From Utricularia gibba (lineage: Eukaryota > Streptophyta > Magnoliopsida > Lamiales > Lentibulariaceae), in the NCBI GenBank assembly GCA_002189035.1, contig NEEC01000002.1, positions 5,355,001 through 5,419,000 on the forward strand: a DNA stretch of 64,000 bases, written 5' to 3'. Position 1 is the stretch's first letter; each line of letters opens with the position of its first letter. Positions 1-64,000 of the stretch are shown here, piece by piece. Both the position numbers and the translations under genes were made by a program. Under the pieces are notes generated by a model. That model was not told where the DNA came from and did not search any database. It saw nothing but the letters and a program-made list of their open reading frames with translations.

Positions 1-180
1 TCGATTGTTTCAAGGGTCTCACTACCTCACATTGGAGTTTATTTACAAGTTGAAATTTCTGATTTTCGTCTTGGCCCTTAAGCGTATATATACTAAAAAC
101 AGTGCGGAAGCAAGTCATTTTCTTAATTTTGGAATATTTAAAATCACTGCAGCTCTAATGCAACTCACATAAACTTTCAG

Positions 181-1042
181 TGTGGCAGAAGCTAGAAGCT
201 GAAAATCAGGACTTTTTCAGAGCATATAATATGAGGCTAATTGTGAAAGACCAGATTTTTAAATTCAATCAGTTACTTGAGAAACAGGTAGAGCTAATGG
301 ATCAAATGAGTAAGGGCAAAATTGTTCCTGTTCCTCCACCGAATGGGTCCGAGGTGCACCCAAGTAAGCTCCTCTTTTTTTTTGGGTGGGGGGGGGGGGG
401 GGGTGATGTTACTACTCCGCAAATTTTACTTTTTTGAACATGATTTCTCCTTGCTTCTTCTTGATATCTGATAATATGTTACATTTCCATTATATTTTGG
501 TAGAGCATGAAATCCCAGCCTACCATACTCCACAACTAGCAGGGCTATCTATAAATGAAGAGAACTTGCTCTCAAAAACTTCTGCAACGCCTGATGTTTG
601 CATTGGCATGACGTCACTGCAACCATGTGTTCAAGTTGGACCCCATCTGGCTGCTGGTCACGTTGGAAGGTTTGATGGTGCTGGAAATGTTATGCTGGCT
701 CAGGGCCTGAACGCCGGAGTGAGACATAGTATGAATGCTACGATAATCAAAGCCGAAGATGGTTATTCTGGAAATCCAGCGGTATTTGGAATAGACAACA
801 ATCTTGTAGAACATCAGAATGTTATCGGAGAGGCATCAATTTCACCCTTCAGTGGAGGGGAATCCCATGGCCAGGCAGTGACTGATTCTTTCTTGGATCT
901 TGGGATGAACTCATTTGGGTTTTTGGGTCAGATAGGTCGCAACTTCAATTTACCCTACCTGAACTCCGATTATCCTAATGGTGCCGGTGAGAATCCAAAT
1001 TCCCATTCACCCTCTTCCACAAAAGGAACTCCCCTAAACTAA
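181..1042 (+). CDS. TIGR01589-type plant-specific protein, last two exons (5' end outside window)
   Basis: Two coding exons, 181-363 and 504-1042 (TAA). Positions 1-180 read as the preceding intron, ending in a TTTCAG acceptor; earlier exons lie left of the window. The 364-503 intron has GT-AG borders and splits a Lys codon (A|AG). The first exon encodes VWQKLEAENQDFFRAY followed by a helix with LLEKQ, which matches the C-terminal half of the uncharacterised plant-only domain TIGR01589. The last exon (about 180 residues) is rich in Gly, Asn and Ser and shows no domain I recognise. The biochemical function of the family is not known to me. The gene converges with the PPR gene at 1853. Its intron holds a T run followed by a G run of about 17. 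Confidence 0.8.
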
Positions 1043-1852
1043 AGTGACTGCTGTTGACTGAATTTATGATCAGACCTACTTGGGGGCTATTCGAGATCTC
1101 CATTCCTGGCACCAGAGACAAACTTTTTGGATATACAGGGGGAACAAGGTAACTAAGTGAATGCTATTCATTTATTCTCTGATCCACGGAATGTCTTAGT
1201 TTTGCAACTTCTGGCCAGACCTCAAGAAGCTAGACAATATTTCGGAGGGGTTTGGTTGTGAAGATTTTGGAAACAATTGAATGTTACTCTAGCAGGTATG
1301 AGGTATATCCTTTTTTTTCTGATCATGTCATAGGTTGCTACGATGACAGTTTCTTATTATTTTCTTGCATCTGAACTGATAAGGTTTTGTTACAGGGATG
1401 ATTGGGTGATGGACTTGATCCATTTCCGGCTATTTGTTTCGTCCCCCCAGCCACCAACCAACTCACAAGCGAAGTAAAATGAACATGGTCTGTGTTTCTG
1501 TACTCCGATTTGCTTCTACTTTCTTACCGATGTAAAAAGGTGATTTCCCCGATTACTGTATGTTGTTACTTAGGCTGTACAGGCACTCCGGTATGGGTTC
1601 TGTGGTACAGCGTGTGTTTGAAAAAACCCTTTTGCTTTTGGACATTCAAGAATGCCATTCTCTTACAAGAAGATCCCAACTTTTGTTTGTGTACGTGCAT
1701 GGTGAGATGCCTTGTTTCAGGTACTCCAGGGTGGCAATGGGTGTTCTTTAGGCTTTGATTTATTGATTTATGAGTATTTTGTTTAAAAAACATGAATAAA
1801 TATTCGAATCCAAAAGATTGATACTTGGCCGAAGAATTTCATGGCATCATCT
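1043..1852. other. Convergent 3' intergenic region and UTRs
   Basis: Non-coding stretch between the stop of the TIGR01589 gene (+) and the stop of the PPR gene (-). An AATAAA at 1795-1800 could serve as a plus-strand poly(A) signal. The short open frames at 1492-1793 overlap on both strands and show no family resemblance, so I read this as 3' UTR and spacer. Confidence 0.55.
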
Positions 1853-3964
1853 TCAGCAGAGACTGTTCCTGCGCAATGCTTCGATCACCATATGAATTTC
1901 AGCTGTCTGACAATGCAATCTGTCCCAAGAGACGAACATGTGGAAACTATCGCCACACTCCAAGCAGCTCCAGCCAGGAGGCTTCATCAAGTTCATGTCT
2001 TTAACTGCATTTCTGATTCGTTGCACTTCGTTCCATTTCTCACTCCTGGCTTGCAAATTGCTGTATATTGTGTAGTAATCGACGCTGCCGGGATCTTCCA
2101 GCTGCAGAATCTTGGCTACACAATACTCTGCTGTTTTCCTGTCTTCATGTATACCAGCGGCAGCCAGAAGTGCACCCCAGATTTGTCTGTCAGGAACAGC
2201 CACAAGCTTTATGATGATCCATAATGCCTCCCGGATCTTACCGCACCGGCCAAGCAAATCGACAATACAGGTGTAGTGATCCAAGCTGGGTTCAATGCGA
2301 AATTCCTGTTTCATTGAGTTCAAAGCAGAGCAGCCCTCATGGAGGAGAGCAGAGTGGCTGCAAGCAGATAAGAAACTCAGGAAGGTGACTGAGTTTGGTT
2401 CCATTCCTTCATTTCTCATTTGATTCAGAAGCTCAAGTGCTTCAAAGCCAAACCCGTGTTTTCCCAATCCTTCGACCATCAATGACCATGACACAATATC
2501 TTTCACATGCATATTACCAAAGAAGTTCCTAGCAGAATCGATGTCTCCACATCGCATGTACATGTTCAGAATACATGTCTCTAATGATCCTGTCAGTTCA
2601 TCAGATTTCAAAGTGATATTCCTTGAAATGCATCCATGAACAGCCCTACCAAGCCGTAAGGCTGAGAGCTTTGTACATAAAACAATAAGGCTTCTAAAAT
2701 TCTCCATCTCAGGTTGAAAGACAATGGGCAGCATTTGCCGAAAGAATCTGATAGCTTCATTTGGACAGCCGTTATCAATCCATCCCGATACATAGGCATC
2801 CCATATAATGGAGTTTACATGGGATACTTCGTCAAACAACCTAGCTGAATCCTCCATGCACCCAAGTTTTGCATAGAACCTCAAAAATACAGTAACAAGT
2901 ATATCATCAAAACAACCACTCTTAATGGCAAGAGCATGCACTTCCCTTCCTTCAACGGAGTTCTGATTCTCCTCTAGCGCGGAAATAAGTTGAGTAAAGG
3001 TTTCCACACTTGGTTTCACTAGAGACCTCATTCTCCTGAAGCAGTCCATCATCTTCTTTATCGTTCCCTCTGAGCAGTAAGCAGATATCATGATGTTCCA
3101 AGAAGCAATATCCTTGAAACCACTTTCTTCAAACAAGATTTCTGAATCATGTATGCCACCATAAGCAGCGTACATTTTCAACATTGAATTACGCAAAGAA
3201 TGATCGACCAAGGACCCAAATTTAATGACATGGCCATGAAGTTGCTGCACTTGCGGGATACTAGAGCACGCTTGTAAGATCACAATCATGGAAACCTCAT
3301 TGGGGTTCAGTTCCCTACGCATTTCGTTAAACAAAAGAAAAGCTTCATCGGATTTTCCAGCATACACATAGCATGAAATCATCGATGTCCAAGAAACCAA
3401 ATCTTTAAACAGCATTTCATCGAACAGCTTCAACGCATTCTCCAGACAACCAGTTCTTTCATAGGAACTCATAATAATATTACAAAAATGAGCATCAATT
3501 CCAAACCCCATTTGCATTCCCAGGGAATGAATCATCTCAACGAAACTTGCGCCACATTCAAGCAGCATAACCAGCTTACTCAGTATTGGAAATGTATAAC
3601 CATCACACGGCACACCCTTAAATCTCATTCTTTGAAAAACAGAAAGCGCTGGCACAACAAATCCTGAATTCACATACCCCTTAAGAACCAAATTCCAACG
3701 CCATGTATTCCGTTCTTCCACTGACTCAAGGATTGCTACTTGACTGCCAAAATCATCGGAATGGGTATATAAAGCTCCCAACTTTAAATTATCCACCGAC
3801 ACCGGTGCTTCCCCGTTGGAGACTCCAAAGGAAGTATCAGTTTGGCCAGGTACAAGGGTTGGGCACGAATCCAATGCTGAGAGGAAATAAGAAGAAGATG
3901 GATATCTTGAACTTCGACATTCCGGGAGTTTTGAGAGATGGGACCTGAAAAACCGCCGTTGCAA
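1853..3964 (-). CDS. Pentatricopeptide repeat protein, PLS class with E domain
   Basis: One intronless frame of about 703 codons. From roughly residue 88 to 590 it is a run of P, L and S type PPR motifs (for example N-x-M-I-S-x-Y, LFDEM, D-I-V-S-W). It ends in an E/E+ type tail with PPGWSCLE and no DYW deaminase. Such proteins bind organellar RNA one base per repeat and usually act in C-to-U editing or RNA maturation in mitochondria or plastids; the target cannot be read here. The start is a problem. The frame is open upstream to a TAG at 4139-4141 but has no ATG there. The position given begins at a TTG, and the first in-frame ATG is near 3628, after about 112 residues. Either an upstream exon supplies the start (a TTTTTCAG acceptor lies near 3942-3949) or the 5' end is damaged. 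Confidence 0.85.
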   Translation of the reverse strand: MQRRFFRSHLSKLPECRSSRYPSSSYFLSALDSCPTLVPGQTDTSFGVSNGEAPVSVDNLKLGALYTHSDDFGSQVAILESVEERNTWRWNLVLKGYVNSGFVVPALSVFQRMRFKGVPCDGYTFPILSKLVMLLECGASFVEMIHSLGMQMGFGIDAHFCNIIMSSYERTGCLENALKLFDEMLFKDLVSWTSMISCYVYAGKSDEAFLLFNEMRRELNPNEVSMIVILQACSSIPQVQQLHGHVIKFGSLVDHSLRNSMLKMYAAYGGIHDSEILFEESGFKDIASWNIMISAYCSEGTIKKMMDCFRRMRSLVKPSVETFTQLISALEENQNSVEGREVHALAIKSGCFDDILVTVFLRFYAKLGCMEDSARLFDEVSHVNSIIWDAYVSGWIDNGCPNEAIRFFRQMLPIVFQPEMENFRSLIVLCTKLSALRLGRAVHGCISRNITLKSDELTGSLETCILNMYMRCGDIDSARNFFGNMHVKDIVSWSLMVEGLGKHGFGFEALELLNQMRNEGMEPNSVTFLSFLSACSHSALLHEGCSALNSMKQEFRIEPSLDHYTCIVDLLGRCGKIREALWIIIKLVAVPDRQIWGALLAAAGIHEDRKTAEYCVAKILQLEDPGSVDYYTIYSNLQARSEKWNEVQRIRNAVKDMNLMKPPGWSCLECGDSFHMFVSWDRLHCQTAEIHMVIEALRRNSLC

Positions 3965-4916
3965 ATTCAGGGTCGATGGACGCAGAAGACAGCAGTAGTG
4001 CGAGAACCCAAACCCGTTGAAGAAGAAGAAGAAGAAGAGGGACGTAATTGTGAAAATGCAACGACGCTCTTCCTCACGAATTGGCGACTGGCGGCTGCCT
4101 TTTGTAGAGCACGAATCTGGGTAGGAGTCGTAATATTCCTATTTTAGGCCATGCTTTTTAATTTATTTTCATTTTTGAATTAAAGAAGCGGGTTTGCCCC
4201 GATCCAACCTACACTGAATCCGACCCGTTTTTGAGCCATCTTCCCATTTGAGTTTGGACTTTGGAGTAATAATATCACAAAAAAACATGGAGAAACATCG
4301 GCCATCTCTTGTTAAAGAAAGCTAGCCAAACATCAACCATAATTTGAGTTTGATTCACTACTAATTTAATCTTTACATTCCATTTATTCAGTCATTTCTT
4401 TTAATATAAATTTCTTATTTAGTATCTATCGTGATTTTCAAGTTTCACATACTATATATATCTTCTTCACTTGATATCAATCACAAATATCTTGAGAATT
4501 CACTAAAGACCATTCATTCCATTTGATTCTAAAAGCTTATTAGATCAAAGAGAAGTGGAAACTTTAGAATATGAAAAAACTATTACGAAAAAAATCATAT
4601 TGTATACTTCTCATTCGCATAACAAATAAAATCGAGGTTCCATATTTTTTTAATTTACCAAAACCTTACAAAAATTAAAACATATTTGACAAAAGATACT
4701 AAATAAATAGATGTCGTTTTAGTCCATGTAACATTATCTTCCAATCTAAAAGAAAGATATATCTGGACTTGAATATTGTACACAAAAAATTAAAATCATC
4801 ATCTCAGACATCAGAGTTAAATATATTTCCAAAATGAACTTTTTTACAATGTTTATAAGCTATGTCTGATCCCATGCACTATTCTCAAGTATTGTACACG
4901 CCCCACCAGCAAAAGC
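3965..4916. other. Intergenic: PPR 5' region and lipase 3' region
   Basis: Holds the upstream part of the PPR gene, including a (GAA)n microsatellite at about 4020-4039, and then AT-rich sequence up to the lipase stop at 4917. I see no further coding frame and no transposon hallmark. Confidence 0.5.
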
Positions 4917-7666
4917 TTAAGTTGAGGGTCGCCCATCCGTGACGTGCTGCTCACATACATGATCGCCGCCGCCATTGTCTGTGGGAAGGTTTTGTGTGAA
5001 ACCATCTTCATCTTCTCCGGCGTGATCGCCACCTTCCGAATCCGTCGTCACCTTTTCGAGGCAGTCGTCGAGCTGAACGCATTCTTCAACCAACTCCTGA
5101 GATGAGGTGCAGCTGGGGTGCTCGGTTTCAAGGTGGTTTTGAGGAGGGCCAACCTCATCCTTCCTCACAACATTGAACAATATGCCGTTCTGAATCCTTT
5201 CTGCCTGCAGAAGGTCACCCTCAGCCACCATGATGGAAGAGGAACTGTTACTGGCATTATTTGCTCTGCTGTTGCTGCTGCTGCTGTCTCGATGATCGAA
5301 TTCACTGTCCGATGTTCGTTCTGGTGTTGTCATTCGCGATTCTCTCGACTGCCGAGGGATTCCCCTGTTGATCCTCGTGTCCAACATCTGGACAAAGTCG
5401 ACGAACTTGTCCGCAGAGGTTGTCCTCATCAGTGGCCCTCCTGTTCTTGTCCAAGAATTGAGATCCACGCTCTCTGTCTCACTGTCGCTACCGTCGTGCA
5501 TCATTTCCCTGTGCGGATGCACGTTTTTCCCCATATGGGCGCCAACTCCACTGTGCTGCAAGGAAGAAGCAACGGTGGCAAGGGCATCCTCGTCGAGCGA
5601 ACCCGTTGAGTTTTCTCGTGCGATCACATTCCATGAAGGGATCCTCTTTGAAGCACTGATCCGAGCTGCGGTTGGTGGGTGAACTTGGGAAGAAGCAGCA
5701 GCAGCTGCCGCTGCTGCTCTCTGAGCACTTCTCTTCAACCTCCTCATGTGGTTTAGAACTGCACCACATTCATCAAGAGCGAGCTCGATTCCACAGTTGG
5801 CTTTTATCGCAGACAGCTTCTCCCAAGTGCATCGTCTACCCTGGTTTGCAGCCTTCTGAAGCTCAACATATGTCGGGTTCTGTATTATCTTCGAAATCTG
5901 GGAAATCACAAACCTATCAACAAATGCAATCAGAGGATGAGTCCATCACGTATTGTGTACCTGAGCCAATGTCGCAGGCATCACAATGGTGACATCGCCC
6001 TCCCAATCTTGCGCGAAGAGCTTTGCAAGGCCTCCTAGTCGAAAACCAAGCTCCAAAACCTGATTGCATCTGTGTTTCACCTCCATTTCCACTAAATGAG
6101 CCAGCTGCAAATTTTATTCAGATGTAACTGATTAGATTGGAAGAGGGTTTCGTGCAAACGCATTACGAATTCCCAGCAGAGTTAAAAGGAGACAAAGATG
6201 CTAAGTTGTAACAGGTTGAGTAAACCCAAGCTAAGAAGTACCTTTGCAGCAAAGTGACCTCCATAAGCCCTGATAATTTCTTTCACCCTGAGGAGCGGTG
6301 CAATGTGAGGATTCGCTTGGCTGACAACGAAATGGTTCACATTAAAGAGTTCCTTCAATTGCAGCATGGGCAAATCAACCTCCAAGCTACCATCCCTCCA
6401 ACGGCGGGACAAAGCAGAAATGCCGGAAGACTCATCAGGTGCCAATTGAAATGGAGGATGGTAAGGTACAATATTCCCACTCCTATCCTTGGCCATCAGC
6501 TCTTGAGCTTCAAAAAGACCAGGAAAGGCACACGAGGCTGTCACGGCGCTCCATATCACCACATGAGGCGATGTCAAGTAGTTAAGACACCTAGGTGGTT
6601 CGTGTTTTCTAGGGGAACAAACTGTGATACCGAGTATTCTTCCAGTCATATCATAAGCTTCTTGAAAAGTAAGGTTATTGGTAAGATGTCTAAGCATCAT
6701 TTGCAATTGTCTTATATCGTGAAGAGCACCTTGTGTCATTACCCTCTTGAACACCGTGAAAATTCCTCCTATCTGGTCAAAAAACTGAATAGAATGCCAA
6801 GAATCCTCGAAGAAACTCTGGAGTTCTGGCCATGATCTAGTGGCAACAATAGCACACATTATCGAACCAACACTAGACCCTGCAATAATCCGTGGCAAAA
6901 GCTTATGCTCCACCAACGTTTTCACAACTCCAACATGAAAAGCACCCAAAGAGGCACCACCACTCAGAAGTAAAGCTGTTCTACCGAAAGCATGTCTTGT
7001 TTCATTCATAAAAGCAAGCTTCTCCTCCAAAAGAAGGTCTTCCGAATCAGAATCACACACCATTCTCAGCTGTGTTGTTACTTCGTCGATGTACTCCTTT
7101 ATCAATCTTGGGACCTGAAGCCTACCCTTGTGAAGCTCTGGATTGCACATATTTCCTAGATTACGTACAAGGTCAGCTCTCATACAAAATATGATGTCTC
7201 GCAGAGAACCCTCTTGACGTCGAACCCGGATCTCTTGAAGCTTATTTCTCACAAGCTCCTCATCATAAAGATCAGATTCATTCAGTCTAGGAGTCTCCTT
7301 ATCCAACATCTTAGCAGCATGAGCCCACTCCTCATATGTTAAGGCAGATCTCATCATATTCCTCCAAAATTTCCTTCTATATGCCATCTCTGCCCTGATC
7401 TTCACATTTGTGTACCGTTTCAACAAGAAGGCAATAACAGATACCATGACAAGTATCCCTTGTGGATTCCGCGGATGAAACCATGAAATCAGGGGTGATA
7501 AGTAGAACCTCAACTTCTTGAAGTAAACTACCAGCATCCTTAAAAGCTGGTGTCTAAGTTGGGACATAGAGTTACAGAACAATACTCTGAATGCAACAGT
7601 GCGGCCAAAAAACGTAGATGGGCCAATCGAGAATGAATCAACAATTGCTTCGTTACTGATATCCAT
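4917..7666 (-). CDS. SDP1: SDP1-type triacylglycerol lipase (patatin family)
   Basis: Three exons on the minus strand: 7666-6242, 6104-5961 and 5897-4917, giving 849 residues (Arabidopsis SDP1 is about 825). I start at the internal MDISNEA Met, as in SDP1, rather than the ATG four codons upstream. The product hydrolyses triacylglycerol at the oil-body surface and starts seed oil use after germination. Visible: hydrophobic stretch about 70-83, oxyanion motif GGASLG at 236-241, nucleophile elbow GSSVG at 263-267 (Ser265) and catalytic Asp in DGS at 425-427. The middle exon supplies the helical segment ending in LAQ and the last exon resumes with SKIIQNP. The acidic Ser/Asn-rich tail with poly-Ala is poorly conserved. 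All splice sites are GT-AG with no frame breaks. It could be the SDP1-like paralogue rather than SDP1 itself. Confidence 0.93.
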
Positions 7667-9842
7667 GTTCAAAAACAAACAGAAACTCTTTATTCTCTAA
7701 AATCACAATCTTGAAAACTATTGTCCACAGAATCACCCAGAAGGACGTAAACTACCCCAAAATATTCAACAGAGAAACATAAGAACAATCAAGTACTCCT
7801 GAAAAGTCCCATACCGTGGAATCCACCGGCGCCTTCAGCAAGATCCCCAGAAACAAAAAGGGCTAAAAGACGCAGATATCAACCCCAGAAGACGCTGCTT
7901 ACATACCCTTAAAAGAGGGCCGAACATGGCGACATCCTCATCTCGTCTCCCCATTAATTATATCAACAATTAGTCGTGTCGACCATGATGAGGGTCAGCA
8001 AATTGCATCACGCTTTGTGGGAATTCGGGAAGGCTACCTGGGAATAGGATCAGGTTGGATAGCGATCACGTTACGCCGTCTTAAAGAAAACAATGACGTG
8101 GGATTCAGATTAGGATTTATCAGCAACCTGAACATAAAACGAAATCCCGTGTCAGTTTGTGAAGAAATACAAACACGGAATCGCTTCCGGTTGCCAGGGG
8201 ACGATGACAACCGCTAGTCACTGCAATATCCACTCCTCTCGAAGGTTCATCGCCTGATCATTTTCCCGAGATGGGTTTGAAAAAATGACAACTTTTCCTG
8301 GAACAGGACTTGAAAAAGAGCATATCAGAACAAGATTTTTCAGCGGACAAGCACACGAAAACAACGTTTCGAAGGCCCCGGAGGGATTCCTCAAAATCAA
8401 AAACAGAGAGCTTTTAATTAATCAAAATCAAACTCATCCAAACCTTGAAAATTGATTTTGACAATTATTTTTGCTCTCGGTTTGAAAATTGAAAACACGT
8501 CATTTTTATATTAGATGTTTGTTTTTAATTTCATAAATGTCGATGCATAATATTTTAAATAAAAGTGCATAATATTAAGAAATATTAGTCTAATTAATTA
8601 AAAAACTTAAATTCAAATCCAAATTATTTTGTTTCGGAATAGATCGAAATTGTGCCAAAAACACAATTTCGATGAAATTTACAACCTACAACCTTGATGA
8701 ACTCGTTTATTAGTCAAGATTAACATGCTTATATTCAATTAATGAATTTTTAATTTGAATTCCCTTATTTAAATTATTCAATTAAGATGTTATCCATTTT
8801 ATAGAAAATATATGCTTTTCACATTAGGCTTAAAATGTATTTGTATAACTAAGGGCTTGTATTGGTAGATAAGATAGTAAAAAGTGATATTGTAGTATAA
8901 AATTATGCAAATTATATTAGAGTTCTAATATAAGATTATGACGTGTTTTTTTTAATTTTATATAAGAACTTCACTTGTTTGGCATGTTTAACATTATTTG
9001 GAAAAGGAAACTTAAAGGATGTTTTACACGTTTTTTTAAGTTACTTCTTCTTCTATAATCATAAAAAATGCTACTATCATCAGAATAATAAATATTTATA
9101 CTTTTGGTTTTTTTAAAAAAAATTTCTTTCTTCTTCATCCATTTTCTTTCCTTTGGAATGGGATTGATACCAGACTTTTGTCTTCTCATTTTGATTTATT
9201 CTTAAAAATAGTAGATGAATTTATCTTTTTGTCCACAATTTTCTCAATTTATTAAAGAACATCAAAACCCTATCACAAAAAATTCATATCCTGATCCTTA
9301 AGTCATGTCCTTAGTGCTCTTGCGATTTTGGGTCTTCTAAGACTGATGCTATTATTTGTTCTATTATTACTTTGCTTTGGTCAAGAGGAAGAAGATGACA
9401 TAGTAGATCGTATTTATTGTAAGTTGTTCCAAAATTGTTTATTTTCTCATACTAATTTCATATATATTTTTCTGATTTTTGTGTTATTCCAAATATTCAA
9501 TGAATGTCAAGGTTTTTGTTTTCTACATTTAGTAATCTATTTTATGCATCAAAATTATTATAATAAATTGATTTCAAAATTTTCTACTTGCTGATGAATT
9601 CGATTTCTCCATAGTCACTTTGGATTTTATATTGATACAATTGCACAGTAAATTAACTTATATTTTTGAAAAAGATATTGTGAACAAAAATTTCATTTAT
9701 ACTATTATTAAATTTGTATTCTCCTTTTATTATTAATATAATTTATTCCTTTTATTTAACTTCTAGAAATCATTTTCAATATTATGAAAACATTTAACAA
9801 TTCAAACACACATACTAAAGTATTTAATATTCTAAATAAACT
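7667..9842. other. Upstream region of the lipase gene and AT-rich spacer
   Basis: 7667-8000 probably holds the lipase 5' leader and core promoter. 8000-8400 is less AT-rich and contains a short imperfect inverted repeat (8141-8152 with 8172-8183) but no convincing frame. 8400-9842 is AT-rich and probably includes the 3' flank of the Harbinger fragment beginning at 9843. I recognise no terminal inverted repeats there. Confidence 0.45.
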
Positions 9843-10087
9843 TCAATTTGAACCACATTGAGTCCAAATGTGCTCAATTAAACCAGCTTTGAGAAGTCGA
9901 TGTTCCCTAGTTTCCCTAGAGTTGATAGCCCCATCAAGATAATCTTCGAATGCTTTAGGATTTTTCCTGAAGAGGTTAGAGGTTTCTTCAACTATATTCA
10001 AATGATCATAGTTTTCTGGATTTGGTTGTGTCTCATGGCTTTCATCTTCAATAATCATATTGAACAAGATTATATAGGTATGCATTA
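9843..10087 (-). pseudogene. PIF/Harbinger transposase, C-terminal fragment
   Basis: A minus-strand frame of about 80 residues that starts at the edge of an LTR. It contains FNMIIEDE, the plant Harbinger (HARBI1-like nuclease) signature normally written HNMIIEDE, and ends with LIEHIW, the usual C-terminus. It fits as the missing 3' end of the transposase at 25718-26638, which breaks off after the KDVERAIGIL segment; about 22 residues of the family consensus are absent between the two. I infer that both pieces come from one element split by the LTR retrotransposon at 10088-25717. Confidence 0.75.
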
Positions 10088-10627
10088 TCTTGTGGGCAAA
10101 AATCGGTTCTGTTGGACTTGATCAGTTTTCGGGTTGTGAATTGGGTTTGATAGAGTACTATTTGGAATATGCTGATTTTTGGGTTAGTGTTAGGGGCGAA
10201 AGAAATAAAAAGACACAAAGATTTTTACGTGAAAACTACCAGAAGACGGAAAAACCATGGAGCTATGGAGCTCGTCGAAATGAAGGATACAAGTTCAAAT
10301 ATAGAGAATTTAACCTTTTCGTTTTCAAACTTCTTTATATTTATAAGGAGAGTCGATCTGACTAAATTTTGCAAAGGTTGATTACTTTCTACACTTGGTA
10401 GATGTATTGCAGTCCTATTGAAAAATAACCACCGAATACTGTGATGTAATTCGGCTACTTTTAAGACTGTCAAAATAATCCCTACGACGTAATTTTGATA
10501 CTTATTGGTCCTCCCACTTGTCACAGGTGGCTAGAGCATATCCGATATCTCCTTCTAGCAAATTTCAGCCAATATGACTGATTTGATTATCCCTGGTTCA
10601 CCAATTTATAAATGTCTCTTTTACTCA
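10088..10627 (-). repeat. LTR of Gypsy element C, distal copy (3' LTR)
   Basis: Clearly homologous along its length to 25157-25717. Shared blocks include GTTAGGGGCGAAAGAAATAA, the run around GACACAA, CTTCTTTATATTTATA-like text and TATGACTGATTTGATTATCC. Both copies read in the same orientation, and the PBS beside the other copy shows the element is on the minus strand. No matching 5-bp duplication is visible at the two outer edges. The outer sequence on both sides is Harbinger transposase, so this is most likely the 3' LTR of one insertion. Confidence 0.75.
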
Positions 10628-10890
10628 TCTCCATGTGGCATTTACCGATTTCAGGCTCCATCATTCAACCCCTTTGATTTGTTGATATCGACACTTATGA
10701 TAAATTGGCGGATCAAAATCACCAAATCATCAATTATCATATATCGATATCCCATTCCCATTCCTCCATGATTTAGATGGTCTTCTACCACGTGTTGCAC
10801 CTAGGACTCACCACGTTTTCCCACCCAATTTTCGACAACCCAATCGTCATGCCGTTTTGACTTTTGAGTCATTTCCTATAAATGCAGCCT
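10628..10890. other. Internal remnant of element C next to its 3' LTR
   Basis: Short non-coding segment between the element C LTR and the start of the element A LTR. It is probably the 3' internal tail of element C. I see no frame or family motif in it. Confidence 0.35.
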
Positions 10891-13296
10891 TATTAAGTGT
10901 CATTTTTTCATTATCTATTATATTGTTTTTATATCTAAATATAATTAAAGTTATTTAGTTAAAAGTTTATAATATAAGATTTAAAATTTATCTAAATTAA
11001 GGTAATTATCCTAAATCTTATATTTTATCTAATTGATAAATGAAAAATATTGCAACGTCGTTAAATTACAAATTTTCCTATCAAATAAAATTTATAATCT
11101 AATTCACAACCAATCATATGAAAAATATGAGTATAGTGGACTATGGTCGAATACAAGAAGTTAGGTGCTTGCTATATGAAAATCCATGCATTTAGATTTT
11201 TGTCATGGTTAAGAGATTTAGTCTAAACTAAGATTAAAGCTGTTCGACGATAATATGTAGAAAGATAATAAATGGATAGAAACATATGTTTATGTAAAAT
11301 ATAAGAAGGTGATGCCTTGGTATACTCAAGAATAGCATGCTAATCACTACAACTATTCCACCCAAACCTAAAATTATTCATCTAACAAGCAAAGGCTCAA
11401 GTCTAACCAAACTCTTGTTTTTCCCTAATTTTTGGTCTATCTCTAATTAGGATTGTTTATGATGAAAACCACTACCTCCCTCTCCTGGATCTATCCTGGT
11501 TTGTTAAGGAAGTAGCGTGATTAAGTGATAGTGTGGTCTAGTGAACAATAAGCATGCTCATCCTTTTTGTCCCAAGGCACCCTTAAATGCCTAGCCACTC
11601 ATATTAAAGAAAATGAAAACACTTTCATGACATTTTATAAACATCATCTTGGTTCTAAAATTCAACAACATAAAACACATAACATAAATATAAACAGAAG
11701 AAAGTTTCAAAAGATGGCTTGAATTATGGTTTCTTCTTGTTCTTCATCCATGGTTCTATTAACACTTCCTACTAGATCCACTTCTCAGAATTGTGTGGGG
11801 CATCTTCTTCAATGCGGGACAGTCTTCTCTTTCTTCATTATTTCAGAAATATACTTTTTTTCTGCACATTGGGATTTGGTGTACTTCTTTCAGCTTATGT
11901 CCCCTTTTCATGATACCTCCACTATTTCACTTTTCAGCAATGTGCATTGCTCAAGAAAGAGATCAAGAAACATGCTGCAACTATTAAAATGTGCTGCATT
12001 CCAATTAGGAATAAAAGATGCATACTATGCCAATAATCACAAAAATGCAGAAACATACAATATAATCCAAGATTTATAATAAAATATTAATCATTTTCCT
12101 ACCTTAGAACACTCAAAAATCTGTATTATCACTAATATTTTTGTTAGTTTTGTTTAAGTTCTAATAGGCATGAACATGTGGCAGGAGGTGTGAGAAAGGA
12201 AGCAGTAGATGGTGACAAAATAGATCTTCCCGAATTGACATTTCCTTGATTTTCGGAAGACTGTAGACATCTAATGATGAGCCTTCACATGCAGTAGACA
12301 GAAATCTCTGACAGATGAAATTATTAGTGTACCAGTGTCAGAGCAGGAACATTCTTACAAGTCACTCCAGTCCAACAGAATTAGAGAAACATGGAAACTT
12401 AGACAAAGTAGTTAAGTTTAGTTCATTAAGATGTGAATTCAAGTTTTTAGTTTAAACTTTGTTCATCTCTCTAGATCTTTGCTTTCGTTTTCCTTAGTTT
12501 GTATGGCCATGTGTGATTAGAAACTTTCATTTCTAGGTTGGGAGACTCCCAGTTCAACTTTTCGTTAATTAATCTCGATTTCTTCTTTGAATACGATTGG
12601 GTTTCATATGCCTTTGTGTAATTATATTATAGTCTTTCTATAACAATTCCCTTATTCAAGATTCATGATGACTACCTACGAGTTTTGAAAATGAGTAAGA
12701 TGAAAAGCTATAACTCATGCTCTTTTCGTAGGAGAGATACAACGTTTGTCTATAGTTGTACTTCAGAATCAATGGACAGATAGTGACCTTGTATTTGGAC
12801 TCATTGGGTCATTGGCAACACTCGGACACATGCACGCAATTCGATCATAAGAGTATGATGGCAGGACCTCTTATCTTCATGTTTGTCTAAGGAGGAGCAA
12901 CATCAAGCTATTCTCGTACCTTCTTGCAAGAGAGTGTAAGGGAGGGTAGACAATTCCTTACTCCTATAACCAAGTACTCAAAAAGATCATAGAAAAGTGG
13001 AGATGCGAAGACGTAGCTGAGCAAGATTCCAATCCCATGAACATTCTCTTATTTAAGGTTCATTAAGTTTACTTTCGTTGTTTGTTTACAACCCCCTTGC
13101 TTCCTTACTCAAGCTTCATCACTTACGTTTTTTTGCATATTTTACTTTACAAAACCATTTACAAATCGTGACAATTGTATTTTGTTGTCACTTCACCTTT
13201 TATTGAAAAATAGCTCCCTATGTTCAACACTTGTACTACGCATTTTTTACGAGTTTTAAAAATATTTAAAATTTTTTGTGTAAATGAAAAGCATCA
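10891..13296 (+). repeat. 5' LTR of Athila-like element A, interrupted by a solo LTR
   Basis: The left part (10891-11033) starts TATTAAGTGTCATTTT, matching the 5' end of the LTR of element B read on the minus strand (TGTAAAGTGTCATTTT). The right part (12137-13296) aligns with the inverted B LTR, for example GAGTGTAAGGGAG..AGAC, ATTCCTTACTCCTATAACCA and the blocks around 12780-12970. It ends ..CATCA just before a primer-binding-site-like sequence. Without the nested LTR it would be about 1.3 kb, close to the 1273 bp of the B LTR. Confidence 0.7.
11034..12131 (-). mobile_element. Solo LTR of family X with 5-bp target duplication CTAAT
   Basis: TGATAAATG..TTATCA, 1098 bp, flanked by CTAAT at 11029-11033 and again at 12132-12136. 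It aligns in reverse with the solo LTR at 26666-27844 and with most of the LTR at 38443-39143 (shared block TTTGGTCTATCTCTAATTAG and ATCTATCCTGGTTTGTTAAG). The PBS beside the 38443 copy fixes the sense strand as minus here. It lies inside the LTR of element A, so it inserted later. Confidence 0.85.
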
Positions 13297-13301
13297 AATT
13301 T

Positions 13302-13320
13302 TTAGCGTTGTTTTCAGGGA
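13302..13320 (+). other. Primer-binding-site-like sequence of element A
   Basis: TTAGCGTTGTTTTCAGGGA, six bases after the LTR end. It is a decayed form of the TTGGCGCCGTTGCCGGGGA type site found beside Athila-like LTRs. Element B has the matching site at 20373-20391. A strong polypyrimidine leader follows (13329-13462). Confidence 0.6.
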
Positions 13321-13598
13321 GTTGAAGTTTTTTTGTGAGTTTCTTTTTTTTCTTTTTTTTAGTTTTCTTTTCTTTTTTTTCTTTTCTTTTTCTTTCTTCT
13401 TTTTCTTTCTTTTCCTTGTTTCTTTTCTTGTTTCCATTTTGCTCGGCTTTTCTTTTTTTTAAGTTGCCAACTCCACCGAGGGTTTGTCCAAGTCTGAGAT
13501 CTTACCGAAAAGTTCTATATCATTTAGACCAAGAGGTCGAATGAATCTTTCTTTCTAAAAAGAGGGAGCAAACATCTTGTTCAACCACTAGAAATACC

Positions 13599-14551
13599 AT
13601 GGTAGCACATGTATCCGTTGGAGTACCAGTAGTGCCTGAGACCCAGGGAGAATTGCCCCCGAAAACTTCCCAATACTGTCTCCCACTAACCGTGAACCAG
13701 CATTACGGACCATCAAGGAAGAAATCATTGCGAATCATTCATACCATCCCTAATGCATCTGGAGAAGAAGACTATGAGCTACGTCCCTACTTATTCCAAA
13801 CACTTCCGAAGTTTGCTAGAAGGGAAAATGATGATCCTAATCGTCACCTACGTGAGTTTCACAAGGCTTGTGCATCCATGTGTCTCAAGGGAGCTACGGA
13901 AAATCAGGTCAAGCTTAGGGTGTTTCCCTTCAATCTTTAGAGTGGCTTTATGGACTTCCCCCATCTTCTATCGCCACATGGGAGCAAATGGTTCAAATAT
14001 TTTTGGATCGATATGCACCACTAGAAAGAGTTTCAACCGAAAGGAGAGCCTTGACAACCATTATGCAAAGTAAGAGAGAAAACTTGCAAGAGTATTATGA
14101 TAGTTTCAACCAAATTTGCAACTCCTACTCTCAACATGGACTCACTGAAGGCCAAATCCTACAGCACTTTTGTGAAGGATTGACTCCTATGATCCATGGA
14201 TGGATGGATGCTGCTTGTAATGGATCATTATTAGAGAACCGTCACAATACTGATGCCCAGAGAATCATTGAACAAGTAGCTGCTAATTTCTATTCTACTA
14301 CCAATCGTTATGATAACTTCTATAGACCACCTGGAGGAAATGTTGGAACAATAAAAGCAATCTATGGAGTAGACAACTCAGAAGTATTGGCTCAACTTGC
14401 AGCAATGAGTGACACGTTAAAGTTTGGTCTTCATGCCTTACTTCAACAAAAGGAAGGATATCAAAGAGCTTCAAGCTCAACGCCATCTCACATTGACTCA
14501 GGACCAAGACTTCATGAAATGCCAATGGAAGAAGTCAATGCCTTTTATTAG
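13599..14551 (+). pseudogene. Athila-like gag of element A
   Basis: Gag frame broken by a stop near 13938 and a frame change, resuming at about 13988. Features of Ty3/Gypsy gag: YLFQTLPKFARRENDD followed by HLREFH, LRVFPF, IMQSKRENLQEYYDSFNQ and HGLTEGQILQHFCEGL. Gag coats the RNA of the particle. The inverted element B carries the same protein at about 19010-19958, with near-identical stretches, so the two elements are close relatives. Between 14552 and 15370 lies the degenerate gag C-terminus and linker (about 14738-14995 still readable). Confidence 0.85.
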
Positions 14552-15370
14552 AACCAAGGAGGGACGTATAACTATGGAAATTATCAAATACCGTGAAAAG
14601 ACCATCCTTGTTTTCACTGGAGACAGCCAACACCTCTTAGTCAAGCACCATCATTAGGGAACCCACGTGGCATACTTCAAAAGACTATCACTGAACCAAT
14701 TCAACCACTGTAGATAACTTGACCTCTAGAGCAACACATGGTTGCGTATCAACCGAATCATAGTTTGGAGGCCATGGTGAAATCTCTTGTTGAAAGCACC
14801 TCCAAGATGCATGTGGAGCAGAGGGACATGAAGGACCAAATCACAAATAATCAAGGCCAGATTACTCGGCTCGTGCAAGCAATGAATCGTTTAGAAACGA
14901 AGGGAGGATTGCCATCACAGCTGGTGCCGAATCTAGAGCACATCAATGTCATTTCGCTGAGAAGTGGAATGGACCTACCAGACCCTTATCCATGATTCAT
15001 AGATAGTGATTTTGAGGTCGACAAAGAGATCATTTGTGAGAATTCTGATGACTCACCAGTCCACAGCACTATTGTCCCAAAGTCAATTGAAAATGTTAAG
15101 GAGAAGGAGGCAAGTGAAGTTCTTCATACCAAGCCATTGGTCATACCGCCACCCTTTCAGATGAGACTTCGAAGAAGGAACAAGGATAAGAAAAGATTGA
15201 AAATTTTTATAGAGATGATGAAGAAAGTAAATATTTCTATTCCTTTTCTTGATATGATTGAACATGTCCCCAAAGATGCCAAGTTACTGAACCCAAAAAA
15301 GAAAGTAAAGGTTGAACAAAAAGTAATCCCTGTGACTGAAAACATTTCAGCCATCATTCAAAGATGAATA

Positions 15371-16050
15371 CTACATAAATGTAAGGATTCTGATATGTTC
15401 TCAATTCCCATTAACATTGGAAATACAAAGATTTCAGTAGTTATGTGTGATCTTGGTGCCTCAATCAATGTTATGCCTAGATCTCTATATTTGACTCTTG
15501 CATCTAAGTTAGGAAAACTGGAATCGACTAATGTTGTACGCCAATTAGCAGACAAATCAAAAGTTACACCATATGGTACGATTGGGGATATTTTTATTCA
15601 TGTTAAGGATTTAGTTTTTCAAACTGACTTTTTGGTTATTCATATGGAAAGTGACAACACTAAGGTTTTGGACTCCATCATTTTGGGACGACCATTCATG
15701 GCTACTACGGGTACAAAGATTGATGTTCAAGTAGGCACCATCAGTTTTCTATTCAATGGACTTCAGTCTTGACAATGCCATGAAGCATCTTGATGAGATC
15801 AGTGTGATACACGCAATTTCCATATGCGAAATTGATACTGATCACTACATGACGATCCATGAGCAAGAGCCCAAATCTGAATCAAACATTGAAATTTCTC
15901 AATCTAAAGATTTTTTTCTTGCTGATCTTAAAGTGTTCCATCATTCAAACGATCCGCTTGATGAACTTGATGTTTAAGATATTTCTTTTCTTAGTCTCAA
16001 AACACCTAGCAATCCACTAATGCCTTCCGTTATTTGAGCACCATCGTTAG
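15371..16050 (+). pseudogene. Aspartic protease region of element A
   Basis: Begins just after a stop at 15366. It contains MCDLGASINVMPRSLY (15446-15493), the retropepsin active site in the D-L-G-A-S form common in Athila-like elements, and ends with the ILGRPFMATTGT flap/C-terminal motif. A linker towards reverse transcriptase follows until about 16050 (DELDV, then SFLSL), where similarity to element B stops. No reverse transcriptase follows on this strand until 21671. Confidence 0.85.
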
Positions 16051-16064
16051 AAGGTTATCAACGG

Positions 16065-16290
16065 AGTGCTTCACGTGTGGATACCAAAGTGGTCGTCTAT
16101 TATTGGCGGTTGGTGAACAACGGAGTCCTCTAAAAGGTATTTTCAGCATCCCTTTATCTGATGTATACCGTATTCCAAGATATGTGTTGGGGGTTTCTCA
16201 AAAAATTTTAAATTCCGTTGCTTTTCTGACATGCGATGTCTACGAGAAACCCAACATCTACACCATTTAGGGGAAGCATCAAACTAGCAG
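16065..16290. other. Unassigned segment between elements A and B, possibly a Copia LTR fragment
   Basis: A stretch that resembles neither neighbour. On the minus strand it reads TGTTGGGTTTCTCGTAGACA from 16255, with a TG start and sequence of the kind seen at some Copia LTR ends. I cannot find a second border or a target duplication. Confidence 0.25.
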
Positions 16291-16859
16291 TTAATATCAG
16301 CAAGCAGATTTAAATGTACCAAAGTAGACATATATAATTTAAAATAAAAAAAAATTCTGCACAAGGTTAAGAGACTAAACAAAAGTTGGGCATTTTTATC
16401 TGAAAATCTTTGGGTAACCACATATGTGGGCGCCCAGTCATGGTGAGCAAGAAAATTGGAGAATCGTAGACGACAACAGGAGGAATTGAGGTGTGGGTTA
16501 CAACATGAAGTGGGGTAATGGTCGGCTTTGAAAAAGTAAAGAGGAGGTGGAGTGTAAAATAGTTAAAATAGGAAGTGGGTGCGTAGGGTAGGTGAAAGTA
16601 AAGTTACCTGGAGTAGTGTCAGTTACGAAATTAAAGTCATGGGTTGCCTCCCATAGAGTACCAATTTATAGTCTTTGGCCAACTGTAGTACATTTTAATG
16701 GGCCTTGACTAGCAGTAAGATGCACACACTGTGCAACTTAAATTTCTCATGAAATGGCTTCAATTGATGCTCATTGACCTTAATGCTTTTGCCTATCTCA
16801 AATGAACGAATAACAACAGCACCAAAAGGAAAAATATTAACAACTTCATAAGATCCAAA
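16291..16859 (-). other. 3' untranslated tail of element B
   Basis: Minus-strand sequence after the integrase end of element B. It includes CTATGGGAGGCAACCCATGA (16648-16667 on plus), a short palindromic motif common after integrase in Athila-like elements. The matching position in element A's tail (about 23410) has GGGAGGCAACTTG. No 3' LTR of element B is visible. Confidence 0.5.
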
Positions 16860-17270
16860 TCACTTAGAACGCAATTTTCCTAGAAAGAGTTTTAAAGTTG
16901 TATCAAACAAGAGAATTTTTTGACCAACTAAAAATTGCTTCTCATGCAACTTGTTGTCATGGAAGCGTTTTACCTTTTCCTTGTACAAGAGCTGGTTAGT
17001 GTAGGCATTGAGGCGAATTTCCTCCAGCTCATTCAAGTACAAAAGTCTGTTCTTTCCAACTTGGTCGCTAGTCAGGTTGCATGACTTGACGACCTAGTAT
17101 GCCCTATAATGTAATTCAAAAGGAAGATCTTATCATAGATCATTCGGTATGGAGACATTCCTATGGGATTCTCGTAAGTTGTACACTATACCCATAGTGC
17201 ATCATTGAGTCTTGAGCTCCAATGTCACCTATTTGGGTTCATGGTATGCTCCAAGATCCTTTTCACCTCT
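16860..17270 (-). pseudogene. Integrase C-terminal part of element B
   Basis: Minus strand: LNELEEIRLNAYTNQLLYKE, RFHDNKL, GQKILLFDT, LFLGKLRSKW. This is the integrase C-terminal region of Ty3/Gypsy elements. It resembles the same part at 22991-23215 on the plus strand. Upstream integrase sequence is degenerate to about 17270, where reverse transcriptase text begins abruptly; the RT C-terminus, RNase H and most of integrase are deleted. Confidence 0.8.
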
Positions 17271-17686
17271 CTATTTGACACAAACAAAAACAACCTTAGA
17301 TTGACCTTCAAGGGCCACAAGTATTTGATGGAAACCGGAATATCCATCTAAGCAGCAGTAGTGGCTCCTTCCAACTAGTCTTTCCAACATCTGGTCGATG
17401 AATGGAAGTGGGAAGTGGTCCTTGGTGGCTATGTTCAGTTTTCGATAATCTACACTGAAAACTACCATGACGGTGATACTTGTTTTCTTCGGGACAACCT
17501 GCAGGCTAACCATCTCAGAATCTCCTTCTTAACTACTTCAATCATTGGAGGGTTCAATCTCCTCTGGGGTTGGCGAATTGGCTTTGTTCCCTCCTTCAAA
17601 TAAATATGATGAGTACATACGAAGGGGCTTAATCCTTTAATATCTACCAATGTCCATCCAATTGCCTGTTTGTGTTCCTGGAGCAC
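17271..17686 (-). pseudogene. Reverse transcriptase fragment of element B
   Basis: Minus strand in two overlapping frames. The first has GWTLVDIKGLSPFVCTHHI, RRLNPPM and EVVKKEI; the second has VDYRKLNIATKDHFPLPFID, QMLERLVG, YCCLDGYSGF and a region equivalent to the family's palm approach. A frame change lies near 17490. It covers only the N-terminal half of RT; the YxDD motif is not present. Confidence 0.85.
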
Positions 17687-18053
17687 ATTCTTGAGTTTTT
17701 TCCTCCTATTCCAAGGTTAGCGTACTAGAGATAATAATAGGTAAAGTCTCATTTTCGTCAAGAAATAAATACTTCAAATGCTCAGGAAGAGTTTTTAACA
17801 CTAGTAATGGGGTATGAATAACAGAAGAAATCAGCTATATCTCAGGCATTTCCAAACTCAGAAAAGCAACATCGACATTGGAAAATTCAGATTTTTCAAG
17901 AAAATAATCAAGATAATGTAAAAGTTCAGAATCAAAGTTTTCAGTGAGGCATGAGAGCAAGGGATCTTGCTCATGCAACATCGCTAAGTGTTCTACATCT
18001 TCGTTGATTTGGTCCGGGTACTACATGTCTTTGTCCAGGCTGAAGTCCAGCAC

Positions 18054-18854
18054 CTATCCATCGAGCTGTAGGGAAATTGTGGTGGCTTGGACATCAATTT
18101 TGATGCCTGCAGTAGCCATAAACGGTAGTCCCAAAATGGACTCCGAAATCATGGGATTTTCACTCTCCATGGGAATAACTAAAAATTCTGCACGAAAAAT
18201 CAAATCTTTAACATGTACGAGCACATCATCAACTCTACCATCAGGCTTCACATGTGATCTATCAGCTAATTGACAAACAACACTAGTAGGCTCAAGTTTA
18301 CTTAGCTTAGATGCAAAAGAAAGATAAAAGGACCCAAGCATAACATTAACCGATACTTCTAAATCACACATGGCAACTGAAGTTTTTGCTTCACCAATAG
18401 TAACATGTATGGAAAACATACCTAGATCCTTACACTTTTTTGGAATTCGCCTTTGAATAATTGCTGAAATATTTTTAGTCAAAGTTATTACCTCTTCCAC
18501 TTTCACGTCAGCCTTCTTCATCACCTCCATAAAAGATTTCAGTCCACGTTTGTCCTTACTCTTCCTTCGAAGTCTCATAGGAAAAGGAGGTGGAATGACT
18601 AAAGACATGGGTTGATCAATTTCTTGCATCTCCTTCTTCTTCACTTCTTTAGGTGGCATCAACACAGCAATGTTATGGACTGGAGAGCCATCAGGATTCT
18701 CTAAAATAATCTCTTCATCTACGTCATCATCGATATCCAAGACTTCTAGTTCTTTTTTGTTAGATCTTTCCACCTTATTCATGAACCCTGGGTAAGGGTT
18801 CGGAAGATCCTTCCCACTTAATGATATCGTGTTGATGTGCTCTGGGTTGTTCAC
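18054..18854 (-). pseudogene. Protease and gag-pol linker of element B
   Basis: A frame of 266 residues. The linker matches element A (PPPFPMRLRRKSKDKRGLK versus PPPFQMRLRRRNKDKKRLK). The protease segment has MCDLEVSVNVML where a working copy has D-L-G-A-S, so the active-site Gly and Ala are changed, and ILGLPFMATAGIKIDV near the end. A further 370 bases downstream (17690-18050) still read as decayed pol linker. Confidence 0.85.
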
Positions 18855-18959
18855 TAGCTAGGATGGCAGTGCTTCTTGCGTCTCCAGTCGGTTCATGGCT
18901 TGCACCAGCTGGGTGATTTAAGTTTGCATGTTTGTAATTCGTCCATCTATGTCTTTTTG

Positions 18960-19958
18960 CACAGCATGCATTTTGGTGGTGCTCTTGGCAAGGGACTTCA
19001 ACATGGACTCTAGATTATGATTTGGCTGATAAGGAACAAGAGATTGATCTGGAACTCCAGTAATCTACAAAGGCTGAGGCAGAGTAGTGAGAGTTTTCGG
19101 AGGAACAGTAGAAGAGTTCCCCAGTGATGGGGCTTGATTAGGAGGCATTGGTTGTCTCCAGCGAAAACCAGGGTGATCTCTTCTCGACATCTGGTAGTTG
19201 CATTCACCTCTTCTACTAACATCTCATGTATCATAGGTCCTAGATCATAATGATGAGAGGTTGAAGATCTTTGATATCTTTCTTGTTGGAGAAGTGATTG
19301 TAAGCCAAGTTTCAATGTATCACTCATAGTAGCAAGTTGAGCTAAAACTTCAGAATTGTCCACTTCATGCATTGATTTTACAAGTTTCAATGGTCGGTAT
19401 GAGTGATCATATCGGCTGGAAGTAGAATAAGAATTAGCAGCTATTTATTCTATCAATCTTCGTTCGTTAGTAATGACCCATTACAAGTGGCATCCATTTG
19501 TCCTCTGATCATGGGGGTCAGTCCTTCATAAAAATACTACAAAATTTGACCTTCAGTAAGTCCATGCTGTAGATAAGAATTACAAATCCGATTGAATTTG
19601 TCATAATATTCCTATAAATACTCTCCTTCACTTTGTAGCATGTTGGCTAAAGCTCTTCTTCACACGGAGTCTCTCCCTAGGGGTGCATATTGATTAAGAA
19701 ACTTTTGAACCATTTGCTCCTAAATAGCAATAGACGATGATGGTAGTCCATATAGCCACTCCAAGGCTCACTCAATGAGACTAAAAGGGAAGACCCGCAG
19801 CTTGACTTGATTCTCCATTGCACCTTTTGGATGCATGGATGCACAAGTTGTGTGCAACTCTCTAAGATGATGATTTGGGACGTCATTCTCTCTCCCAGCG
19901 AACTTAGGAAGTGTCTGGAACAGATATGGGCGTAGCTCAGAGTCCTCTTCCACGTCAA
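18960..19958 (-). pseudogene. gag of element B
   Basis: Minus-strand counterpart of the gag at 13599-14551. It has ELRPYLFQTLPKFAGREND, HLRELH, VKLRVFPFSL, and farther on MHEVDNSEVLAQLATMSDTL with LGLQSLLQQE. Several frame changes and stops (for example around 19440-19680) inactivate it. Confidence 0.85.
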
Positions 19959-20372
19959 AGATGATAAAAGTGGTCGGTCAGCATGGTTGGCAGTGATTTC
20001 TTCTTTTATGATACATAGTGCTGGGCTATGATTAGCAATCGGTAGAACTGGAAAAATTTGAGGATGTTGTTGCTCCTATTCTCCGTGAACAATGGGAACT
20101 TCAGTGGGTGGTTGAGCAACCATTTCTTCGTCAGCAGATGAACTAGAATTAATTCTCACTTTTTCACCAGAAATGTGTGCTCAATCTCCGAATCTAAGGA
20201 ACACAAGATTCTTTGGAATGATCTCAAGCTTCAGTGACCCTTTTGCGGAGTTGAGTGTATAAAAATAGAGAAAAATAGTAGTAAAACAGAAACAAAAGAA
20301 AAACAAGAAAAGAGAAGGAAAAAGAAAAGAAAAAGAAAAATTATATACAACACTAAACACAAAATTACAAAA

Positions 20373-20391
20373 CTCCCCGAAAACAGTGCCA
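20373..20391 (-). other. Primer-binding-site-like sequence of element B
   Basis: On the minus strand TGGCACTGTTTTCGGGGAG starts six bases after the LTR end, in the place and form expected for an Athila-like element. A purine-rich tract (20265-20345 on plus), the complement of element A's polypyrimidine leader, follows. Confidence 0.65.
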
Positions 20392-20397
20392 AAAATT

Positions 20398-21670
20398 TGT
20401 TGTATGTTGTTTACTCAACAAATTTTAATTTAGAAAAACATAGAACACGAAAGAGTGTAGTATGAGTGTCAATCTCAGAGAGTTGAGTTTTGCAAAAAGT
20501 GTTTTGTAAGAAACTTTTAAAAATTGTTACGGGTTTGTAAAAGGGGGTTTTTTGAAGTACAGAAATAAAAGTTACAATGCAAGTAATGCACTTTGACTAC
20601 GAGACAGAATTCATGGGAGATGGACTATGTTTCCTCCTTTTGTCTATCCTTGCCTTGGATTTCACTGATTTCTTCTAAATAGCTGGTTATAGGAGTAAGG
20701 AATAGTCTACTCTCCCTTACACTCTGATTGACAAGAAGGCACGGGAATAGCCTCATGTAGTGCTCCCTTGGACGATTGAGAAGACAAGAGGATTGCCATC
20801 GATTGCCTTCAAAACCAAATTCTGCGCATGTGCCTAGCTAATGCCATTGACCAGTGGTGAGTAAGAGGTCACTACTCGTCCACTGTCGTGGTACCTCGAT
20901 CACGAACAATTCGCTACTTCCCTCGAACCAGTAGGGTTGGAGTTGGTGCTTTTCACCTTGATCTTCATCAAAATCTACAAGAAGTGGCTTGCCACTCATG
21001 AACTATGATTAGGAGTCGTTACAAAAAGACTGCAATAAGATACAATGAAGTATGCAAAATCCGGAATGAATTCAGCAAAGAATCGAGTTTAATGCTCAAG
21101 ACTTGTAAGGAAACTAAAGAGTTTAGCCACGAATGGCCATAAAAACAAAAAACGAAATTGGAAAGCTAAAGTGTTCTTTCTCCCTTGGAAGACATGAAGA
21201 ACCCAAAAGTTCTAAATCTAAGAACAAAGTACGAAAAAAGTTTGAAAGAGATTGTTCCAAGTTGGTTTTATCTCACTCCCCACATACATTAACTATTTTC
21301 TGTCTTGCGTGCACCACCAGTTTTTCCATGCATGCAAGTAAGTGTTCAATCATTGCAACAAACTCTATAATGTCGTAAGTCAGGGACCTTGATTAGTGTC
21401 AGTCTTCCACCCACAATTGTTCCAAGTCACATGCAAGACACAAAAAGTCGGAGTCTCGTCTCTAGGAAATCTCTTGCAACAGTCCACACTACCTCTTGCT
21501 GCATTTCGGTCAAAGTGATGAAAAAGAAAATGAAAATATATACAAAATAGAAAATTAAGATTTTTCTAAGAAAATAGAATACTTATCAATATAAATCCTA
21601 AATTGGGCAATTTAATACTAAATTAACACATAATAATTCATAATAATTAACTAGAAAATGACACTTTACA
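20398..21670 (-). repeat. 5' LTR of element B
   Basis: On the minus strand TGTAAAGTGTCATTTTCTA..CATACAACA, 1273 bp, next to the PBS. It is homologous in inverted orientation to the element A LTR. Its 5' end also matches the first 110 bp or so of the LTR at 38443-39143. The sequence to the right (21671 on) is plus-strand reverse transcriptase text of element A, which supports insertion of B into A. Confidence 0.8.
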
Positions 21671-23460
21671 ATTTTCGGTTAGCTTTTGATACTTTGAAGG
21701 AAAAACTTGTTTCAGCTCCTACCATTCAGGCACCTAACTAGAATTTGCCTTTTGAGCTAATTTATGATACTAGTGATGTAGCATTAGGAGCGATCTTTGG
21801 AAAAAAGTTATAGATGACATCACATGTGATCCACTACACCTCAAATTGCCTGGATGATGCACAGAGGAATTACATGACAATAGAGAAGGAGCTTTTGAGC
21901 ATCATGTTTGTGTTGGAAAAATTCAGACCCTACTTGCTTGAAGCCAAGATCATTGTTTACTCTGATCATGTAGCATTGAAGTACCTCCTCAACAAAAAGG
22001 ATTCAAAATCTCATCTTATCCAATGGATTTTATTGCTCCTGGAGTTCGACATAGAAATCCAAGATAAGAAGGGATGTGAGAATTTAGTTGCAAATCACCT
22101 TAGCTGCATCACCTCTGGAGAAGCATCCAACCCCATTATATTCATAATGGAAGTCCTTGGTACGTAGACATTGTGAATTTTCTTGTAATAGGATATTTCT
22201 CGGATGACTTACAGCATCATCAGAAGGAGAAGTTGCGGAGTGATAGCTTGCACTAAATTTGAGACGACCCATACTTGCGGAAGATTGAGCCTAACCAAAT
22301 CCTTCATTGATCCATCCACTCAAGGTGAAGTGAACTTTATTTTTACTCATTGTCATGTATTTCCTTATGGGGGTCATTTTGGTCCAAAGGTCACAGCTAA
22401 CAAAGTCTTAGAGGCTGGCTTCTATTGACCCACTCTTCTTCGAAATGCATACCTTCATTGCAAGGCATGCCCTAATTGTCAAAGAGGTGCAGACATAGGT
22501 TTCTGGGACTAAATGCCACTTCAACCTATTGTGATGTGCAAGATTTTCGATGCATGGTGTATGGACTTCATGGGACCTTTCCCTTCATCAACGAGAAAGA
22601 TCTATATCCTTCTTGCTGTTGAATATGTTTCTAAGTGGGTTGAAGTCATGGCATGTGAGAAAGATGACGTTAGGAGTGTGAGTTATTTCTAGTCACTCAT
22701 AAGGACTATGCTTACAAAATTTGGAGTTCATCATTATCTTTCTACAACTAGGCATCCTCAGACCAATGGGCAGGCCGAGAACTCGAATCGAGAGATCAAA
22801 TGCATTCTAGAATGCACAGTGAATCCAAATAGAAGAGGCTAGAGTCTTAGATTAAATGATGCGTTGTGGGCCTACCGTACAACTTATAAAAATCCTATTG
22901 AAATGCCTTCTTTTTGCATGATCTTTGTAGTCTTGCCATCTCCTAGTGGAGATTCATCACAAATTGTACTAGACCATCAAAGCATGCAACATGATTAGTC
23001 ATCAACCTAGAGAAAAGAGATTGTTAGATTTGAATGAACTAAAAGAAATCCACTTGAATGTCTACTCCAATCACTTAATCTACAAAGAGAAGGTAAAATA
23101 CTTCCATGACAGCAGCATGAGAAGACATTTCGAGTTGGTCATAAAGTTCTTTTATAGGACATACTTTGAAATTTTTTTCTGGAAAATTGAGATCCAAATG
23201 GCAAGGCCCTTATGAAATTTCATATGTTTGCCCTTTTAGTGCTGTCATTATATGTTCTTATGAGATAGAGAAATGTTTCAAGGTCAATGGCCATAGGTTG
23301 AAACCACATTATGAGAACTTTCAGCTACAAATAGTCTGTTGTTTGCTCTTATTCAAGGATCATTAGTAGCGTACCAAGTCGGTCAACAACTTTAAATTGA
23401 TGCTGCATGGGAGGCAACTTGTGGCTTAGTTCTCTCTTTCTTCCTTTACTTTTTTTTTTA
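21671..23460 (+). pseudogene. RT end, RNase H and integrase of element A
   Basis: Plus strand, several stops. It starts inside the RT C-terminus (AFDTLKEKLVSAPTIQAP). RNase H follows at about 21760-22110 ([51 protein letters not shown]), then the integrase zinc finger (HFGPKVTA, CKACPNCQRGA), core (DAWCMDFMGPFPSS; RHPQTNGQAENSNREIK) and C-terminal part (LNELKEIHLNVYSNHLIYKE). The tail has GGGAGGCAACTTG near 23410. I infer it is the second half of element A, pushed 5.6 kb away by the insertion of B; the N-terminal half of A's RT is missing. Confidence 0.85.
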
Positions 23461-23469
23461 TGTTGTAGG

Positions 23470-25079
23470 TTTTCCAAGATTCGTTTGGGATTACACGCTA
23501 TCATGCACATCATTCTTGAAAGATATTGATTATTTTTCCTTTCCCTCCATGATTTCTTCCTTTTCCGAGGCAGCTTTTTCGGGCCGATATCCAATCTCAT
23601 AGACTTCCCCTTTTCTTGCTTCATCAAGATACCTCTTCCTTGCCTTTCCGGACTCGTCGATTTTGATGCCTCCCGACACCACATGGATTATGATGCCTTG
23701 CGGGGAACTTTGGATACCGATTTACGTCATTACCCAAATGATCATTGTGGTCTCTCTTGCCTATCGGACCTATCTACTAGATTCCAAACCGCCCTGATTG
23801 TTATTCCACTCGCATGATATTGCTCGATCATTCTTTTCATAACTCGATAGTCTACAGTGTCGTATCTTGCTGTTTTGTGTATCTTGTAATAGGTGCTCGC
23901 TATCGGTGGTTCAACTTGATACACCTCACAGCACTTGTTCGATCAAATGACCTGACTAGGTTGTTCCTCCCACTGCAAGGTTGGCTGAATGTCCACACGA
24001 CTCTTCATTTCGACCCTAAGGTCATCATTAACCTGAATATACTTCATGATTTTTCTCAAGAGTTCTCCTAGATTTTTTGGTGGTGACTTTGATAAAATCT
24101 ACCCCAATTTTGAGGTCCCTAGGGCTCGTTTCGTTATCTCTCCTCGTTCCTTTAAATCTAGTTGTACGTCTTGTGCTAGGGAGTTGAAGCGGTCGATAAA
24201 CTTTCTTAGACTTTCCTTGCAATGGTCATACCAAATTTAGTATAAGGGTGCCTTAGATGGTGGGGCCTCAATGCTAACACCATATCGGGTTGTAGAGAGT
24301 AACACCCACTCTTGGTAAGATTTCACGTTGCAAGGCTCCAATTGTTTGAAGCAAGTCTTTGCTTCTCTTTGAAGTGAGTAAGCAAAAAGTTTACATTTCA
24401 TGGCCTCAGTGTGCCGAACCATCACCATTCTCATGTCGAAATCGGTCAAGTGAGATAAGAGATCCCCTTTTCCATCATACGTTGATAGCCCGTCAGGGAT
24501 CCTGAATCCCCTTTCTAGTTCTTCCCCAATCAGTTCGTGTGAGAAGGAGTCAAAGCACAGTGATAGGGTTCTTGATAATCCTTCAACTCTACTTTTCAAG
24601 GCCAAGTTGATATCAGTCAAAACATCCCCTCTCCCTATGCGCACATTTTGCTCAAAAGCATCTTTGAACCTATATGCCTCTCGGGGTGCTTTGGTAGTAG
24701 GGCAGCCAATTTCTCTCTTCCTCAATTGAAGTTCTTCTAGCTCTCTCTTCAACTCATCCTCTCTCTTCTCCAAGATATCCTTCATTCTCCCCTTCCGGTC
24801 TAAACTTCACCTCTTCCTCCACCTCTGGTCTACTTCAGTTTCTGACTCCATCTTTATCTCTTGGAGATATTCTTGTTCCACCGGCTCTTTACTGAGCCAA
24901 CGTGCCATTTCTGGGCTTTCTTCCTGTGCATTCGAATTTAGCCACAAGGATGACTTGTCTGAGAAGATCTCTATCATCAGGGTCTTCATTTGTTCCTGGT
25001 TTATAACCATTAGATTGAGGTCTTGCACGTCGGTGCTTCATACATTGCTGGAGTTGAAAGTGGTGTTGTTATCTGCCAT
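23470..25079 (-). pseudogene. gag region of Gypsy element C
   Basis: Minus strand from an ATG at 25077-25079 that meets an early stop, then frames at 24807-25028 and 24237-24785. The best part has GLSTYDGKGDLLSHLTDFDM, KCKLFAYSLQREAKTCFKQL and SYQEWVLLSTTRYG, a Ty3/Gypsy gag with the expected spacing. Farther on (23510-23690) a SGGI..ARKRYLDEARKG segment resembles the gag-protease junction of Tat-like elements. Protease, RT and integrase of C are not present. Confidence 0.75.
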
Positions 25080-25133
25080 GGTGAAGGTTTAATAGGTAGT
25101 TTTTTGCGAATTTCTCGAGCGGGAGGATAGGTC

Positions 25134-25155
25134 TTGCCCCACGGTGGGTGCCAAA
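25134..25155 (-). other. Primer-binding-site region of element C
   Basis: On the minus strand TTTGGCACCCACCGTGGGG directly follows the LTR end ..CCCACAACA. This is the sequence type usually found between LTR and gag in plant Gypsy elements, and it fixes the strand of element C as minus. Confidence 0.65.
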
Positions 25156-25156
25156 A

Positions 25157-25717
25157 TGTTGTGGGAAAAAATTGGTTTTGTTGGACTTGACCAATTTTTG
25201 GGTTGCAAATTGGGATTGATAAAGTTCGATTTGGAATACACCGATTTTTGGGTCAATGTTAGGGGCGAAAGAAATAAAAAGACACAAGGATTTTTATGTG
25301 AAAATTGTCAAGAGATGAAAAAACTATGGAGCTGTCGGGGCTCGCCGAAAAAGTGGGTTTTACTAATGGTAGAGGAGTGAATGATACAAGTTCAAAATGT
25401 AGAGAATTCAATCTTTTATTCTTCAAACTTCCTTATATTTATAGGAAGAACTGATCCAATCGAATTCTATAGGTGTCGACTACTTTCTATGCATGGTACC
25501 CGTACTGTGGTTCTGCTAACAGATAACTGCCGATTGCTCTGACACTCCTGTAATTTGGCTACTTTTTAGACTGCCAAAACGGCCATCGCGATGCAATTAT
25601 GACACTTATCGTACAGGCGGCCAGAGCATATCTGAGATCTCCTTCCAGCCGATTTCGGCGAGTATGACCGATTTGATTATCCCCGATTCATTAATTTATA
25701 AATCTCTCTTCTACACA
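25157..25717 (-). repeat. 5' LTR of Gypsy element C
   Basis: 561 bp, on the minus strand TGTGTAGAAGAGAG..CCCACAACA. Homologous to 10088-10627. The bases right of it belong to a Harbinger transposase that is cut at this point. Confidence 0.75.
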
Positions 25718-26638
25718 TAAGATCCCAATTGCTCTTTCAACATCCTTTCTTGCACACGCTTGATGAGCATCAAATAAACATGCTTTCGAATTTTGAGGAA
25801 GTACAATTGTTTTCATAAAGACGAGGCCATTCAACATAGATCTCATTTGCTAAATAATAACCCATCTTGTAAACTTTTCCATTCACTAAAAATTCAATTG
25901 GAGGGGCAATACCTACGATAGAACATTAAGATCATTATTTGAACCTGAAACTTCAAAGAATGAATGTTATGTCGATGTATACTTAGAGACAACTACTTGT
26001 AAAACAATTATAGAAGAACCATGACTACGAATATATTATCCTTTTTAAGCTATTGAACAATTTTTCCATTCTTTGGATATCACTTTGATTGGGTCTTCTC
26101 AAGTATTCAGTTTCAAACACCTTGCGAACTCCTCTAACAAAGGATCTCAAGCATTTGAGTGCAATAGAAGCTCCAATTCCTAGATATTCATCACAGTTGT
26201 TGGTATCATAACCGTAAGTGAGCATCCTGATTCCAGCTGTGCACTTTTGTATTGTGCTAAGAGACACCCTGCCAATAGCACCAGAATTCTCTTGAAGATA
26301 AGGGCGTGCTTGACATACGTTTTCCATGGCATGCTCCAATAATGAGCAGCGCATCCTAAAATGGCGATGGGACATTTGGTTAGTGTAGGTAGCATTGATT
26401 GAAAAGTAATCAGCTAAGAGACATGTATTTCCATTCTCTCGATCTCTATCAATGTATTCATGCTTTCCTCTTCGTCGATGAGGTGCTTCTTCGTATAGTT
26501 CATCTTCATTATGTATTCTACAACGACGTTGTAGACATCTAAGAATACTCGAGCATAATGAATGTCAAAATTTTACAAAGCATATCTTGATATAGGTTGA
26601 TAAGAAGAGAAGGAGCCATCACCAGAGAAAGAATTCAT
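25718..26638 (-). pseudogene. PIF/Harbinger transposase, N-terminal and middle parts
   Basis: Begins at an ATG at 26638 (NSFSGDGSFSSYQPISRY) on the minus strand and runs through frame changes. Recognisable plant Harbinger text: HEYIDRDRENGNTCLLADYF, RHFRMRCSLLEHAMENV, VSLSTIQKCTAGIRMLTYG, DEYLGIGASIALKCLRSFVR, ETEYLRRPNQSDIQRM. After an internal deletion there is IAPPIEFLVNGKVYKMGYYL and the segment ending ERAIGIL. The enzyme is a DDE nuclease that excises the element and favours TTA/TAA targets. The first part of the catalytic core is deleted, and the C-terminus lies at 9843-10087. Confidence 0.8.
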
Positions 26639-26665
26639 TGTGAGAAAGATGACGAGTTAGTGCAA

Positions 26666-27844
26666 TGATAACATATATTTTTGAGTGATTGAATACAGGG
26701 AAATAACTCATATTGTGCTACAAAAATTAAGTTTTACTGTCTAGTTCTATATTTTTGCACATAGTATCGTAATTGTGTTATTTTATTCTTAGTTTTAGAT
26801 TTAGTCCCAACCTTACTTCTAATAATTTCCTTTGAGCAATGCAGCACATGTCGGCAACACAAATCCCAAGGAGCCAGATATGAACAGTGTAGTGGTAGAG
26901 GATGGGACAAAAGTCTAAAAAGAAGTACACACAAAATCCAAGGAAGTGAAAAATGAGGATTTTGGACAAAAATGGGGACAAGATGGAGAGAGAAAAGAGC
27001 TCCCCCATTGGAGCACACAACATAGCTTTCTGGAGACAGTTTTTTAGGGGGAAAGTCGCAGAAGAACCATGGAGGACGAAGAAGAAGATTTTAGCTACAC
27101 TTGAACTTTTCATTTATCAGGAATACTATTCCGAATTAGGAATAGATTTAGCTTTCAGTGTGGACTGTTTATCATCTTTTGTCTTTGTTTATGTTTCTTT
27201 CTTGTTGTTGCACAACGACATGAACATGTTCTAGTTTCTAGGTTATGAAAATGTTTTCCTTTCCCTTGTTATGAGTGGCTAAGTATTTAGGGGTGCCTTG
27301 GGTGTGAAAAGGAGGGATTTGTGTTAATCAATATTTAAACCTAATCAACTATAAGTCACGTCACTTCTTTAACAAATCAGGATAGATTCATGAGAAGGAA
27401 GTAGTGAAACACAGCTTAACAATCCTAATTAGAGATAGACCAAATATTAGGAGGAAAACAAGAGTTCGAGTAGACCTAAACTTTATGTGTTAGTTGTTTG
27501 ATTTGTGATTTGTGTAAGGTTGTTTAGTGATAAGCACACATCTCCTAGGAGTCCCAAGGCATCACCCATTTCATTCCAGGAACAACCGAATTCATAAGCT
27601 TGTTACTTTTCTTTATTTTATTTTATCACAACTTTGTCTTAGTCCTAGTTAAGACCAAATTTATCAACGTGACACTAACTATATACATTGACTTTCACAT
27701 AGCAAATACCTAGCTTCTTGTATTTGACTCTAGTCCACTATACTCATATTTTTCATATGATTTGATGTAAATTAGGTTTATAAATTTTATTTGATAGGAG
27801 AAATTTGCAATTTTAACGACATTGCATAAATTTTTCATTTATCA
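26666..27844 (+). mobile_element. Solo LTR of family X with target duplication TGCAA
   Basis: TGATAACATA..CATTTATCA, 1179 bp, flanked by TGCAA at 26661-26665 and 27845-27849. It matches the solo LTR at 11034-12131 in the opposite orientation. It sits between the Harbinger transposase and its companion frame, so it inserted into that element. No internal retrotransposon sequence remains, as expected after LTR-LTR recombination. Confidence 0.88.
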
Positions 27845-28189
27845 TGCAATAATGTGCAGATTTTATACAATGGAGAAGATGGTTGTAGATCTACTTCTAT
27901 CATAAATACTAGTTAAAAGCATTAAGCCTAATTAGATAATATCATTAAATTTTATTAATGGACTCATGTGAGTGCATTGAATCCTTCTATCATTGATGTT
28001 CCCTATACATTATTATAAAGTGAAATAATATGTATCAAGTTAAATCATCATGAAAGACAAAAACAAGTACATACTGATCATCATAAATGAAAATAGTTTG
28101 TTGAAAATCCATTAAGAAAAATGATTTACAATAAAGTTAGAACTTATATATCAAGATTATCATCTAGATCAATAGGTTCATATAACCTT

Positions 28190-29060
28190 TTTGGACTTTC
28201 AAGTGGAGGCTGACTTGTATGAGGATATTGTGATCGAATTAGGAGTCGAATACCCTAATAGTGCACGGTTGCAAACCTCATTGTACAAGTGTTTCTGAAA
28301 ATTACTCATCTTAGAAACATCCATGCCAAGTAATTTCCTCAATTGATGAATAGAGTTAATTACATTATATTGTTGGAACAATTGATTTTGGTACTCTTAG
28401 CTCGAGTGTACTGAATCATTCTTTCTCCTACCCTAGCAAGAGCTTTTTTCTTTTCTTGTGACCATTTTGATTTTGAAATAACTTAGCAGCCTTTTGACCC
28501 ATTAGACTTTCACCATGAGTTGGTGACTCTGCTACTGTTTTTGCAAGCTCAATTAGTATAGTGGACTAAACCAATGATACAGTCCACTATGATTAGTATT
28601 GGTGACTCTTCTTAAGATTTTGCTTCTTAAGAGAATACAAGTAATCTATATTGAAATAAAATCTATAGCTAGTTTTGTTGTCTTTTATTTAGGTTGATCA
28701 CGTAGCATTTTCTAAGCTTCTAGATATAGAAATGGTTTTTCCCCTTTGAAAAAATTCATTGCCATGTCAATTAAATCGTAATTTTTATGACCACTCAGAT
28801 GTTCATGAGGTTACCTATCAAATCTTCTCGAAAAAGCTTGCACCTCGGCACTAAGACGGCTCCATTTTTTTCATCAAACAAGTAGCAACACATGATTGCA
28901 TATTTGATCCATTACTTTGGATTGTCTCGAGATAGTAGGCTTCTACACTTCTACAAAATGAATCATTTCTCTGAAAATTTCCTACTACTGAGTCAATCGA
29001 TGTATTCAACCAAGCTGAAACTTAGAGTAAAACTTCTTTGTCATTCCGTCATTGCAAGGG
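28190..29060 (-). pseudogene. PIF/Harbinger Myb-like companion protein (ORF1), copy 1
   Basis: Minus strand, frame-broken. In order: VSAWLNTSID near 29010, LSAEVQAFSRRF near 28850, LSGHKNYDLIDMAMNFFKGE and FLYLEA near 28750, and VSKMSNFQKHLYNEVCNRAL near 28300. This is the trihelix/NAM-associated protein encoded beside the transposase in plant Harbinger elements; it binds DNA and helps transposition. The second copy at 40250-41180 shows the same blocks. Confidence 0.7.
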
Positions 29061-30882
29061 AGCGATATCAGCTACAAAAGAAAATATTAATTAAAAATAC
29101 AACAAAAAAAAAACTTTTTAATATAATAGCAACCAAAATTCTAAGATCAATAACACACTCATTCTCACAATTTAATGCTCACATTAGGTGGAAACTTCAA
29201 TAAACGAAAATCAAGAAAATTTTTTTCCAAAAACTAAAGAACACAAGGTATTTTAATCTAGAGAAGAATATATTGATAAATAAATGTTAATGCTTTCTCA
29301 TTTGGAGAAGAACCTGTATTTCATAGTTTTTCAACTAATAAGCTACTGAAACAAAGATGACTCATGAAAAAAAACTTAAACACAAAAGTAAGTGTATTTC
29401 CTCATTCACATAACTATGTAGCGTACCTTTTTGGTTTCCAATTATTCTAGAAAATTGATATCACTAGCACTAAAATAGAATACAAAGAGGAGTTTCTTGG
29501 TAGAAGAAACAAAAGAGCAAAAAATACTGTTGAATAGCGGATCAAGCCTTCAATAAGAGGATCCAATCTTATCTAATAAGAAAAAATAAAACCAATGATG
29601 CAAGAATATCAAGAGCAAATGAATAATTAGAAAAATGTACCCAACTTTATCTGTCAATAAAAGGGAAAAAACTTAAAAGAAGGTGACTTATTGATAGAGA
29701 ATGTGCCGAGAAGATTATGAATAGTCGAAAGAAAGGAGTCACAAATGTGCTAGCAAGATGCTTGATTAGCACGGAAGACACTCAGATTTGTGCCCTAACA
29801 ATGAGAATGAATAATGAATTAACTAATTATTATTTTTTTATTTTGGGTGCGGACAACCCCAAAACACTTTTCTACATTCATGTCCAAAGCCAATGCATAT
29901 GGTATTACAAATAAAAAGATCGGAAACATTTCTGGAGTTACATTTCAATATTTATATTTAAAACAAAAAGGTTAAATTCATGATTTTTTGTAGATTGAAG
30001 GACATAAATGATATTTTTATATAAAATTGTAATAGTTTACTTTTACAAAACATACATTAATTTTAATCAAATATCTTAAAAACATATCTACTAAACATAC
30101 ACTAATTTTAATCACATATCTTAAAAACATATCCACTAAACACACTTTAATTTATAACATTTTCACAAAGGTTTATATAAACAATAATTATTCAAACATT
30201 AGAATAGTAATTTATCCTACCAAACATGTCCATCAAAAAGAAGGCACAAGTAAAAAAAAACTTGAGTTTTTGCTCTTAATAAAATAGATGTGAATTATCA
30301 ATTTTAAATATATTTTTTTATAATCTTGCAATATTTAGTTCCAGTGAAGATAAAACTAACATTATTTTTGTATGCTCCTGTTAATATTTAAATTCTTTAA
30401 AATGTTATGTTTTTTCTATCTAAAAAATAATGCATCAACTAAATCAAAGAAGTAAAAAATATTATTTTTCTTTACACCTCAATTTTTAATAATATATTTA
30501 TCAAACATGTGAGTAGATATAATAATTTTTTATTTAATATCTATTTCTTATTTAATCTGTCTTATATTCATTTTAAAAAATTAAATAAATAACCTTGTCA
30601 ATTTTTTTGTAAAATTTAATTCACAGTTTCTGTACAAAAACATGATATATAAAGCACCGGTAGGTTCCATTTTAAAATTATTTTCTCATAAAATGTTTTA
30701 AAAAAAATATTGGAACTTGGTGGGCGGAAAGAATCTCGGAAGTCGGACAGAAGGCAGCCCGCCGTAAACCCGCTGCTGCTCCTTTCCAACGGGCGAATGG
30801 TGCTTTAAGAGATCTTGTTCCGAAATTCCTGTTCCAATTGAAACGCCCACACTCTGTTGGTCAGTGAAGCCGTAGCTTCGGA
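29061..30882. other. AT-rich spacer and promoter of the TPR/J-domain gene
   Basis: AT-rich sequence without a credible frame. The frame at 29717-29914 resembles nothing known to me. 30640-30882 is less AT-rich and probably holds the 5' leader and core promoter of the next gene. I cannot find the outer Harbinger inverted repeat. Confidence 0.45.
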
Positions 30883-33800
30883 ATGACTCCCGCTGCTTCC
30901 GACGGGCAGCCTGTTTTTCAAAATCAGGCACCGGATATTTCTTCAGCAAGCAATACCTATTTCTCCCAAAGTTTTGATTCTTTCTCAGGTGGCGTTAGTG
31001 ATTCGAAACCCCGCCATGGAAACTCGGGTCTTCCTAGAGGGTCCCGGCCAAGGCCATCGAGGGTAGGAAGGAAGCAGACGTTGTCTTCTCTTGGTGGAAA
31101 TTTTGTGAATAATCGTGCGGGATCAAATGTAGATGTCTCTGTGAGTTACAATGCTAGTTGTGTTTGGAGTGGTGGAGGTGAAAAGAATGAGGAATCAGAT
31201 GGGACTGCGCATAAGTTATCTTCTGACAGTGATGGCCGCGTTGGAATTAGCTACCCATTATTTGGTTGTAGGATGAATTGCCCAGATGGTTTGAATCTCA
31301 GAGAACTGAATGAAGATGGTTCTTGCTGTGCTTCAAACTCTCACCCTCATTTGGTCACAGGTGACTGTGAAGTTAATACTGCTGGTTTTACATTTGGGGT
31401 AACTAGCAATTCGAAAACTACTAGCGATCATGCCTGCACAAACGATGCTGGTAATGGAAGAAATTTTGTAGATTTTGCGTTCGTTAATAACAGTGAACTC
31501 ATGTCCCATAAGGAAAATGCCTCCTCTAGAAAAACATGTGATGCGAATGCTTGTTTTAATGACGTTGAGAAAAGTGCAGGTACCGGCAAAGAGTTCCAGA
31601 GTGTTTCTCAAAATATTGATGATTCTTCATGGTGTAATAATTGTACTTCAGATATTGATTCCAAATTTCAAGCTGCTGATGCTTCTGATTCTACTTGTGA
31701 GAAAGGCCCTTTATTTAGTGCAACAGTCCAGTTGAGGGGACTAGTTATTGATGATTCTTATCTACATTCTAATAGGACAGGAGACTTTCATGGAAACCCC
31801 TCAATGACTTCCTTTGATGCTTTCATGTTTGGAAGCAGGGGAAAGAATATTAATGATTGTAGTGCACATTCAAATGGGAATGAAAAAGTTAAAGGCAGTT
31901 CTTCATTGCTTGCAGATGAAGTTTTTGTGTTTGGGAGCAGCAAGAAAAATAGTGATAATTCTAGTGTATATCCTAATAGAGTTGAACATTGTCAAGGCAA
32001 TTCTTCATTGAACTCCACAAAAGTTTTCGTATTTGGAAGAAGCAAGAAAAGTAGTGATTATTCAAATAGGATGGGGAAATTTCATGGAAATTCTTCAGTG
32101 AACACCAGTGATGCTTTCGTGTTCGGAAATTGGGAAAAAAGTCTTAATGATTCTTTTGTATACTCTAATGGGACTGAAAATAATGAAGGGAATTCTTCTG
32201 TGAACACTGATGAAGCTCTTGTATTTGGGGCAGCAAAAGCAATATTGATGATTCTAGTGTGCAATATAAAAGGAATGAAGATTTTCCAGCCAATTCCTCA
32301 ATGAAAACCAGTATGGTTCCCAACAATGATAGAATCGTTGATGATTCTAGTGTATATTTTAGTGAAGCTAAGAATTTTGAAGCCAATTCTTCAATGAAAA
32401 CCAGTGAAGTTTTTGTGTTTGGAAGTAGTGGAAAAAATATTGATGTTTCTAGTTCACATATAGGAATTTTTCAAGGAAATTCGTCAGTGAAGACAACCGA
32501 TGTGCTTGTGTTTGGTACTAGCACTAAAAAGACTGATGACGATAGTGCAAATTCTAATGAGACTGAAAACATCAAAAGTAATCCTCCATTGAACACTGGC
32601 AAAGCTTTTGTTTTTGAGAGGCTTGAGGAAAAATCCAGTGTTTGGAAACAAAGTCCTCCAAAAGCAATGAGTATGAAGACTCCAGCTGCATGCAATTTGC
32701 CGCACCAGTCCTTTTTTCAGCTTGTTGATAATGGAAGTCTAGTAAATAGTGCTTTTTCTGAGACGCCATCATCAGTCGACAAAGGTAAAAAGGACCACAG
32801 CAATGCTGCTAGTCAGTGGACTACTCTGGACTCTTCAGTTTCAGGGATTACCACACAAAAAATGAATTATGATCCTCCATTCAATTTTTCTTTTGTCGTT
32901 TCAGGGAGAACTCGAATAACGAAAGTATCAGTAAATCAGTGGGTGTCCAGAAAAGCGTGAAGAAGAGAAGAGAAAAGCTTAGAACAAGAAGAGCATCCCT
33001 GTTGCTGCAAAATAAAGTGTCTTTGAAAGTTGGTCCTACAATCATTGATAGCCCCGCATGCTCTAGTTCACCCATGGATATTTCTCCATGTCAAGATACT
33101 TATACTAGCACTTCACAGAATAGTGAACCCACTTGTACAGGAAAAGAGGAAATTCCTTCATACAGAAATGAAAAATTGGGGCAGGATGAAGCATCCAAGG
33201 ATATCCGCAACAATTACATTTCTTCAGCTTCACTGTGTTCTCATAATGGCATATCAGCATTGAGGCGGCACAAAAAATATAAAGCTAAAGTTACGACAAA
33301 TAATAATGACAAAAAAAATGCTGAGGAGCTCCCGTTGAAGGATGTTGAAGCTTGTGATCAATGGCGGATAAGGTATGTGTAGCGTGTGATGAAAACCTTG
33401 TGACATGGATCTGATTAGGGTTTTCCTCATGTTTTTCTAGGGGAAACCAGGCCTATCATGCTGGTCAACTTTCCAAAGCAGAGGAATTTTACACAATGGG
33501 CATAAACTCTGTCTCACATGATGACGTTCAAGGATGTTCCTTGGAATCAGTTTTACTCTGCTACAGCAACCGTGCTGCTTCTCGAATGTCACTTGGAGGA
33601 TTAGGGAAGCGATTGAAGATTGTAAAAGTGCAGAAGAACTCGATCCAAGATTTTTAAAAGCTACATTAAGAGCCGGGAAGTAAGTCCTTTCTCCTGACTT
33701 TTGGCTCTTGGGTTACCTTGATTTTCTATGGATTTAGTGAAAGCTGCTTGACTTCTTTTTTATATTGTTTATAAGTAGTAGAAAAATAAAAATAAAATAA

Positions 33801-36128
33801 AATTAACCATTCTTAAGAAATGTTGTGCAGCTGTTATCTGGTGTTGGGAGAAGTTGAAGCTGCAATCCTACATTATGATAAATGCCTGAGTTCAGGAAAC
33901 GGTGTGTGCCTAGACAGGAGAATTACCATTGAGGCAGCTGATGGGCTGCAAAGGTCAAGGGTGGGCATTTAAATATGCGGAATGTACAACCATGCTTTTC
34001 TTTGTTGAATTCATTAATTCTCCTAAAAGCTGTGTTGCTATTTTTAGCCTGTGTTTTTTGTGATTTTGGACATATTAGTGATAAAACAAGAAGATTAGCG
34101 TGATTTGTACTAGCAATTTATGCTGCCATACTTCCTTGGTGACTGTATCTCATTGAACTTCTGTGTTTCATAGAAAGTGGCTGAGCTGAGTCATCAGTCT
34201 GCCAAGTTGTTGGAAGAAAGAACAAGAACTGCTGCCAGCAATGCACTTATTAGCATAGAGATGGCCTTGTCAATAAGCTGTTATTCCGAGCGACTACTTG
34301 AGATGAAGGGGAGGCGTTAAGCATTGTTTGTCACATTTAGATTCACACCTTTGTCTGTTAGACACAAGAAAAGTTCCTCGGAAATTGATCTATTTTTGTT
34401 CTTGTAGTTGTGGCGGCATGATGAAGTCATTCGGTTGTGTGAGCAAACCTTGACACTGCAAAAATGAACTGCAATTATTCTGGTCAGCTAGCTGATCATG
34501 ATAGTAAATGTTCCCGTGTGGAATATTGGAGATGGAAAATGCAGATCAAGGCCTATTATCAACTGGGGAGATTCAGCCTGGCTCTTGACTTGATTGAAAA
34601 AAGTCCTGCCAAAACATCCAAGTAAGTTTCACCAGAACTGGTCGTTGGCCATTATTAAATTCCCTATTCACTCTTTATCTCACCTGCAATCCTGTAGGCA
34701 GGAAACTGATGCTCAAGGATCGGTTGCTGCGTTGGCTGCCACCATTCATGAACTGTTATGCTTAAAAGTATGCCAAGTCGTTTTTTGCCTTAAGTTGAAG
34801 ATCTAATGTGATCCATGAGTTCTCTTTTTTTTTTTTTGTTTCAGTGCTCTTCGAAATTTCAACTTCATATTACTTTTTATCTGGTTTTTCAGAGGTCAGG
34901 AAATGAGGCATTTAAAGACGGAAGGTATACTGAAGCCATCGAGCATTACTCTTGTGCTATTTCAAAAAGTTTTGAATCACCACCTTTCATGGCTATCTGC
35001 TTCTGCAACCGAGCTGCTGCATACCAGTCACTCAATCAGTTTGCTGATGGCATATTAGATTGCAGTCTTGCTATTGCTCTTGATGAAAACTACCAAAAGG
35101 TGTGCTGAAATGCCTACCACTAATGTTTCTCTGCTTACCAGCGTTGTTTCAAACAACTGTGTGTTTGCTGATTCATCCATAAGTTTTTCACTGGTCTGGA
35201 TTTCCTTCAACTATAGGCAATATCCCGGCGTGCTACTTTACACGAACTAATCCGAGATTACAAGCAAGCAGCATCTGACCTTCAAAGATTGCTATCTTTA
35301 CTTGAAACGCAGTCACATGCCTCAAAGGATGGCTGTAACAGGGATCAAATCAAGGTCCATGATCGCCTCTCCTATGTCCAAGAGATGACCAAAAAGGAAA
35401 TCCCTCTAGATTTTTACCGCATATTGTAAGTCCTATCTTTTGAAATTCTGACTGGTTCATTCGATCTAACTGGCTAGTTGTCCAAATTTCAACTGCAAGA
35501 CATGAATAACATTTGTATTGCTACTAGGGGGTTCAACGTTCTGATTCAGAGCCTGAGATAAAGAAGGCATACCGAAGGGCAGCCCTGAAGCATCATCCTG
35601 ACAAGGTCTCCCTCCTTTCGCATTGCGTTTCCCCATTGTTTTTTGAATCCTTTTCATTCTGACGCATGTTACATATACTGGCATAGGCAAGACAAGTCCT
35701 GATGCGAAACGACAATGGAGATGATGAAAAGCTATGGGGACTTTGCTTTGATCGAATTCACAGTGAAGCAGACAGGCTATTCAAGATGATTGGAGAAGCG
35801 TATGCCGTACTCTCAGATCCTCAAAAGGTAAACAAAGCACCACATCACATATTGTTCAACTGCCAGCTTTAGATATGTATGTATGTATGTATGCATGTAT
35901 TCACGACCATGAAATTATCTTTTCCAGAAACTGCAATACAACGAAGAAGAGACGCAGAAACTTCGGAAGAATAGCTACCGGACTAATGGCACGTATTCGC
36001 GATCGTCGACATCGCACGGTTCTTCGCCTGGACGGGGGAGTTGGTCTGGGGCACAAGCTGGTTGGAATGCTTCTTCAGCTTCAAGAAGCAGTAGGAATCG
36101 AAGATACTGGAACGATGCATGGGAATAA
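30883..36128 (+). pseudogene. TPR and DnaJ-domain co-chaperone gene (DNAJC7/TPR15-TPR16 type) with five frame breaks
   Basis: Eleven exons with GT-AG borders: 30883-33372, 33441-33679, 33831-33960, 34174-34325, 34408-34621, 34698-34767, 34893-35099, 35217-35425, 35528-35605, 35687-35827 and 35928-36128 (TAA). The first exon has about nine repeats of 36-38 residues around FVFGS. TPR motifs follow (GNQAYHAGQLSKAEEFYTMG; GNEAFKDGRYTEAIEHYSCA) and then a J domain with intact HHPDK (exon 9). Such proteins hand clients to Hsp70/Hsp90. The frame breaks by one missing base near 32235-32238, 32904-32906, 33597, 34308-34311 and 34460-34464, four of them in A or G runs. Splice sites and the J domain are preserved. 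Other long genes in the window are clean, so a recent pseudogene is likely, but homopolymer consensus error is possible. Confidence 0.85.
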
Positions 36129-36298
36129 AAGGACTCAACCACATAAAGGGGACCAAAATTATTGGGATTGTATTGTATTACCAATGCCTGCCATTTACTA
36201 CTTATCTATGCTTCTTGCGCTCCGAGCCAATCATGTTCACCACGTTTTATCTTATGTTTTTTCTTTCACAACAATTTTTATTACTTGTTTTACCTCAA

Positions 36299-36304
36299 AA
36301 ATAA
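36299..36304 (+). terminator. Poly(A) signal candidate of the TPR/J-domain gene
   Basis: AATAAA about 170 bases after the stop codon of the TPR/J-domain gene, in a T-rich 3' UTR. Confidence 0.5.
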
Positions 36305-36329
36305 AGGTTTATTCTGTTTTTTAAATTTT

Positions 36330-37799
36330 TGATTCAGATTGTTTAGAATATAATTAGTTTTGAGATTATATGAATATAATCAATTTGAAATAGTAAAACT
36401 GTTTAGAGAAATAATGTAATGTTAGTCTGGGCTTTGTTGAATGATTAGGCTGGACAACGCTGATTGAAAATACTGGGCCTTATCGCCAGTTCAGATGGGC
36501 CACTAATTTCTTGGTCGGGCTCTGGACTCACTGACCTGGTCAATTGTGTCAAAGTGGGCAGGGCTAAGTGACTAAAAGACTTGGCCTTGGTGATGGTTGC
36601 GCTGGGCCTTATTCACTGAAAGGGCTAGGGCAAGCAGAGGGTTGGGCGGGGCTTTGTTAACCGCCTGGGCTGGACCCGATGAGTTGGACGGGCCAAGATC
36701 GAACCTGCACTGGTCTTTCGACTGATTGGGCTGGGCCATAACGACTACCTGGGCTGCACCACAAGAGTTGGACGGGCCTAGATCGCACATGGGTGGGCTT
36801 TCGACTGATTAAAAATAAAAATTTCCCTAGTATTATATGATTAAAAATAAAAATTTCTTTGATACACATATCCCTTAAGGTATTTGCATGTCTGACAAGT
36901 TTATTAAACATCACAAAGTTTATATTCCATATTATTTTTTTTATTGAAAATAAATATAGTATTAAATAATACACATCAACATTTCATCAATTCATATTCT
37001 TCTCTAGACAATTTCTTTTATATTATTTATATTTATAAAAATTACAAAAAAAAATACTTCAAATTTTAATTACTATAAAGAATATATTCCCCAAGTTTCA
37101 AAATTACCAAAAAGACGTCTTGTACGTCACATGTACGTCTTACATGTGTGCCACGTGTCGCAAACAAAATAAGGATGAAATGTATAAAAGAATATATATG
37201 ATGGAATTTAAGGTTATTTCACTCATTCTTAAGTTTTCCAAAAGAAAGGAGGAGAGATTAGAAGTAAAGGTTACAGTACCTTAGGTGAATGAAGGTTTAA
37301 AGATTGTTTAGAGTATAAGATGTCAAAGTAAGTGACATGATTGCTTTGAAGTTTTATTGGTTTTTGAAACTGTTTTTTACAAACTTATGTGTCTATTTGA
37401 ATTCTCTTACTTTGGATGTGATTTTGAATGTTTTCTTTATAAAAGTTCTTACATTGCACAAAAATACTAATGGGGGAGTAGGTTATGATGAAAACCCTTA
37501 CAATTTCATTTTATTTCAGAAAATTATTTTTGAGTTCCAAAAGTATGATTCTTTTTACAAAGGATAGTAATCCCCTATTACCTTTAAGATGATATGTGCA
37601 ATAAATAAGTTATGAAAGAATAGAGTAGATATGGACATATATCTTCAGCAACGTGATTGTACCATGGACACTATAACTAATATGTTAGGCATGTGTGACA
37701 CATCTTGTATAAATGGAAGGTCAAAAAGTATAAAAGTTATGCAAGATAAGCTGTTTACAAAAAAAAAAAAAAGAAATTCGGGGGTTCATGCTGTGGGTA
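36330..37799. other. Intergenic region with a short tandem duplication
   Basis: 36420-36810 is unusually GC-rich for the neighbourhood and repeats GGGCTGG/GACGGGCC-like words. 36811-37130 is AT-rich. A GCCACGTGTCGC box (G-box/ABRE type) lies near 37151. The frames at 37337-37567 and 37631-37819 show no family resemblance and I do not call them. Confidence 0.45.
36661..36810. repeat. Imperfect tandem duplication, unit about 67 bp
   Basis: 36661-36727 and 36745-36810 share CCTGGGCTG, GAGTTGGACGGGCC, AGATCG and CTTTCGACTGATT in the same order, separated by 17 bases. Confidence 0.7.
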
Positions 37800-38418
37800 G
37801 GATCCTAGCAGCTGATTAAAACGCTCTCAATATTCATGCAAAGATTCACATTTGACTGCTCAATGTCACTGATTTCCTTCCTTATTACTTCAGCTTTTGA
37901 AGCAGGGAAATATTTACTCAAGAATATCTTCTTCATACCACTCCAATTTGTGATGCTCCTAGACTTCAAAGAGTTGAACCATGTTTTTGCACTTCACTCC
38001 AATGTAAATTGGAATGCCCTCAAACAGATGGCATCTTCAGTTATCCCAGCACTCTTTAAAGAGGTGCAAACAACAGTGACATTATCAAGATGCTCATGTG
38101 GGTTTTCACCCACTTTCCCATAATACTTGGGCAGAAAATAATCATTGCTGGCTTTAATTCGTTGGTTGTGTCATCAGAAAACCTATTACATAGCCCTCTG
38201 TACATATGGTCAGCTGCATCAAGTTCATTCAGGGTCTTCTCCTATTCTACCATGATAAAATTAGCTTGAGTTACCACATATAGTCTACTCAACCTTGCTA
38301 CTTCTCTCACTCTTATGCGGTTCTTGCTGATAGCTTTCTCGATTTCTGGGCAGAAAAAAAGATCACCTGTACCAAAAGAACGCAAATGCATCAACCGAAT
38401 CACAAAACAATTAAACAC
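37800..38418 (-). pseudogene. Athila/Tat-type gag fragment
   Basis: Minus strand, with stops: YFLPKYYGKVGENPHEHLDN, VCTSLKSAGITEDAICLRAF, AKTWFNSLKSRSITNWSGMK and FLSKYFPASKAEVIRKEIS. This is the N-terminal gag domain of Athila-like elements. It follows a PBS and LTR to its right. The element is truncated at about 37800 and has no pol genes. Confidence 0.8.
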
Positions 38419-38419
38419 T

Positions 38420-38440
38420 GCTCCCCGGCAATGGTGCCAA
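38420..38440 (-). other. Primer-binding site of the truncated Athila-like element
   Basis: Minus strand TTGGCACCATTGCCGGGGAG, two bases after the LTR end ..CATTTATCA. Better preserved than the sites of elements A and B. Confidence 0.7.
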
Positions 38441-38442
38441 TT

Positions 38443-39143
38443 TGATAAATGAAAAATTTGTGCAAAGTCATTAATTACAATTTTTCCTATCAAATAAATT
38501 TATAACCTAGCATACATTCAAGCATAATACAATTATAAGCATAGTGATTAGGGTCAAACATGAATAGCAGGTACTTGTCATGTGAAAGTCATTGCATTAA
38601 ACCAGTGTCACATTGGTAAATTTGGTCTTAAGTAGGACTAAGGATGGAATGCAGTAAAGAAAAGTAACAAGCTTGGGGCTCGGTGGTTTCTAATATGAAA
38701 TGGATGATGTCTTAGGACTCTTTGAGGATGTATGCTTATCACTAAACAAGCTCACACAAACCATAAATCATACAACTAACTCACAAGGTCTAGGTCTACC
38801 CGGACTCTTGTTTTCTCCCTAATCTTTGGTCTACCTCTAATTAGGGTTGTTAAGCTAGGTTTCATTATTTCCTCCTCTTGAATCTATCCTGGTTTGTTAA
38901 GGAAGTGGCGTGACTTATGGCTGACAAGGTCTAAAAATTGATTAGCACGTTTTTTCCCCTTTCACCCCAAAGCACCTCTAAGTCAAAATGTACTAAAACA
39001 ATAAAAAAATATGTACAAATAACAAAAATAAAATTTATATAATAAAATAAAATACTTATCAATATAAATTTTAATTTGAACGATTTAATCTTAAATTAAC
39101 ACATGATATTATATAATAAATAAGTAGAAAATGACACTTAACA
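38443..39143 (-). repeat. LTR of the truncated Athila-like element (mosaic)
   Basis: 701 bp; on the minus strand TGTTAAGTGTCATTTTC..CATTTATCA. About the first 110 bp resembles the 5' end of the element A/B LTRs, while the rest aligns with the family X solo LTRs at 11034 and 26666. Confidence 0.8.
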
Positions 39144-39423
39144 CCCTAACTTGTAGACAGCTACTGTAGTCATTATCGTTTCTTTTATGCTGCACATCTT
39201 CTAAGTAACCCCTTGCATGAAATCCTTGTCTTCTCTTCTGATTTTTGGAACTTAATGCTGGACTCAAAAAGGATTAATAACATGGAATGTGCTAAATCAA
39301 AGGATTTAGCCCATTTGTACACATAATTCATATATTTCCTAAATTTTGAAGAAATATTTAAAATTATAAAATAAAAAACTAAAATATACTTATAGTTATA
39401 ATTTTAATATCATGAAATTAGAA

Positions 39424-39904
39424 AAATTCGTGTGTTATCAGCAATTCAAAGATATTCATCGTAAGCATCTGTGCGATACTTATATGCCATCATTTGCATT
39501 ATGGCAATACATTTTTGCATTATTGTTAAGGAAACATGACAAATTGCATCTGGTTTCTATTATAGATGTGGAATTGATTTGACAAGACTAGACATAATAT
39601 GCTTGAAAAAACTACGACACATTCTGAAACGTCGACAGAATATCTGATCATTGCATATGGCATTGATTGAGAAATAGTCGGTCACTAGGCAAGTGTTTCC
39701 AAACTTACGACTGAGATCAATGTATTCACATTTTCCTCTATTTCTTTGGGGTTGATTTGGCTCATCTTCAAATATATATTCAACGATAGCTTCAATTGCA
39801 TTAATAACTACACCACTATTATGATGCATAATAATTGCAAAATTCCATGGATTAAAATGCGCATTTTGAAAAGAAACATGCTCTTGATTATTGTGATAAT
39901 CCAT
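39424..39904 (-). pseudogene. PIF/Harbinger transposase fragment, copy 2
   Basis: Minus strand from an ATG at 39904: an N-terminal leader, RGKCEYIDLSRKFGNTCLV, DYFSINAICNDQIFCRRF, RMCRSFFKHIM, then after two stops VSLTIMQKCIAIMQMMAYKY and DAYDEYL. It aligns block by block with copy 1 (25718-26638). It lacks the nuclease core. Confidence 0.78.
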
Positions 39905-40249
39905 TGAATTGACAAACGAATTCTTTATATGATTGAGATGCGCTTAATGTAATAGATTGGTAGTTGTGAGATATGATTGTTAAGTTACCATGTTAGTTGT
40001 GAGATATTGTTACCGTAATAGATTGATGGTTGTGAAATATAATTAGTATGGTAAACTGATAGTTATACATTATGGTTGGTATGGAAGATTGGCAGTTGTG
40101 AAATGTGGTTATTGAGGTAGATTTAATAAATTAAATAATTTATTTAATGTGATATAATAAGCTAACCAACTTAAATTATCATATTAAACAAAATTAAAGT
40201 TATATAGTTCATAAAAGTTCAAACATTTCAAAATAAACAATACGAAAGA
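39905..40249. other. Spacer between the two Harbinger copy 2 genes
   Basis: AT-rich, with loosely repeated GATTGGTAGTTGTGAGATAT-like words at about 39954-40110. It corresponds to the interval that received a solo LTR in copy 1. Confidence 0.4.
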
Positions 40250-41180
40250 TCAACAATTATTATTCAAATCCCTATGTGCTTTTTGAAAATTGGCTGAGGA
40301 AGTGAATTTGATTGAATATTCATACCAAATAATGCACAATTGCATGTCTCACTATATAGCATTTTTTGAAAGTCATTCATCTTCGACAAATTCTTTTCGA
40401 TCAGCAACTTCAACTCATTTGTAGAGTTCATTGCAATTTATATATTCTTTAGTATAATATGTTGATGGTATAGTGCACTGTTTTATACTTTCTATCCTAT
40501 ACTTATTTAATTTATCAGTTGTTATTTTACAACATCTTTTTTTCTCTTGAGAAATCCCAATAGAAGTACTACCTTGAAGTCATAGTTCCTTAGTATTCTT
40601 CTGTTCAATAAGACGTTGTATAGTTGGAATCTCTAAATTCACTTGTTTCATCACATTTTGAGCTATAATAGGTTGGATAAATGATGACTCATATGTGGTG
40701 CTAACTTTTTTTTTCTTCTTACTTCCATTGTCAACATCCTATTTTCATACAAAATAGTGAGTTAGTAAAAAAATACAATAACATGTAAATAGTAATAGAT
40801 TTTATTATCATCTATTTTGACTGATCTGACAATATTTTCCAAACTTCAAAGTATGTAAAATGTTTACAAAGTTCTTCCTTACATAACTTTAATATCATAT
40901 CAATCAAGTCGTAGTTATTGTAAACTTGGGATCATGTCATGAAATCTTATTATACATTCTAGAAAAAATTTGCATATTAGTACTTAAACCATTTCTTCCT
41001 TCAAGATTCAGGCCCACGAACTTTTCCATTTGTTCCATTAGACTTGATTGTATCACAATAAAAAGAGCCGAAAACTTCCCAAAATGATTGTCATTTGGAA
41101 ATAACTGGTAATGGGATCAATTGAAATATTTAACCAAACTGTTTAGACATTAACTTTTTTATTTATTCATGTTGTTATTG
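40250..41180 (-). pseudogene. PIF/Harbinger Myb-like companion protein (ORF1), copy 2
   Basis: Minus strand fragments in the same order as copy 1: VWLNISIDPI near 41130, NGLSTNMQIFSRMYNK near 41000, LIDMILKLCKEEL near 40890, and LSKMNDFQKMLYSETCNCAL near 40370. Frame-broken throughout. Confidence 0.65.
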
Positions 41181-42248
41181 AAGCCATATTAATCTAAAAA
41201 TATAAAATATATATGTAGATAAATACATTTAACATAAATACTATAAAACCATATAAAATATATTGAAATGATTCGAAAAAATAAGCAATTTTTTTCAAAA
41301 ATATATACAATAAGAAAATTATATAAGATGCTAAAAAAATATAATTTTATACCATGATATATAACATAGTTATCCTATAAAAAATTATAATTTAAAGCTA
41401 TAAAATATCACCAAGTACTAATTATTCCAAAATATCAAGCAAAAAAGTTAGAATGTTTAGAAATTTTCAAAGCCTCAACTAGTACAATTAATGTGAAAGA
41501 TGGAATAGAAACTTTAAGAACTTGCTAAAATGCAAAAATTCTACCTTAGGAAGTAGGGTTTTAAGAACTTTAATGTAACAAATCTATTACGCAAGAAAAC
41601 CTCGAAAGATGAAAGTGATTCTTAGGAAGTAGGGTTTTATAAAATATGTTACAATAAAAAAATAAATAATATATAAATATTTTTTATTCGCGGAGAGAAA
41701 TTGACCATGAACGGAATTTTTCAGACAAAAGTGTATGACACATTGTTATTCAAAAGTAGTTATTCATTTCCACCTAACCATGTGAAAGCCACATTTACAC
41801 AATAGATGCCCTTATATTGTGTTGTAGGTCAGAGAAGTCCTTGCTACAAATAATTCGATTTTAGTTGATTTTTTTGTTTGTGTTGCTTATTATTGTGAAG
41901 AAGAAGAAAAAAATACAATGTTTGATGATTAAGAAAAGAAGAAAATGAAAAATATTGCAACACTAGAGAAATAATTTCACATAAAATATGAAAATGAAAG
42001 TGAATACCTTTACAAAATATATACAAGTGGTTTTGAAGTCATATTAGACTCAACTTTGTAGAAAAGCTTCGAGTTCTAAATTAGCTATGAATAAAATTTC
42101 TATAAAAGTAATGATGAAGAATGAATGAGTAGCAAATATAGAGATAGTTTCATGAAGTGTAGTGAGAGCTTGAAGACAACAAGCATTAGGAGGCCAAGTC
42201 ATGTTTTTTTGGATCTCTCTCTCTCCAAAGCTTTTTTCCCATTTATAT
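41181..42248. other. AT-rich spacer
   Basis: No credible gene. The end of the second Harbinger element probably lies here, but I cannot identify its terminal inverted repeat. Confidence 0.4.
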
Positions 42249-42901
42249 GTTGAAATTAAGGATTCAATGGATCAAATGAATACACATAAATCCAAGTATA
42301 CAAGAAACATAAATTATATTAGAAAAGATTTAGGTAAACCAATTACTTGTGTTTTATAATTTCTCATACATTTGACTATTTTACTTTCAAGTTCCGATGT
42401 AATATTGTTTGTTCTAATATCCATCCTCAACTTGAACTAATATTCAATCCGGTTAGACTTGTTTTTTGTAATTTTAGCTAATATTTGGATCATAGATCAA
42501 TCTAATTTTTTATCATCTAAATCCAATGCATTTTCTTGTCTTTTTTAATCAGAACCCAGACCAATACAAAACCCATATTGACCTCTCAAACCATTCCATC
42601 AGGCAATGCTTTGATATCATGTTGGAATTAAGGATCCGAAGAGTTGAGCGAGTACACATAAATCCAAATACACAAGAAACGTATATCACAATAAAAAAGA
42701 TTAGGCTCAATCAATTACTTGTGATTTATAATTTCTTATGTGACTATTTCAATTTCAAGTCTGAATATATGATTGCTTGTTCTAATATCCGTACTCAAGT
42801 CAAATTGGTCTTCGTTCCGATTAAGACTTGTTTTTATGTGTCATGTGTGGTTGTTGCACCAGTTCCATTATTCCTTTACACTGTCACCTACCACCTTTGC
42901 A
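42249..42901 (-). mobile_element. Possible miniature LTR element (TRIM-like) or two related Copia LTRs
   Basis: Two direct repeats start TGTTGAAATTAAGGATTC (42249) and TGTTGGAATTAAGGATCC (42614) and stay alignable for about 200 bp. Just left of the second copy is GCTTTGATATCA, the reverse of the initiator-tRNA-Met type site TGGTATCAGAGC. A pyrimidine-rich stretch (42532-42546) would be the polypurine tract on the minus strand. Together this reads as LTR, about 80 bp of internal sequence and LTR on the minus strand. The right-hand ends of the two repeats do not align well, so the outer borders are uncertain. Confidence 0.5.
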
Positions 42902-43207
42902 AAGGGCCAACATCGGCCACCGTTGAGAGTTCTCTCCCCTTCACATCCCTTCCTTTTCTACAATTTCAAAGATACAAGTAGAAAATGACAAGGAAAATTT
43001 TCTCCCTTTAGCATGATTACAATGTCCAACAACCTTGTTTACTGCCATTGGTTAAGAGTGGAATGACCATTAGGGCTTCTTGGGGACTCATCCATGCTAA
43101 AGGTTGCAACAAGCTCTATAGTTGAGCACTCACCTTTGGTTGTTGCTCGAAGAACCCCTTACTGCTTGTTGTATGTGATCCAAGCACTTCATGCTTGATC
43201 TGCAGTA
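42902..43207. other. Unassigned spacer
   Basis: No frame or repeat I can support. Confidence 0.3.
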
Positions 43208-43214
43208 CACCAAC

Positions 43215-44422
43215 TGATAACACCGTTTTTATAGTGTTTTATATATGTTTTTAAGTGTGTTTTATAGGGTTAAATGTTGCTTAGGGTGCCAAAATGTCTT
43301 CTTTTGCGTATTTAGACTGTTGAAATATGTTAATTGTGAAAACATGCTCAATTGTTGCCAATTGAGCCGAAAACTCTAATATTTTGTCTAGTCTATGTTT
43401 TAAGTCTTACCAAGGAAAGAGCTAGTACCGTAGTAGCGCACTTTCCACGTTGACATGTCAGAAGGGACAGAAAAGTTGTTCAAAAGTCACTTTCCGCCGA
43501 AAGCAGCCGCCCTTCTGAAGAGATAAGATATAGAGCAGGGATCTCCCTTCTAGAAGTCAGAGGAAAAAAGACCAAGCTGCCCTTACTTTTGAGCAGCAAA
43601 AGGGAAAATGGAAGGGAGAGAAAGGAGGGAGTACACTGTGCACGCAGAGTGCACAGACAGCGAACAGGAACGAGCGGGAACGAGGAGAACATCGTTTCTC
43701 TGGCGACCTCCAGATCTGCGTGTCTACACCACCGTTCCGGCCAGAACTTCGATTTCCAACAGATCTCCAACCCATAGAAGCATCCTGCAACTTTTATTTA
43801 TAGATTTATGCACTCCCTTTTCTGCGTGAACTTGCTACTGTTATTGTCGTTGTTTTTATGCTTTCTGTTGTGTTTCGGTACCCTGTTGTGAACGAGAAAC
43901 TAGTTGTAGACCTTGTTTTAGCTTATGAATATGCTGCTATTTACCCTTTTTGTGCTTAGCCTTAAGTTTAACGCAATTTACTGTTCCTATGAACCATGCT
44001 CAGTTTATGCAAACCATTACTCTGTTTTTCAGCACTCCAAAGCTAGGTTTAAGTCTATAGCTCTCTTGAGTGACACAAGAGCTAGACCCTGATGTAAAAC
44101 CCAGCCAAATTACTTTTATTTTATGTTTTCTGCACCTTTACGTCAATTTCAATCTCTTTTCACCACTACAACTCATTTATTCCAGTTACTATTATTTTAG
44201 ATCTTACCTGCGTTAGAACTAAACTCCAGAAAACCCCCCTGTTTCCAGTAAATGTGTTAAACTTCAGAAAATTACAACCATTCCCTGTGGATTCGACATT
44301 TTCTTGCCACACTACTAATTCTTGTGATTTGTGTAGTAGATTAGCTTGGTTTATAAATTTCTTTTGATGTGTTGAATGTGTTAAATCGCGACATTAAGCA
44401 ACCTCATTTCCAACGTTCATCA
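43215..44422 (+). mobile_element. Solo Gypsy LTR with target duplication CCAAC
   Basis: TGATAACACC..GTTCATCA, 1208 bp, flanked by CCAAC at 43210-43214 and 44423-44427. Near the 3' end it has CCCTGTGGATTCGACAT, a phrase typical of the 3' part of plant Gypsy LTRs, and a TATTTATAG box about 590 bp into the LTR. No internal domain remains, so it is a solo LTR. The GC-richer frames at 43480-43829 lie inside it and are not genes. Confidence 0.88.
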
Positions 44423-44430
44423 CCAACTAC

Positions 44431-44700
44431 TAAATAATTATATATTTGACCTAAAAATTATGAATTTGAAGTATAACGAACCCAAAAAATTTTATAACAG
44501 GGCATAACGGGCGCATACAATTTCGTAAATAGGCATATTTGACCTACAAAGTTTTATTACTGTAGAATACACCCATTTAATAATGACAAATTTGACCTGA
44601 TGAAATTTCAATTTTGGCATATTTGACCCACATAATTTACTGGTTCGATATATTTGATCCACACAATTAAGCCTGGTTTAATAATATTATTATTATAATA
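44431..44700. repeat. Left terminal repeat array of the Mutator-like element
   Basis: Repeated words of the form CATATTTGACCYACAAARTT at roughly 30-45 bp spacing. The same word in reverse complement fills 50230-50690. I read the two as inverted termini built from degenerate subrepeats. Confidence 0.5.
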
Positions 44701-46026
44701 ATTATTAAAAAAATCAAAATTTTTATATTTGAAAATTTCCCCAAATTGATTAACAAGTGAGTTGAACGAATTTCCTTAAGAATTAACATAAATCGTTCAT
44801 TCCCCTAGCTCCAACATTTTTCCCTTCTGGTACTAGGTGAATTTCGTGCGGAATCTTTTCCGGCTACCGGAGCTGAATAGTGCTACGCGGCAGAGTTGCA
44901 GGGGGTGGAAGCTAGGGTGCTATTTTCTGGCAGTGCACTCGATAAGCCATGGTTGAGGACCATAAGGGTATGGGTCGTAGATGGGTAGTAGGAGGATCAA
45001 ATCAGCGGAGGCAATGGTGAATTTACGAGGCTCCCACTGCCTTTTCTTGAAGCACTTTTCCTTTCAGTGAAGTATTTAGACCCCCTTCAACGTCAATGGA
45101 CTGTTAGTTGAAGGTCAACTTGTAAGTGAAGGAAGGAACAACAGGTTGTTAAGGTTTCAATGGAGTTGAACCTGCACCCAAACCTGAGAAGGGACTGAAG
45201 AAAGCCTATAATGGTACTATGGTAGGAGGAAGAACATTAAAGAATATAGCAGGTAGCGGAGAGGGATAATTGGGAAAGACAACAAACATATTTATTTTTT
45301 AGAGAGTTTATCTTATGGGTATCACTATTATTCATTTCATAGTTTATGTTGTCTCTCTCTTGTAATTAATAATCTGTTGACTTTGCATGACACCATTTAA
45401 TATGAACTGCTAATATCCATTGAATGTTCATCTTAGTTCAATTTTATTGGAGTTCTTGAAAGTTTGCATTCAGGTTTATATTGTGCTTTTAATCTTCAGT
45501 TTTCATATCGCAGTTATTGAAAGTTTACATTTAGGTTTCCTATCCTCTTCGCATGTATGGATATCTGGATTATATGCATTTAATCTTCAGTTTTATGGGG
45601 TCAAATGCAATGAAATGGTGTTTTTGACTTCTTGATGATTCATTAAGAACTGGAAAAAGATTTTTTTTTTCTATAATCACAACCAGCCTATGATGCAAAT
45701 ACTATTATGGATTGAGTTTTGCATTGGTTTTAGATAAAAAAAAAAAATGTAACATGTTCTTCTATAAGATGTTGCACATTATAAGATTATTAAAACATGT
45801 GCTTTTTACTTGTAATTTTTTATGGATTAGTGTTATTTATTTTCTAGGATTATATGCTCTTTGTATTATGCTATCACTAAGGGAGCCTTATGTTCTTTTT
45901 ATGCATGCTTTTAAAGATTTTCCATATGACTTCTGTTATATTTCATGTTAGTCCCATCAAAATAATGGGTGTCAATTGTCCTCGTCAATCTTATTATTGA
46001 TTTCTTAGTTGATTTATTTGAAGATA
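44701..46026. other. Internal left part of the Mutator-like element
   Basis: Contains a moderately GC-rich stretch (44800-45250) and then AT-rich sequence. No frame could be assigned. Confidence 0.35.
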
Positions 46027-46400
46027 TGTATACTTACACGAAGTATGAAAGCGACTTCGAATTAGACTACGGGAGTGAAGACGAAGACTATGAAATTCTT
46101 GACGACCAATTCCCCCTCTAGAATGATGATTATGGACTATCTTTGCAAGTTCCCGTATCCGAAGGAGTACAGTCGGAAGCTTCTCGTAATGAAACGAGTG
46201 AAGGGCTTTTGAACATTGTCAGAATGGAAAGTGTTCGAATACAAGAACTTGTGTAAGTATAATTTGTTATGATTATATTGTATTATTATTGTCTTTAGTA
46301 TTTAAATTGGGAAAAGGATAATCTTTGAATCGAAAGCCGACGCTAAATATGCACTTGAAGAATATTGCGTGCGGAAAGTTTATTTTTGTCCTAAGGTATG
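46027..46400 (+). pseudogene. Mutator-like transposase, N-terminal DNA-binding region
   Basis: Plus strand: an acidic leader (ESDFELDYGSEDEDYEILDD, one stop), an intron-like gap around 46254-46310, then FESKADAKYALEEYCVRKVY at about 46325-46385. The latter matches the F-x-S-K-x-x-x-K-x-A-V-x-x-Y pattern of the MuDR N-terminal domain (PF03108 type). The catalytic domain that should follow is not present. Confidence 0.65.
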
Positions 46401-46574
46401 TATTTTTGAAGTATTTTTTATATATATTTTTGGATTTGTTTTTAATTTTGTAGTATTTTTTCTTACATATTTTTGATTGATTTATTACTGAACATTGTAT
46501 GTTAGAGGTGTATCTTATTTATTATATAATAATAATTTAGTATTTAAGTATAGTTTGTTTATTGGATTATGTGA

Positions 46575-47215
46575 TAATATTTAGTTTTATTATAAGAATT
46601 AATGTTATATATGTTTTATTTTTTAGTATGAATACTTTATATTCTATTATTATGTTTATTATAAGAATTAATGTTATAATTTTTGTATTTTTTAGTATGA
46701 ATATTTTATATTCTATTGTTATATTTATTATAAGAATTGATGTGATATGTAGAGTATTTTTTAGTATGAATATTTTGTATTCTATTATTAGTTTTATTAT
46801 AAGAATTGATATTATATTTATCATATTTTTTATTATGAATATTTTATATTCTATTGTTATGTTTATTATAAGAACTGATGTTATATTTATTGTATTTTTT
46901 AGTATTAATATTTTATATTATATTGTTATGTTTATTATAAGAATTGATGTTATATTTGTTGAATTTTTTAGTAAATATTTTATATTCTATTGTTAGTTTT
47001 AGTATAACTATTGATATTATATTTATTGTATTTTTTCGTATGAATATTTTATATTGTATTGTTATTTTTATTATAATTATTGTTATTATATTTATTATAT
47101 TTTTTGTATGAATATTTTGTATTATATTATTAGTTTTATTATAAGACTTGATATTATATTTGTTATATTTTTTTACTATGAATATTTTATATTTTATTAT
47201 GTATTTTGTAATTTT
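46575..47215. repeat. 69-bp minisatellite, about nine copies
   Basis: Tandem AT-rich array; each unit begins near TTATTATAAGAATTGATGTT and contains TTTTTTAGTATGAATATTTT. Because the period is 69 bp (23 codons), one frame stays open for six units and translates into a hydrophobic repeat (FIIRIDVIF..MNILYSIVM). I consider that an artefact of the array. It sits exactly between the N-terminal and SWIM parts of the transposase. Confidence 0.85.
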
Positions 47216-47224
47216 TTTATTGTT

Positions 47225-47640
47225 TGTTTAGATATATCTTGCAAACATGCGACCGTTGCTATTATTTTGGAGATGTGTACTTTGGTCGAATACACGGACT
47301 CTAGATATACATATATGGTCTATCAAAGAATGTATGACGATGACGTGTTCAAGTTTTTGGGAACTGAAGAATGGCCTTGTATGGTTGATTTACCACTACT
47401 TCCACCTAAGTGGAAGCATAGGAAACGTGGCCAGTCATCTACTTCACAAAAGCGCAGATCCTCCAAATTTTGTCCATCACACTCTTTTTTGTATGGATTG
47501 GTTTTGGATTTATGGTCGATTGAATATAAATTGTAGGTTGGTATCATGTTCTACATGTGTCAAGAAAGACCATAAGACAAAAGATTGCAAAGAGGATGAA
47601 TTAAATATAGATAGGGCTCAACGAATGAAACTCTCATGTC
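47225..47640 (+). pseudogene. Mutator-like transposase C-terminus (SWIM and zinc knuckle)
   Basis: DISCKHATVAI is the CxH part of a SWIM zinc finger. TYMVYQRMYDDDVF and EWPCMVDLPLLPPKWKHRKR match the usual linker before the basic region of plant MULE transposases. After a frame change, CSTCVKKDHKTKDC (about 47545-47590) is a CCHC knuckle. Confidence 0.75.
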
Positions 47641-47969
47641 ACTAGAGCCATGTACGGCCAACATGAAAGCTACTGATTATTGTAGTTAGATGGGCAATGA
47701 GGATGTTGGTGAGAAGTTCTCACCAAAGCCTCCAAACTGCATCAAGAAATATCTCTAAAGATGGTACTAACAAGTGTGGTGTACAACATGCCACATGATC
47801 AAACTAACAACAAAGGAATTATCTTCAATAGTTGCGTGAATATGTGGGTGGAAGTCAGCAGCAACTCGGATGCTTCCGAGTTTCAACCAGTTTCCGAGAA
47901 ATAAACGAGTTGATGGATGGTGTACTAGACGACATCATTTAATTTTATTCATGATCATTGTTTTTATCT

Positions 47970-48850
47970 GTAGGAAAATAGTGGTATTGCAGCCACCGGG
48001 TTGTCTAACGAATGTTGCATTCATCCACAACCTATGGATGCAACATGCCATGGAGAAAAAGTTTGACTTGGAAATGATTGAAAAGTGGTGTGTGAGGTAC
48101 AATTCATGCAACACTTGTTACATCATTTTGCCAATTAACATGAAGTTTTTCTATACATATATATTCTTTATTTGCTATTAGAATATATGTTACTTTGAAT
48201 TGTCTCTATGTCTCGTAGTGGTTACTACACCTTTGCCATATTGGGCAATCTTGGAGAGAAATACCAACAATGTATCTTCGTCTTGGATTCGATGCATAGC
48301 ATGTCAACTCATATACCAAGTAACCGTCGAAAGTAAGTTATGTGTTTTAATACCTTGTGCTATATTGTATTTTATTATTAATCTCTATTAATTTTTTTGT
48401 TATGCATGATCTATAAATTAGTGCACTTCATTTTTAAAGTGAATGGTTGGGATGATGATTGTGTGAAGGAGCTTGAGTTGTCTATTTTTTAGAGGGGGTA
48501 GTATAACTTTGTTGATATTATTTTTTTCCTTATTTTAACGTTGATCAATATATCAGTCTCTAAACAAAATGGTGCAATTGAGTGTGGGATTTATGTGTTA
48601 TACTATGTGTATCTCTTCTTCCAACAAACTCCAAATTTTTACACTATCGAAACACACCCCTTATTTGTAAGTAATTTTCAAAATTTGCTGCTTATTTTAT
48701 TAGTAGGTATTAAGTACTATAATGTTTCTATAGATGGTACGAGATTGGTTCGTTGAAGAATATGTTTGTGAATTTTCAAAGTTGATGAAGATTCCTCATC
48801 AATCTAGGAGTGGCCGAGTAAGCAAATCTTCCAAAAAAATATAGACATTG
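47970..48850 (+). pseudogene. ULP1-type cysteine protease (C48) carried by the Mutator-like element
   Basis: Pieces in order on the plus strand: SGYYTFAILGNLGEKYQQCI with FVLDSMHSMSTHI at about 48217-48330; SKQNGAIECGIYVLYYVYLF at about 48556-48615; and RDWFVEEYVCEFSKLMK ending at 48790. These match the plant ULP-like genes captured by KAONASHI Mutator elements; ULP1 enzymes cut SUMO from proteins. The catalytic Cys (ECG) and its upstream Gln are retained, but the HY/HW dipeptide reads YY, so the His is lost. Frame changes separate the blocks. Confidence 0.7.
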
Positions 48851-49147
48851 AACTTGTTTGTTGATATGAGTTTGTAGACTTTGTTATTTGTCTTTGACAT
48901 TATTTATGTATTATATTTGTTTCTTTAAATTTTTAAACAAACATCATACGAAAATCATAATATACATTGATTTCTGTATTTTTGAACATTAATTTATTTG
49001 AATACTTATTACTATCATTCTAATTACATTTAATAAAAAAATAAATACAATTATGTAGAAGGGCACATAAAATATTACACGAGATACACGCCCCTATAGA
49101 GGGTGACACACGAGCATGCAAGGTGGCATACGAGCGTGGGTTACACA

Positions 49148-49228
49148 TGTGGAGGGTGGCATACGGGTGTGGGTTATGGTGACCCACATCCGAGTACGAC
49201 AACCCACGCCCGTATGCCACCCTCCACA
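49148..49228. repeat. Hairpin-forming inverted repeat
   Basis: Arms 49148-49175 and 49201-49228 are reverse complements over 28 bp with one mismatch, with a 25-bp loop. The left arm contains GGAGGGTGGCATACGGG. A partial extra copy of the arm (GGTGGCATACGAGCGTGGGTT-like) lies just upstream at about 49121-49141. It is GC-rich within very AT-rich sequence. Confidence 0.8.
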
Positions 49229-50229
49229 CGGGCATGGGTTATGGCATATGTCACAACATGTGGAGTATGACATATTTTTTTAAGTTGTTATTTGATATGT
49301 TTGGGGTACTCAAACTTAAGAATTTCATAAAAAAAATAATCTAATAATTTTTTTATTATCAAAAAACACTCTATCTTTATGACTTTTATAGATAGAATGT
49401 AATTTTTTATTGAATTATTTTTTATTCATAAAATAATGAATTCAATACTTATGTATTTTAAGGAAATAGTGTATTATTTTATTTATTAAAAAAATAATGC
49501 ACTCAATCCTTATGTATTTTAAGAAAAGAATGTGTGATTTTATTTATTATTTTTTACTCATAAAATAATGCATTCGATCCTTATATGTTAAGTAAAGAAT
49601 GTATTATTTTATTTATTAAAATAATAATAATCGAATGATATACATGTGATACTGTCACGTTTAGATTTTTACATTAAAATTTTTAAAAAAATCAGTATAA
49701 TGTTCACATTTTTGCTCTCAAAATGATGCACATGTGTACCATTTTTTCTCTCAAAATTAAAAGTATATTTAATATTAGTGTAAACAAAAGATAAATTTAA
49801 AATAATATATTCATTCATCTTATATACATATATTCTTCTGAATAACATATATTATTAGTATGTTTTTTATATAATCAATTTTGTAAATAAAGCTATTCAA
49901 TATTATAATATTTTTAATATTTAGTTATAAAATTTATTTAATTTGTTATCATTTGTATAATATAATTTGTGTCAAATAAAAATCCAAGATTGAAAACCTT
50001 AGCCCACATCCAAGATTTTTTTAAAATATATAACCCGACAGGTCAAATCCATGTATCCATCGAGGTTGACCTGACTCGTAACCATTTGAAACAGATACGA
50101 ATCACAAGTTTGACTCATAGTGGGTCGAACCGATAGATATTCACATTGATTGTTATGCCTACGTGTACAAGTCACTTCGACCAACATTTATTTCAAAAAG
50201 AATTCAATTTTTTAAAAAATTTTGATAAA
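49229..50229. other. AT-rich internal right part of the Mutator-like element
   Basis: Low-complexity AT sequence with loosely repeated TAATGCATTCAATCCTTATG-like words at about 49430-49600. No coding frame. Confidence 0.4.
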
Positions 50230-50709
50230 CTTTATAGGTTAATTATACCAATTCGATAAACTTATTGGATTAATAATGTTAATTTGTCACACTTTATGGG
50301 TTAAATATGTAGATTTAACAAATTTCAAGGGTCAACAATGTTAATTTATTAAATTGTAAGGATCAAATTGTCAAATTATTGGATTGAATATACCAACTGA
50401 ACACTATATATGTGACCAACAGTAAATTTATTGGGTCAAACGCACTCCATTGTAAAGTTTTATGACTTTTCGTTGGGTCAAATATATACTGCTATAATAT
50501 TTTGTAGGTCAAAAATATCAAAACTAAATTTTTATGGGCCAAATATATTATGCAATAAAGTTTTTACAAGTCAAATATGTCATTATGTAAATATTTTGGA
50601 TCACATATGCTAAACGTATACCAATTCAGGTCAAATATGTCAAATCGATCATTTTATTATGAGTCAAAAATACAAAAAAAATCAAAATTTAAGGTGATGC
50701 CATCATCCC
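50230..50709. repeat. Right terminal repeat array of the Mutator-like element
   Basis: At least ten degenerate copies of a GGTCAAATATGTCAAT word at about 30-45 bp spacing, the reverse complement of the words at 44431-44700. The array ends near 50690, 20 bases before ACCAACTAC, which also occurs at the left edge. Confidence 0.55.
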
Positions 50710-50719
50710 CACCAACTAC

Positions 50720-52120
50720 CTCTCCTGAACATTTTGTATCTAAGTATTGTCTTCTAAGTTACTTCCTTCTAATCCCTTCGCTAAATCGATCCTACTTTTG
50801 AGCAGTGTCTTTTCGAGTGCTTGGCATCGTAAGGCTTTCTTGCTTGGGTGATGGTCTACCCACATACTTTCCCTTTGTGATTCTTCTTTTAAACACTTAG
50901 CATCTTGGGAGCTATTTATCTAGACGTGACTATCCAACTGTTGCTTTTACAAATGTCTCTCTTAAGCATTTTGTTGCTAGCCTCTCCTCTGACCTTGGAC
51001 TTTCCCAATTGGATCTTCCCTTGTTTGAGCACTTTTTTCTTGAAAATTTCATTTGTATCATATATTATGGTAAATATATTTAAAATAGATAGTTTATAGT
51101 AATTAGTAGTAAAATCTGTGTTTTCAAAGCCGCGAGTTAACTAGCGGTTGAAATCGATTGACCAGTTTTTAACAAGTTTCCAATTAACCGGATGAGGGAT
51201 TTCCAGTTTTGTAAAATATGTTATTTCCATAGTTATCATTATTGCGACCCACATTTTGTTTAAACTGATCAAAACCGGATTTTGAAAACATATATTTTTC
51301 ATTCCTATTGATATTTAATTCATAAACAAATAAACCTTAAACTCAATTGGAGCTCTACCCTCAAAGCAAATGTAAAGATTCATTTTTTGTTGTTTTGGTT
51401 AAAATCCACTATTATGAGTGTTAATAGTTTTACTATATATGTTTTCATTTTGTTTTGCTCTATGAATATAATTTATGTAGTAGTTTTTATAGTAAAATAT
51501 TATATTTTCCATCTATAGTAAAGGATCATGATTATTTATATATTATCTTTTATGTTATTATTGTTGATTTTTTTTCTTGTCACCTTATTTATAATTATAT
51601 CCATGAAAAAGTGAAATGTTCAAAGTTTGTGAAATATGCAAGAATTGAAAATAAAATTAAACTTGACTTGGTTACCAAAAGTCATATAAAATGAGAATTT
51701 TAAAATGCCTTGGAATGAAGTTACACACGTGTTTAAACATATAAACACGTGTACCAAAGAGATCATAACCAGTACCAACGGTAACCAAAAGCAGCATCGA
51801 GAATCTGGGACAAAGGAAGACATGTCCAAAGTAATATTGTGGAATTTCTCTTACAGACAGTCAAGTTTTGACTAGTGAATGTTTAATGCACAAGAATAGG
51901 ATCATGCAGTGTAAGAAAAATATAGAAAAAATTAGCAAAATTAAGGTTCGAAAACAGCAGTGTGAAAAAGCATCTGTGACTTCTCCCATGTGTTCATGTA
52001 TCATATATCGTATAAATGCCTAGATAAGCAATCAAGGCTCCCCGGCTCATCCCTGTGTTGTGTTCCTACTGCAGAGGCATGTCTGGGAATAACAAGCTGC
52101 TGCTGCGACTGTGAGCATCT
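50720..52120. other. Intergenic sequence left of the TypA gene
   Basis: Includes a possible small inverted-repeat element (51117-51292). Otherwise it is spacer and the 3' UTR of the TypA gene (about 51950-52120). No credible frame. Confidence 0.4.
51117..51292. mobile_element. Possible MITE of 176 bp
   Basis: Starts TGTGTTTTCAAAGCCG and ends CGGATTTTGAAAACATA, terminal inverted repeats of about 16 bp with two mismatches and one gap. A clear target duplication is not visible, which lowers confidence. Confidence 0.35.
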
Positions 52121-55100
52121 TCATCTAGACTTCTTGGTCATCTTCGGATTCTTGCACATCCTAATGCTCATTGGAGTGATCTCCACAAGCTCGTCTTCCT
52201 GGATGTACTCGATGCAGTCGTCGAGACTGTAATCCAGGGGAGTGTCCAGAATCACTGGAGATGCAGCGAGACACATTTGTCATGATGCGAACAGGAAGAG
52301 ATGGAAATGAGGGGTGGGGTGGGGGGGGGGTTTTCTCACCAGTTTGTTCTTTGTTCGACCGGATGTTTGTGGCTGCTTTTTTCTTGCACACATTCAAGGA
52401 TAAGTCTCCTGGGCGCTGGTGGATTCCTACAACTTGGCCTTTGTAGACGTCGACGCCTGGTCCGATGAACATCTGTCCTCTTTCTTGCGAGCTCGCCAGT
52501 GCATAGGACGTACTAGTGCCATCCTCAAAGGCAACCTTTAAGTGCAGAAAACAGGCAACATTATACATTTTTCTGGTGAGAGCTAAATATGAAGAGCCTC
52601 TTTGAAAACTGAAGTTGTGATATTGGGAAAGAGATTACCAGAGATCCCAGATCACGAGTACTTATATCTCCTGCCCAAGCTCCATACTCATCAAATATCG
52701 TATTGAGAATTGCGGTTCCTCGAGACACTGTCAGAATCGAATTACGGAGGCCAAGAAGGCCTCTAGTGGGAATCTTGTATTTCATCACGGTTGTGCCATC
52801 TGACCTGAAAATTATTCAGCAGTGATCAACAACTACGAACAGAGAGCTGACTGGTATTTTCTGTCAGATCGAGCATGAGAAATGGGTGTGGCATCTCAAG
52901 CATATGACATTCCTAAAGCACATGAATGGTAAATCATATCAACATAAATACATACCCTGTTCCTTGCATGTCTACCATCTGCCCACGCCGTCTGCCAAGA
53001 AGCTCAACAACAGAGCCCATGTATTCTTCTCGTACCTCTACAATGGCGATCTGAAAAGACACACACACCTTCATTAGGAGCGAATTTAAGGAAGTACAAA
53101 ATCATCATGTATTGCTCATCCCTGCAACTGTTGAAGTAATAGAAGCGACTGCTCAATTCCTTCTATACTGAGTCTACTATTTCTAACACTGAAAAGCCAA
53201 CTTACACATGAATTTGCCAGAATTGATAAAAGAAATTCAAAAAGCACCTCATACGGTTCGAGCAACTTATCACCAACTTGCTTGTTAATAACCTTTGGAG
53301 GGCCAACCATAAATTCATATCCTTCCCTACGCCTGAGAAGTAAGTTTCAAAACCATCACCTTTCACACATATGTTTTAAATTTTAAAGTGTTACAGAGAT
53401 TAATTAGACCTTACATATTCTCAATCAATATAGTGATATGTAGAGTACCACGCCCACTAACAATAAAAGTATCTGAAGTTTCACCATCCTCCACTTTCAT
53501 TGCCAAGTTCCTCTCAAGCTCACGGTAAAGGCGATCTCGGAGATTTCTACCAGTTACATACTTCCCCTGTATTTTGTTAAAAGAAAATGTTCACTGTGAA
53601 AACCATAAGAATGTCGAATCTGAGAACTAAAAGGAAAATGATACCTCACGTCCAACGAAAGGAGAAGTGTTAATAGAAAACGACATTCTCACAGTGGGCT
53701 CCTCCACCTTTATGGAGGGCAATGGCTTCCCAGAAGTTCGATCTGCAATTGTTTCTCCAATCTGCATGAGAAAGGGAGTGTTTATCGAGGCCTTAAAAAT
53801 GAGCAGTAACATTCATGATACATTATGAGTACCTGAATACCATCAATACCACAAACAGCACAAATATCGCCTGCCTCCACTATTTCTGCAGGAACCCTGC
53901 TAAATTTTTCATACACAAAAAGCTCGCTTACTCTGGCAAACCTGCATTCATCATCCGAGGAACAAACCTGGAAATATAAAAGCAAAAGTTGACGAAAATT
54001 CAAGCATCTTCCATGATCAATGTACATGACATGTACATTTCAAACGTACCCGCACATCCATTCCCTTTTTTAAAACCCCAGCATGCAAACGTCCAACAGC
54101 AATGCGCCCCTTGTGTTCATCATATTCAATGTTTGTTGCCTGCAGAAACTTTCCTTGAACAATAGCAGGAATGAAAGCGGCAGGAATGATTATTGCTTTT
54201 TTTAAGCAACTAAAATGTTATATTTTTCTTTCAAACAAACATTTATGTGTTGAATAAAATTTTCTGTGGGTACACAGCTTCGAGAAGCGGTGATTAAAAT
54301 TTTCTTTTAAAAGAAACCACCACTAACAAGCATTTGGAGAAGTCCATCCTTGGCAATTTTGGGACCAGGTATGCATCTGACAATGGCCTCAAACAGGGGC
54401 CCCAGATCACTAGCTAAATTTTCAGGTGAATGACCAGCCTTTCCATTGATTCCACTTGCATAAATAACTTGGAAATCACACTGTAGAAAAACCATTTAAG
54501 AATAAAAAAAATGTAGCAAGGATAAACTTTGAAATATGACAAAAATAATGTCCAAAAAATAAAAGGAGCTGGACTGTTTTCACAATATCTATAATATCCA
54601 TACCTGCTCATCAGTTGCATTTAACTCAATAAACAATTCAAAAGTTGCATTGATGACGTAATCAGGTCGAGCAGAAGGGCGGTCGATTTTATTGACAACA
54701 ACTACAACTGCATGGCCAAACTCAAGAGCTTTCTTCAAGACGAATCTAGTCTGAGGCATAGGACCCTCAACAGAGTCCACCTGAGAATGGTATTCATAGA
54801 TTGGTAAAATAATTAACACAACGAAGCACTTCACCTAGTAATGAATACAAACAGCATGATTCAACCATTCTAAACGAACATTTCGTGAATGCAAATAATA
54901 TGGTTGCACATGTGGAAATATACATCAAGTATTGGACAGAAAGCAGATCATACCACTAGAAGAACTCCTTCAACCATGTTAAGAATGCGCTCCACTTCAC
55001 CGCCGAAATCAGAGTGACCGGGAGTGTCAATGATATTTATTTTGGTATCATGGTAAGTAATAGATGTATTTTTGCTAAGAATTGTAATTCCCCTTTCACG

Positions 55101-56137
55101 CTCAAGATCATTCGAGTCCATGATCCTCTCTCGAATGAACTGGTTATCACGGAAAACCTGCATGATGAACATCAGGTAAAGAATAGTTGTAACTGTTAAA
55201 TACATATGATCCGCCAGAAACAATTTCTACGGTCACAAATAACAGCAAAACCATGTGAGAAAGCATCTTTCATCCATTTTTTCTTTTCCTTTATGAAGAA
55301 ATTTTTTTTAAGATTAAGAAATTAAGCCACCTTTGATTGCCTCAACATGGCATCCACCAAAGTGGTCTTTCCATGATCAACATGGGCAACAATGGCTATA
55401 TTGCGTACATCGTTTCTCCTAACCAATTGACTCTTCGTATCTGGCAAGGAAATGAACAGGACAAAAATGAGTAGCATTCCAATGCCCATAAAAAGGACTA
55501 ACAGACGAATAAAAAAGAAATCATTTATAATGCCATAGAAGTGGGATATTAGACAGCGTTAAGACCTTTACCATTACATAAAATGAATGGAACAGACCGA
55601 AATATGAGATAAAATGAATAGAGTCCCCAGTGACTGGAGACTCGCAGCTTGTGATTAGTGCTTCCGGAGACACTCCCGTCGACAGATTTCCATTCCAATT
55701 AGAAATTCAAATGCACAAATCAGAATCAATAGGGAACAACACAGTCAACTACATACACAAAGGATTCTCTTAACTGCGACGGTTGCAACAACTTTTAGGA
55801 AAATTATGTTTTTTGCCAACTGAACAGAAACATAAAAAGTAGACAGACCTCAAAAAATAGAAAGAAAAAATAACAGCAACGTAAGGATCAGCAAGTTACC
55901 AGTAGCACTCTCAGTGGCTTGGGAGACAGCGCATATGCTAGAACCCCGAAACGGGGTCCTAGAACACCGATAATAATTTTTCCTTATAGTCAAAGCACCA
56001 CCAAGAAAGGGTCTTTTCAGCCAGGAACTTGCAGAAATAGAGCGATATTTCTGGGGCTCCACAAAATTCGTAGAAGAAAGCTGAACTCTGTGAGCGGTGA
56101 AATTAGAAACAGGATGAGCACCAACAGCCATCTCCAT
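52121..56137 (-). CDS. SVR3: Plastid TypA/BipA translational GTPase
   Basis: Fourteen exons on the minus strand, all in frame: 56137-55900, 55440-55331, 55157-54954, 54780-54604, 54480-54328, 54139-54050, 53967-53833, 53761-53645, 53566-53415, 53332-53248, 53050-52956, 52804-52639, 52535-52340 and 52254-52121. They give 683 residues (Arabidopsis SVR3 is about 675). The first exon is a Ser/Arg-rich, acid-poor plastid transit peptide. GTPase motifs: AHVDHGKTT (G1), RERGIT (G2), [11 protein letters not shown] (G3) and NKIDRP (G4). EF-G-like domains and the TypA C-terminal domain follow. TypA binds the ribosome and supports plastid translation in cold and stress; loss of SVR3 suppresses leaf variegation in Arabidopsis. 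I prefer SVR3 over the second plant TypA-like gene because of the transit peptide and C-terminus. One intron has a G-rich run at 52313-52330. Confidence 0.93.
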
Positions 56138-57031
56138 CGCTCTTGTCGCTCGCCCTCCTCAGAAATTTGACCGGTGGAGAGCGAAGCGAAAGAGGAGATG
56201 AAGAATGAGGCTGTTTGGCTGAAGTTGAAGTGAGAGGCTGTTATATCTCCTGGAAGAGTAGCGCAAAAGATGATGCCATGAAACTCGTACGCAAAATTGC
56301 GAACGGCAAGTGACGGAAACAGTACAAAAAAAAAAGAAAATCAAAATTGATAATAAAATTAATATGGGCCCACATTTGGGTCCCGTATACCAGCTTTACT
56401 AATTGGGCCAAATTGAAATGAACCGGGCTTCTTTTAACCTCGTAGTTGGCTGTTCACAACCCTCAACTCAAAAATTTTCCAACAAGTAAATAAGAAAATT
56501 ACATTTAAAATATGATTTTAAACTATGCAAATGACTTTAAATTAAAATATTATATTCAATAGATAAATTATAGTTTTAAACTTGTCAACATTTTAGAAAA
56601 CACTTATTTTCAAAAATTTTAACCTAACTATTTTAAGAAAATTAATTAAAACAGTTTGATTCTAAATGAATAAATCCTTTTTCTTTAATTCTATCATGAT
56701 TTCAATTTGATCCACATTTAATCACAATTTTAATTTTTCTTGTAATTTGATTAAAAAAATATTAATTATGTACCATACAGAATAATTTATTTGAAGACCA
56801 AGCATCAAACCCGTAAAATTGTATTACTTATCAAGAATATGATGAAATGTATTAAATATTTTTTTAAGATAAAATTTATTTATTGTCCATATTAAAACAG
56901 TTGAATGAAAAAAAAAGAGAGTAAAATGTGAAATAAATCATGATATTGCAGAAATAGCTTTATGCTATATTTTTTTGGTGTCCATAAAAGAAGGAAACCT
57001 TTTTCTTGACACTGTAGTAATCCGGTGGGGT
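56138..57031. other. Divergent intergenic region between TypA and remorin genes
   Basis: 56138-56340 is probably TypA 5' UTR and core promoter. 56450-56960 is AT-rich. The two flanking genes are transcribed away from each other. Confidence 0.5.
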
Positions 57032-57040
57032 ACACGTGTC
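57032..57040. promoter_or_regulatory. G-box/ABRE-type element upstream of the remorin gene
   Basis: ACACGTGTC, 144 bases before the remorin ATG. This is the core bound by bZIP factors of the ABA pathway. The position fits a proximal promoter; activity is inferred only. Confidence 0.45.
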
Positions 57041-57183
57041 GCGAGTAGATTGCTTGCGTAAGAAAGGATGGATCACTGATACCTTCCTTTAATGAACATG
57101 GATTGGGAGTACTGACGGTGATCGATTTCTACTTCCTTCCCTTTTCTACACACGACTGCACCCATTTCCAGAGGCCCACCAAA

Positions 57184-57935
57184 ATGTCAAGCGATGATCA
57201 GAGGGCGCTTGCTCCGGCAGCCCATTGGGGGGAGGAGGAGGACATCAGGGACATCCATGCGCTATCGCCCCCGCCTCCTCGGATTACAGCGTCGCCGTCC
57301 TCGTCCACCGATGGGACGGAGGATTTCAGCACGTTGAGTAGGGAGTTCAGCGCTTTGGTGGTCGCCGGAGCCGCCATGGGTGAGAATAATTTGGAGGTAA
57401 TTGGGGAGGAGGAGGTGGGTGTGATCGTGGCGGGTCCGTTGGAAACGGAACAGCGCGGCGGGGAAGCGGTGGTGGAGTTGGCGAAGAGGGGGGAGATTGA
57501 AGGGAGGATAAAGGCGTGGGAGAATTCCAAGGTCTCCAAGATCAATAACAGGTTCAGGTGTGAACAGGCCATCATCAAGGGATGGGAAGATGATCAAATT
57601 GACAAAGCCACCTCAAAGATGAAGAAATTCCAGGTCATCATTCCTTTTTATTATTTTCAAAAATATCTATTAATTTATCTAGGGTAACTGAATGAGAGAA
57701 ATTAAAGCGACATTCTGATTTGCGTGTCTTCTGAAAATGGCAGAGGAAGCTGGAGGACAAGAGAGCGAAAGCTGAAGAAAAAATGCATAACGAGATTGCA
57801 AAAGCTCGTAGAAAAGCAGAGGAAAGAAGAGCTCGTGCTGAAGCCCAGAGAGGCACTCAAGTTGCACAGATACTGCATAAGGGAACTTTGATGAGGGCAC
57901 TCGGGAGGCTTCCACTCAAACGGTCCTTCTTCTGA
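57184..57935 (+). CDS. Remorin, group 4-like
   Basis: Two exons, 57184-57633 and 57744-57935 (TGA), 213 residues. I chose the MSSDDQ start; an in-frame ATG at 57103 would add 27 residues that do not look like remorin. The N-terminal half is disordered and acidic, with DIRDIHAL and SPPPP, then LSREFSALVVAG. The C-terminal remorin domain begins at about residue 104: RIKAWENSKVSKINNRF, then the coiled coil AKAEEKMHNEIAKARRKAEE, ending LGRLPLKRSFF. Remorins coat the inner face of the plasma membrane in nanodomains and act in immunity, virus spread and hormone signalling. DIRDIHAL and REFSALV suggest group 4. The last residues lack the palmitoylated Cys of group 1. Confidence 0.9.
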
Positions 57936-59414
57936 ACCAGTCAGTTTTCTTTCCATGCATAGCTTGCTTGCTCGGTCTCTTGGTTGCATACATTTTGTAT
58001 ACGCCTTGCCCACATGATCTGGTAAACAAAGGTAGCAAAACAGTGTCTTTGGCAAACCTGCTTGGGATAATGTGAAGGCTAATATTAGGGTTCTTAGGAT
58101 TCGAGCTCTGGTAGACCGAAATCAGAATGCTTCGTGAAAACTAAGGCCAGGGTTGATAAATCATGGAATTTGGGACCGGGAATCATAGGCTACTACTGTT
58201 CTCTTCGCATTTAGCAAGCTACTGCACATCCCCTTCTCCAACTCAGACTACCTAGAAACTCGTAAGGGCTCAAAATGCCAATGTTTTGTTACTATATTTT
58301 TATCCAAAGTCCCTCTAAGTTCAATCACACGCATGAATCTGTTGTAAATCGAACACACAGAAAAAAGACCTCACGCATGTAAACATGATGTTCTAAAGGA
58401 TTTCACGATCCCTTAGGATTCAATAGGACTTTCGAGAACTGATCTTTTCGGTCTCAAAAATCAGTCGAATATATACGTTAATCCTAATGGGCTCGAGACA
58501 AAAAAACGGAGCAAAACGTGGGCTCGGGTTTTGGGTCTCTTCAGGAGCCCAACCCGATCTAACAAATTAAGACCTTACATGCGCGTGAGGCCCAATTTAC
58601 TTTCAAACCCATCATAAGTATTGGTTTAACTCCCTATATAAACTAGTTGAACACATATTCAAATAGCAATGTGGAATAGAGTATCTCTTCTCCAATACAC
58701 ATTATTCCAACAGAATTTAGAAAACTCCAACAATGTGGAAGCGTGAAAACTCCAGGCTCTGTGCAACTACCCAAAGTCAATCCACCAACGCAAAACCCTT
58801 CCAATGGCGCCCCAAAGTTGCAGTTCATGTTGCCATGGCGAGTGAGAAAGGAGGATCCAACAATGTGGAAACACAGTGTGTTGAAAAAATGATGAAAAAG
58901 AGGATGACCTTGCAGAATTTGTGTTTCCTTCATGGAAGAGCTTGGCGGAATAGCAAACGCCTGCGTCCCATGAATGCCACTGCCCTTCCACAAGAGCTTT
59001 CTACGATGCTGAGCCAAATGATAAATATTCGAACAAATGCATGTCATCGGACAAGACTTATGATGTTATCATGAAGTAACATTGTTCCAGATGGGACATT
59101 AAAAACTTGAAATTTATGCTATTAATTTTTTCAATTAATAAATTACGAGATAATTGTATATATAATTTATACTGTTTAACTAAAATAATATAATTGATTC
59201 ATAAAACATTATTTTCATTTACGCAATTATGTATAATCGATTCCTTGCTATTTGTAAAACGGAACAAAAATGATTGTCGCTGGTTTCAATTATAATTAAA
59301 TTTCAATTCTCAATTTAAAATTTTAATTTTCCCCAGTATAATTTATTATCATTATCCACCGCCGCACACCTATCTGCCCGCCCGCCACACGCCCAACTCC
59401 TACCCATCGGCTGA
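57936..59414. other. Intergenic region right of the remorin gene
   Basis: Contains the remorin 3' UTR. 58340-58700 has an upstream TATATAAACTAG and reads like retrotransposon LTR or promoter sequence, but I find no pair. Frames at 58643-59074 are open on both strands and match nothing I know, so they are not called. Confidence 0.4.
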
Positions 59415-59422
59415 GTGCCCGC

Positions 59423-60018
59423 TAGACCTGGGCACGGGTCGCAACTTGCAGAATAATGAGTCGGACTCGTTGAGTCATGCCTCTATTACCGGTTCAAGAG
59501 TCGACGAGTTTACAGGTTTTGATCCCCAACTTGTATCGTACTCGAGTTGACTTGCTACCCATCGACTCATCGAGTTGCCTCGAGTATGGACTCGTCAACT
59601 CGCATCTTATCTTATTTTTTTAAATAATTATTTTATTTTTCAGTTACTGTTTTGTTATATAGTAATGTTTTTATTTGTATATGATCTATTTAATTATTAA
59701 ATATTCGATTTCAAAAAATGTAATAAAGTTTTTCTTCATCTTTTATGATATTTGAGACTAGCATTATATAATATAAGTAAAATTAATTAGTATCAAATTA
59801 TTAATATTAAATAAAAAATATATAAAATCTAAATTAAGAAATGAATAATCTGGAGTACAAATCATTCATTTTTTCACGAATTAATCGAGTAACTCGTCGA
59901 ATTAAAAATCACCGACTTGATTCGTACTTGTTTTTCATGAGTACGAGTAACTTATACCCATGTTATACGGGTCGACTCGTGCCTAACCCGAGTTGACCCG
60001 TATCCATGCCTAGGTCTA
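59423..60018. mobile_element. Non-autonomous hAT element with perfect 8-bp target duplication
   Basis: 596 bp with terminal inverted repeats TAGACCTGGGCACGGGTC (left) and, read inwards from the right, TAGACCTAGGCATGGATACG followed by GGTC. It is flanked by GTGCCCGC at 59415-59422 and 60019-60026. TA-start ends and 8-bp duplications are hAT hallmarks. The two subterminal regions (59450-59600 and 59880-60000) are crowded with GAGTCG/ACTCG words on both strands, probably transposase binding sites. The centre is AT-rich and has no frame. Confidence 0.9.
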
Positions 60019-60026
60019 GTGCCCGC

Positions 60027-61565
60027 CCCCCATCCACATTGAAAATAGTAGTAACCGTTTTTGTCTAATTTTGAAATAATAAAAAAATTAATTATATGTA
60101 ATTTTTAAATAATAAGAATGAAAATACTATTTTTCGTAAGAATGGAAATCAGAGGGATGAGTTGGATTATCCGGTCCAATCCACTCGGTTGAATCATATA
60201 TAGTTTATACAATTTGTTATTTGAATTGCATTTGGATTTAAATTCTATGATTCAAATTAGTTTGGGATCAATTTTTGATTAATAGAGAATTGATCCATTT
60301 ATGTTTTAATTATATTAATATATAAATAAATATTTAATTATTGTGATAAAAAATATTTTTAAATATTTTTTTGAATTAATAAATATAAAAAATAAATCAA
60401 TTATTAATTTTAGATTTTAATTATTTTTTTACATCAAATCAATAATAATAAAAAAATGATTTTTTTAACCAATGTAAAGATTACTTTAATGATAGAATAC
60501 ATTTTTCTTTTGTTTTTGATATTTCATAATTACTCAGTAAAAAAAAATCAGATTATTAGATTTGGATATTGTTTCAATCATATTTTTCGAATTTGTTACG
60601 GTTTTCATTTAAGAATTTTTGTTTGGTTTTGGATCGGTTTTGAATCTAATTATCTCTTTTGAATTGATTTTAGATTTAGTTCAACTCAATCTTGTCTAAT
60701 TCATTTGATTATTTCTATTATGTAATAAATACACAATAGTTGTGTAATTATTACACATTTTACAAAAAACAATTATCAATAAAAATAATAGGATAAACAA
60801 TTATGGTAAGAAAGTAAAAACAATATGATCAGAATTACAATTGCACTTTTTAAACTTGTTACAGGGTCAGAGTTGTTTGAGGAACTTTCTTCAAGACTTG
60901 TGGTGTAACGATTCGGCTTTTTAGAAATCTGGTCATAGATGCTCTCACACAATATAGAGTGACCAGATTTTTCATATAGTAGAGAGAGAGTGGCCAGATT
61001 TATAAATATCTCTTATGTAATATCGTTTGTTTCGGATATTCAAATCTTATGATTTATGTTTTTTTTTCATTTTTTGTTTATCTCCTCATAAGGTCATTAA
61101 TTTTTAAATTAATTTAAATTAAATACATTTATCTTTAAAAGTTTTTATCAAAAAACTTTCATAAATAAAAACATTGTGCAAAATTTACATGATTATTGTA
61201 GCTAATCTCATAATCTACTACATTCTACTGGACATCAAATTGCACGATCTGACCCACTAAATTAGCCCATGCACATGGCTCCATTCTTTGAATCCTCTAG
61301 CAGATAGAGTCACCCCCGACCCAGCTTCTCTTGTCTTCTTACATGACACTTGATTGGAGCTGTTTTTCTTGTTTTTAATGTATTTTGTTTATAAATTGAA
61401 ATTGGCTTATCGAGATCTCAATTTGTATTCCCTTCCCTTCTTCCCTCTCTCTACTTTCTTGCATTTTGAGTTGGTTGCGATTCTGAGAGAATCTGCTTGA
61501 TTTGATTCCCTCTGGGGTTATCGCACTGGTTGTTCAGACTCAAGTTCAGTTGTGTGGATTGCGCA
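60027..61565. other. AT-rich spacer and promoter of the TORTIFOLIA1-like gene
   Basis: 60060-61250 is low-complexity AT-rich DNA. From 61260 the composition becomes more balanced; a TTTATAAATT box at about 61388 and CT-rich leader sequence (61430-61460) suggest the core promoter and 5' UTR of the next gene. Confidence 0.45.
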
Positions 61566-64000
61566 ATGAGTTCTAAGAAATCAGGGAAATCGATAAAGCC
61601 TCCTTCCTCCTCATCCCGCGCTTCCTCCATTTCATCGCCGTCTTCTTCACTCTCATCTCACCTGGCCACCGTCGAGCTAAAGCAGAAAATCCTCAATTCT
61701 CTGTCGAAACTCGCCGACAGAGACACTCATCAGATTGCCGTCGAGGACCTGGAGAAGATCGTGCAGTCCCTCACAAGCGATGGCGTCTCAATGTTTCTCA
61801 ACAGCCTCTACGACGCCGTCAATGACCCTAAGCCCGCCGTCAAGAAAGAGGGCCTCCGCTTGTTCGCATTGCTGTGTACTGCCCACATTGACACTGCCGC
61901 CGCCCATCTCACAAAAATTATTGCCCAAATTGTCAAGAGACTTAGGGATACTGATTCCCAGGTCCGCGATGCGTGCGTCGATGCTATTGGCTCGCTTTCG
62001 GGACTATACTTGAAGGACGCTTCTGGGGGAGACAGTTTGGTTTCTCTATTCGTTAAGCCTTTATTAGAGGCTATGAGTGAGAACAACAAAGCCGCTCAAG
62101 GTGGGGCGGCTTTGGGTTTAGCTAAATTGGTTGAATGTGCTGCCGACCCTCCCTTGCATACTTTTCAGAAGCTTCTTCCGAGGGTATGCAAGTACTTGAA
62201 TAGTCCCAATTACATGGCCAAGGCTTCGCTTTTGCAAGTTGTATCGAGCTTGTCACAGGTTGGGTTCAAACACTTCTTTGGATATCACGTTATTTTCAAT
62301 GGATATCTAAAGGCCATTGTGGTTTTTTTAAATCTCTTTCCAAATGGTTTAATTTGACTCCTGGTTTTAGTACCTTTGGAATCAGTGTTAATTTCAGCTG
62401 AATGCTTGAGGATTGCTATGCAGTATGGTGACCAAACGAGATTTAGGTTTTACACGAGGGATATATTTTTCTTCCTGTGCCTTTTCGTATGGTTGATTGG
62501 ATTTAAGTGAGTTGTTGAACTGACGCAGGTAGGAGCAGTCACACCCCAAAGCTTTGAACCGCTGCAGCAGAGTATCCATGCGTGTCTTAATAGTTCAGAT
62601 TGGGCAACTCGAAAGGCAGCAGCTGAGACACTAATTGTTTTAGGATTAAAAACAACCACCATAACTGAAGAAGCAGCTGCTTCCACTTTGAAAGTTCTTG
62701 AGGCGTGCCGCTTTGACAAGGTAGCATCCAAAATCAAGTTTTATATGTGATTCCCATGATATTGACCTATGTTGTTGAATTAAGGAGCTTTATGTCAACA
62801 TGCATTTTTCTAGATAAAACCCGTTCGGGATGCTATGTGTGAAGCTTTGCATCTCTGGAAGAAAATTGCTGGAAAGGCAGAAGGTTCTTCTGATGAACAT
62901 AAATGTTCTTCTCGAGGTGGGTTTAATCGAAATATTTATCATTTCAATTCCAAACTACAGTTTTTCAATGCTCTGTTAACTCCCTCATCTGACATCAACC
63001 GCACCCCCTTTTGAAGATGGCAATACTTCTGTGTCTGCTGATTCATCATATAGAAAGGATCTTCCAAATTTTTGTGATGGAGAAAATGACAAGCATATGA
63101 AGAGTTCAGCTTGTGCACTCTCACCTTCAGATCCCTGCTTTAGTGGCAAGGGTAACAATATTTTGGACAAGGCTTTTGGGATACTAAAGAAGAAAGCACC
63201 CACTTTAAGTGACAGAGAATTGAACCCCGAGTTTTTTCAAAAACTAGAAACTAGAGTTTCAGATGATTTGCCCGTTGAAGTGATTCTTCCCCGTCGAGGG
63301 GCAAATGCCTTGAGTTCTGAAGTGCTGAAAGGGTCAGGATCCAGTGCAGCTCAAAATGAGAGTACTAGCTTTAGCGCCGATGCTTTTGATGAACCCCATA
63401 AAACAGGACATGACAGCACCAATACAAGAACTTCTGGTGATCATGCTGATTATGGTAATAAGGAGCCAGCAACTGTTTATAAAGATTTTTCTAGAAGCAC
63501 AAGTCAGTCTGAAGAATATGTGAATAACAAAGGATATGGCTTAGCCATCCAGAGACAATTATCTCTACTTGAGAGACAACAGGCTCATCTCATGAATATG
63601 CTGCAGGTGACCATTGCTATTTTCTTACACTGCTTCTTGATACTTGAATCTTTTTAATTGATGGATTGGTTCATTTTTCAGGACTATATGGGTGGGTCTC
63701 ATGATAGTATGGTGACCTTAGAAAACCGAGTGCGTGGGCTTGAGAGAGTTGTCGAAGAGATGGTACGAGATTTATCTGTCTCATCTAGTAAGAGAGGTGG
63801 CAGCTGTTCTTTGGCTGGTGTTGATGGATCTTCTAGTAGGTACCACGGCAGGTATAATTGCTTTCCTGATTTTCCCAGTTCCAAGTTCGGAAGAGGCAGT
63901 GATACCCGCATCAACTTTGGTGAGAGGTTCCCTAGGGGACCTTGTTGGAGGCCTGATGCATCGAACTCTTGGAATTTCCATGCATATGGTAGAAATGGAA
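61566..64000 (+). CDS. TORTIFOLIA1/SPIRAL2-like microtubule-associated protein, 5' part
   Basis: Exons 61566-62258, 62529-62720, 62814-62916, 63017-63606 and 63682 to beyond the window. I start at MSSKKSGKS; an in-frame ATG 12 codons upstream lacks similarity to the family. After a Ser-rich leader, residues about 38-300 form HEAT/ARM repeats (LKQKILNSLSKLADRDTHQI; VRDACVDAIGSL; WATRKAAAETL). The next exons are low complexity. Then comes a coiled coil (AIQRQLSLLERQQAHLMNML) and GGSHDSMVTLENRVRGLERV, which is characteristic of TORTIFOLIA1-like proteins. TOR1/SPR2 proteins bind cortical microtubules, guard their minus ends and control organ twisting. The C-terminus is outside the window. Confidence 0.9.

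Follow-up and report, generated by a model that had tools for sequence, protein, structure and literature searches.

Mutator-like elements (MULEs), which generate target site duplications of 8 to 11 bp (PMC6446971), include plant families that carry a ULP1-type protease. The ULP1-containing MULEs of melon (van Leeuwen et al. 2007, as cited in PMC2528002) and the Mutavine families of grapevine (PMC2528002) encode a MURA-type transposase with a SWIM domain and, downstream of it and in the same orientation, a C48/ULP protease; families with and without clear TIRs are found among them, and the duplication in grapevine is always 9 bp long (PMC2528002). In the KAONASHI elements (KI-MULEs) of Arabidopsis, poor or absent TIRs also accompany a ULP protease domain, but ULP and mudrA point in opposite directions (PMC2528002). 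In non-TIR MULEs the TIRs are relatively short and resemble each other little (PMC3903597); in the Arabidopsis VANDAL elements they are short or degenerate (PMC6446971), and a short motif, repeated at high density and in one orientation, forms arrays in the non-coding DNA that are bound by VANC proteins (YAGTATTAY in the case of VANC21) (PMC5735166).

The window analysed here is a 64,000-nucleotide stretch of Utricularia gibba DNA (contig C451:5355001-5419000), and relatives were sought in 100 Mb of genome. On its forward strand, from 44431 to 50709, lies a 6,279-bp MULE copy that is internally deleted and non-autonomous and whose ends are common to about 30 copies. It is assigned to the MULEs because of its target duplication, its domains, and its dispersed copies. 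The initial annotation had proposed a Mutator-like element with a ULP1 protease, an identification borne out by the family ends, by the 10-bp duplications, and by MuDR N-terminal, MULE DDE, SWIM, and C48 domains scoring above the Pfam cut-offs in relatives. With its protease in the same orientation as the transposase, as in melon and grapevine, the family is a previously known type of ULP1-bearing MULE and not KAONASHI; it differs from the grapevine elements in the length of the target duplication, which is 10 bp rather than 9. Taken as a whole, the locus probably records the insertion of a defective member of this family, whose inverted ends are short and degenerate and whose C48 (ULP1-type) protease lies downstream of the transposase, then that of an LTR element, and then the reduction of the latter to a solo LTR.

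The right target duplication, CACCAACTAC, occupies 50710 to 50719 on the forward strand, and the left one can be assembled from its first seven bases, CACCAAC (43208 to 43214), and its last three, TAC (44428 to 44430), with the LTR in between, both exactly as initially annotated. It had been overlooked, however, that an uninterrupted CACCAACTAC is also present at 44421 to 44430, because CA forms the 3' end of the LTR. On the forward strand of the window this 10-mer occurs only at 44421 and 50710. From base composition, the chance of finding it at one fixed place is about 6e-7, and the place was not free to choose, being the one where about 30 sister copies terminate. The genome search with both element ends, a check proposed at the outset, returned 34 left-end and 27 right-end matches, and the copies elsewhere in the genome (about 30 left and about 27 right ends) stop exactly at the equivalents of 44431 and 50709. 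When aligned, they share a single left terminus, GAGATAATTACATATWTGACCTAAAAATTATG, and a single right terminus; the family begins with GAGATAATTACATATWTGACCTAAAAATT (about 30 copies) and finishes with ...AAAATTTTAGGTCACAAATGCCATCACCCC (about 27 copies). The window copy itself reads TAAATAATTATATATTTGACC at 44431 and ...GATGCCATCATCCC up to 50709, with a small deletion within the right end. The family thus places the borders at 44431 and 50709, where the duplication places them too.

Ten other distinct insertions could be paired. The 10-bp duplication is exact in four of them (C409, CCTCGATTAC; C1, GAATTTTCAG; C4a, TATAAGCAAC; and the inner C4 pair, CTTTTAGAAC) and has one mismatch in five (C413, C415/C414, C142a, C142b, and the outer C4 pair), while the 10-bp flanks of the tenth, C2a, are ambiguous; a 10-bp duplication, within the MULE range, is seen at the window copy and at nine of these ten. 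Among mispaired controls, only 4 of 132 had no more than one mismatch, and inspection of the table traced two of these to the C4b/C4c swap and two to the duplicated C414/C415 locus. The latter, counted here as one insertion, consists of one MULE with identical flanks on two contigs (C415:8966-11369 and C414:3144830-3147236), of which C415, 50 kb long, probably represents a redundant haplotype.

The initial annotation saw its weak point in the unlike ends of the element. This is true of the window copy, whereas in the family consensus the ends partly match: GAGATAATTACATATWTGACCTAAAAATT and GGGGTGATGGCATTTGTGACCTAAAATTT are alike at about 21 of 29 outer positions (counted by eye), and the differences are mostly A/G, so that the objection falls away. 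The two ends of the window copy have decayed beyond this consensus. Over a longer range, the left and right sides are just 60 to 78% similar, in short patches, and the short, poorly matched inverted ends are those of a non-TIR MULE, as in VANDAL and KAONASHI elements.

The coding content of the family is seen in the C1 copy (6,850 bp, with the same ends), a member with the MuDR DNA-binding, MULE DDE, and SWIM domains of a MURA-type transposase (PF03108, 33.2 bits against a cut-off of 25; PF10551, 41.0 against 27.6; PF04434, 39.0 against 19.6). Its N-terminal domain, DDE domain, SWIM domain, CCHC knuckle, and C48 exons follow one another in that order on a single strand, and the reversed ULP of KAONASHI is not found. 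On the forward strand of the window copy, a remnant of about 20 amino acids of the MuDR DNA-binding domain (46318 to 46377) is directly followed by the loss of 472 bp of the C1 copy, and an AT-rich repeat stretch (46592 to 46970) marks the loss of about 930 bp more, which in C1 hold the DDE domain together with the first half of SWIM. The C-terminal half of SWIM and the subsequent transposase sequence (47225 to 47470; no Pfam match alone) precede a CCHC zinc knuckle, CSTCVKKDHKTKDC, read from the translation (47546 to 47590), and three C48 exons: exon A (47975 to 48109), an exon that covers the His and Asp positions (48220 to 48333; GYYTF, against GHYTL in relatives), and an exon with the catalytic Cys (48553 to 48669; AIECGIYVL). 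Asp and Cys are kept, the catalytic His is replaced by Tyr, and PF02902 scores 13.9 bits against a cut-off of 20.7; the C375 relative reaches 32.4 bits against the same cut-off and, with GHYTL, VLDSM, and ECGIY, appears to retain the His-Asp-Cys residues. The MuDR N-terminal, SWIM, and C48 parts named in the initial annotation are therefore present as remnants, but the first is limited to about 20 amino acids, the second to about half of the domain, and the third falls below the Pfam cut-off. Judged from its sequence, the window copy is non-autonomous and protease-dead, because nothing is left of the DDE domain, little of the MuDR domain, and only half of SWIM, and because the catalytic His of C48 is Tyr. 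No copy with every domain intact was found among the family copies read, which were pieced together from separate loci; a genome search with PF02902 missed the C48 exons of the family itself and is uninformative, because these exons are short and split by introns. In the interior of the MULE, at 49140 to 49260, words resembling CACACGGGCATGGGTTATGG form an imperfect inverted repeat, noticed by eye.

Two other readings of the element were weighed. The CACCAACTAC match might be accidental and the true ends lie elsewhere, given that the ends of the window copy match each other so badly (left TAAATAATTATAT, right ...CATCATCCC); the common family ends and their duplications refute this, since sister copies stop at the same bases, each with its own 10-bp duplication, and a match at a place so fixed would be a vanishingly rare chance. 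A Pack-MULE or domesticated ULP1-like gene in place of a decayed coding MULE is also very improbable. The C48 exons are indeed the only part of the window copy to stay reasonably whole, but its reading frames are broken, the catalytic His is gone, and C48 follows the transposase parts in equal order and on the same strand in many sister copies. The identity of the element as a MULE with borders at 44431 and 50709 is, in our judgment, settled with near certainty.

Near each end of this MULE lies an array of TTTGAYC motifs pointing inward, five in the left array (44431 to 44661, forward strand) and six in the right one (50010 to 50709, minus strand, read as GRTCAAA on the forward strand). The inverted TTTGACC arrays reported earlier are thus present in the window copy, and they are inward-facing throughout the family: 18 left ends (300 bp each) and 15 right ends (500 bp each) together hold 151 inward and 0 outward sites, with about 5 expected per strand, the 151 being not independent events but a one-sidedness that is a trait of the family, as the copies are related. 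The commonest spacing is 31 bp, and the best helical period is 10.05 to 10.4 (p from 0.001 to 0.3, depending on the copy); phasing at about 10.4 bp is suggestive only, because the sites may descend from duplications of about 31 bp. TTGACY is the core of the W-box, and WRKY-GCM1-type fingers occur in MULE transposases; for these two reasons it is a fair guess that the arrays are putative binding sites of the transposase. The term WRKY-GCM1 has been applied to MULEs (PMC5225508, PMC3903597), and a literature search for a W-box link in MULEs gave no direct match. The arrays parallel those of VANDAL elements but differ from them in the motif, TTTGAYC, and in being subterminal on both sides.

The LTR (43215 to 44422, forward strand; 1,208 bp, TGATAACA...TTCATCA) is flanked by the 5-bp target duplication CCAAC at 43210 to 43214 and at 44423 to 44427. 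Dozens of genome copies align to it across positions 1 to 1208, the nearest being 90% identical, and the four copies examined begin with TGATAACA and finish with ATCA. There is no second LTR within the window; because the copy there is single and has CCAAC on either side, the LTR is solo, and this part of the initial annotation stands, with the TG...CA ends and the equal borders of the other copies agreeing. Its position in the duplication of the MULE is an unremarkable instance of nested mobile elements. Immediately to the left of the LTR stand two diverged direct repeats, each about 220 bp long (42247 to 42466 and 42619 to 42835), that are 76% identical.

The two insertions could have occurred in either order. 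Removal of the LTR and of one CCAAC does restore CACCAACTAC, as it should if the solo LTR had split the duplication, but the MULE-first order which that description takes for granted is likely and not proved: both orders yield identical letters and require one coincidence (CA before CCAAC), and the order leaves no trace because the CA of the LTR end equals the CA of the target. If the LTR were the older (CACCAAC-LTR-CCAACTAC), the MULE would have landed at its 3' edge and duplicated CA plus CCAACTAC, that is, the last two bases of the LTR and eight flank bases, and the uninterrupted CACCAACTAC at 44421 to 44430 would require no splitting. Both copies are old, with terminal branches of 0.057 (LTR) and 0.070 (MULE); the LTR branch is slightly the shorter, which weakly favors the MULE as the first to arrive, but these lengths are upper bounds on age only, and an attempt to date the order by divergence failed to separate the two. 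An empty site, the other check proposed at the outset, was not found in this genome, because the flanks are single-copy; joined without the insertions, they matched only themselves. MULEs prefer low-copy DNA and seldom insert in retrotransposons, whereas LTR elements commonly nest in MULEs (PMC3903597), and for this reason we consider it probable that the MULE inserted first and the LTR element afterwards, the reverse order being less likely.

With the MULE first, the history of the locus would run as follows. The element inserted at 44431 to 50709 by cut and paste, duplicating the 10-bp target CACCAACTAC, of which both copies are seen; the transposase was most likely given in trans by a fuller relative, and if the copy moved in its present form, it can have done so only with transposase from another source. 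The inward TTTGAYC arrays near both ends are probably binding sites of the element's own proteins. An LTR retrotransposon then most likely entered the left CACCAACTAC, leaving the CCAAC duplication, and recombination between its LTRs would have left the solo LTR that is present now.

Elsewhere in the genome, at C4:1959130-1970080, two members of the family (C4:1959142-1962339 and 1967049-1970068, minus strand) with swapped 10-bp duplications enclose a host segment of 4.7 kb; CTTTTAGAAC is found at both inner sides and TATASATTAA at both outer sides. The enclosed DNA is a circularly permuted copy of C414:1427028-1430333 (right flank, then left flank), 91 to 97% identical, into which about 1.4 kb were inserted later. 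In C414 an empty site with a single CTTTTAGAAC persists, and the junction in C4 falls on the 6-bp sequence CCCATA, which is found at both edges in C414. In human segmental duplications, permuted order together with junction microhomology has been taken as a sign of a circular intermediate (PMC7450558). On the simplest account, a copy of the host segment would have contained a MULE and circularized on the 6-bp homology, and the circle with its MULE would then have recombined with another that was already resident at C4. An alternative, in which one segment with its MULE was duplicated in tandem and the two then transposed jointly, was rejected, as the two MULEs have unrelated middles. The likely origin of the composite is an extrachromosomal circle that entered a resident MULE by recombination.

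Sister copies thus make it possible to prove exactly where a MULE begins and ends even when it is decayed and its ends match poorly, and the account of which insertion came first at this locus has been corrected. The family is a clean one in which to ask what one-directional TTTGACC arrays bind. The C4 locus would be a rare, readable footprint of host DNA that passed through a circular form and rejoined the genome by recombining with a transposon; with the chances about evenly balanced, members of this family may serve as landing places for circles of host DNA, and the W-box-like TTTGACC array could be the putative binding site of a WRKY-GCM1-type finger.
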